Positions 1 through 42,369 of a DNA stretch of 42,369 nucleotides are shown here, one piece after another (position 1 is the stretch's first letter; the number at the start of each line of letters is the position of its first letter). The notes below the pieces were generated by a model, which saw nothing but the letters and a program-made list of their open reading frames with translations, ran no database searches and was not told where the DNA came from. The translations under genes were made by a program, and so were the position numbers. This stretch comes from Vulcanimicrobiia bacterium. GTDB taxonomy: Bacteria; Vulcanimicrobiota; Vulcanimicrobiia; Eremiobacterales; Eremiobacteraceae. The stretch spans positions 1 to 42,369 of the forward strand of contig JANWLL010000023.1 of the NCBI GenBank assembly GCA_025450855.1, read 5' to 3'.

Positions 1-6
1 GTATCG

Positions 7-963
7 ATGAGCTATTTCTATCGCAACACGCTCGGCGCGCGGATACGTCGACGGCTCTCCGCCATCCAACATTCCTTTTATCTCGACGTCAATCCGGACC
101 ATCGAGCGACGGTGCTTCTCGCCGGGTCGGGCCGAAGCGGCACGACGTGGCTCGCTGACGTCATCAACCACGACAACGCCTACCGCTATGTCGCCGAACC
201 GTTCACGCGCGAGCACGTCAACGCGGTCCGTCATTTCGCCCGGCTCCAATACATCCGCCCGGACGACGAGGGCGAAGAATATTTCGAAGCGGTCCGGTCG
301 ATCCTCGAAGGGCGCGTCCGGTCGCCTTGGGCCGACAACTCGAACCGCTGCGTCATCGCGCGCAAGCGCCTTGTCAAAGACGTCCGCTGTACCCTCATGC
401 TCGCATGGATGATCCGGCGCTTCGCGGGAATGCCGGTCGTCTTCATCCGCAGGCACCCGCTCGCGGTCGCACATTCACGATGCCGCGCGCACTGGCGCGT
501 ACGCAAACGCGACGTCTATTTCAACCAACCCGAGCTCATGGCCGATCACCTAGAACCGTTTCGCGAGGTCTTGACGAGCGCGGGGACGGAGATCGAAGGT
601 CACGTCGTCGATTGGTGCGTCGAGAACATCGTGCCGCAGCGGCAACTGACCGACCGGCAAGCGTGCTTCGTCGACTACGAGAATATAGTCGCCGATCGCG
701 AGGCCGAATTCCGCCGCATCTTCACGTTCATCGGCAAGCCGTTCGACCCGCGAGCGCTCGACCGCTCGACGAACCTTTCGGCCACGACGTTCCTCGGCAG
801 GGATGGCGCAAAGCGCAGAGCGACGCGCGAAATGCGTTCGTGGCGCGACGTCATGAGCGCCGAGGAGATACGCGGGGCCATGGAAATCGTCAAGCGGTTC
901 GGACTCGACCACCTGTGCAAGGAAGGATCCGAGGAGCGCCGAGCGGCGCCGGCGCGAGCTTAG
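7..963 (+). CDS. Sulfotransferase family protein
   Basis: 318-aa ORF with PAPS-binding P-loop-like motif GSGRSGTTWLADVI near the N-terminus and a sulfotransferase-like layout. Confidence 0.8.
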   Translation: MSYFYRNTLGARIRRRLSAIQHSFYLDVNPDHRATVLLAGSGRSGTTWLADVINHDNAYRYVAEPFTREHVNAVRHFARLQYIRPDDEGEEYFEAVRSILEGRVRSPWADNSNRCVIARKRLVKDVRCTLMLAWMIRRFAGMPVVFIRRHPLAVAHSRCRAHWRVRKRDVYFNQPELMADHLEPFREVLTSAGTEIEGHVVDWCVENIVPQRQLTDRQACFVDYENIVADREAEFRRIFTFIGKPFDPRALDRSTNLSATTFLGRDGAKRRATREMRSWRDVMSAEEIRGAMEIVKRFGLDHLCKEGSEERRAAPARA

Positions 964-1391
964 CCCGCCGACGTTCCCTCGGCGAACGTCCGCCGGTCGT
1001 CTTCCAGCATGACGTCGAAGAGGGTCATGAAGCCCTTCTCGCGCGCCCACGGATACGTCTCGTAGAACGCCTCTTTGTCGACGTCGTCCGTGCTGCGGTC
1101 GAGCATGCGGCGGCTGAATTCGGGATATTTCGTCGTGTCGACGCGACCGCGGAGCCATGCTGCGACATCGTCATCCGTCTTCGCCTGAGCGACGGCTTCC
1201 CGGATCGCGTCTTCCTCGACGCCGAGCCATTCCAACAGTCGTAGGCTCATGCCGCGTACGCGATAGCCGTCGGAGACGCCGCCGGGCAGCGTCGCGCGCA
1301 GCTTGTCGATCGTGCGCGGCATCATGACGAGTCCGTCGAGCTCCGATCGTGGAGAGCGCGGAGGGGCTTTTGAAAGATCGAGCGGTTCCAT
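960..1391 (-). CDS. DUF5069-like domain protein
   Basis: From internal ATG: MEPLDLSKAPPRSPRSELDGLVMMPRTIDKLRATLPGG..., resembles DUF5069 N-terminal pattern (DL..PPRSPR..L.G....PR..DK.RA.L.G); the longer ORF overlaps rsmI and is unlikely. Confidence 0.65.
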   Translation of the reverse strand: MEPLDLSKAPPRSPRSELDGLVMMPRTIDKLRATLPGGVSDGYRVRGMSLRLLEWLGVEEDAIREAVAQAKTDDDVAAWLRGRVDTTKYPEFSRRMLDRSTDDVDKEAFYETYPWAREKGFMTLFDVMLEDDRRTFAEGTSAG

Positions 1392-1443
1392 AGCAGTGCG
1401 ATTCTTCCGGGGGGAATGCCGGACCTGTGGACAATCTGCGAGC

Positions 1444-2301
1444 ATGCCCGGACGCCTCGTGCTCTGTCCGACCCCGCTCGGCAATCTCGAAGACGTGACG
1501 CTCCGCGTGCTCCGCTGTCTGCGCGAGTGCGATTTCATCTTCGCAGAGGACACGCGAGTGTCGGAAACGCTGTTGCGCCGCTACGAGATCGAAAAACCGC
1601 TTCGGTCGTTCCACGAGCGAGTCGAAGCGCGCAGGCTCAAGGAGGCGACGCGGATCCTGGAAGACGGCAAGACGATCGCGGTCGTCACGGACGCGGGCAT
1701 GCCCGGCATCTCCGATCCCGGCGTCGAACTCGTGCGCGCCGCACGCGCAGCCGGTGCCGCCGTCGAAGTCCTCCCGGGTCCGAGCGCATTCCTAGGGGCG
1801 GCCGTTCTCTCCGGTTTCGACGTCGCGCGCTTCAGGTTCGAGGGCTTTCCACCGCGCTCGCCGGGCGCGCGGCGTTCCCATGTCGCCGCATTCGCTCGAG
1901 AGACGGCGGCAGTCGTCTGGTATGAGGCGCCGACACGTGTACGCGCGCTGCTCGCCGACATCGCGAGCGAACTGGCGGAGCGGCGGGTCTTCGTGCTGCG
2001 CGAATACACGAAAAAATTCGAAGAACACATCGAGGGGGATGCGGCGGCGGCGCTGCGCGCGTTGTCCGACGAGCCGCGCGGCGAGTTCGTCGTCGTGATG
2101 GACGGCGCGTCGGCGTCCTCCGGCGACGCGGAGGCCGACGCGCGCGCGGACGCCGCGGTCGAAATGCTCGTCGAAGGCGGCGTGCGTCCTCGGCTCGCAG
2201 CCGACGCGATCGCTTCGGCGACCGGATCGAATCGCAAGCGCCTATACGCGCACGCGCATCGCATCGCAGGCAAGGCTTTGGACGCTCGCGAGGGCAATTG
2301 A
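1444..2301 (+). CDS. rsmI: 16S rRNA (cytidine1402-2'-O)-methyltransferase RsmI
   Basis: MPGRLVLCPTPLGNLEDVTLRVLRCLRECDFIFAEDTRVSETLLRRY... typical RsmI/SAM-dependent tetrapyrrole methylase fold motifs (TPLGNLxDxT, AEDTR, DAGMPGISDPG). Confidence 0.93.
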   Translation: MPGRLVLCPTPLGNLEDVTLRVLRCLRECDFIFAEDTRVSETLLRRYEIEKPLRSFHERVEARRLKEATRILEDGKTIAVVTDAGMPGISDPGVELVRAARAAGAAVEVLPGPSAFLGAAVLSGFDVARFRFEGFPPRSPGARRSHVAAFARETAAVVWYEAPTRVRALLADIASELAERRVFVLREYTKKFEEHIEGDAAAALRALSDEPRGEFVVVMDGASASSGDAEADARADAAVEMLVEGGVRPRLAADAIASATGSNRKRLYAHAHRIAGKALDAREGN

Positions 2302-2307
2302 CGCCGA

Positions 2308-4005
2308 ATGCCCCGCTATCTCATCACGAGCGCGTTGCCGTACATCAGCGACGCGAAGCATCTCGGCAACCTCGTGGGTTCGATGCTCCCCGCCGACGTC
2401 TACGCGCGTTTCTTGCGGCTGCGCGGCGAGGACGTGCTCTACATCTGCGCGACCGACGAACACGGCACGCCGGCGGAACTCGCGGCGCTCAACGCCGGGC
2501 TTGAGGTCTCCGAATACTGCCGCAAGCAGCATGCGGTCCTCAAAGGACTGTGCGAAGGTTTCTTCCTTGCGTTCGACCACTTCGGGCGCAGCTCGTCGCC
2601 GCAAAATCACGAGCTGACGAAACATTTCGCCGACATGCTCGAGCGAAACGGCCTCATCGAAGAGCGCACGACCCAGCAGATGTTCTCGGTCGCCGAGAAT
2701 CGCTTCTTGCCGGACCGCTATGTCGTCGGCACCTGCCCGCACTGCGGCTACACGGGCGCGCGTGGCGATCAGTGCGAGAACTGCACGAACCTGCTCGAGC
2801 CCGGCGATCTCATCGAACCGCGCTCGTCGGTGTCCGGCTCGACCGAGCTCGAGATGCGCGAGACGAAGCATCTGTTCTTGCGTCAGTCGCTCATGACCGA
2901 CCGGCTGCGCGCGTGGATCGAGCAGCACGAGGACTGGCCGGTCCTCGTGCGCTCGATCGCGCTCAAATGGCTCGATGAGGGCATCAAAGACCGCTCGATC
3001 ACGCGAGATCTCAAGTGGGGCATACCCGTCGACCGGCCGGGCTTCGAGAACAAGGTCTTCTACGTGTGGTTCGACGCGCCGATCGAATACATCGGTGCGA
3101 CGAAGGAGTGGTCGGACGCGCATCCCGCAGGTCGCGACTGGAAATCGTGGTGGGTCGACCCTGCTGACGTTCGCTACGTCCAGTTCATGGCGAAGGACAA
3201 CATCCCGTTCCACACGGTGACGTTCCCGGCGACGATCATGGGATCGGGCGAACCGTGGAAGCTCGTCGACTTCGTCAAGGGCTTCAACTGGCTCAACTAC
3301 TACGGCGGCAAATTTTCGACGAGCGGCAAGCGCGGCGTCTTCATGGCGGACGCGCTCGAGCTGCTCCCGGCGGACTACTGGCGGTATCAACTCATGGCGA
3401 ACGCGCCAGAGGGCGCGGACGCGACCTTCACGTGGGAGATATTCGCCGACACCGTCAACAAAGATCTCGCGGACACGTTCGGCAATTTCGTCAACCGAGT
3501 CGTCAAGCTCGTCGCGATGCATTTCGAAGCGAAGGTACCCGCGTACGGCGAGGCGACGACTGAGGAGAATGATCTGCTCGAAGGCTTGCGCGAGCATGGC
3601 GGCGCGCTGACCGCATCGCTCGAGTCGCTTCAATTCCGCAAAGCCGTCCAATCGCTCAAAGCGATGTGGGCGTCGGGGAACATCTACCTCGACCGGACGG
3701 CGCCGTGGAAATCGATCAAGGCCGATCGCGACGCCGCCGGTCACGTGCTCGCGGTCTCGATCAATCTCATCCGCGTCTTCGCGACCGCGTCGCTGCCATT
3801 CATTCCGGACACGGGCGCGCGAGTGTTGCGCGCGCTGCGCATCGGTCCGGGCTCGTCGCGCTGGCTGCCCGGCGATTTCAGCTCCGAGCTGCGTCTCGCG
3901 ACGGCAGGTTCTCCCGTCGACGATCCAGGCGTGCTGTTCAAGAAGGTCCTGCCCGAAGACGTCGCCGCGTGGTCGGCTCGTTTCGCAGGTAGCGAGCGAC
4001 GTTGA
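2308..4005 (+). CDS. metG: Methionyl-tRNA synthetase
   Basis: 565 aa; MPRYLITSALPYISDAKHLGNLVGSMLPADVYARFLRLRGEDVLYICATDEHGTP; Cys4 Zn knuckle CPHCGYTGARGDQCENC; KMSKS-loop equivalent GGKFSTSGKRG. Confidence 0.95.
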   Translation: MPRYLITSALPYISDAKHLGNLVGSMLPADVYARFLRLRGEDVLYICATDEHGTPAELAALNAGLEVSEYCRKQHAVLKGLCEGFFLAFDHFGRSSSPQNHELTKHFADMLERNGLIEERTTQQMFSVAENRFLPDRYVVGTCPHCGYTGARGDQCENCTNLLEPGDLIEPRSSVSGSTELEMRETKHLFLRQSLMTDRLRAWIEQHEDWPVLVRSIALKWLDEGIKDRSITRDLKWGIPVDRPGFENKVFYVWFDAPIEYIGATKEWSDAHPAGRDWKSWWVDPADVRYVQFMAKDNIPFHTVTFPATIMGSGEPWKLVDFVKGFNWLNYYGGKFSTSGKRGVFMADALELLPADYWRYQLMANAPEGADATFTWEIFADTVNKDLADTFGNFVNRVVKLVAMHFEAKVPAYGEATTEENDLLEGLREHGGALTASLESLQFRKAVQSLKAMWASGNIYLDRTAPWKSIKADRDAAGHVLAVSINLIRVFATASLPFIPDTGARVLRALRIGPGSSRWLPGDFSSELRLATAGSPVDDPGVLFKKVLPEDVAAWSARFAGSERR

Positions 4006-4778
4006 GCGACCCTGTCCTCGTCGACACGCACGCGCACCTCGACGGCGCCGAATACAGCGCCGATCTCGACGCAGTGCTCGCGCGCGCCGCTGCGGTAGGC
4101 GTCGGCGTTATCGTCTGCGCCGGTCAAGACGAAGCGACGAGCCGCGCGACGCTCGAACTGGCCGCGCGTCATAAGGTCGTGCTGCCGTCGGTCGGCGTCC
4201 ATCCGCACTTGGCGTCGAGCGCAGGCGACATGGGTTGGCTCACCGGCCTCGCGCGCGATGCGCGCGTCGTCGCGATCGGCGAATGCGGCCTCGACTACCA
4301 CTACGACTTCTCGCCGCGCGACGTGCAGCGCGACGTCTTCGCCCGTCAGCTCGAGCTCGCGGGCGAAGTTTCGAAACCGGTCATCATCCACTGTCGTGAA
4401 TCGGAAGACGATCTCGTCGAGCACTTGCGGCGCTACTACGCGCGAGACCGGCGCGCCGTCGTCCACTGTTTCACCGGGGCGTACGATTTCGGCAAAGCGC
4501 TCGTCGACGAATTCGACGTCTACCTCGGGATCGGCGGCGCGGTCACGTTCAAGAAGGCCGAAGCGCTGCACGATGCAGCGGCGCGGCTGCCGCTCGAACG
4601 CATCGTCCTAGAGACGGATTGCCCGTACATGACGCCTGCGCCGCATCGCGGCAAACGCAACGAACCGGCGCATCTCGCGCTGACGTGCACGCGGCTGGCG
4701 GAGTTGCGCGGCCTGCCGGTCGAGTCGATCGCGCGCACGACAACGGAGAACGCCCGCCGGCTCTTCCCCGGGCTTTGA
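4002..4778 (+). CDS. tatD: TatD family DNase / metal-dependent hydrolase (TTG start, overlaps metG stop)
   Basis: VDTHAHLDGAEY, GECGLDYHYDFSPRDVQRDVFARQLELA, PVIIHCRES, VHCFTG, LETDCPYMTPAPHRGKRNEP. Confidence 0.93.
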   Translation: MSDPVLVDTHAHLDGAEYSADLDAVLARAAAVGVGVIVCAGQDEATSRATLELAARHKVVLPSVGVHPHLASSAGDMGWLTGLARDARVVAIGECGLDYHYDFSPRDVQRDVFARQLELAGEVSKPVIIHCRESEDDLVEHLRRYYARDRRAVVHCFTGAYDFGKALVDEFDVYLGIGGAVTFKKAEALHDAAARLPLERIVLETDCPYMTPAPHRGKRNEPAHLALTCTRLAELRGLPVESIARTTTENARRLFPGL

Positions 4779-4803
4779 CTATGCGTCGCTAGCCGTCGAT
4801 CTA

Positions 4804-4848
4804 GCGACATCGATTCTCGCGACGTAGATCCTCGCGACGATTCTTGTA
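4804..4848. repeat. Imperfect 15-bp tandem repeat, 3 copies
   Basis: GCGACATCGATTCTC / GCGACGTAGATCCTC / GCGACGATTCTTGTA starting at 4804, 4819, 4834. Confidence 0.5.
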
Positions 4849-4872
4849 GCGGTCGAGCTCTAGCTCGACCGG
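4846..4872. repeat. Dispersed palindromic repeat, subtype A (GTAGCGGTCGAGCT-CT-AGCTCGACCG)
   Basis: Perfect 9-bp arms GGTCGAGCT/AGCTCGACC with 2-nt loop; related copies elsewhere in the window. Confidence 0.85.
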
Positions 4873-4899
4873 CGACGACCTTTCGGCTGCAAGACCGCG

Positions 4900-4928
4900 G
4901 CGGTCGACCGTGAAGGTCGACCGCTCCA
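4900..4928. repeat. Dispersed palindromic repeat, subtype C (GCGGTCGACC-GTGAA-GGTCGACCGCTCC)
   Basis: Perfect 10-bp arms with GTGAA loop; near-identical to copy at 9383-9409. Confidence 0.85.
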
Positions 4929-4939
4929 ATCCATCGCTC

Positions 4940-4955
4940 GAGCTCGACCGCTACA
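4940..4955. repeat. Half-copy of subtype A in inverse orientation
   Basis: GAGCTCGACCGCTACA is the exact reverse complement of TGTAGCGGTCGAGCTC at 4845-4860. Confidence 0.7.
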
Positions 4956-4968
4956 GGACTCGTGCGAG

Positions 4969-5757
4969 CTAGCCGAATGTCTTCGTTTCTTCCCTATAGT
5001 ACGCGCGGATGGCGACGATCAAGAAGAGGATCGTGAAGCCTATCAGCCACAGCGTGCTCACTCCGATCGACTCCGTCGGCGTGCCCATCGTCGCCCACGC
5101 GAGCTGGCCGAAGTGATATGCGGGCAGGAACGGCGCGATCTTTCCCGCCCAGCCCGGGAGCTCTGGGAGCGGCACGAAGAGACCGGACGCGAACGACATC
5201 GGCAGGTTGATCAACTGGAGGATCGCGATGGCCGACGTCGGTCCCGCCAGGTACCCGACCGCGAAGCCAAGCGTGATGAACGGGAAGACGCCGACAAGCA
5301 GCCTGGCGCCGAGCGTCAGCCAGGCCGCGACGGAAAGATGGACGCCGCCCGCGATCGCCCCGAACGCGAGCAGCGAGCCGAGCGCTATCGCCGCGAAGGC
5401 GAGCGTCGCGATGACCTTTCCTGCGAGGTATGCGATCGGCGGAAGCGGCGTCGCGCGCATGAGCACCGTCGTCTTCTCGCCGCGATCGTTCGCGACCGTG
5501 ATGCCGAACGAGAAGAGCGCGACGCTGATGACCGAGTAGGCGCCGAACGATGCGAGCGCGTACGCTGCGACCGAGACGCCTTCGACCATGGCGTGCGCGA
5601 ACGGCAGCCCGAACAGCGCGTAGAACATGATCGGGAAGATGATCGACGGTACGCTGAACGCCGGCACGCGGATGAGACGCAAGAACTCCGATCTTGCCTG
5701 GGCGACGACGATCGGTGCGAGCGGCGCGAGCTCGCGCGCGGCTTTCGCCATCGTCAC
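4969..5757 (-). CDS. ABC-2 type transporter permease
   Basis: 262-aa polytopic protein, translationally coupled to the upstream ABC ATPase; YLAGP.. and LP..LPGW...PF.PAYHFGQLAW typical of ABC-2 permeases. Confidence 0.85.
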   Translation of the reverse strand: MTMAKAARELAPLAPIVVAQARSEFLRLIRVPAFSVPSIIFPIMFYALFGLPFAHAMVEGVSVAAYALASFGAYSVISVALFSFGITVANDRGEKTTVLMRATPLPPIAYLAGKVIATLAFAAIALGSLLAFGAIAGGVHLSVAAWLTLGARLLVGVFPFITLGFAVGYLAGPTSAIAILQLINLPMSFASGLFVPLPELPGWAGKIAPFLPAYHFGQLAWATMGTPTESIGVSTLWLIGFTILFLIVAIRAYYREETKTFG

Positions 5758-6632
5758 GCCCCTCCCGCGGTCAGGCCGACGACCGCCTCTTCGAGCGTCG
5801 CTCCCGCGACCTCGAGATTGCGGATCGAGCTCCCACGCGCGAAGAGCGCGCGAAGGAGCGCCTCAGGCTCGTCGGTCAGCACGTCGACCCGCGGGCCGCT
5901 TGATATGACGCGGACGATCGGGAGACCTTGGACGTCGAGCGACCCATCGGTCTCGAACGATACGCGTTTGTTGCGCACGCTCGATTTGAGCGCCGCGGGC
6001 GACGCATCCGCGACGATACGCCCGGCGTTGATGACGACGATGCGGTCGGCGATCGCGTCCGCTTCTTCGAGGTAGTGCGTCGTCAGGAGCAGCGTCCGTC
6101 CGCCGGCGACGAAGGCCCGCAAGTGCGTCCAAAACGCCCGGCGTGCTTCGACGTCGAGCCCGACGGTCGGTTCGTCCAAGAAAAGCGCCTCGGGATCGCC
6201 GCAGATCGCGAGCGCGAAATAAAGCCGTTGCAGCTGGCCGCCGGAGAGCGTCACGAGCATCGCTGACGCTTTGTCGGCGAGCCCGGCGATCTCGAGCGCT
6301 TTGGCGCGCTCGATCGGATGCGGATAGTACGAGCGGAACAGATCGACGACTTCACCGACCCGAAGGAAGTTCGGCAGCCCCGACCCTTGGAGCATGACGC
6401 CCGTGCGCGAGCGTGCACGTCGGTCGCGCGGATCCATGCCGAAGGTGCGCGTCGTGCCCTCGTTCGCCTTACGTAAGCCGAGCACGAGTGACACGAGCGT
6501 CGTCTTGCCTGCGCCGTTCGGTCCGAGGAGCGCGACGACTTCGCCGCGGCTCAGCCGCAAGTCGACGCGATCGAGCGCGAGCGTCGCGCCGAAACGCTTT
6601 GAGGCACGTTCGACCTCGACGACCGTCTCCAT
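5754..6632 (-). CDS. ABC transporter ATP-binding protein
   Basis: Walker A GPNGAGKTTL, signature LSGGQLQRL, Walker B ALFLDEPTVGLD, H-loop TTHYLEEAD. Confidence 0.95.
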   Translation of the reverse strand: METVVEVERASKRFGATLALDRVDLRLSRGEVVALLGPNGAGKTTLVSLVLGLRKANEGTTRTFGMDPRDRRARSRTGVMLQGSGLPNFLRVGEVVDLFRSYYPHPIERAKALEIAGLADKASAMLVTLSGGQLQRLYFALAICGDPEALFLDEPTVGLDVEARRAFWTHLRAFVAGGRTLLLTTHYLEEADAIADRIVVINAGRIVADASPAALKSSVRNKRVSFETDGSLDVQGLPIVRVISSGPRVDVLTDEPEALLRALFARGSSIRNLEVAGATLEEAVVGLTAGGA

Positions 6633-6676
6633 CGCGCCGTACGTTCAAGGGCCGGGGACCCGGTGGCCTTTTTGGA

Positions 6677-7552
6677 TCAGCCGATAAGCTGGGCGTCGGA
6701 CCAGCGGCGGTCGAAGTCGGCGCGCAACGACGATCCGCCGTCGACGAAGTCGCCGCGCGCGGCGACCACACCGACCTCGTACGACTCGTCGAGGCCGTTG
6801 CGGGTGAGATTCGCCGAACCCACATACGTGCGTTCGCCGTCGTCGACGAACTTCTCGTGCATGTAGCCCGCACTCGGTGCGCGCACGTCGACGCCGGCAT
6901 CGGTCAGGCGCTTCAACATCTCGCCGGCGCAGCGTGACGCCGGCCGTCCGATGAGGACGCGATCGTGGCGCCCGGCACGCACGCGATGGACGAGCCAGGC
7001 GACCGTGCGCCAATCCGAGAGATCTTCGCTCGCGACGCGAAGATCGCGAGGCGACGCGAACAGCGCCCGAAGCGCGTCGCGCAGGCGCGGATGAACGGTA
7101 TCGCCCGCGGCGGCGCCGTCGATCTCGCGCAAGACCGCGCGCACGTCCACACGGTCGCGATCTTCGATCGCGACTTCGCCCTGTGCGTCGAAGCCTGTTT
7201 GCGTCGCGTTCGCGGTCGCGACGAAAGCGATACGATGATCGACGACCGCGGCCTTTCCGTGGACGAGCGCGTGCGGCAGGCGCGAGATGACGACGTCGAT
7301 CTCATCGTCGAGCTCGCCGCGGACGACCGCATCTTCAGGTTCGACGGCCCGAGGTCCGCGATAGCGATGCGTGTCGCCTTCGAGCGTGACGCGCACCCGA
7401 ACGCCGCGACGCGCGGCATCGTTGAGGCGAGCGACGACTTCGCTGTCACCGATACTGTAGAATTCAGCGTCGATCGACGTCCGTGCGTGGTCGAACGCCT
7501 CGCATAACGCGCTTCGCGCATCCGAGCCGATGTGCACCGAAAGACGTGACAT
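6677..7552 (-). CDS. Phospholipase D-like (HKD-family) protein
   Basis: Two HxK(x)4D motifs: VHGKAAVVDHRIAFVATANAT and MHEKFVDDGERTYVGSANLTRNGLDESYEVGV. Confidence 0.85.
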   Translation of the reverse strand: MSRLSVHIGSDARSALCEAFDHARTSIDAEFYSIGDSEVVARLNDAARRGVRVRVTLEGDTHRYRGPRAVEPEDAVVRGELDDEIDVVISRLPHALVHGKAAVVDHRIAFVATANATQTGFDAQGEVAIEDRDRVDVRAVLREIDGAAAGDTVHPRLRDALRALFASPRDLRVASEDLSDWRTVAWLVHRVRAGRHDRVLIGRPASRCAGEMLKRLTDAGVDVRAPSAGYMHEKFVDDGERTYVGSANLTRNGLDESYEVGVVAARGDFVDGGSSLRADFDRRWSDAQLIG

Positions 7553-7650
7553 GCCAGCTAGTCACGCGCGGTGCGACGCGTGTCTACGACGCACGCGCAG
7601 GCGGCCTTTCAACGCCAGGAATAGCCTTTAGGCCGCACCAATTGGTGACG

Positions 7651-8385
7651 ATGGACAAAGGCGGCGGCGTCCGCGAGATGTTCGGGCGGATCGCCGGTCG
7701 GTACGATCTCGTCAACACGGTGATGACCGGCGGCATCGATGCCGTCTGGCGCCGCAAAGCGGTCGCGTGCCTCGATGTCGCCCCCGATGCGCGCCTCATC
7801 GACCTCTGCTGCGGCACCGGCGCGCTGACGCGTGACCTCGCGGCTCGGGCGAGCGCGGGCGGTGTCGTCGGCATCGACTTCACGCCGCAGATGCTCGAGA
7901 TCGCTCGCGCGCATACGAGCGCGAAGAACGTCGAATACCGCGAGGGCGACGTCCTCGCTTTGCCGTTCGATGACGCTTCGTTCGACGGCGCGACGATGGG
8001 CTTCTCGATGCGCAACGTCGTCGACATCGGCGCTTGCCTGCGCGGCATCGCGCGCACGCTCAAGCCGGGCGCGTCGTTCGTGAACCTCGAAGTGAGCAAG
8101 CCGCGCAACCCGCTCATGCGCCGCGCGTTCTACGCGTACTTCTACGGCATGGTGCCGTTGATCGGTCGCATCGTCGGCGGCGATGCCGCCGCCTACCGCT
8201 ACCTGCCGCAGTCGCTCGTCAACTTCCCGGACGCCGATACGCTCGCCGCGTTGTTCGAAGCGAACGGATTCGGCGCCGTGCGCTGCGTGCCGCTCATGGG
8301 CGGCGTCGCGACGCTGCACATCGGCACGAAAGCGGAGGCGCCCGTCGCGCCGCTTGCACGCGCGCCCGAAGCGGTAGCCCCGTGA
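7651..8385 (+). CDS. menG: Demethylmenaquinone/ubiquinone C-methyltransferase
   Basis: VREMFGRIAGRYDLVNTVMTGGIDAVWRRKAV..., LIDLCCGTGALTRDLA, MGFSMRNVVD; UbiE/MenG signature. Confidence 0.9.
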   Translation: MDKGGGVREMFGRIAGRYDLVNTVMTGGIDAVWRRKAVACLDVAPDARLIDLCCGTGALTRDLAARASAGGVVGIDFTPQMLEIARAHTSAKNVEYREGDVLALPFDDASFDGATMGFSMRNVVDIGACLRGIARTLKPGASFVNLEVSKPRNPLMRRAFYAYFYGMVPLIGRIVGGDAAAYRYLPQSLVNFPDADTLAALFEANGFGAVRCVPLMGGVATLHIGTKAEAPVAPLARAPEAVAP

Positions 8386-9395
8386 TCGAGACGAGCGCAC
8401 GGGTCACGATCGCGACGGTCATCGAGGAATTCGTCCGCGAGGAGCTCTCGGCAGAGAACGCACACATCGCCGCTGCCGTCGCCGAGATGCTCGACGCCGG
8501 CGGCAAGCATCTGCGGCCGCGCATCACGATGCTCTCGAGCCGAGCGTGCGAGTCGGGCGCGGCCGAAGACGCGGTGCTCGCCGCGTACATGGAGATGATC
8601 CACGTCGCGACGCTCATCCACGATGACGTCGTCGACAACGCGGACGTGCGGCGCGGCGTGCAGTCGACGAACAGCGCGTTCGGCAACCGCTTCTCGGTGC
8701 TCGCCGGCGATTATCTTTTCTCGTGGGTCTTCAAGAAGGTGACCCAGTCGTATCCGCAGCCGGTGCCGACGATCCTCGCGGCGATGCTCGCCGAGATCTG
8801 CAACGGCGAGGTGCGCCAGCTTCGTGCGGAAGGCAACGCGGATCTGCCCGAGTCCGCCTACGCCGAGATCATCGGCAAGAAGACGGCCGAGCTGTTCGCC
8901 GCGTGCGCGGAGTGCGGCGCGATCGTCGCCGTCGCGGCGAAACGGGCGCACAGCGGCGCCGACGTGCGCGACATGCAGCGCGTCAAGGCGCTGCGCGCTT
9001 ATGGCTGGTCGTTCGGCATGGCGTTCCAGGTCCGCGACGATCTGCTCGATGCCATCGCAGATGAAGGCGCCCTCGGAAAGCCGGCCGGCTCGGACCTGCG
9101 CGAGAAGAAAGTGACGCTGCCGCTCATCAACGCACTGCGTTCCGGCGGACCGCCGGTGCGCGCGGCGGTCGACAGGCTTTTCGCACACGACGACGCGGGG
9201 GCGCCCGAAGCTGAAAATGACCTCGCGGCGGTCGTCGAGGCGATCCGCAACGGTCATGCGGTCGAATTGACGATTGCGTCGATCGAACGCTATGCAAGCG
9301 CCGCCGAGACGGCCCTCCTCGCGCTCGCGCCGTCGGAGGCGCGCGATGAGCTTTCCGCGCTCGCGCGTTCGTTGACGGAAATCGGTCGACCGTGA
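8382..9395 (+). CDS. Polyprenyl diphosphate synthase (trans-isoprenyl, likely quinone side chain)
   Basis: GTG start overlapping the menG stop; GGKHLRPRI, first Asp-rich motif LIHDDVVDNADVRRG, second motif FQVRDDLLD. Confidence 0.93.
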   Translation: MIETSARVTIATVIEEFVREELSAENAHIAAAVAEMLDAGGKHLRPRITMLSSRACESGAAEDAVLAAYMEMIHVATLIHDDVVDNADVRRGVQSTNSAFGNRFSVLAGDYLFSWVFKKVTQSYPQPVPTILAAMLAEICNGEVRQLRAEGNADLPESAYAEIIGKKTAELFAACAECGAIVAVAAKRAHSGADVRDMQRVKALRAYGWSFGMAFQVRDDLLDAIADEGALGKPAGSDLREKKVTLPLINALRSGGPPVRAAVDRLFAHDDAGAPEAENDLAAVVEAIRNGHAVELTIASIERYASAAETALLALAPSEARDELSALARSLTEIGRP

Positions 9396-9409
9396 AGGTC
9401 GACCGCTCC
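9383..9409. repeat. Dispersed palindromic repeat, subtype C, overlapping the polyprenyl synthase stop codon
   Basis: CGGTCGACC-GTGAA-GGTCGACCGCTCC; supplies the last codons and TGA (9393-9395). Confidence 0.85.
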
Positions 9410-9435
9410 AGCGGCGCTGAAAGAGAAGAGCAACC

Positions 9436-9669
9436 ATGACGCCATTCTTCGCCATCATCGACGCGCCGATCATCATCATCATCGTCGGGCTCGGCGTCTT
9501 GCTCTTCGGCGCGGACAAGATCCCGAAGCTCGCACGCTCGATGGGCGAGGCGAGAAAAGAATTCGAAGCGGGCTCGCGCGCACAAAACGCGCCGCCGCCC
9601 CAAGACCAGACGCAGCCGCCCGCGGCGCCGCCTGCCGCTCCTCCGACCTCGCAGCCGCCGCAGCAATAG
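9436..9669 (+). CDS. tatA: Sec-independent translocase TatA/E
   Basis: 77 aa; N-terminal TM then FGADKIPKLARSMGEARKEFEAG amphipathic helix; tatC follows. Confidence 0.9.
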   Translation: MTPFFAIIDAPIIIIIVGLGVLLFGADKIPKLARSMGEARKEFEAGSRAQNAPPPQDQTQPPAAPPAAPPTSQPPQQ

Positions 9670-9699
9670 ACGCCGGCTGTTCCAGCAGCCCAAGACACG

Positions 9700-10482
9700 A
9701 TGACGACCGCGACCGTGCCGCCCTCCAAGCCCGGGCCACCTCCGTTGCGCCCGCCGGGCGACGACGTCGAGATGACCTTCACCGAGCACCTCGCCGAGCT
9801 TCGGACGCGCCTGCTCATCGCGATCGCCGCCGTCGGCGTCGCGTCGCTCGCCGCATTTCCGCTCATGCCCACATTCCTCGGGTTCGTCGAACGGTACTTC
9901 CTCGCGGGCGTCCAGCTCCACGTGTTCTCGCCGGCGGAGACGATCCGCGTCTATATCAAGCTGTCGCTGCTCATCGGCGTCGTCGTCGCGATGCCCGTCG
10001 TGCTCTATGAGATATACGCATTCGTCGCGCCGGCCCTCGACCGCCGCTTGCGCACGCGCGTACCCTTGTACGTCTTGCCGTCGTTCCTCATGTCCGCAGC
10101 CGGCATCGCGTTCTGCGGTTTCGTCGTCCTGCCGTTCGTCCTGCACGCGCTCATGCAGCTAAACCAATCCGCCGGGCTTGTCGATACGTATCAGTTAGAG
10201 CCGACGGTCGGCTTCATCACACTCATGCTCGGGATATTCGCGATCATGTTCCAGCTGCCGATCCTGGCGGCCATCCTCGCAAGCGTCGGCATCATCAACG
10301 CGAAGATGCTCACCGACAAATGGCGTCATGCGACGCTCGCCATCTTCATCGCCGCGGGCATCGCCGCACCCGACGGCAATCCCATGACGATGGCGCTGCT
10401 CGCCCTTCCGCTGCTCGCGCTCTACGTCTTGAGCGTCGCCGTCGTGCGCGTCGCGCAGCCGAAGCTCCCGAGGCTAGCGTGA
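9700..10482 (+). CDS. tatC: Sec-independent translocase TatC
   Basis: MTFTEHLAELRTRLLIAI..., FSPAETIRVYIKLSLLIGVVVAMPVVLYEIYAFVAPAL. Confidence 0.95.
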   Translation: MTTATVPPSKPGPPPLRPPGDDVEMTFTEHLAELRTRLLIAIAAVGVASLAAFPLMPTFLGFVERYFLAGVQLHVFSPAETIRVYIKLSLLIGVVVAMPVVLYEIYAFVAPALDRRLRTRVPLYVLPSFLMSAAGIAFCGFVVLPFVLHALMQLNQSAGLVDTYQLEPTVGFITLMLGIFAIMFQLPILAAILASVGIINAKMLTDKWRHATLAIFIAAGIAAPDGNPMTMALLALPLLALYVLSVAVVRVAQPKLPRLA

Positions 10483-11882
10483 AGAGCGCCGCCGCAGCCA
10501 AGCGGACGTTCGTCGACGAGCTGCTCGACGTCTTGAGCAACGTGCTGTTCCCGGTCGTCGTATTCCTCATCTGGGCCGTGATGACGACGATCGGCACGAT
10601 CGTCGACCAGAACCAAGATCCGCAGCATTACTACGACATGTATCCGACCGCGGTCGCGAATCTCATCTTGCGGCTTCACCTCGACACCGTGCTCCATTCG
10701 ATCCCGTACTTCTCGCTCATCGTGCTCTTGCTCGTGTCGATGACCGTGTGCACGTTCAGGCGCGTCATCCCGAAGCGCTTCCCGAAGGACCGCGCGGTGA
10801 TGATCGAGGCGTTCGGCCTGCACGGAAGTGCGACGTCGCGCGCAGGCGATGCGACCGGCGAGCGCACCGAGCAGTTCTTGCGCAAGCGCCGGTTCGCGCT
10901 TCGGACGCTCGACGTCGACGGCACGCGCTGGCTCTTCGGAGACAAAGACAAGTGGGCGCGCTACGGCGTTCTCGTCGCACACCTCGGGTTCGCGATCATC
11001 GCGTTCGGCGTGTTCCTCGGCTGGCTCGCGGGCTTCAAAGGCGAGCTCCAGATCTTCGACGGCGCGACGGCCGCGGTCGCGCAGCAACCGGGCCTCGCCA
11101 TCCATCTCGACAAGTTCACCGCGACGTTCCAGCCCGTCGAGACGCCGAACGGCACGTTTTATCAAGCATCCAAGTTCGAGTCCGACGTCGGCGTCGTCGA
11201 AGACGGCACCGCGACGAAGACCGACATCATCGTCAACCATCCGTTCCAGACGAAGTCGGGCGTCTATTTCTATCAAGCGTCGTACGGCTTCGGCGGCCGC
11301 ATCGATCTGACGCGCAACGGCAAGCCCGTCAGCCTCTCGGGCGCGGGGCGGCTCATGCCTGGCGACCAGGTCTTCTTGCCGGGGACGAGCCGCGAGATCG
11401 ACTACGTCACGCTGCTCGGACCGTCGGATCCGTCGCAAGTGCCGATGGGCGTGCCGCTGCCGAAGACCGACGAGTACGCGATGTGGGTCATCCACGACAA
11501 CGTGCCGACGACGTCGCGGCCGCTTCTCGTCCCCATCGGAAAGACGATCGACGTCGGCGACGGCTATGCTTTGACCGCGCGCGCGCCGATCGCGTGGACA
11601 GGCTTGACGTACCGTCGCGATCCGGGCGAGGGCTTCGTCGGGCTCGGCGCGGCGGTGCTCGTCACCGGCTTCGTCATGGCGCTGTTCTTCGTTCCGGTCA
11701 AGCTCTACGTGCGTACGCGTCGCGACGCGCGTGGCCCGGTCGTCGACGTCGCCGCGACGACGACGAAGGGCAACACGATTTACGAGGGCGAATTCAAGCA
11801 GCTTCTCGACGGGCTCGGGCGGACGCTCGAGACCGGCGATAACGAACCCGCGCAGGATGCGGTGGAGACGGCGTATGCCTGA
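10479..11882 (+). CDS. resB: Cytochrome c biogenesis protein ResB/Ccs1
   Basis: GTG start overlapping tatC stop; ResB-like TM layout with large soluble domain, followed by ccsA-type gene. Confidence 0.88.
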   Translation: MKSAAAAKRTFVDELLDVLSNVLFPVVVFLIWAVMTTIGTIVDQNQDPQHYYDMYPTAVANLILRLHLDTVLHSIPYFSLIVLLLVSMTVCTFRRVIPKRFPKDRAVMIEAFGLHGSATSRAGDATGERTEQFLRKRRFALRTLDVDGTRWLFGDKDKWARYGVLVAHLGFAIIAFGVFLGWLAGFKGELQIFDGATAAVAQQPGLAIHLDKFTATFQPVETPNGTFYQASKFESDVGVVEDGTATKTDIIVNHPFQTKSGVYFYQASYGFGGRIDLTRNGKPVSLSGAGRLMPGDQVFLPGTSREIDYVTLLGPSDPSQVPMGVPLPKTDEYAMWVIHDNVPTTSRPLLVPIGKTIDVGDGYALTARAPIAWTGLTYRRDPGEGFVGLGAAVLVTGFVMALFFVPVKLYVRTRRDARGPVVDVAATTTKGNTIYEGEFKQLLDGLGRTLETGDNEPAQDAVETAYA

Positions 11883-12804
11883 TTACTCGCAATACAACAC
11901 GAACGCCCAAGCGCTCGCCGACGCGCACGTCGCGGCCTACATGGCTTGGTATCATGTCGCCATCGTCCTCTACGTGCTTGCTGCAGCCGTGTTTCTCGCG
12001 TACTGGTTCTTCCGCAATCGCCCGACCGCGGCGGGCGGCGCGATTCTAGCGACTGCCGGCCTTGGCTGCCAGATGGCTAGCCTCGGCATCCGCTGGGTGT
12101 ATAGCGGCCACGTGCCGTGGAACGACCTCTACGGCTCGTTGTCGGTCGTCGCGCTGCTCTCGGTCGCGCTCTTCCTCATCTTCGGGCTGCGCTACAAGAT
12201 CTGGTTCGCCGGACCGATCGTCCTCTCGGTCACCGATGCATTGCTCGCGTACGGCCAGGGGTGGAACAAGGGACTCGAGCCGCTCGTCCCTTCGCTCCAG
12301 AACAACTACTGGATCTACTACCACGTCCCCGTCGTGCTCGCCGCGTATGCGGCTTTCCTCATCGGATTCTCCACGAGCATCCTCTATCTATTGAAGAAGC
12401 ACGACGAAGACCGCGCGCTCGCCGGGGCCGGGAAGTCGGTCGGGGCCGCCGTCGCGGCCGTTCGCCCCGCGTGGCTCGATTGGCTCGATATCGTGCCGGC
12501 ATCGGGCGCGCTCGAGGTCATAACGTATCGCGTCATCGCAATCGGCGAGATCTTGCTGACCGTCGGCGTCATCCTCGGATCGCTTTGGGCGCACGACGCG
12601 TGGGGCAGCTACTGGCAGAACGACCCGAAAGAGCTCGCTGCTCTGACGTGCTGGATCTGGTACGCCGCCTACCTCCACCTGCACACGCGCCCGTCGTTCC
12701 GCGGCCCTCGCCTCGCGTGGATGTCGATCGCGGGCTTCGGCGTCGTGTTGTTCTGCTATTTCGGCGTCAACATCTGGATCAGCGGCCTCCACTCGTACAA
12801 ATAG
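11875..12804 (+). CDS. ccsA: Cytochrome c biogenesis protein CcsA/ResC-type heme handling protein
   Basis: WAHDAWGSYWQNDPKELAALTCWIWYAAYLHLH is the WWD-type heme-handling segment; polytopic; ATG overlaps resB stop. Confidence 0.92.
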   Translation: MPDYSQYNTNAQALADAHVAAYMAWYHVAIVLYVLAAAVFLAYWFFRNRPTAAGGAILATAGLGCQMASLGIRWVYSGHVPWNDLYGSLSVVALLSVALFLIFGLRYKIWFAGPIVLSVTDALLAYGQGWNKGLEPLVPSLQNNYWIYYHVPVVLAAYAAFLIGFSTSILYLLKKHDEDRALAGAGKSVGAAVAAVRPAWLDWLDIVPASGALEVITYRVIAIGEILLTVGVILGSLWAHDAWGSYWQNDPKELAALTCWIWYAAYLHLHTRPSFRGPRLAWMSIAGFGVVLFCYFGVNIWISGLHSYK

Positions 12805-12813
12805 ATCGCGGCA

Positions 12814-12935
12814 CGCACCTCGCGAGGGAGCCATCGCGGGGACGCGGCTCAAATCGGGGCAGACTATCTTTCGCCGCTCTGTTCGGCGCCTTTCGGCGCC
12901 TCACAAGGCCCGCTTGTGGCTCCCTCGCGAGTGCG
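12814..12935. repeat. ~122-bp element bounded by 19-20-bp terminal inverted repeats (IR1)
   Basis: Left CGCACCTCGCGAGGGAGCCA (12814-12833), right TGGCTCCCTCGCGAGTGCG (12917-12935): reverse complements apart from one missing base; inner hairpin CACAAG..CTTGTG. Confidence 0.8.
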
Positions 12936-12965
12936 TCGGCATCGCGCCTATCTGAGCGAGCGCAA

Positions 12966-13083
12966 GCCACGAGGGTGTCGCTCTAAGCGGGTGTTCTGAG
13001 ACGGCGAAAGCCGTCGAAGACAGCGGCGGAAGGCAAGCATTTCCCGAATCGCCGCGTGCCCGCGAGAGCGACACCCTCGTGGC
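12966..13083. repeat. ~118-bp element bounded by perfect 19-bp inverted repeats (IR2), structured-RNA-like interior
   Basis: GCCACGAGGGTGTCGCTCT (12966-12984) vs AGAGCGACACCCTCGTGGC (13065-13083); inner GACGGC-GAAA-GCCGTC hairpin (13000-13015), GCGGG/CCCGC and GCGGCG/CGCCGC pairings. Confidence 0.85.
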
Positions 13084-13094
13084 GAAGCGCGTCG

Positions 13095-14768
13095 TCAGCG
13101 AGGCGCGGTGGCGCGGTAGGTGACCAGCCAGAGGGTTGGAGTCTTTTCGATCAGCGCGAGCTTGACGCCGCGGTTCGTGAGATCGGTGTATGCATCCGGT
13201 GACACGACACACACGGCCGGTTGCGGCGTCGCGAAGTAGCGGCGCGGCGGGACGTCGTCGGTGTTATGTCCGACGCTCGTGATGGGCGGGCCGTTGGTGT
13301 AATAGTCGAGGGAAAAACCTTGATGGACGCCGTCGAAGCAGATGCGGTCGCCCGGATGCCACGAGCGCATGACGTCGCCGGCCATCGCCTTCATCGGCTT
13401 CGCGGTCGATTCGATCTGCGGGAGTATCGAGAAGGTGACGACGCCGATGAACGCGGCCATCATCGCCGACATGCCGATCGGCGCGATCCACGGCTTATCA
13501 AGTCGGATCGCGAGGAGGAACGTCAACAGCGCTATGGGCACGACGAGCCAGCCGAGCAGCGCGAGCGATGGAGCGAGTGTCACCATCAATCCGCTCGCGT
13601 GAGCGTGACCGTAGAAGTAGACGCCGGCGGCGAGGATTACAACTGCAGCGATCAGCGCGAAAAGCGCGCCGCGCAGCGGCCGCATCGACCGCTGCGCGAT
13701 CGCGTTCGCGATCGTCTCGCCGGTCATGATCGAAAGCGCGGGGAATGACGCTTCGATGTAGTTCGGCAGCTTCGTCTGCGCGACCGAGAAGAAGACGAAA
13801 GGCACGAGCGCCGCGGCGATGAGGAATTTGCCGTCGTCGTCGCCTGATCGCCACGCGCGCGCGACTGCTTGTGGTACGAACGCGATGAACGGGAAGAAGC
13901 CGACGATGAGGATCGGCACGTAATAGTAGATGGGGCCGGGTTGATTCTCGTACGGGGAAAGAAAACGGCTGACGTTCGAGAGCCCGAAGTACGCGTACAA
14001 GAAATGCGTTCCGCTGACGGCGGTCTCAGCTGCGAACCACGAACCGGCGATGACGACATACAACGCGACCGCGCCGAGCCATGGCAGACCTGCAAACGAC
14101 GTCCAGCGGCGCGCCCACGCGGCCCACGCGATGAGTGTAAGCCCGGGGAGGACGAGCGCGACAGGTCCTTTGATGAGCGTGCCGAGCGCGGTCGCGATCG
14201 CCGCGATCCACAACGCTTTGGGATCGCGATCGCGCAGTGCGAACCAGCCCCAGAAGGTCGCGACCGTCATCGCGCACACGAGCATCGTGTCTTGGATAGC
14301 CAAGCGCGACATGACGAGGAACTCGAGCCCGACCCCGAGCGCGAGCGCGGCGACGACGCCTACGGTCTCGCCGTAGAGCCTTCGCCCTGCGAGGTAGATC
14401 GCGTAGCCGCTCGCGACGCCGAAGACCGCCGAAGGAAGCCGAAGCGCGAATTCGGTGAGACCGAAGAGCTTCGCCGAAAGCGCCGCCGTCCAGAACCAAA
14501 GGGGGGGATGGACGTACCACGGCTGCAGATCTTTGTGAAGGGTGAGCCAGTCGCCCGACCTGAGCATCTCCTTCACGATCTCGCCGTACTGCGGCTCGCT
14601 GTTATCCCAGAGGCTGCCCGCGCCCAGCCGCACCGCGTAGAGCACGGCTAAAAAGACGAGCATCGCAAAGACGAAGAGTCGCGAGCGTCTGTCGGTCGGC
14701 GGCGCGTCTTGCTTCACGATGCGGGCTCTTGTCGACGGGACGGAGCGAAGTCCTTTCAGGAAGTTCAA
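13095..14768 (-). CDS. GT39/ArnT-like integral membrane glycosyltransferase
   Basis: LWDNSEPQYGEIVKEMLRSGDWLTLHKDLQPWYVHPPLWFW, PMT/ArnT-family N-terminal signature; >10 predicted TMs; exact start uncertain. Confidence 0.88.
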   Translation of the reverse strand: MNFLKGLRSVPSTRARIVKQDAPPTDRRSRLFVFAMLVFLAVLYAVRLGAGSLWDNSEPQYGEIVKEMLRSGDWLTLHKDLQPWYVHPPLWFWTAALSAKLFGLTEFALRLPSAVFGVASGYAIYLAGRRLYGETVGVVAALALGVGLEFLVMSRLAIQDTMLVCAMTVATFWGWFALRDRDPKALWIAAIATALGTLIKGPVALVLPGLTLIAWAAWARRWTSFAGLPWLGAVALYVVIAGSWFAAETAVSGTHFLYAYFGLSNVSRFLSPYENQPGPIYYYVPILIVGFFPFIAFVPQAVARAWRSGDDDGKFLIAAALVPFVFFSVAQTKLPNYIEASFPALSIMTGETIANAIAQRSMRPLRGALFALIAAVVILAAGVYFYGHAHASGLMVTLAPSLALLGWLVVPIALLTFLLAIRLDKPWIAPIGMSAMMAAFIGVVTFSILPQIESTAKPMKAMAGDVMRSWHPGDRICFDGVHQGFSLDYYTNGPPITSVGHNTDDVPPRRYFATPQPAVCVVSPDAYTDLTNRGVKLALIEKTPTLWLVTYRATAPR

Positions 14769-14806
14769 CGGGGCGCGTGCGCGCGCGCGAAGAAAGGATG
14801 CTAGAC

Positions 14807-15760
14807 ATGCAGACGATACGCATCGCGACGCGCGCGAGCCGGCTCGCCCTCATCCAGGCGCGAGCGGTCGCGACGCCGCTCGAAGCGCTCGGACGCTCCG
14901 TCGAAATCGTCACCGTCTCGACGCGCGGCGATCGCGTCACCGATCGAAGCCTCGTGCAGATCGGCGGCGACGGCGTCTTCGTCAAAGAGCTCGAAGCGGC
15001 GCTGCTCGACGGCCGTGCTGACGTCGCCGTCCATTCGATGAAGGATCTCCCGACCGACGAGCCCGCCGAGCTGCTCAACGCGGCCGTGCTCGAACGCGAG
15101 GATCCGCGCGATGTCTTGATCAGCATGGATAACGCGTACCGGGGCCTCGCGGCGTTGCCTGCGTCGGCCGTCGTCGGCACCAGCTCGCTTCGCCGGCAAG
15201 CGCTCCTCCTCGTTGACCGACCCGACGTCGAGGTGCGCGACATCCGCGGCAACGTCGACACGCGCGTCCGAAAAGTGCTCGAAGGCGAATTCGACGCGGC
15301 GATCCTCGCCCTCGCGGGATTGCGACGCGCCGGATTGCTCGAGACGGTCGGCGGGGGCACGCCGCTCGCGCTCGATCTCATGACGCCGCCGGCAGGCCAG
15401 GGCGCGATATGCGCGCAGTGCCGGAAGGGCGATGGGGAGATGACGTCCTTGCTCAAGGGGCTCGATCATCCGCAGAGCGCGCTCGAGGTGACGATCGAGC
15501 GCGCTTTCTTGCGGCGCATGGGCGGTGGGTGCCTCGTGCCGATCGGCGTCAACGCCGCCGTCCGAGGACCGGATTGCACGATCGAAGCCGTCGTCGCGGC
15601 CGTCGATGGCAGCTCGACCGTGCGACGAAGCGCACGCGTCGCTGCGGATGACGAAGTGTCGGCGGTCGCCGCCGCCGAATCCCTCGCCGATGAGATGCTC
15701 AAAGCAGGGGGGCGCGCGCTCGTCGACCTTTTCCGCTCGACGGTCGTGAAAAGCACGTGA
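14807..15760 (+). CDS. hemC: Porphobilinogen deaminase (hydroxymethylbilane synthase)
   Basis: [49 protein letters not shown], dipyrromethane Cys in [14 protein letters not shown]. Confidence 0.96.
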
Positions 15761-16800
15761 GCTCGACGTTCGACCCTACGACGATGGAAAGCGTCCTCGA
15801 TGGCGCTGGAACACTGCCCGTGCCGACTATTCGGCCGCGGCGCCTTCGCCGCACCGCCGCGATGCGGCGCCTCACCGCCGAGAACCGCCTGTCCGCCTCG
15901 GATCTCGTGCAGCCGATCTTCGTCGTGCCCGGCGAAGGCGTCGAGCGGGATATCGCCTCGATGCCCGGAGTCAAGCAGTTCTCGGTCGATCGTGCCGTCG
16001 AAGAGGCGCGCGCTTGCGCAGCATCGGGAATACCGGCGGTCATCCTTTTCGGCATACCACCTGAGAAAGATGATGCCGCGTCGTGGCTTGGGCGTGCCGA
16101 CGGGCCGGTGCAGCGCGCGATCCGTGCGATCAAGTCCGCCTTGCCCGAACTGCTCGTCATCGCCGACCTTTGCGGGTGCGAGTATACGTCGCACGGCCAT
16201 TGCGGACTGCTGAATCCCGACGGTGACATCGACAACGACCGCAGCGTCGCGCTCCTCGCGCGGGGCGCGGTCTCGTACGCGCAATGCGGCGTCGACATCG
16301 TCGCGCCGTCCGACATGATGGATGGGCGCGTCGCCGCCATCCGCGCCGCACTCGACCGCGCCGAGCACCAGGATATCGCGATCATGTCATATGCCGTGAA
16401 GTACGCGTCGGCATTTTACGGCCCATTTCGCGAAGCCGCGGGTTCGACGCCGGCGTTCGGCGACCGGCGCACGCACCAGATGGATCCGCCGAACGCGCGC
16501 GAGGCGGTGAAGGAAGCGCTGCTCGACGTCGCCGAGGGCGCCGACATCATCCTCGTCAAGCCGGCGCTCTCGTATCTCGACGTCGTCGCTAGCGTACGTC
16601 GCGCGGTCAACGTGCCCGTCGCCGTCTACAACGTGAGCGGTGAGTACTCGATGATCAAGGCGGCCGCCGCGCGCGGCTGGATCGACGAAGAGCGGGCGGT
16701 CGACGAGCTGCTCGTCTCGTGCAAACGCGCCGGCGCCTCGATCATCATCACGTACTTCGCGCGGTCGATAGCGACGCGGCTGGCGAAAGCGCAGCGGTGA
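15757..16800 (+). CDS. hemB: Delta-aminolevulinic acid dehydratase (porphobilinogen synthase)
   Basis: [36 protein letters not shown] (Cys-rich metal site), [21 protein letters not shown]. Confidence 0.96.
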
Positions 16801-17411
16801 GCGGCGCGTCCGCAGCGGCGCGCACGACGATCGTCCTGCTCGCCGGCGGCAGCGCAACGCGGCTCCCCGGCAAGCTCTCTTTGCCGATCGAAGGCGAGCC
16901 GATGCTCGTGCGCGTGTATCGTCGTCTCGTCGACGGCAGACGGCCGTGCGTCGTCAGCGCGCGCGGTCCGCTCGATCCGTCGCTTGGGGCGAAGATCGAC
17001 GCACCCGTCATTTTCGACGACCGCGCCGACGCCGGTCCGCTCGGCGCGATCGTCACCGTCGCGTCGACGCTGAGGACGCCGCTGTTCTTCGTCGCGGCGG
17101 GCGATCTGCCGGAGCTCGATGCGCCGTTCATCGACGATCTCGAAAGAGCGTACGACCTCGACGCACGGACAGGCGAGGCTCCCGAAGCCGTCGTGCCGGC
17201 GTGGTCGAACGGCGATATCGAACCGCTCGCCGCTCTCTACGCGACGCCGGCGGCCGTTCGCGCCGGATCGGTCGCGCTCGCGTCGGGTCGCAGGCGCGTC
17301 AGCGCGATGATCGACGCATTGCGGGTCTTGCGCTTCGACGTGCGCCCGCAAGATGAAGCGCGCCTCGCTAACGTGAACACCCGGCCAGATTACGAGGTGT
17401 TCCTTCCGTGA
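16797..17411 (+). CDS. MobA-like nucleotidyltransferase (molybdopterin guanylyltransferase-like)
   Basis: [48 protein letters not shown]; role inferred only from family. Confidence 0.75.
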
Positions 17412-18703
17412 CGTATTCGCGCTCCGAATCGCTCCACGCCGCCGCCGTCCGTCTGACGCCCGGAGGAGTCAACTCGCCCGTGCGCGCGTTCCGTGCCGTC
17501 GGCGGCACGCCGCTTTACATCTCGCGAGCGTCTGGGTCGAAGATCTACGACGTCGACGGACGCGAGTACGTCGACTACGTTCTGTCGTGGGGGCCGATCA
17601 TGCTCGGCCACGCCGCTCCCGAGATCGTCGAAGCGGTCGAACGAGCGGCCCGCGACGGCACGTCCTTCGGTGCGCCGTCGGCGTACGAGGTCGACCTTGC
17701 GGCGCTCGTCGTCGACGCGATCCCGGCCATCGACATGGTGCGCTTCGTCAGCTCGGGCACCGAAGCGTGCATGACCGCCATCCGGCTCGCACGCGCATGG
17801 ACGAAGCGCGACAAGATCGTCAAATGCGCGGGCTGCTATCACGGGCACGCCGATCCGCTGCTCGTCTCGGCCGGTTCGGGCGCGCTGACGCTCGGCATCC
17901 CCGATTCTCCCGGCGTCACGGCTGCGACCGCCGCCGACACGATCGTCGTCCCCTACAACGACGACGATGGCGCAGGCGCGGCGTTCGCGAAGCACGGCGA
18001 ACAGATCGCCGCGGTCATCGTCGAACCCGTCGCAGGCAACATGGGATTCATCCCGCCGTCTCCCGGTTATCTCGAACGGCTGCGCGCGTTGACGACGCAG
18101 GCCGGCGCGCTGCTCATCGTGGACGAGGTCATGACCGGATTCCGCCTCCACTACGGATCGGCGCAATCCATCTACGGGATAGAAGCGGATATCACGTGCC
18201 TCGGCAAGGTGATCGGTGCCGGATTGCCGGTCGCGGCGATCGGCGGCAAGCGTGAGATCATGGAGCGTCTCGCGCCGAGCGGCGACGTCTATCAGGCTGG
18301 AACGCTTTCGGGAAACCCGCTCGCGATGGCCGCCGGCGCCGCGCAGCTGCGTGCGCTGCGCGACGGCGACGCGTACGAGCGGATCGATCGCATCGGCAGC
18401 GCGCTCATCTCGGGGCTGCGACATACGTTCGCGAAAGCCGGCATTCCCGCGCAGATCGACCGCATCGGGTCGATGTGGGGGCTGTTCTTCAACGCGAAGC
18501 CCGTCACCGATCTCGCATCCGCGAAGACGTCCGATACGGCAGCGTTCGCCAAGTACTTCCATGCGATGCTCGAGCGCGGCGTCTACCTCGCGCCGTCGCA
18601 ATACGAGGCCGCGTTCTTGTCGGCGGCACACTGCGACGACGACGTCGAGCGCACCCTCACGGCAGCCCGCGACTCGCTCGCCGCGATCGCGTCGGCACGG
18701 TGA
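17408..18703 (+). CDS. hemL: Glutamate-1-semialdehyde 2,1-aminomutase
   Basis: LTPGGVNSPVRAFRAVGGTPLY, VSSGTEACMTAIRLARAWT, KCAGCYHGHADPLL, TCLGKVIGAGLPVAAIGGK (PLP Lys). Confidence 0.97.
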   Translation: MTYSRSESLHAAAVRLTPGGVNSPVRAFRAVGGTPLYISRASGSKIYDVDGREYVDYVLSWGPIMLGHAAPEIVEAVERAARDGTSFGAPSAYEVDLAALVVDAIPAIDMVRFVSSGTEACMTAIRLARAWTKRDKIVKCAGCYHGHADPLLVSAGSGALTLGIPDSPGVTAATAADTIVVPYNDDDGAGAAFAKHGEQIAAVIVEPVAGNMGFIPPSPGYLERLRALTTQAGALLIVDEVMTGFRLHYGSAQSIYGIEADITCLGKVIGAGLPVAAIGGKREIMERLAPSGDVYQAGTLSGNPLAMAAGAAQLRALRDGDAYERIDRIGSALISGLRHTFAKAGIPAQIDRIGSMWGLFFNAKPVTDLASAKTSDTAAFAKYFHAMLERGVYLAPSQYEAAFLSAAHCDDDVERTLTAARDSLAAIASAR

Positions 18704-18707
18704 CCTG

Positions 18708-19394
18708 ATGCAGCGGCGAAAGCCGGATCGAAAACCGCCGTCGCCGTCGCGGTCGCCGTCCAAGCGCAAGCGCGCGTCGAGCGTCGTCGTCATCAGCCTG
18801 CCTCGTCTCTTCCTCTACCATCGAGCGCTCGAGGACGCGCTGCGCGCCGGTAAGCAGATGCTGACGTCCTCAGAGCTTTCGCGCCGCGTCGGTCGCGGTA
18901 TATCGTCGACGCAGGTGCGCAAGGATCTGTCGCACGTCGGGAAGATCGGACGCCGCGGACAAGGCTACGATGTCGTCGTCCTCGTCCGCCGGCTCGCGAG
19001 CGTGCTGGGGCTCGACCGCGACTGGCGCCTCGCGATCGTCGGCTTCGGCTATCTCGGTCACGCGCTCGGCGCGTATCTCGAATACCGCGAAGAGAAATTC
19101 CACATCGCCGGCATCTTCGACAACGACGAGGCGATCGTCGGCACGCAGTGGCACGGCGTCCGGATAAGCCACGTCGACGATCTCGAGCGCGTGCTGCCGG
19201 TGCTCGGCTGCAGCATCGGCATCATCACCGTGCCTGCGCCGGCCGCGCAGGCGGTCGCCGACCGTCTCGTCGCATGCGGCGTCACCGCGTTGCTGAATTT
19301 CGCACCGGCAGCGCTGAAACTGCCGCACGGCGTCGCGCTGCGAGCCATCGATCTTGCGTCGGAATTGTCGATTCTCACGAGCCAGCTGGGCTAG
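18708..19394 (+). CDS. rex: Redox-sensing transcriptional repressor Rex
   Basis: SLPRLFLYHRALEDAL, wHTH SSTQVRKDLSHVGKIGRRGQGY, Rossmann RLAIVGFGYLGHALGAYLEYREEKFHIAGIFDND. Confidence 0.93.
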   Translation: MQRRKPDRKPPSPSRSPSKRKRASSVVVISLPRLFLYHRALEDALRAGKQMLTSSELSRRVGRGISSTQVRKDLSHVGKIGRRGQGYDVVVLVRRLASVLGLDRDWRLAIVGFGYLGHALGAYLEYREEKFHIAGIFDNDEAIVGTQWHGVRISHVDDLERVLPVLGCSIGIITVPAPAAQAVADRLVACGVTALLNFAPAALKLPHGVALRAIDLASELSILTSQLG

Positions 19395-19432
19395 GGAAAG
19401 GAAATAGCCGACCAGAAGGCCGCCACGCGATC

Positions 19433-20752
19433 ATGCCCATCGTCGTCCTCGGCCTCAGCCACAAAACAGCACCGCCCGAAGTCCGCGACCGCCATGCGTT
19501 TCCCGCGCAACGCGTGACCGAGGCGCTCGGCGCGCTGCGCGATTACCCGGGCGTCCGCGAAGCGGCGATCGTCGCGACGTGCAACCGGCTCGAGATCTAC
19601 GCCGAGGTAGCCGATTTCGAGACCGGCGTCGGCGAGATCAAGGATTTCCTCACGACGTATCGCGCGATGCGCGTCGAGGACTTCGACAAATACCTGTACA
19701 CGCTGCTCGGCGCCGACGCCGTCGCCCAATTGCTCCGCGTCGCGAGCGGCCTCGATTCGATGCTCATCGGCGAGGCGGAGATCATGGCGCAGGTGAAGGG
19801 CGCCCTCGCATCGGCGCAAGCGGCCGGCACGATGGGCAGCCACCTGAACCGGCTCTTCCGCACCGCTTTGCGAGCGGGTAAGCGCGCGCGGACTGAGACG
19901 AGCATCGGCAGCGACGTCGTCTCGCTCGGCGCCGCCGCAGTCGAGCTCGCGTCGCGAAGCGTCGACCTGCAAGGCGCGTCGGCCGTCGTCGTCGGAGCGG
20001 GAAAGATGGGAACGACCGTGGCGCGGCATCTCGCGGCGCGCGGCGCCGGACGCATCGCGATCGTCAACCGGACGCTCGCACGCGCGCAGGCGATCGCCTC
20101 TGAGATCGGCGCGCGCGCTCTTCCCTTCGACGCCCTCGGCGAAGCGCTCGCAAATGCAGATCTCGCGATCACAGCGGTCGGCAGCGGCGCGCATCTCATC
20201 ACGGCGGCTGACATCGCGGCGGCGATGACGGCAAGGCCTGGCCGCTGCTTGCTTATCGTCGATATCGGTGTGCCGCACGACGTCGATCCGGGCGCGCGTT
20301 CGATCGACGGCGTCGACGTGCTCGAGCTCGCCGACCTGCGCGGCATCGTCGACGAACATATCGGCGGCCGCAAAGCCGCGGTTCCGGCCGTCGAAGCGAT
20401 CGTCGACGAGCTGTCACGCGAGTTCCTGCGCTGGTACCAATCGCGCGCCGCGGTGCCGCTCATCGCGAGGTTGCGTACGCGCGCCGAGCGGATACGGACC
20501 AACGAGATCGAGAGACTGTTCGCGAGCCGGCCGGAGCTCGACGAAGCCCAGCGCGCGGCGATCGTCCAAGCGAGCATCGGCATCATCAACAAGCTCCTCC
20601 ACGAGCCGCTGACGAAGCTGCGAGAAACGGCGGCGTCCGCGACGCAGGCCGGCGATTCCGCCGACGCGCTCAACAAGCTCGTCGACCTCGCGTCGATGGA
20701 AGAGCAGATCGAGCGCCAGTTCTCCACGTCCTTCGCGCCGCCGGCCCGATAA
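19433..20752 (+). CDS. hemA: Glutamyl-tRNA reductase
   Basis: VVLGLSHKTAPPEVRDRHAF, ATCNRLEIYA (catalytic Cys), ASGLDSMLIGEAEIMAQVKGAL, GAGKMG Rossmann. Confidence 0.96.
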   Translation: MPIVVLGLSHKTAPPEVRDRHAFPAQRVTEALGALRDYPGVREAAIVATCNRLEIYAEVADFETGVGEIKDFLTTYRAMRVEDFDKYLYTLLGADAVAQLLRVASGLDSMLIGEAEIMAQVKGALASAQAAGTMGSHLNRLFRTALRAGKRARTETSIGSDVVSLGAAAVELASRSVDLQGASAVVVGAGKMGTTVARHLAARGAGRIAIVNRTLARAQAIASEIGARALPFDALGEALANADLAITAVGSGAHLITAADIAAAMTARPGRCLLIVDIGVPHDVDPGARSIDGVDVLELADLRGIVDEHIGGRKAAVPAVEAIVDELSREFLRWYQSRAAVPLIARLRTRAERIRTNEIERLFASRPELDEAQRAAIVQASIGIINKLLHEPLTKLRETAASATQAGDSADALNKLVDLASMEEQIERQFSTSFAPPAR

Positions 20753-20756
20753 GCGA

Positions 20757-21527
20757 GTGGCCCTGCCGCTCGCCGGCGTCCGAGTCATGGTGACGCGCTC
20801 CGCCGATCATGCCCGCGAGCTCATCGATCTTCTCGAGGGCCGAGGCGCCGCCGTCGACGTCGTGCCGCTCATCCACTTGGGACCGCCGCCGCACGAACGA
20901 GCGCTGCAGGCCGCGATCGATGCGGCTGACGATTTTGCGTGGATCGTCTTCACGAGCGTCAGCGGCGTCGAATCGTTCGCGCGCCGCAGGAAACGCGCGC
21001 TCGGCGTCAACCCGCACATCGCAGCGATCGGACCTGCGACCTCGGAGGCCGTCGCGACGCTCCTCGGCAGACCGCCGCACGTCGTCCCTTCGCGCTACGT
21101 CGCCGAGGCCATCGCGCAAGCGCTCATCGACGCGGCGTCGCCCGGTTCGAGCGTGCTCCTCGTACAAGCGGAGGATGCGCGCCCCGTGCTCGGCCATCGT
21201 CTCAAACTCGCGCGCTTCGACGTCACCGCCGTGGCGGCATACTCGACGGTCTTGCAGGCGCCGGCGGACTTCGACGCTCGGATCACAAGCGTCGACGTCG
21301 TCACGCTCGCTTCGGCGAGCGCCGTTCGATCGCTCGTCGGTGGTCTCGGCGGCGATCTCGCGCCGTCGAAGCTCAGGGGCAAGCTCGTCGTTTGCATCGG
21401 GCCGGTCACCGAAGCTGAAGCGCGTCGAGCCGGGCTGCACGTCGAGCTTACCCCCGAGCGGTCGACCGTCGACGGGCTCGTCGAAGAGCTGTGCCGCTAC
21501 TATGAGGGCGCCGCCTCAAGCGGCTAG
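20757..21527 (+). CDS. hemD: Uroporphyrinogen-III synthase
   Basis: VRVMVTRSADHARELIDLLEGRGAAVDVVPLI, WIVFTSVSGVESF; last gene of heme cluster. Confidence 0.87.
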   Translation: MALPLAGVRVMVTRSADHARELIDLLEGRGAAVDVVPLIHLGPPPHERALQAAIDAADDFAWIVFTSVSGVESFARRRKRALGVNPHIAAIGPATSEAVATLLGRPPHVVPSRYVAEAIAQALIDAASPGSSVLLVQAEDARPVLGHRLKLARFDVTAVAAYSTVLQAPADFDARITSVDVVTLASASAVRSLVGGLGGDLAPSKLRGKLVVCIGPVTEAEARRAGLHVELTPERSTVDGLVEELCRYYEGAASSG

Positions 21528-21669
21528 ACACACGCCGCCGGCGTGCGCGGCGTCACAGTTACGCACGACTTCGTACCGCTGTTGCGCGGCCTATCCATCG
21601 CATCTCCGATGAATCGAGTATGAGGTTCGCGTCGCGATAGCGGCGCGTTTTCAGGAGCACGCGCAAGAC

Positions 21670-22527
21670 ATGGCAATCGAAATCAAGGCGACCAATGGTG
21701 CGACGAGTCCGCCGGCGGCGCTCATGCAGGCAGTCGCCGACCGCAAGGAACGGCCGAAGCCGTGGGTCGACGCCGACGCGTTCCCGTGGCGTGACGAGGA
21801 GTTCTCCGCACGCTACGTGCGGCGCGCGAACTACCAGACGCTGTACGGCATGCAAGAGACCGGCGACGAAGTCGACGCGATCTGCTCGCTGCTGCAGTGC
21901 GCGCCCAAGGCGAGCGTTCTCGACCTGTGTGCCGGCAACGGCCGCCACGCGATCGCGATGGCGCTGCGCGGCCGGCGCGCCACCGGCATCGACGTCGGTC
22001 CCGGCGCCGTCCAACTCGCTCGCGAGACGGCGAAGAACCTCGGCCTGATGATCGACTTCCGCCTGCTCGACGTGAAGCGCATCTCATTCGAGGACGCCTA
22101 CGACGGCGCGTATCTCACCTGTGGCGGCTTCAGCGACTTCAGCCCGAGCGACGCCGCGGAGATCCTCGCGATCGTCGGACGCGCGCTCGTGCCCGGCGGC
22201 CGGTTCGTCTTCGAATACGCGGACGCCGAAGCGGCGTCGCGCGCCGACGAGCGTTCGTGGCAGTTCGTCACGGATGACCACTCGATGTTCACCGACGGCC
22301 CGCACTTGCAGCTCGACGAGCGCGTCTTCGACGCAGACTCGAGCGCCGACGTCTTCCGGCACTTCGTGGTGCCATCCGACGGTCACGTGCGCGAGTTCTC
22401 GCGCTGCCGTCAGTATTACAAGGAAGACGCGGTGAGAGCGATGGTCGTCGCCGCGCATCTCGAGCCGATCGGCTCGAGCGCGGGCAGCGCGCCCGGCCTC
22501 AAGCGCTTCGCGGCGAAGCGCCCCTAG
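21670..22527 (+). CDS. Class I SAM-dependent methyltransferase
   Basis: SVLDLCAGNGRHAIAMALRGRRATGIDVGPGAVQLA motif I and II. Confidence 0.85.
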   Translation: MAIEIKATNGATSPPAALMQAVADRKERPKPWVDADAFPWRDEEFSARYVRRANYQTLYGMQETGDEVDAICSLLQCAPKASVLDLCAGNGRHAIAMALRGRRATGIDVGPGAVQLARETAKNLGLMIDFRLLDVKRISFEDAYDGAYLTCGGFSDFSPSDAAEILAIVGRALVPGGRFVFEYADAEAASRADERSWQFVTDDHSMFTDGPHLQLDERVFDADSSADVFRHFVVPSDGHVREFSRCRQYYKEDAVRAMVVAAHLEPIGSSAGSAPGLKRFAAKRP

Positions 22528-22537
22528 CGCTTCGCAT

Positions 22538-22564
22538 CGGTCGAGATGAATCTCGACCGCTCCC
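22538..22564. repeat. Dispersed palindromic repeat, subtype B (CGGTCGAGAT-GA-ATCTCGACCGCTCCC)
   Basis: Perfect 9-bp arms; between convergent methyltransferase and SBP genes. Confidence 0.88.
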
Positions 22565-22576
22565 TAAGACGTTAAA

Positions 22577-23794
22577 CTACCCACCGCCGTTCTGACGGGA
22601 GATGATGAGCGGATTCGGCACGGCCGCCGAGTTGTATTTGAGCTGTCCGCTCGACGCTTTGTAGAAGTAGACGTCCGGCTGGAAGACGTCACCGTTGCGC
22701 TGGAACGAGATCTGTCCGATGATGGTCTGGAACGTCCCCACCGAGAGCTGGCGGTCCATCTGCAGATGGTCGACGGTATGGATCTGCTTCGCGGCGGCGA
22801 TCGCGACCTGAGCGGCGACGTAACCGAAGAGCGAATACGCCGTCGGCTGTCCGTAGCGAGCCTGATAATGCCGGGCGAACGGCTGCGCGGTCGGCATGAG
22901 GTCGAGCGGCGGCACGCAGGACGTCACGAGCATCCCGTCCGCCGCGCTTCCGGCCCCCTTGATCGACGCCGCGTCGTAGAAACCGTCGTTCGCGATCGCC
23001 GGCGCGGTGATGCCGGCCGCGCGGATGTCGGCGAGCACTTTTTGCAGCTTCGCGCCCGGGCCGCTGAAGTAGATGACGTCAGGGGCGTCCGCCTTCACCG
23101 CCGCGACGATATCCTTGTCAGACTTCATGTCGACGTCGACGCCGATGCCGTCGGTCTTCGTCTGCTTGCCGGACGCGGCGTAATTCTGGAACCCGAGCGC
23201 GCTGTCGACGCCGAACTGGTCTTTGACATAGACGACCGAGACGATCTTCGCTTTGAGCGTCTTCTCGGCATACTTCGCCGCTTCGGTCCCTTCATCGACG
23301 TCAGTCGGACACAGACGGAAGACGTTGTCGTAACCGTGCGTCGTCAGCGCGTAGTACGGCTGCGTCGGTACGATGACGGGCATCTCTTGCTCGTGGTACG
23401 TCTGCAGCGCGAAGGCGGTCTCTTCGGCGCCGACGTGGCCGATGACGAAGCCGACGGTCGGATCGACGAGCGCGAACTGCGCTTCCTGAAGCGCGATGCC
23501 GGGATCCGCCTGATCGTCGAAGGTCTGCACCTTCCATCCGAAATCGGTGAGCGAGCGGCTTTCGTTCGTCTCGTCGACCGCGAGGTTGACGCCGTTGCTC
23601 AAGTCGATGCCGAACTGACGCTCGTCGCCGGAAAGCGGCGCGACGAGCGAGATCGTGATGACTTTCGTATACGGCTCGAAATCGGCGAGCGACGCGGCCG
23701 GCGCGGCGCAGCAGCATGCCACGAGCGCAGCGGCGAAGAGGCCGCGGCGCATCCGTCGGCGACGTCGTACCACAGGTAGGCTCCTATCTATCAC
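22577..23794 (-). CDS. Periplasmic substrate-binding protein, Leu/Ile/Val-binding (type 1 PBP) family
   Basis: ITISLVAPLSGDERQFGIDLSNGVNLAVDETN..., signal peptide MRRGLFAAALVACCCAAPAASLA; N-terminus at 23794 or 23752. Confidence 0.85.
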   Translation of the reverse strand: MIDRSLPVVRRRRRMRRGLFAAALVACCCAAPAASLADFEPYTKVITISLVAPLSGDERQFGIDLSNGVNLAVDETNESRSLTDFGWKVQTFDDQADPGIALQEAQFALVDPTVGFVIGHVGAEETAFALQTYHEQEMPVIVPTQPYYALTTHGYDNVFRLCPTDVDEGTEAAKYAEKTLKAKIVSVVYVKDQFGVDSALGFQNYAASGKQTKTDGIGVDVDMKSDKDIVAAVKADAPDVIYFSGPGAKLQKVLADIRAAGITAPAIANDGFYDAASIKGAGSAADGMLVTSCVPPLDLMPTAQPFARHYQARYGQPTAYSLFGYVAAQVAIAAAKQIHTVDHLQMDRQLSVGTFQTIIGQISFQRNGDVFQPDVYFYKASSGQLKYNSAAVPNPLIISRQNGGG

Positions 23795-24654
23795 AGCGCA
23801 CCTCGCACTGCGATCGACGCCGCAGTACTGATGAGAAAGACGACCGAGAACGCCATGTTGGCGTTGAAGACCGCGGCGTTCAGCGAGAACACGTCGCGCC
23901 GGCGCCGGATGAGCGAGAGTTCGTAGACGAGCAAGGCGAGCGCCGCGGCGACGCCGACGTAGTAGAGCGCGCCGACGTGGGTCATGATGCCGAGCGCGGC
24001 GAGCGCGATGACGAGCGATGCGTGGAGCAGCTGCGGCACGAAGCGGCCGGCAGCCGATCCGAACCGTGCGGGGATCGACCTGATGCCCTCAGCCACGTCG
24101 AAGTCGTGGTCCATCAATGCGTACAGGATATCGAAGCCGGCGACCCACACGGTGACGGCGCCGAAGAGCAGCCATGCGCCGGGCTCGAAGCGTCCGGTGA
24201 CCGCGATCCACGCACCGAGCGGTGCGAGCGCATCGACGGCGCCGAGGACGAAGTGGACGGCCCACGTCCAGCGTTTGACGAGCGGATAGATGATGACGCC
24301 GGCCGCGCCGATCGGGAGCAGCGCGAGACAAAGGGGGTTGAGCTCGTACGCCGCGAGCGTCAGCAGTATGAGGCCGACGACGATCGCGACGATCATCGTC
24401 GAAGCCGGCAGTTTGCCGGAGGCGACGGCGCGGCCGGCCGTGCGCGGGTTCTTCTTGTCGATCTTCGCGTCGAGCAGCCGGTTCGCCGACATCGCCGCGG
24501 TCCGGGCGCCGAGGACCGCGAGCGTTATCCATAAGAGCACGTGCGCGCTCGGCACGCCCCGCGCGGCGAGCAGGGCACCCGCATAGGCGAACGGCAGCGC
24601 GAACAACGTGTGCTCGATCTTGATCTCTTGAAGGAAGAGGCGCAGGCCGCTCAT
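23791..24654 (-). CDS. UbiA-family prenyltransferase (MqnP/MenA/UbiA-like)
   Basis: LQEIKIEHTLFALPFAYAGALLA, SANRLLDAKIDKKNPRTAGRAVASG (NDxxDxxxD-like), YALMDHDFDVAEGIRSIPARFG. Confidence 0.9.
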   Translation of the reverse strand: MSGLRLFLQEIKIEHTLFALPFAYAGALLAARGVPSAHVLLWITLAVLGARTAAMSANRLLDAKIDKKNPRTAGRAVASGKLPASTMIVAIVVGLILLTLAAYELNPLCLALLPIGAAGVIIYPLVKRWTWAVHFVLGAVDALAPLGAWIAVTGRFEPGAWLLFGAVTVWVAGFDILYALMDHDFDVAEGIRSIPARFGSAAGRFVPQLLHASLVIALAALGIMTHVGALYYVGVAAALALLVYELSLIRRRRDVFSLNAAVFNANMAFSVVFLISTAASIAVRGAL

Positions 24655-26135
24655 CTGAGGTCGACGACGCCCGCGAGGCCGAATTCGGTCCAGCGGCGAG
24701 CGACCTCGTCCTTCACGCTTTGCGACATGACGACGGTTTCCGGCCAGCCTCGCGTGTAGCCCTCTTCCGGCCCCTTGCGTGTCGCATCGATGCCGAGACG
24801 CGTGCCGAGGAGCGGCATCGGTCCGGCATGGTCGAGATGGTCGACCGGTCCCGGTGCGAAGACGAGATCGCGCCCCGCGTCGACGTTGTTGAGCGCCGTC
24901 CACGCGACGTCGCGCACGTTCTGCACGTCGACGTCGTCATCGACGACGACGATGTTGCGCGTCAGCATCATCATATGCCCGAGACCCCAAAGCGCGTACA
25001 TGACTTTCTTCGCCTGACCCGGATAGCGTTTGCGCACCGACACGAGCACGAGGTTTTGGAAACCGCCTTCGACCGGCAAGTTGTAGTCGACGATCTCGGG
25101 CAACATCTGCTGCAATAACGGAAGGAAGAGGCGTTCCGTCGCTTTGCCGAGCCACTGGTCTTCCATCGGCGGCTTGCCGACGATGGTCGTCCAATAGATA
25201 GGCGACCGCCGCTGCGTCATGCACGTGACGTGGAAGACGGGGAACGGCTCGGGCGGCGTGTACACGCCGGTGTGATCGCCGAACGGTCCTTCGATGCGCA
25301 GCTCGGCGTTGTCGACGTATCCTTCGAGCACGATCTCGGCTTCGGCGGGGACCTGCAGATCGACGGTCTTGCACGCGACCATCGGAACGGCTTTGCCGCG
25401 GAGAAAACCGGCGAGCAGCATCTCGTCGACGTTCGCGGGCAGCGGAGCCGACCCGGTGTACGTCACGATCGGCTCGGTGCCGATCGCGACCGCGACCGGC
25501 ATGCGCGCGTCGCGCTTCGACGCGTCTTGATGTTCGCGCCCGTGCTTGTGCCGCTGCCAGTGCATGCCGGTCGTGTCGCGGTCGTAGACCTGCATGCGAT
25601 ACATGCCGACGTTTTGCGATCCCGTTTGCGGATGCTTCGTGAAGACGAGCGGCAGCGTGATGAACGGTCCCCCGTCTTGCGGCCAGGACGTGATGACCGG
25701 CAGCGACGTGAGGTCGACGGCGTCGCTTTCGAGGACGACTTCCTGACAAGGCGCGCTGCGGACCGTCTTGGGCATGATGCCCGCGAGATCTTTGAGCTCG
25801 AACAGCTTGCTCAGCGCCGATCCGCCGCCAGGCTGGAGCGTCTTCAGGATGTGGCGGACTTTGTCGCCGAGCTCGTCGAGATCGCCGACGCCGAGCGCCG
25901 CGGACATGCGGCCGCGCGTCGCAAGCGCGTTTATGAGCACGGGCATCGTCGAACCGCGGACGGCCGTGAACATGAGGGCAGGGCCGCCGCTCTGACTCTT
26001 GACGCAGCGGTCCGCGATCTCCGCGATCTCGAGCTTGGGATCGACCGGTGCCGAGACCTCGATGAGTTCGCCGCGCCGTCGCATATCGTCGACGAACTCG
26101 CGCAGGTTGGCGTACACGGCTCCGCACGTTCTCAT
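24651..26135 (-). CDS. UbiD-family (prenylated-FMN) decarboxylase
   Basis: NLREFVDDMRRRGELIEVSAPVDPKLEIAEIADR, EGPFGDHTGVYTPPEPFPVFHVTCMTQRRSPIYWTTIVGKPPMED. Confidence 0.93.
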   Translation of the reverse strand: MRTCGAVYANLREFVDDMRRRGELIEVSAPVDPKLEIAEIADRCVKSQSGGPALMFTAVRGSTMPVLINALATRGRMSAALGVGDLDELGDKVRHILKTLQPGGGSALSKLFELKDLAGIMPKTVRSAPCQEVVLESDAVDLTSLPVITSWPQDGGPFITLPLVFTKHPQTGSQNVGMYRMQVYDRDTTGMHWQRHKHGREHQDASKRDARMPVAVAIGTEPIVTYTGSAPLPANVDEMLLAGFLRGKAVPMVACKTVDLQVPAEAEIVLEGYVDNAELRIEGPFGDHTGVYTPPEPFPVFHVTCMTQRRSPIYWTTIVGKPPMEDQWLGKATERLFLPLLQQMLPEIVDYNLPVEGGFQNLVLVSVRKRYPGQAKKVMYALWGLGHMMMLTRNIVVVDDDVDVQNVRDVAWTALNNVDAGRDLVFAPGPVDHLDHAGPMPLLGTRLGIDATRKGPEEGYTRGWPETVVMSQSVKDEVARRWTEFGLAGVVDLR

Positions 26136-26297
26136 CGGGCGGATTGAAAGCCTCGCGAAAGCATGTCCCGGCGCGCCCGTGCGCGGAACTCAGAGGATGA
26201 GCGAAACGTTGTCTAGGATGACGAAAGAACGGGCATGATATGGCGAGCGCCGGGCGGCTCTCCGCTGCTCAGCCCGCGTAAAGGAGACGGCATCCAC

Positions 26298-26738
26298 GTG
26301 AAACTGAAGACGACCATCGCCGCTTTGATGATGACCGCCACCATGGCGGTGGCACCGCTGACGGCTGCGAACGCCGACTCGTTCATCAACAAGGTGTTGA
26401 CGGGCGCGGCAGGCATCTACGGCGTGAAGCTCATCGCCGGTCCGCTGAACAGCTTCCTCGATAACCTGTTGCTGACGAACCATGTCGCGAACGAAGGCAA
26501 GACGAAGGTCGTGCCGATCCTGCAGACGGGCACGGGCACGTACGTCGGCGCCGCGCAGGTGAGCGGTCCGGCATACGCGGTCGACCGCGTGCAGGCCGTG
26601 GGCTCGCTCGCGTTCGAGTGGAACAACAACGTCTGGCGGGGCAGCGTCCTCATCCCGATCGACAGCCTCAACCCGCTCAAGGGGTTCAAGCGGGTGTATG
26701 GCGTCGGCGTGGACGCGGTCATCAACGCCAAGCTCTAA
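26298..26738 (+). CDS. Small secreted/membrane-associated hypothetical protein
   Basis: GTG start with signal peptide MKLKTTIAALMMTATMAVAPLTAANADS; RBS AAGGAG upstream; 146 aa. Confidence 0.7.
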   Translation: MKLKTTIAALMMTATMAVAPLTAANADSFINKVLTGAAGIYGVKLIAGPLNSFLDNLLLTNHVANEGKTKVVPILQTGTGTYVGAAQVSGPAYAVDRVQAVGSLAFEWNNNVWRGSVLIPIDSLNPLKGFKRVYGVGVDAVINAKL

Positions 26739-26763
26739 AGGATTCGCCTACGGGCGATCTCGA

Positions 26764-26802
26764 GGCCGCCGGTGCGCAAAGCGCCGGTGGTCTTTTGCTT
26801 TT
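26764..26802 (+). terminator. Putative rho-independent terminator
   Basis: GGCCGCCGGTGC-GCAAA-GCGCCGGTGGTC followed by TTTTGCTTTT just after the CDS ending at 26738. Confidence 0.7.
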
Positions 26803-26870
26803 CAACCAACGCAAGGAGAGGGCCGGCACCCGCCGGCCCCTCATCCATGTTAGATCGAATCGCTGGTCTG

Positions 26871-28079
26871 TTACCTCGTATGCGGCGGTGCCTTCCGGCC
26901 CACCGTCTCCATCGGGAGCCGAGGTTTATTGACGCCGTAGGGCTTCGCGACGATCCGATAGCTGAAGTCGAGCGTCGAGTGTCCGTCCTGGTTTTCTCTC
27001 ACCGTGAATCCGGCCGCAGTCTTGTCGGTCACATAGAGTCCCCGGCTGTCGCCTTCCGGCGTGATGAAGACGAGGTAGGTCGCCTTGCGATCGACGACGT
27101 TGGCGAAATCCGCGCTCAGCGCTACGTTGGCGCGCCCATTGACGAGCTGCGCTGCTCCGAAATCCTCGATGCTCGGCGTCGACTGTGTGGGGACGTACGA
27201 CATGACCCTATGCGATAGCCCGTGACTTGGGCCGCTGCAACCCGAATTGCAGCTGCCGCCCGTGGCAATGAGCCCCTTGATCATCATGTTTCCGCCATTG
27301 TCGAGTAAGAACACTCTCGATCCCGATCCGACGGTGCATGGATTGTCGCTGGGCGAACTGCAGCCCGCTATCAAGAAGAAGCTGGTGCCGGTGTTACCAG
27401 TGACGACGCTCAAGACGGGGAAGTCGTTGAACCCGGTGCCCCCGCCGCCGATCGCGTTGAGCGCTACGTAGTTCGAGGACGAAGCGGAAATGCCGATGCC
27501 GTTGGTGGACGAGCCCGCGACGCCGACGTTGAGCGTACCGCCGTCGGTCGAGTCGTCGTGGCCCCAGACGCCCGACCGGCCGACGAAGTCGTTGCTGCTG
27601 TTGTTCCGCGTGCTTGTGTTCGTGCCGTCGTTGTTCAGCCCGATGACCTGCGAGCCGTCACCGGAGCCGGTGTTTTCTGCGAACAGTGCGCTGCCGCCCG
27701 ACGAGAGTGCCACGACGCCGTTGGCGCTGGAAGAAGAGCCCTCGACGCCGGTACCGTTTATCGAGGTGCCCTCGATGCCGAAGTTGAGGTTGCCGCCGCC
27801 CGACTGCAAGTCTTGTCCTAGAACGCCAGCGTGACTCGTACCCGATGTGGTCCCCTTCGACTTCGTCGTTCCGACTACGCCGTGGCCCTTCGTACTAGTG
27901 CCTTTCACGCCGGGACCCGTCGATGTGTTATCGCCTTCGATGCAGGCGTTCGTCGTCGCGCACGACGTCGCCGGAGCAGACCCGTCCGTTGCCGAGGCGC
28001 GCGTCGCAGCCGAGCCGGCCATGATGGACGCCGACGCGGCTGTGATGACGAAGATGCCGACCACTGCTGTAAGTTTCAT
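26871..28079 (-). CDS. Secreted Gly/Ser/Thr-rich repeat protein, hypothetical
   Basis: Signal peptide MKLTAVVGIFVITAASASIMAGS; repeated G(V/I)xG(T/S)S motifs; conserved-looking C-terminal domain VFITPEGDSRGLYVTDKTAAGFTVRENQDGHSTLDFSYRIVAKPYG. Confidence 0.8.
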   Translation of the reverse strand: MKLTAVVGIFVITAASASIMAGSAATRASATDGSAPATSCATTNACIEGDNTSTGPGVKGTSTKGHGVVGTTKSKGTTSGTSHAGVLGQDLQSGGGNLNFGIEGTSINGTGVEGSSSSANGVVALSSGGSALFAENTGSGDGSQVIGLNNDGTNTSTRNNSSNDFVGRSGVWGHDDSTDGGTLNVGVAGSSTNGIGISASSSNYVALNAIGGGGTGFNDFPVLSVVTGNTGTSFFLIAGCSSPSDNPCTVGSGSRVFLLDNGGNMMIKGLIATGGSCNSGCSGPSHGLSHRVMSYVPTQSTPSIEDFGAAQLVNGRANVALSADFANVVDRKATYLVFITPEGDSRGLYVTDKTAAGFTVRENQDGHSTLDFSYRIVAKPYGVNKPRLPMETVGRKAPPHTR

Positions 28080-28276
28080 TCCAAACGCCCCCTTCAGCCA
28101 AGTGCCAATGATCCGTGATGGTGCGATGATAGCGCCAGCGGCGTCCAACTGGAGTCGAAAATAGCGTCCCACTCTTCGAAACCGTCAAGTTCGGCAGGGA
28201 TTGGTCAACCGCTTAACAATACGCCGGTATACATTCAACCGCCGTAAAGACAGTTATCGGAGGCCCTGAGAGGGCA

Positions 28277-28612
28277 ATGGCCTTGAGAATAGATTCACAG
28301 ACAGCCTCGGATCCGCGAGCTCTCCATATCGCACTCACCGGAGATCTCGATGCGGACGGGGCGAGGGTGGTGCGCCGCGCTCTTGAAGCGCACATCGCGT
28401 CCGGACGTCTGGACGTGACGCTCGATCTCGATCGCGTCGGATTCCTCGACTCGTCGGGCCTCGCATCGCTTATCGTCGCGCTTCGGCGCGCGCGCGAACA
28501 CGGAGGCGACATCCGCGTTGAGGCTTCGAATCCGCGGATCCGGCGAGTCCTCGAGGTCACGGCGTTGGCCAGAGTGTTCAAACTCGGACCGCCGGCGCGA
28601 GCCGCCGCCTGA
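28277..28612 (+). CDS. STAS-domain anti-sigma factor antagonist
   Basis: IALTGDLDADGARVVRRAL..., VTLDLDRVGFLDSSGLASLIVALRRAREHGGDIRVEASNPRIRRVLEVTALARVF. Confidence 0.88.
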   Translation: MALRIDSQTASDPRALHIALTGDLDADGARVVRRALEAHIASGRLDVTLDLDRVGFLDSSGLASLIVALRRAREHGGDIRVEASNPRIRRVLEVTALARVFKLGPPARAAA

Positions 28613-28646
28613 TCCTTTCGACAGAACTATAGGGGGATCGCCCGAC

Positions 28647-30050
28647 ATGCGCGTCGCCTTGGCCGTTGCGCTCATCGCGAGCGGCTTGACCTTCGCCGCC
28701 CAGCCGGAGCTTGCGGTCGCCGCCGGTCATTCGGCGCCTTCGCCGCAAACATCGCCCACAGCATCACCGGCGCCGGCCTCGATGCCGACGTCTTCGGCGA
28801 CAGCCGGATCGAGCGGACCGGTCGTCCGCATGACGCTCGGCGACGCACTCGCGCTTGCTGCGGCGAACAACCTGACGTATCAAGCGGCGCTCGCCGATCA
28901 AAAGGCTGCAGCTGCTCGCGTCGTCACGGCGAGCGCGGGAAAGGCACCCTCGCTCACCGCCTCGGCGGCACGACAGCATACCCAGAGCGCCGGCGCCTTC
29001 GTGTTCCCATCGCCGAAAGGGCCCGTGAGTTTCCCGATCTCCGCGACGAACTACAACAGCATCTCCGAGACTATCCAGTGGGCGATCTACACGGGCGGCG
29101 CGGTCGAAGCCGAGATCGGCGAGGCTGCGGCGGGGTTCGCCTCGGCGCAGAACGGCGTCGCGGCGACGCGTGCCGACGTCATCAACGAGACGACCACGAA
29201 GTATTTCGCGCTTCTCGCAGCACAACATCGGGCCGCGATCGCGGATCAAGCAGTCCTCGTGGCGCGCGATGACGAGAAGCTCGCCGAACAGCAGTTCAAC
29301 GCAGGAACGGCGGCGCGTGCGGACGTCTTGCGCGAACAAGTGACGCTCGCCAACACGCAAGTGCAAGCCGTTCGGGCCGACAACGAAGCGGCGCTCGCCA
29401 ACGCCGACCTTGCGAACACGCTCAACATCGACCTGGGCAGCAGCATCCAGCCGACCGAGAATCTCAACACCGCATTGCCGTCGTTCACGCTCGGGCAGAT
29501 CCTCGCCGACGCGCGAGTCAAGCGGCCGGAGCTCGCGTCGTCGGCCGACGCGGTGACGATCGCTTCCGACGCCGTGAAGGCCGCGCGCGCGGGTACGCTT
29601 CCGACGCTGGCGCTGCAGATCCAAAACGCCGGCCTGACGCCGAACTTCGAGAACATCAAGCAGCCGCAGCTTTCCGAGACGTTGAGCATCACGTGGAAGC
29701 TGTTCGACGGCGGCATGACGCACGGCGAAGTCGCGCAGGCGCAGGCCGAGGTCGACAAGGCGAAGATCAATCTGAAGCAGCTGCAGAACGGCGTCGACCT
29801 CGAGGCGCGTCAGGCGTATCTCAACTATGTCGCGTCGCAGGCGCAGCTCGCCGCCGCCCGCTCGGCGCAAACGTCGGCGACGGAAGATCTGCGCGTGACG
29901 CGCATCCGCTTCCAGGCCGGCGTCGGAACGTCGCTCGAGCTATCCGACTCGCTGCTCGCCGATACGCAGGCGAAGACGCAATACGTCACGGCCCAAGCGG
30001 CCGTCCAGTCGGCACTCGTCACCCTCGAGCGCGCCGCCGGCCTCTTGTAA
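28647..30050 (+). CDS. TolC-family outer membrane efflux protein
   Basis: Signal peptide; MTLGDALALAAANNLTYQAA, paired coiled-coil repeats, VTRIRFQAGVGTSLELSDS. Confidence 0.9.
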   Translation: MRVALAVALIASGLTFAAQPELAVAAGHSAPSPQTSPTASPAPASMPTSSATAGSSGPVVRMTLGDALALAAANNLTYQAALADQKAAAARVVTASAGKAPSLTASAARQHTQSAGAFVFPSPKGPVSFPISATNYNSISETIQWAIYTGGAVEAEIGEAAAGFASAQNGVAATRADVINETTTKYFALLAAQHRAAIADQAVLVARDDEKLAEQQFNAGTAARADVLREQVTLANTQVQAVRADNEAALANADLANTLNIDLGSSIQPTENLNTALPSFTLGQILADARVKRPELASSADAVTIASDAVKAARAGTLPTLALQIQNAGLTPNFENIKQPQLSETLSITWKLFDGGMTHGEVAQAQAEVDKAKINLKQLQNGVDLEARQAYLNYVASQAQLAAARSAQTSATEDLRVTRIRFQAGVGTSLELSDSLLADTQAKTQYVTAQAAVQSALVTLERAAGLL

Positions 30051-30077
30051 ACACGACAAGCGATCAGGAAGGACCTC

Positions 30078-30104
30078 GTAGCGGTCGAGCTTTAGCTCGA
30101 CCGC
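30078..30104. repeat. Dispersed palindromic repeat, subtype A (GTAGCGGTCGAGCT-TT-AGCTCGACCGC)
   Basis: Perfect 9-bp arms; between convergent tolC-like and lipoprotein genes. Confidence 0.88.
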
Positions 30105-30117
30105 CGCGGCCATTGCC

Positions 30118-30636
30118 TCAGGGCGCTCCCAACACGACGTCCGTCGTGTAGCACAACATCGCAGGCTCGGGCCCTTTGCACTCGACGTACAGCATGCCTT
30201 GGCTCGCGGGCAACGCTTTTGCAAGCTTCGCGCTTCGATAGACGTGTATGTTCGCGGTCTTCCCGACGACGTTGGCCTTCAAGTCGACGGCATCGTCCGG
30301 CAGATATGCCGACGTGATCGAAAAGGCGTCGGCGGGCGCCTTGCCTTCGTAGAAATCCATCGAAAAACGAGTCGCTAATCCGTCGACGCCGGCATAGTGC
30401 ACGGTCACGTAGCCGTGCTCGGTCGTGTAGATCGGCGCATCCGGCGGCGGCGACGGGTATGGATGGAACTTCGACGACGGCTCCGGCGGTGACGGCTTTC
30501 CGAGCACGGCTTCGACTTGCGCGCGCGAGTAACCGGGCGCGGCGCAACACGCCGGCGGCCGCGACGGCACGAGCTTCGTACAGGACCCGCCAATGACGGC
30601 GATCACGGCGATCGCTAAAAACGTTCCTGGCTTCAT
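30118..30636 (-). CDS. Putative lipoprotein, hypothetical
   Basis: Lipobox-like MKPGTFLAIAVIAVIGGSCTK, 172 aa. Confidence 0.65.
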   Translation of the reverse strand: MKPGTFLAIAVIAVIGGSCTKLVPSRPPACCAAPGYSRAQVEAVLGKPSPPEPSSKFHPYPSPPPDAPIYTTEHGYVTVHYAGVDGLATRFSMDFYEGKAPADAFSITSAYLPDDAVDLKANVVGKTANIHVYRSAKLAKALPASQGMLYVECKGPEPAMLCYTTDVVLGAP

Positions 30637-30687
30637 CGCGTCGCTAGTTTCACACCGAGCGCGATGATTCCGCGCTGGAAGACCGCG

Positions 30688-30715
30688 GCGGTCGAGATAA
30701 ATCTCGACCGCTCCC
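30688..30715. repeat. Dispersed palindromic repeat, subtype B
   Basis: GCGGTCGAGAT-AA-ATCTCGACCGCTCCCC. Confidence 0.88.
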
Positions 30716-30727
30716 CAAGAAAAGCAA

Positions 30728-30754
30728 CGGTCGAGATAAATCTCGACCGCTCCC
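30728..30754. repeat. Dispersed palindromic repeat, subtype B, second of a tandem pair
   Basis: CGGTCGAGAT-AA-ATCTCGACCGCTCCC, 39 bp from previous copy, same orientation, immediately 3' of pnp. Confidence 0.88.
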
Positions 30755-30771
30755 TTTTCGTGTCGCCCGGG

Positions 30772-32892
30772 TTAGTTGTTGGCGGTTTCCAGCAGACCTT
30801 TGCGCGACAGGTTGATCCGGCCTTGATGGTCGATCTCCATGACCTTGACTTGGACCTCGTCGCCGACCTGCACTTCGTCCTCGACGCGGTTGACGCGATG
30901 GTTGGCGAGCTGCGAGATGTGGACGAGGCCTTCTTTGCCGGGCAGGATCTGGACGAACGCGCCGATCGTGATGATTCGTTTGACGACGCCCGTGTAGATC
31001 TCACCGACCTCGACGTCGCGCGCGATGTCCTCGACCATCCGCTTCGCCTTTTCGCCCGCTTCGGCGTCCGGCGATGCGATAAAGACGCGACCGTCGTTCT
31101 CGATGTCGATCTTCGCGCCGGTGTCGGCGACGATCTTGTTGATCACCTTGCCGCCTGGCCCGATGATGTCTTTGATCTTGTCGGGGTGGATCTCGAGGAC
31201 GAACATGCGCGGTGCGAAGTGCGAGAGCGAGCGGCGCGGCGCCGGGATCGTCTCCACGAGCTTTCCGATGATGAACATGCGGCCCTCGCGGGCTTGAGCC
31301 ATCGCGCGCCGCATGATCTCGATCGTGATGCCGCGGACTTTGATGTCCATCTGGACGGCGGTGATGCCGTCGACCGTTCCCGCGACCTTGAAGTCCATCT
31401 CGCCGAGAGCGTCTTCGAGGCCTTGGATGTCGGTCAGCACCGAGTACGCGCCGTCTTTGAGGACGAGGCCCATCGCGACGCCGCCCACGTGCTTGCGCAG
31501 CGGTACGCCCGCATCCATGAGCGCCATCGTGCTCGCGCAGACGGAACCCATCGACGACGACCCGTTGCTCTCGAAAGTCTCGGAGACGAGCCGCAGCGTG
31601 TACGGGAACTCATCCTGAGGCGGAAGCATCGGCACGAGCGCACGCTCGGCGAGCCAGCCGTGACCGATCTCGCGCCGGCCTGGGCCGCGCATCGGACGCG
31701 TCTCGCCGACCGAGAACGGCGGGAAGTTGTAGTAGTGCATGTAGCGCTTGAAGTATTGCGGCAAGAGACCGTCGACGCGCTGCTCGTCCGAGATCGAGCC
31801 TAACGTCGCGGCCGTGAATATCTGCGTCTCGCCGCGCGTGAAGAGCGCCGAGCCATGCGTGCGCGGAACGACGCTCGTCCGGCACGAAATCGGACGGATC
31901 TCGTCAAGCTTGCGGCCGTCGGGGCGCAGTCCTTCGTCGACGACCATGACGCGCAGCTCTTCCTCTTCACGTGCCTTCACGCACTTGTCGAAGTCTTTAT
32001 TGCGCCCGTCCTCGAGAAGCGGCCGCAACTCCGCCTCGAGCGGATGGCCGGCGATGCGGCTGCGAGCTTCCTCGCGCGAGATCGACTCGAAGGCGCGATT
32101 GCGTTCGGGCTTCGACGTGACGCGCATCGCGCGCGCGATGTCGCGCCCGAAGGCCTCTTCGACGAACTGACGCATCGACGCCGACGGGTTGAACAACGGA
32201 ACCGTACGCTTCGGTTTGCCCGCCTTGGCGACGAGCTCGCGCGTGCGGACGAGGATCTCCTTGATCGCTTCGTGACCGGCCTCGACGCCGCCGAGGAATT
32301 GCTCCTCGGAGATCTCCTTAGAGCCGCCTTCGACCATCATCACCGCGTCGGACGTGCCGGCTATGATCATGTCGAGTGTGCTCGTCTCGAGCTCGGTGCG
32401 CGTCGGGTTGATCAGGTAGCGGCCGTCGATGAGTCCGACGCGAACGCCCGCGATCGGATGATCGAACGGGATGTCCGAGACCGCGAGTGCGGCGCCTGCG
32501 CCCGTCAGCGCGACGACGTCCGCGTCGATCTCAGGATCGATCGAGAGAATCGTGCAGACGACGTGGATGTCGTTGCGGAAACCTTCCGCGAAGAGCGGTC
32601 GGATCGGACGGTCGATGAGGCGCGCTGTGAGCGTCGCCTTCTCGGACGGCCTGCCTTCTCGCTTTATGAAGCCGCCCGGGATCTTGCCGGCGGCATACAT
32701 TCGCTCTTCGTAGTCGACGGTGAGGGGGAGAAAATCTGCGCCCTCGCGGGGGTTCTGGCTGAGGGTCGCGGCGGCGAGAACGCACGTGTCGCCGTAACGG
32801 ATAAAAACGGAGCCGCTGGCCTGGCGCGCGAGCTCACCGGTTTCCATGGTGAGAGTGCGCCCGCCCAGCTCCATGCTGACGGACTCTGGCAA
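30772..32892 (-). CDS. pnp: Polyribonucleotide nucleotidyltransferase
   Basis: 706 aa with two RNase PH domains, KH (HPDKIKDIIGPGGKVINKIV) and S1 (GEIYTGVVKRIITIGAFVQILPGKEGLVHISQLA) domains. Confidence 0.97.
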   Translation of the reverse strand: MPESVSMELGGRTLTMETGELARQASGSVFIRYGDTCVLAAATLSQNPREGADFLPLTVDYEERMYAAGKIPGGFIKREGRPSEKATLTARLIDRPIRPLFAEGFRNDIHVVCTILSIDPEIDADVVALTGAGAALAVSDIPFDHPIAGVRVGLIDGRYLINPTRTELETSTLDMIIAGTSDAVMMVEGGSKEISEEQFLGGVEAGHEAIKEILVRTRELVAKAGKPKRTVPLFNPSASMRQFVEEAFGRDIARAMRVTSKPERNRAFESISREEARSRIAGHPLEAELRPLLEDGRNKDFDKCVKAREEEELRVMVVDEGLRPDGRKLDEIRPISCRTSVVPRTHGSALFTRGETQIFTAATLGSISDEQRVDGLLPQYFKRYMHYYNFPPFSVGETRPMRGPGRREIGHGWLAERALVPMLPPQDEFPYTLRLVSETFESNGSSSMGSVCASTMALMDAGVPLRKHVGGVAMGLVLKDGAYSVLTDIQGLEDALGEMDFKVAGTVDGITAVQMDIKVRGITIEIMRRAMAQAREGRMFIIGKLVETIPAPRRSLSHFAPRMFVLEIHPDKIKDIIGPGGKVINKIVADTGAKIDIENDGRVFIASPDAEAGEKAKRMVEDIARDVEVGEIYTGVVKRIITIGAFVQILPGKEGLVHISQLANHRVNRVEDEVQVGDEVQVKVMEIDHQGRINLSRKGLLETANN

Positions 32893-32955
32893 GAAGGGGT
32901 TCCTCCTACGCTTTTCTTTTGCTAATTTTATTGATGCGGGTTCTTGTTTCTGAGC

Positions 32956-32977
32956 TAGGCCGGCCTATCCCTAGGGA
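32956..32977. promoter_or_regulatory. Adjacent palindromes in the rpsO-pnp intergenic (possible RNA processing/regulatory site)
   Basis: TAGGCCGGCCTA (32956-32967) directly followed by TCCCTAGGGA (32968-32977). Confidence 0.45.
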
Positions 32978-32985
32978 CAGCGCGC

Positions 32986-33255
32986 TTAGTGACGCAGGCC
33001 GAGCTTGCTGACGATCGCGCGATAGCGCTCGAGGTCGGCTTTTTCGAGATATCTCAGCAGACTGCGACGCTTGCCGACCTTCATAAGAAGACCGCGACGG
33101 CTCGCATGGTCTTTCTTGTGCACCTTGAGGTGCTCGGTCAACTCGTTGATCGACTCGGTGAGCAGAGCGACTTGGACTTCCGCCGATCCGGTATCGTTTT
33201 CTTTGCGGCCGAAGCGGCCGATCACCGACGACTTCTGATCTTTCTTGAGTGCCAC
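32986..33255 (-). CDS. rpsO: 30S ribosomal protein S15 (GTG start)
   Basis: [76 protein letters not shown] upstream. Confidence 0.96.
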
Positions 33256-33406
33256 GGACGTGTTGTGCTCCTTCCCGTATTCGCGTGCGGCAGCAGCCCT
33301 TGACTTACCGGGCCGCCGGCCGCCGTAGCAGGCACCCGACAAGGATACCATAGCGGCCCTCGGACCGGCAAGGCGAGGTACGCCGGAAACGACACGTGTA
33401 GAGCAC

Positions 33407-33426
33407 AAAAAAAAGCGCTCGTGCGC
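33407..33426 (-). terminator. Possible weak rho-independent terminator of the LysM gene
   Basis: On minus strand GCGC-ACGA-GCGC followed by TTTTTTTT; only a 4-bp stem. Confidence 0.4.
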
Positions 33427-33430
33427 CCAG

Positions 33431-33459
33431 GGGAGCGGTCGAGATTTATCTCGACCGGC
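33431..33459. repeat. Dispersed palindromic repeat, subtype B (GGGAGCGGTCGAGAT-TT-ATCTCGACCGG)
   Basis: Perfect 9-bp arms; 11 bp from the LysM gene 3' end. Confidence 0.88.
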
Positions 33460-33469
33460 TTGCGCTGAA

Positions 33470-33763
33470 TCAGCGCGGTATCAGCAGGACCTCGCCGGGA
33501 TGGAGCTGTTTGCCGGCGGTAAGGTGATTGATCGACGAGACCTCGTACGCGGCTTCGGCGACATCGGATCCGGCCTTCGCGCGCCGAGCGACGAGACTCC
33601 AAACGGTGTCGCCGGACTGTACGACTACCTTGTCGTAATGCGTCGGACTGGATGCGTAGATGCGGGCCCCCCAGATGGTCGGCAGGGCGAACACCAGCAC
33701 GAGGGAGAGGGCTTGGATAAAGGGAATCAGCGAGACCCGCTGGGTGCGGCGGTAGCGGAACAT
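33470..33763 (-). CDS. Small TM + LysM protein, candidate YneA-like SOS cell-division inhibitor
   Basis: [37 protein letters not shown] (basic N-term + TM) then Lys[17 protein letters not shown]..., [27 protein letters not shown]; divergent from lexA with SOS boxes. Confidence 0.8.
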
Positions 33764-33792
33764 GAGTCCATTCCTCTGTGAGTGGCGTGTTT

Positions 33793-33806
33793 CGAACATA
33801 TGTTTG
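33793..33806. promoter_or_regulatory. LexA (SOS) box 1
   Basis: CGAACATATGTTTG, matches the Gram-positive-type consensus CGAACRNRYGTTYC at 13 of 14 positions (only the last base, G instead of C, differs). Confidence 0.85.
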
Positions 33807-33814
33807 TCGCCCTA

Positions 33815-33843
33815 ATCTTATCGCCGCCCACCTGGGCTGTCAA
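33815..33843 (-). promoter_or_regulatory. Sigma70-type promoter for the LysM gene
   Basis: Minus-strand TTGACA (33843-33838), 17-bp spacer, TAAGAT (33820-33815). Confidence 0.7.
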
Positions 33844-33851
33844 GAGATTGT

Positions 33852-33865
33852 CGAACAGATGTTTG
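33852..33865. promoter_or_regulatory. LexA (SOS) box 2
   Basis: CGAACAGATGTTTG, 13/14 identical to box 1. Confidence 0.85.
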
Positions 33866-33891
33866 CATCCGGGACGTCGATGTGTTAGAAT
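33863..33891 (+). promoter_or_regulatory. Sigma70-type promoter for lexA, -35 overlapping SOS box 2
   Basis: TTGCAT (33863-33868), 17-bp spacer, TAGAAT (33886-33891). Confidence 0.6.
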
Positions 33892-33909
33892 CCCTATTGC
33901 TCAGCGTGT

Positions 33910-33964
33910 CGGGCTGCGTTTTCGCTAGCCCGCTCCAGGGTCGCCCTTGAGGGCGGCTCTTTTG
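33910..33964 (+). promoter_or_regulatory. Two hairpins in the lexA leader, second terminator-like
   Basis: CGGGCTGCG-TTTT-CGCTAGCCCG and GTCGCCC-TTGA-GGGCGGC followed by TCTTTTG. Confidence 0.45.
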
Positions 33965-34003
33965 TCCCGCACCGGTGTTGAGATGAAAGGGCGGTAGACT
34001 CCC

Positions 34004-34606
34004 GTGGATCGCAAGACGACGCCAAGGCAGCAAGCCATACTCGACACCATCAAAGACTTCACGCGCGAGCACGGCTATCCGCCGTCGGTCCGCGAGATCG
34101 GTGAGCGCGTCGGTTTGTCGTCGAGTTCGACCGTCCAGTGCCATCTGCGCACGCTCGAGAAGAAGGGGCTCATCAAGCGCGATCCCACGAAGCCCCGCGC
34201 TCTCACATCCGAATCCGATTCTGTCGCCCGCGACGTCATCGCCGTGCCGATCATCGGCCGTGTCGCTGCCGGCGTGCCGATCACGGCGGCCGAGAATATC
34301 GAAGAAGAATTCGCGCTGCCTGCCAGCCTTGTCAAAACGTCCGGGTCGTTCATGCTTCGCGTCAAGGGCGAGTCCATGGTCGACGCCGCCATCCTCGACG
34401 GCGACCTCATCCTCGTCAACCCGCAGAAGATCGCGAACAACGGCGAGATCGTCGTCGCGATGATCGACGGCGAAGCGACGGTGAAGTCTTTCTATAAGGA
34501 AGAGAATCGCGTACGGCTGCAGCCGCAGAACAAGTATATGGAGCCGATCTACACGGACACCGTCGACATCGTCGGCAAGGTTTCGGCCATCATACGAAAG
34601 CTTTGA
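34004..34606 (+). CDS. lexA: SOS repressor LexA (GTG start)
   Basis: TPRQQAILDTIKDFTREHGYPPSVREIGERVGLSSSSTVQCHLRTLEKKGLIKRDPTKPRAL; Ser in VKGESMVDAAI; Lys in GEATVKSFY; cleavage region VAAGVPITA. Confidence 0.97.
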   Translation: MDRKTTPRQQAILDTIKDFTREHGYPPSVREIGERVGLSSSSTVQCHLRTLEKKGLIKRDPTKPRALTSESDSVARDVIAVPIIGRVAAGVPITAAENIEEEFALPASLVKTSGSFMLRVKGESMVDAAILDGDLILVNPQKIANNGEIVVAMIDGEATVKSFYKEENRVRLQPQNKYMEPIYTDTVDIVGKVSAIIRKL

Positions 34607-34647
34607 CCGTAGTAGGCCGAGCGCAGCTCGGCATAGCACTTCGCGAT

Positions 34648-34680
34648 CGGCCGCGCAAGAGACGCGGCCGCTTCGTTTTT
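34648..34680 (+). terminator. Rho-independent terminator downstream of lexA
   Basis: CGGCCGCG-CAAGAGA-CGCGGCCG followed by CTTCGTTTTT. Confidence 0.8.
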
Positions 34681-34718
34681 CGAGGCAAGCCCGAGACCCG
34701 CGTCTAACCACAAGCGCG

Positions 34719-35474
34719 ATGAAGCCGAGGATTGCGGTCACCGTAAACCCTGGTGAGGCGTCTGCCCAAGGGGCGCGCAAGAGGTACCGTGACGCGGTGA
34801 CGGCGGCGGGCGGCGAGCCGATCCTCATCGACGGCGTCGATCGCCCGACTCTTACGCAAGCGCTCTTGGAGTTCGACGGCATCCTCTTGCCGGGCGGCAC
34901 CGACGTGGATCCGGCGGCGTACGGCGGAAGGCCGCACCCAAGCATCAACATCGCGGATCCCCGCCGCGACACGCTCGAGCTCGAAGCGGCTCGTGTCGCC
35001 AAGCGATCCGGGCTGCCGCTGTTCGCGATCTGCCGCGGCATGCAGGTCGTCAACGTCGCTCTCGGCGGCACGCTCTTCGAGGACATCGCCGATCAGTACG
35101 AGGCGCCGAACGGTTTGCGCCTCCGCCACGAGCAGACGCCCGATTTCGGCCGGCATGAGACGACGCACGAAGTCGACCTGAAGATCGGCTCGAGGCTTGC
35201 CGAGATCACGGGCTCAGCCGCGATCCGCGTCAATTCGCTGCACCACCAAGCGGTGCGTCGCGTCGCGCACGGGCTCGAACCTGTCGCGCACGCGCGCGAC
35301 GGGATCGTCGAAGCGTACGAGTTCCGCGGCGAGCACCCGTTTTTCGTCGGCGTGCAATGGCATCCTGAAGAGCTCGTCGGCGCGGACGAACCGAGCCGTC
35401 GTCTCTTCGCCTCATTCGTCGCGGCCGCGTCGCGCCGCGCTGCGGCGAAGCAGCTCGCCGCGGACCGGAGCTAG
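34719..35474 (+). CDS. Gamma-glutamyl-gamma-aminobutyrate hydrolase family (peptidase C26, class I GATase-like)
   Basis: FDGILLPGGTDVDPAAYGG, LPLFAICRGMQVVNVALGGTLFEDI (catalytic Cys), VQWHPEEL (His/Glu). Confidence 0.92.
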   Translation: MKPRIAVTVNPGEASAQGARKRYRDAVTAAGGEPILIDGVDRPTLTQALLEFDGILLPGGTDVDPAAYGGRPHPSINIADPRRDTLELEAARVAKRSGLPLFAICRGMQVVNVALGGTLFEDIADQYEAPNGLRLRHEQTPDFGRHETTHEVDLKIGSRLAEITGSAAIRVNSLHHQAVRRVAHGLEPVAHARDGIVEAYEFRGEHPFFVGVQWHPEELVGADEPSRRLFASFVAAASRRAAAKQLAADRS

Positions 35475-35602
35475 CGACGACCGCGAGCGCGCGCGAGCGC
35501 CGGACCGGCGTCGAGGCGTTCATCGCGTCGATCGAGTCGCGGTTATTCCCGGTCCTTCATCGCATCGCCGAAGAGCCGCACGTCGCGGCCGTACGCGTCG
35601 CG

Positions 35603-36784
35603 ATGGGCCCGTCGTTCGCCGGCTTGATTGCGGTGACGGTCATCGCGTTCTTCACTCCGCCGGAACCGTCGCTCGGCACGTCATTCACCGCCCTCTCGAA
35701 CCGCTTCTTCGCCGCCTACCACGTCGGCTTCGGCGCGATGGGTGTCGTCCTCACCGCACTGCTCGCCGACCGGCTCGCGCGCGCTTTCGGATTCAATCGT
35801 CCGCTCGCGTGGATCGTCAGCCTTGGTGCGTTCGCGTCCGGCCTCAAGTGGCCGCTCGCCGACGATCTCGCGGTCGAACTCGGCGCCATCTCGTCGACGA
35901 GTATCCTGCTCGGCCTTGTCACCACGCTTGCGACGGGTGAGGCGTTCAGGTTCGCTCGCAAGTACGTGCGAGGCGCGATCGCTGCCGACACGGCGGGCGC
36001 GTTCGCGGTCGCGATCGTCTTCGGCGGCCTCGCGCTCGTGCACGTGACGCTCGGCGACGTCCTTCTCACCGTCATCCGCCCCTTGGTCAGCGCGAGCGAT
36101 ACGCTGCCCGGTCTGCTGCTCGTCGTCTTTTTCCAGACGTTGCTTTGGACCGCCGGCGTTCACGGCCCGGCGTTTCTCTCAGGCATCGTCACGCCGGTCT
36201 TCTTGAAGGCGCTCGACGAGAACAGCCAAGCCGTCGCCGCGCATCAAGCGCCGCCGCACATCGTCACGATCATGCTGTCGATCTTCTACTTCCCCGGCGG
36301 ATCCGGCGCGACGCTGCCGCTGACGCTCGTCATGCTCCGCTCGCGCGTCGCGCGGCTGCGCAAGCTCGCGATCGCGTCCATCCTGCCGACCGTCTGGAAC
36401 GTCAACGAGACGATCATCTTCGGCGTGCCGCTCGTCATGAACCCGAGCTTGACGATCCCGTTCCTGCTCGTGCCGCTCGTCCTCGCAACTATCACGTATC
36501 TCGCGACATGGCTCAATCTCGTCGGCCACACGATCGTATACTTGCCGCCCGTCTTTCCGTCGTTCGTGACGGCGTGGCTGACGACCGCCGGGGACTGGCG
36601 CGCGATCGTCCTCGTCTTCATCAACATCGCGATCGGCGCGATCATCTACGCGCCGTTCTTCCGGGCGTACGAGAAGGCGATCGTCGCGCAGCCCTCCGAG
36701 CAGAACCGTCTGCTTCGAGAAGCCGAAGCGATCCGCGAACAGGAGCGCGATAAAGAGATGCATCCGGAGCGCTCGACGCAGTGA
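35603..36784 (+). CDS. PTS EIIC-like permease (start uncertain; coding appears to extend upstream)
   Basis: PTS_EIIC signature VWNVNETIIFGVPLVMNPSLTIPFLLVPL; upstream in-frame sequence VEAFIASIESRLFPVLHRIAEEPHVAAVRVA resembles EIIC N-termini but lacks a canonical start. Confidence 0.82.
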   Translation: MGPSFAGLIAVTVIAFFTPPEPSLGTSFTALSNRFFAAYHVGFGAMGVVLTALLADRLARAFGFNRPLAWIVSLGAFASGLKWPLADDLAVELGAISSTSILLGLVTTLATGEAFRFARKYVRGAIAADTAGAFAVAIVFGGLALVHVTLGDVLLTVIRPLVSASDTLPGLLLVVFFQTLLWTAGVHGPAFLSGIVTPVFLKALDENSQAVAAHQAPPHIVTIMLSIFYFPGGSGATLPLTLVMLRSRVARLRKLAIASILPTVWNVNETIIFGVPLVMNPSLTIPFLLVPLVLATITYLATWLNLVGHTIVYLPPVFPSFVTAWLTTAGDWRAIVLVFINIAIGAIIYAPFFRAYEKAIVAQPSEQNRLLREAEAIREQERDKEMHPERSTQ

Positions 36785-38046
36785 TCGATCCGCTCCGCAC
36801 TGCCCTCACCGGTTTTGACCTGCCCGACGCCATCATCCGCCTTGCCGTCGAGGCGTGCGAGACCGCCTCGCCGGCCTGGACCAGGCGCGACGCGAACGCC
36901 GTATCACTCACAGCGAAGACGGTCAAGGCCTTCGCCGAGCTCGGCATCACCGACGCGCATCTCCAAGGCACGGTCGGGTACGGCTATCACGACTTCGGCC
37001 GCGAGGCGTACGAAGCGATCCTCGCTCGACTCATGGATGCGGAGGCAGCGCTCGCCCGCGTCCAGCTGACGAGCGGAACGCAGGCGATCGTCGCGAGCAT
37101 CGCCGCGCTTGCGGGCGCCGAGGGCGTCATCTGCTCGCTCACCGGTAAGCCCTACGACACGCTTGGGCTCGCGCTCACCGCCCATCCACGCGCGCTTCGC
37201 CCGCGCGGAGAACGATACGTCGAGGTCGCCTGGGGTCCGGGAGCGCGGCTGGACGAAAACGCGATGGTCGAGGCGCTTGGTCGCGGGCCTGCTGTCGTCT
37301 TCATCCAGCGCTCGCGCGGCTATGCTCCGCGGTCGAGCGCGTCGATCGATGAGATCGCACGGCTGGTCGCACTCAGCAAACGCCACAGCCCGCGAGCGGC
37401 GGTCATCGTCGACAATTGCTACGGCGAATTCGTCGAACCGCGCGAGCCGTGCGCGATCGGCGCCGATATCGTCGTCGGTTCGCTCATCAAGAACCCGGGC
37501 GGCGGCATGGCGGTGACGGGCGCGTATGTCGCTGGGACCCGCGACTCGATCGAGCGCATCGCGGAGCACGTTTTCGCGCCGGGACTCGGTTCGAGGATCG
37601 GGCCGAGCCTCGAGGTTGTGCGGTCGATGTACGCGGGTCTGCACCGCGCACCGCGAACGGTCGCTGAAAGCCTCAAGACGATGGATTTCGCGGCGGCCCT
37701 ATTCGCGAAGCTCGGCTACGAGGTCGATCCGAAATGCGGGGGCGAGCGGACCGACATCATCCAGGCGATCCGGCTCGGATCGCGCGAGCGGCTCGAACGC
37801 TTCGCGCACGGCTTGCAGCGCATGCTGCCGGTGAACTCGCGCGCGCGCCCGGAACCCGGGCCGGTTCCGGGCTACGCGGATCCCGTCATCATGGCAGGCG
37901 GCGCGTTCATCACTGGGTCGACGTTAGAGCTGTCGTGCGATGCGCCGCTGCGCGAACCGTTCGAGGTGTATCTCCAAGGCGGTATGGATCTCGTCCACGG
38001 GATCATCGCGGTAGCGAGCGCGGCGGCCGCGGTGGGCGCGGCCTAG
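36781..38046 (+). CDS. Methionine gamma-lyase family / 'aluminium resistance' PLP protein
   Basis: DAHLQGTVGYGYHDFGREAYEAILARLMDAEAALARVQLTSGTQAI, CSLTGKPYDTL, VDNCYGEFVE, GSLIKNPGGGMA (PLP Lys). Confidence 0.9.
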   Translation: MIDPLRTALTGFDLPDAIIRLAVEACETASPAWTRRDANAVSLTAKTVKAFAELGITDAHLQGTVGYGYHDFGREAYEAILARLMDAEAALARVQLTSGTQAIVASIAALAGAEGVICSLTGKPYDTLGLALTAHPRALRPRGERYVEVAWGPGARLDENAMVEALGRGPAVVFIQRSRGYAPRSSASIDEIARLVALSKRHSPRAAVIVDNCYGEFVEPREPCAIGADIVVGSLIKNPGGGMAVTGAYVAGTRDSIERIAEHVFAPGLGSRIGPSLEVVRSMYAGLHRAPRTVAESLKTMDFAAALFAKLGYEVDPKCGGERTDIIQAIRLGSRERLERFAHGLQRMLPVNSRARPEPGPVPGYADPVIMAGGAFITGSTLELSCDAPLREPFEVYLQGGMDLVHGIIAVASAAAAVGAA

Positions 38047-38047
38047 G

Positions 38048-38323
38048 TCAAAGCCGCGGAAGCGGGTGCGGACCCGGCTGATCCTCGAGCCGGTTTCGCT
38101 CGAACCGCTCGAAGCGGAGCGCTTGGTCTCTGTCGCCGCAGCGATCGCCTTCGTAGGGATCTCGTGACCGCTCGAACCGTTCCCGCGTGTCTTCGAGGCG
38201 ATCGAAGCGCTCGCGCTGGTCGGCGCGCTTATCGTCGGGGTCGCATCGAGGCCGCTCGTCTTCCTCTGCATCGAGCGGTTCGAAATAGACCTGTGCCGAA
38301 TCGACGGGCGAAAGATAACTCAT
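38048..38323 (-). CDS. Small highly charged hypothetical protein
   Basis: MSYLSPVDSAQVYFEPLDAEEDERPRCDPDDKRADQRERFDRLEDTRERFERSRDPYEGDR...; AAGGAG about 10 nt upstream of ATG; no known domain. Confidence 0.5.
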   Translation of the reverse strand: MSYLSPVDSAQVYFEPLDAEEDERPRCDPDDKRADQRERFDRLEDTRERFERSRDPYEGDRCGDRDQALRFERFERNRLEDQPGPHPLPRL

Positions 38324-38438
38324 GTCTTCATGACTCCTTGCGGTCAAGCCCGCTGCACGACTATCAAGCGAGCGAGAACACACGTCAAGCCGATGCGCGC
38401 AGGCAGGCGCATCGGCGCCGCACGAGAACACTCCTCGC

Positions 38439-38792
38439 ATGACGGGAGACATGCATCGGCGGCAATACGTCAGAGTCGAGGTCTCTTTGCCGGTTGAGTT
38501 CTCGCTCGAGGGCGAAGCAGCGCCTCACGACGGCGCGGTTTTCGATCTCGGCGCCGGCGGCATGAGGCTCGTCGCGTCCTACGACTTGCCCCCGCGCTCG
38601 AATGTCAACTTGAAGTTCAGGCTGCCGGCGGCCGACCGCGGCATCCTCGCCCGCGGCCGAGTCGTGCTCAGCTTCTTCCAACGCAACGAGCAGAAGTTCC
38701 ACCACGGGATCGCGTTCACGTCGCTCGATCCGCGGGACCGCACGCTTATCGCGGAATTCGTCGACCACCAAGAGGCTCGCCGAGCCAACTAA
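38439..38792 (+). CDS. PilZ domain protein (c-di-GMP receptor-like)
   Basis: RRQYVRVEVSLPVEF (RxxxR) ... VFDLGAGGMRL (D/NxSxxG-like). Confidence 0.87.
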   Translation: MTGDMHRRQYVRVEVSLPVEFSLEGEAAPHDGAVFDLGAGGMRLVASYDLPPRSNVNLKFRLPAADRGILARGRVVLSFFQRNEQKFHHGIAFTSLDPRDRTLIAEFVDHQEARRAN

Positions 38793-38808
38793 TCTCGCGC
38801 CACAAAAG

Positions 38809-38832
38809 AAAAAGACCCGAGCGGGTCTTTTT
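38809..38832. terminator. Bidirectional rho-independent terminator
   Basis: AAAAAGACCCG-AG-CGGGTCTTTTT between convergent PilZ gene and minus-strand ORF. Confidence 0.9.
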
Positions 38833-38855
38833 TTTTCGTTTAGGGGCCCGCGTCG

Positions 38856-39080
38856 TTACGCGCGCGACTCGCCCATGAACCCGTAGAAATAGTATTCGGT
38901 GCCGTCTTCCATTATGACGACCACGCGCGTATCCTCATACGTCGCTTTCGCGACTTCCTTGCCGGACATCGTGTCGAGAATGCCTTGCGCGAAAACCTTC
39001 TCCGCTTCGCGGAGCGCGTCGGGATCGATGTCGAGCAGGCTGGAATCTTGGAGATCGTTCACGGTTTCTTGATCATCCAC
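38856..39080 (-). CDS. Small acidic hypothetical protein
   Basis: 74 aa MDDQETVNDLQDSSLLDIDPDALREAEKVFAQGILDTMSGKEVAKATYEDTRVVVIMEDGTEYYFYGFMGESRA; bounded by terminator. Confidence 0.65.
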   Translation of the reverse strand: MDDQETVNDLQDSSLLDIDPDALREAEKVFAQGILDTMSGKEVAKATYEDTRVVVIMEDGTEYYFYGFMGESRA

Positions 39081-39308
39081 CCAAAGTTCTCCGGCGCCGA
39101 GGCGGCTTAGCTAGTCGGCCGGTCGACGCCCATGGGTCGCTCGGTGCTTCCTTGTAACTACCATCGGCTCGGCGGCAGGATAAGATTAGGGCTTTTGCCG
39201 CCGCTGCGCGCGAAAAATATGTCCACACCAGCTGGGGTAGCCCTCCCGAAGCACCGCCCGCGCCCAGCCGAGGGAGTTCGTTTCTGGCTGCACGAAACGC
39301 GATTTTCC

Positions 39309-39614
39309 ATGTATATCATCGAAGCGATGAACGGACCGCTCGACGGAAAGCGATGGCCTTTCGAACGGGACATCACGATCGGCCGAGACGAGCACGTCGC
39401 GCAAGCCGCATTGACGACCGATCGCTCCGTCTCGCGACGGCACGCCAGCGTCACCGTCGACAACGGCGAGGTCGTGCTCTCGGATGCGGGCAGCAGCAAC
39501 GGCACGATCGTCGGTGGGCAAGCGATCGAAGCGCCTGTGCGGCTACAGCTCGGTCATCCGTTCCGGGTCGGTTCGACGATGCTTCGGGTTTTGGACGCTT
39601 CCGGGAGGCCCTGA
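39309..39614 (+). CDS. FHA domain protein
   Basis: MYIIEAMNGPLDGKRWPFERDITIGRDEHV..SVSRRHASVTVDNGEVVLSDAGSSNGTIVGGQAI: GR, SRxHA, DxxSxNGT. Confidence 0.9.
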   Translation: MYIIEAMNGPLDGKRWPFERDITIGRDEHVAQAALTTDRSVSRRHASVTVDNGEVVLSDAGSSNGTIVGGQAIEAPVRLQLGHPFRVGSTMLRVLDASGRP

Positions 39615-40456
39615 TGCCGACCACCATCCAGACGTTCGCCGAGAAGAAACGACGCGGCGAGAAGCTCGCTGTCATCACAGCGTACGACGCGCTGACCGCG
39701 GCGATGGTCCACGCTGCCGGCATCGACGCGATCCTCGTCGGCGATTCCGCGGCGATGGTCTTCGCGGGCTACGAGTCGACCCTCCCGATCACGATGGACG
39801 AGATGCTTTATCACACGCGCTGCGTCGTCCGCGGTGCGAAAGGCGCGTTCGTCATCGGTGACATGCCGTTCATGTCGTATCAAGCCGGACACGACGACGC
39901 GGTCAGCAATGCCGGCCGTTTCCTCAAAGAGGGCGGCGCGAACGCCGTCAAGATCGAGGGTGACGATCCAGCGCTCGTCGCGCGGCTCGTCCACGCCGGC
40001 ATCCCGGTCATGGGTCACCTCGGCCTCACCCCCCAATCGGTCAACGCGTTCGGGGGATTCCGCGCGCAGGGCAAAACCGAGGCATCCGCCGCCGCGATCC
40101 TCAAAAGCGCGATCGCGCTCGACCAGGCCGGCTGCTTCTCGATCGTATTGGAATGCGTGCCGTCGCCGCTCGCGGCCGAGATCTCTCGCAGCATCGGCGC
40201 GGCGACGATCGGCATCGGCGCCGGTCCGGACTGCGATGGGCAGGTGAGCGTGATCAACGACGTGCTCGGGCTTTCGACCGGCTATCTGCCGCGCCACGCG
40301 AAGCGCTATGCCTCGTTCTACGACGACGGCTTGTCGGCGGTGCGCTCGCACATCGACGAGATCCGCTCGCACGCGTTCCCGGCGCCCGAGCATGAAGTCG
40401 GGGCGCACGCTCCGCAGCGCTCGAAACCGGCCAGCGAGAGCTCTCCCGCTTCCTGA
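39614..40456 (+). CDS. panB: 3-methyl-2-oxobutanoate hydroxymethyltransferase
   Basis: KLAVITAYDALTAAMVHAAGIDAILVGDSAAMVFAGYESTLPITMDEMLYHTR; GHLGLTPQSVNAFGGFRAQGK. Confidence 0.97.
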   Translation: MPTTIQTFAEKKRRGEKLAVITAYDALTAAMVHAAGIDAILVGDSAAMVFAGYESTLPITMDEMLYHTRCVVRGAKGAFVIGDMPFMSYQAGHDDAVSNAGRFLKEGGANAVKIEGDDPALVARLVHAGIPVMGHLGLTPQSVNAFGGFRAQGKTEASAAAILKSAIALDQAGCFSIVLECVPSPLAAEISRSIGAATIGIGAGPDCDGQVSVINDVLGLSTGYLPRHAKRYASFYDDGLSAVRSHIDEIRSHAFPAPEHEVGAHAPQRSKPASESSPAS

Positions 40457-40460
40457 CGAA

Positions 40461-41297
40461 ATGCGCATCTGCCGTACCGCGGCCGAACTGCGCGCCGTGC
40501 GCAGCTCGTTGGAATCGCCTGTCGCACTCGTGCCGACCATGGGTGCGCTCCACGCCGGGCACGAGTCATTGCTCAAAAACGCGCGCGATGGGAACGCGAC
40601 CGTCGTCGCCTCGATCTTCGTCAACCCGCTCCAGTTCGGACCGAACGAAGATCTGGCGCAATATCCGCTTACGCCCGACGATGACATGGCGCTGCTCGAG
40701 CGTTTGTCGTGCGACGTGCTCTTCGCACCGACCGTCGCTGAGATGTATCCCGCGGGCTCGCAGACGCGCGTGCAGCCCGGCGAAGTCGCGGCGCACCTCG
40801 AAGGCGAGCGCCGCCCTGGGCATTTCGCCGGAGTCGCGACGGTCGTGCTGAAGCTGTTCTCACTCGTCACGCCCGATCGCGCGTACTTCGGCGAGAAGGA
40901 CGCGCAGCAGCTCGCCGTCGTGCGCCGGATGGTGCGCGACTTCGATCTTCCGGTCGACATCGTCGGTTGTCCGACCGTGCGCGAAAGCGACGGTCTTGCG
41001 ATCTCGTCGCGCAACCGGCGGCTGAGCGACGCGCAGCGCCGCGACGCAGTCGGTCTCTCGCGTGCGCTGCGACTCATCGTCGAAGCGCTCGAGCGCGGGG
41101 CTACGGACGTCGGCGCCGTCTTGCGCGCGGCCTCGGCGGAACTCGGTGCGTTGCAGCAGGACTATCTCGCCGTCGTCGATCCAGCGGATTTCGTGCCGCT
41201 CGACACGGTGCCGCGTAAAGCCGACCTGCTCGCGGTCGGCGCTGCCTTTTGCGGAACGACGCGACTCATAGACAATATGAAGCTCTGCTCGGCATAG
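40461..41297 (+). CDS. panC: Pantothenate synthetase
   Basis: VALVPTMGALHAGHESLL, VASIFVNPLQFGPNEDL, YFGEKDAQQLAVVRRMVRDF, SSRNRRLS. Confidence 0.97.
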   Translation: MRICRTAAELRAVRSSLESPVALVPTMGALHAGHESLLKNARDGNATVVASIFVNPLQFGPNEDLAQYPLTPDDDMALLERLSCDVLFAPTVAEMYPAGSQTRVQPGEVAAHLEGERRPGHFAGVATVVLKLFSLVTPDRAYFGEKDAQQLAVVRRMVRDFDLPVDIVGCPTVRESDGLAISSRNRRLSDAQRRDAVGLSRALRLIVEALERGATDVGAVLRAASAELGALQQDYLAVVDPADFVPLDTVPRKADLLAVGAAFCGTTRLIDNMKLCSA

Positions 41298-41335
41298 GAC
41301 GAGCAAGCGGCGCCGACAAACAAGGTATCTCCACT

Positions 41336-42369
41336 ATGAGCGACTTCGACCGGCCTTCCACCTTCGCGGGCCGCACGATCCTCGTCGGCGTATGCGGCGG
41401 CATCGCCGCATACAAATGCGCGGGCGTCGTCAGCAAGCTGCGTCAAGCCGGCGCCGACGTCCACGTCATCATGACGGCCGCGGCGCAGCGCTTCGTCACG
41501 CCGCTCACGTTCCAGGCGCTCTCGGGCAACGACGTCCACACCGAGATGTTCGACGCCGGTACGACTTGGCAAGTGGCGCACATCTCGCTCGTCCGCAAAT
41601 CGTCGCTCTTCCTCATAGTCAACGCGACGGCGAACACGCTCGCGAAGCTCGCCCACGGCATCGCCGACGATCTCTTGTCGACGTGCGCGCTCGCGACGCG
41701 CAACCCGGTGCTCGTCGCGGCCGCGATGAACACGGCGATGTACGAGGCAGAACCGACGCAGCGCAACATCGATACGCTGCAAAGTCGCGGCTACGAGTTC
41801 GTCTCGCCTGGATCGGGTTTCTTGGCATGCGGCGAGATCGGCGAAGGCCGGCTTGCCGAGGAAGACGAGATCGTCGAAGCCGCCGGAGTCGTGCTCGCGC
41901 GAAGCGCGTCGATGTCCGGCGACGTCGTCGTCGTCACCGCAGGACCGACGCGCGAATTCGCCGACCCCGCACGCTTCTTGTCGAATCCGTCGACGGGCAA
42001 GATGGGCTACGCGATCGCGAGCGAAGCGCGCGCGCGCGGCGCCCGCGTGACGGTGATCAGCGGGCCGACGCAGCTGCGCGCGCCCGCGGGCGTCGACGTC
42101 GTCCACGTGACGACGGCACGCGAGATGCACGCCGCAGTGCTCGAGCACATCGGCGGTGCGACGCTCTTCGTCGGCGCTGCCGCGGTCGCTGATTTCCGTC
42201 CGGCGGTCGTCGCTGCGGGCAAAGTGAAGAAGGACTCGGCCGAGCTCGCGCTCGAGCTCACCCGAAATCCCGACATCATCGCCGACGTCGCCGCGCATCG
42301 GCCGTCCGGCTGCTTCATCGTCGGGTTCGCCGCCGAGACAGACGGCATCGAAAAGGCCGGCCGTGAGAA
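41336..42369 (+). CDS. coaBC: Phosphopantothenoylcysteine decarboxylase / phosphopantothenate-cysteine ligase, 3' truncated by window end
   Basis: ILVGVCGGIAAYKCAGVVSKLRQAGADVHVIMTAAAQRFVTPLTFQALSG; NATANTLAKLAHGIADDLL; AAMNTAMY; TAGPTREFADPARFLSNPSTGKMGYAIA; frame open to base 42369, so absent from ORF track. Confidence 0.95.
   Translation, partial: MSDFDRPSTFAGRTILVGVCGGIAAYKCAGVVSKLRQAGADVHVIMTAAAQRFVTPLTFQALSGNDVHTEMFDAGTTWQVAHISLVRKSSLFLIVNATANTLAKLAHGIADDLLSTCALATRNPVLVAAAMNTAMYEAEPTQRNIDTLQSRGYEFVSPGSGFLACGEIGEGRLAEEDEIVEAAGVVLARSASMSGDVVVVTAGPTREFADPARFLSNPSTGKMGYAIASEARARGARVTVISGPTQLRAPAGVDVVHVTTAREMHAAVLEHIGGATLFVGAAAVADFRPAVVAAGKVKKDSAELALELTRNPDIIADVAAHRPSGCFIVGFAAETDGIEKAGRE

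Follow-up and report, generated by a model that had tools for sequence, protein, structure and literature searches.

The 118-bp hairpin found in the window (the whole stretch of 42,369 nucleotides analysed here) is one half of a composite unit and belongs to a new repeat family whose members are small, palindromic and RPE/ERIC/MITE-like in kind (PMC2229807, PMC10969869). Members of the family share a conserved fold, are paired head-to-head, lie preferentially between convergent genes, have inverted in place between species, and in some cases sit in frame within genes. We give about an even chance to the explanation we favour: a MITE/RPE-type palindromic repeat confined to one lineage, in which two related ~120-bp branched hairpins form a head-to-head dimer that acts at gene 3' ends regardless of its orientation.

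The element that a sequence-only reading of this DNA had described, copy B in Table 1, has exactly the extent and the perfect 19-bp inverted ends claimed for it: its outer arms, GCCACGAGGGTGTCGCTCT (12966-12984) and AGAGCGACACCCTCGTGGC (13065-13083), are 100% complementary. Its minimum-energy fold has -88.8 kcal/mol, compared with -50.6 +/- 3.8 for shuffled sequences (z = -10.05 on the + strand, with 0 of 200 shuffles as good), and the opposite strand folds with z = -9.0. The parts are an outer stem, an inner stem, a GNRA-capped hairpin with tandem GA, and a second hairpin, GCGGCGG...TCGCCGC. The fold contains the three further features that had been proposed, namely the GCGGG/CCCGC extension of the outer stem, the GACGGC-GAAA-GCCGTC hairpin with its GNRA loop, and the GCGGCG/CGCCGC stem. 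The distance of 11 bp to the stop of a GT39 gene is likewise accurate, as the PMT/GT39-like gene on the - strand ends at 13095. Absent from that reading were copy A, which has a palindromic outer stem of its own (CTCGCGAGGGAGCCA / TGGCTCCCTCGCGAG), and the other copies in the genome. A 48-nt segment is 79% complementary between copies A and B, and the pair occupies the gap between the convergent ccsA-like and PMT/GT39-like genes. Compared with the orthologous locus in a genus-mate, G001, the unit in the window is collinear (80.4% identity, vs 62.5% when inverted).

Table 1. Features of the composite unit and its locus in the window, and orthologous pairs of loci in which the unit is inverted relative to conserved flanks.
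Feature	Positions	Strand	Remarks
Left neighbour, ccsA-like cytochrome c assembly protein	11875..12804	+	Pfam PF01578, E 6.9e-43; converges on unit
Composite unit <A B>	12815..13083	none	Elsewhere, the orthologous whole unit occurs in either orientation
Copy A	12815..12935	-	Diverged head-to-head partner, same family; covariance model R2 97.5 bits, E 1.2e-19
A-B spacer	12936..12965	none	About 30 bp; other such pairs have 6-46 bp
Copy B	12966..13083	+	Element of the sequence-only reading; covariance model R2 126.5 bits, E 4.7e-26
Right neighbour, PMT_2-type glycosyltransferase (the GT39 gene of the sequence-only reading)	13095..14717	-	Pfam PF13231, E 1.2e-22; converges on unit
L117/L086			Inverted identity 93.9%, collinear 66.4%; clearest case
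L100/L121			Inverted identity 84.0, collinear 58.8
L090/L121			Inverted identity 80.2, collinear 58.1
L142/L083			Inverted identity 79.0, collinear 64.0
L102/L124 (inside imuB)			Inverted identity 67.7, collinear 53.8
L126/L146			Inverted identity 80.0, collinear 56.2
L125/L129			Inverted identity 72.2, collinear 52.6

A BLAST search with the 118-bp element found eight places in the window's genome. Covariance model R1, built from seven copies, found 12 there, including the - strand partner that adjoins copy B; 16 copies were found in the genus-mate. In all, the covariance models identify more than 80 copies, up to 29 per genome, spread over several genera, all within a single Candidatus Eremiobacterota family of uncultured bacteria from soil. 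Across 149 genomes of the phylum, models R1 and R2 found no copies outside this family, whether in the class or in the phylum at large. A search of GTDB genomes for the core pattern returned Eremiobacterota MAGs, two Rahnella contigs and one Planctomycetota contig; the covariance model rejects the Rahnella and Planctomycetota contigs, and with them a host range beyond Eremiobacterota. A phage origin was rejected because the core pattern had no match in viral contigs. Rfam gave no match, either for the whole window at the gathering threshold or for four copies with flanks at E <= 1. Modules of the family are branched and 118-125 bp long, and the nine close pairs of copies are all head-to-head (-/+). 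Genus g3 has a longer and diverged palindrome as the partner, at a distance of 35-60 bp, which a strict pattern detects beside 18 of 34 copies; judging from shared end motifs, we read this partner as a probable homolog of copy B.

The fold is conserved throughout. An alignment of 69 copies, fitted to the covariance model and biased in its favour, has 92% of its cells paired; both sides have changed in 39 of 40 pairs, and covariation scores 0.556, vs 0.132 for shuffled and no more than 0.064 for slid controls. All helices covary, the core includes a three-way junction, and 61 of the 69 copies have GAAA or GAGA as the hairpin loop. An independent seven-sequence MAFFT alignment gave the same covariation result, more weakly. 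Covarying homologues, which the sequence-only reading had suggested looking for, are thus abundant. Among aligned copies of the window's genome the interior is conserved, and the outer stems vary yet stay complementary. Comparison of orthologous sites, made with no RNA model, found 29 outer-stem pairs that had kept Watson-Crick pairing through changes in both partners, a threefold excess over the 9.8 expected from random partners, while half-changed pairs fell below expectation (35 vs 74). The compensated pairs were mostly isolated (18 of 22 runs had length 1), and therefore point to single events rather than tracts; compensation by wholesale template switches was rejected for this reason. The unit shows compensatory evolution and a conserved fold, and is best read as an old inherited palindrome. 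The base-pair evidence does not tell RNA from DNA as the folded molecule.

Many copies occupy orthologous sites between species, and some are probably held at such sites across genera. In seven of eleven orthologous comparisons the unit is inverted relative to its conserved flanks (Table 1), and the segments that align in inverted orientation stop at or near the unit ends. A bulged T in one arm makes the outer stem of L117/L086 asymmetric; this T flips together with the interior, which places the exchange breakpoints in the outer arms. Flips of a single hairpin fit recombination between its arms. Whole-dimer flips need another step, because no obvious likeness links the two ends of the unit; the dimers inverted in genus g3 lack evident inverted repeats that would match across these ends, and exchange between arms therefore cannot account for all flips. 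An alternative to inversion, that units inserted independently the other way round, is possible in g3, since the outer stems there are not copy-specific, and in L126/L146 and L125/L129, where they differ between species; the copy-specific stems of L117/L086 and L142/L083 argue against it. Misassembly or strain mixture at palindromes could also produce differences in orientation, because the genomes are assemblies, those of the family being MAGs where named.

Gain and loss are visible as well. Copies at two loci of the window's genome (L139:3778 and L140) correspond to empty sites in G001, and at two further sites, those of L143 and L087, the comparison shows decayed copies. No target duplication was found in two empty-site comparisons, where the intergenic flanks also differ.

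Some copies lie within genes. An ImuB-like IMS protein carries the repeat unit in frame in G003 and G012 (L102:3097-4857, L124:3398-5230). The unit stands in opposite orientations in these two related species, and the flip within the imuB reading frame leaves the frame open in both, giving two different linker sequences. The insert is absent in the relatives from other genera that were compared. In genus g4, MurF-like and F420-0:gamma-glutamyl ligase domains form one open reading frame in which they are joined through a copy of the element (L125:2704-4932, L129:3301-5553).

Covarying base pairs are usually taken to prove RNA function, and selection at the RNA level is expected to tolerate G.U and not A.C. 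The GNRA strand of each hairpin might be a structured non-coding RNA or an element of an mRNA 3' UTR under RNA-level selection, a reading that would account for the GNRA loop, the tandem GA, the three-way junction and the covariation of all helices, and that gains from an excess of G.T over A.C on the GNRA strand of the outer arms (25:6, p 0.0009). We consider it quite unlikely, however. The two intermediates are at parity in the inner helices of a sequence-only alignment (38:37) and at orthologous sites (29:28 in one count and 8:7 in another, for the outer stem), and G-T pairs make up only ~2% of the outer stem. The alignment fitted to the covariance model gives 56:16, and such an alignment leans towards G-U; strand assignment by this comparison depends on the alignment. 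Both orientations occur at one locus and also in tandem gene contexts (14 copies sense and 16 antisense, taken as equal), so that there is no fixed sense strand relative to genes. The lack of an Rfam match also tells against a structured RNA, as does the A-B spacer, in which conservation is not obvious by eye. Strong covariation here accompanies frequent inversion and, in most counts, equal G.T and A.C intermediates, and recombination or repair of palindromes could therefore yield the same signal; confirming or refuting that origin would sharpen the interpretation of covariation. A bidirectional intrinsic terminator for the two convergent genes, to which the very stable stems would be suited, is an explanation that draws on gene context, which was called with a simple self-trained gene finder. 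Convergent gaps make up 32 of 61 element-bearing gaps vs 19 of the 294 remaining gaps of those regions (Fisher p 5e-16), and divergent (promoter) gaps are avoided (2 of 61 vs 72 of 294). We nevertheless rejected a terminator as very improbable because the T-tract is missing: across 80 copies neither strand has a run rich in T after the stem, T standing at 0.05-0.24 per position, about the genomic level. Some copies, moreover, are inside translated genes, and the few copies per genome would, judging from copy number, leave most convergent pairs without one.

An orientation-free 3'-end role ranks first among the readings, and second comes a purely selfish palindrome of RPE/ERIC/MITE-like type, which is possible without being probable. 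Such a repeat would be moved in trans by a putative enzyme, its 3'-end sites would be tolerated insertions, and its palindromes would persist because extruded hairpins undergo recombination and mismatch repair, not because of a selected function. Dispersed copies, the in-frame copies in the ImuB-like protein and at the MurF-F420 ligase junction, empty and decayed sites, and the avoidance of promoter gaps all agree with this, and equal G.T and A.C half-changes at orthologous sites are as expected of a strand-symmetric DNA process. Yet the outer-arm sequence is unconserved, unlike transposase-recognised ends, the retention of so many copies at orthologous sites runs counter to a purely selfish repeat, conservation of the interior core (GNRA loop, tandem GA, AGCGGCG) exceeds what neutral old repeats should show, and there is no candidate enzyme. 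Under the favoured reading of an orientation-free 3'-end role, the dimer would have been passed down over long periods without changing place, in most cases where the 3' ends of convergent genes meet, and copies would be gained and lost slowly. Its hairpins may extrude in single-stranded DNA or on transcription; the unit would flip when a hairpin's two arms, or the unit ends, recombine with each other, and once a hairpin is extruded, mismatch repair or arm-to-arm conversion may help to maintain arm complementarity. As orientation does not matter, selection, if any, would keep an orientation-free structure at gene 3' ends, where candidate roles are the shielding of mRNA 3' ends or a lessening of interference between converging transcripts. 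The conserved core on the GNRA strand may serve sequence-specific recognition alongside the 3'-end structure. Against the favoured reading, a pure 3'-UTR role does not agree with the compensated stems that the intragenic copies of L125/L129 and L102/L124 keep. A bolder version is rather doubtful: that the unit inverts in place faster than sister species diverge, as a perfect, freely evolving palindrome that acts as an orientation-independent 3'-end element and swaps the imuB linker between reading directions. The family provides dated orthologous loci at which the flipping and survival of short bacterial palindromes can be studied, including in a coding gene.

Known small palindromic repeats or MITEs include RPE (Rickettsia palindromic elements), ERIC, Correia/NEMIS and RUP (PMC2229807, PMC10969869), and inversion has been reported for Correia elements (PMC10969869). 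The present repeats likewise measure 100-150 bp, form a long stem-loop, are dispersed, encode no transposase and have some in-frame genic copies; the likeness to RPE, as a dispersed palindromic repeat of this length with copies in frame, is one of description. They are set apart by the branched core with its GNRA-capped hairpin, by obligate head-to-head pairing with a related partner, by terminal arms that drift between copies yet stay compensated, with no target duplication seen in the two empty-site comparisons, and by the frequency of in-place inversion, at 7 of 11 orthologous comparisons. The suggestion of a 'small structured RNA or MITE' thus holds in part: covarying homologues, a conserved fold and a dispersed, MITE-like repeat are all present, but the element is half of a two-hairpin unit, and no conserved terminal sequence, transposase partner or target duplication was found. 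Nor was there identity to a known IS-derived MITE. The conserved terminal inverted repeats of an IS-derived MITE were not seen: the outer arms vary freely from one copy to the next, although each copy remains palindromic, and genome searches found no longer element (autonomous transposon) that shares the outer ends. CIR repeats of Caulobacter and Brucella, which have a GANTC motif in the loop (PMC2229807), resemble the unit in being intergenic and in having two long hairpin arms with a linker; by description they differ, as the arms here are homologous inverted modules with another conserved core.

The organisation in dimers and the placement are REP-like (PMC3733652), without REP tags, ends or transposase. 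REPs are 20-40 bp long with a GTAG or CGTC tag, and RAYT genes go with the GTAG type (PMC3733652, PMC3116915). These repeats (REP/BIME/REPIN) also form head-to-head dimers, prefer convergent or unidirectional gaps and have some intragenic copies, whereas the modules here are branched and ~120 bp, not short tagged palindromes. Y1_Tnp (RAYT) genes occur in 10 of 14 genomes of the family. A RAYT-mobilised REP was rejected because the four Y1_Tnp loci examined have another kind of palindrome, a short one, at their flanks; no 118-bp element was found near them at E <= 1. These loci, L194, L195, L196 and L197 (G000:C39, G003:C26, G001:C25 and G010:C109), hold small Y1_Tnp (RAYT-like) genes with ~24-bp genome-specific palindromes on both sides: GCGGTCGAGNTNNANCTCGACCGC in G000 and G001, preceded by GTAG in G001, GGGGCCGAGTTTATCTCGGCCC in G003 and GTAGGAGGGCAAGCATCGCTTGCCCT in G010. 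In appearance these are classical REP/RAYT systems, separate from the 118-bp repeat. Two repeat copies, L144 (G000:C30:15591-15649) and L210 (G000:C52), are truncated beside short REP palindromes of the RAYT-associated type, perhaps by the adjoining palindromes themselves. The window also has six copies of a short REP-like palindrome, GCGGTCGANNTNNANNTCGACCGC, at 4849, 22537, 30081, 30688, 30727 and 33435, where 0.01 would be expected.
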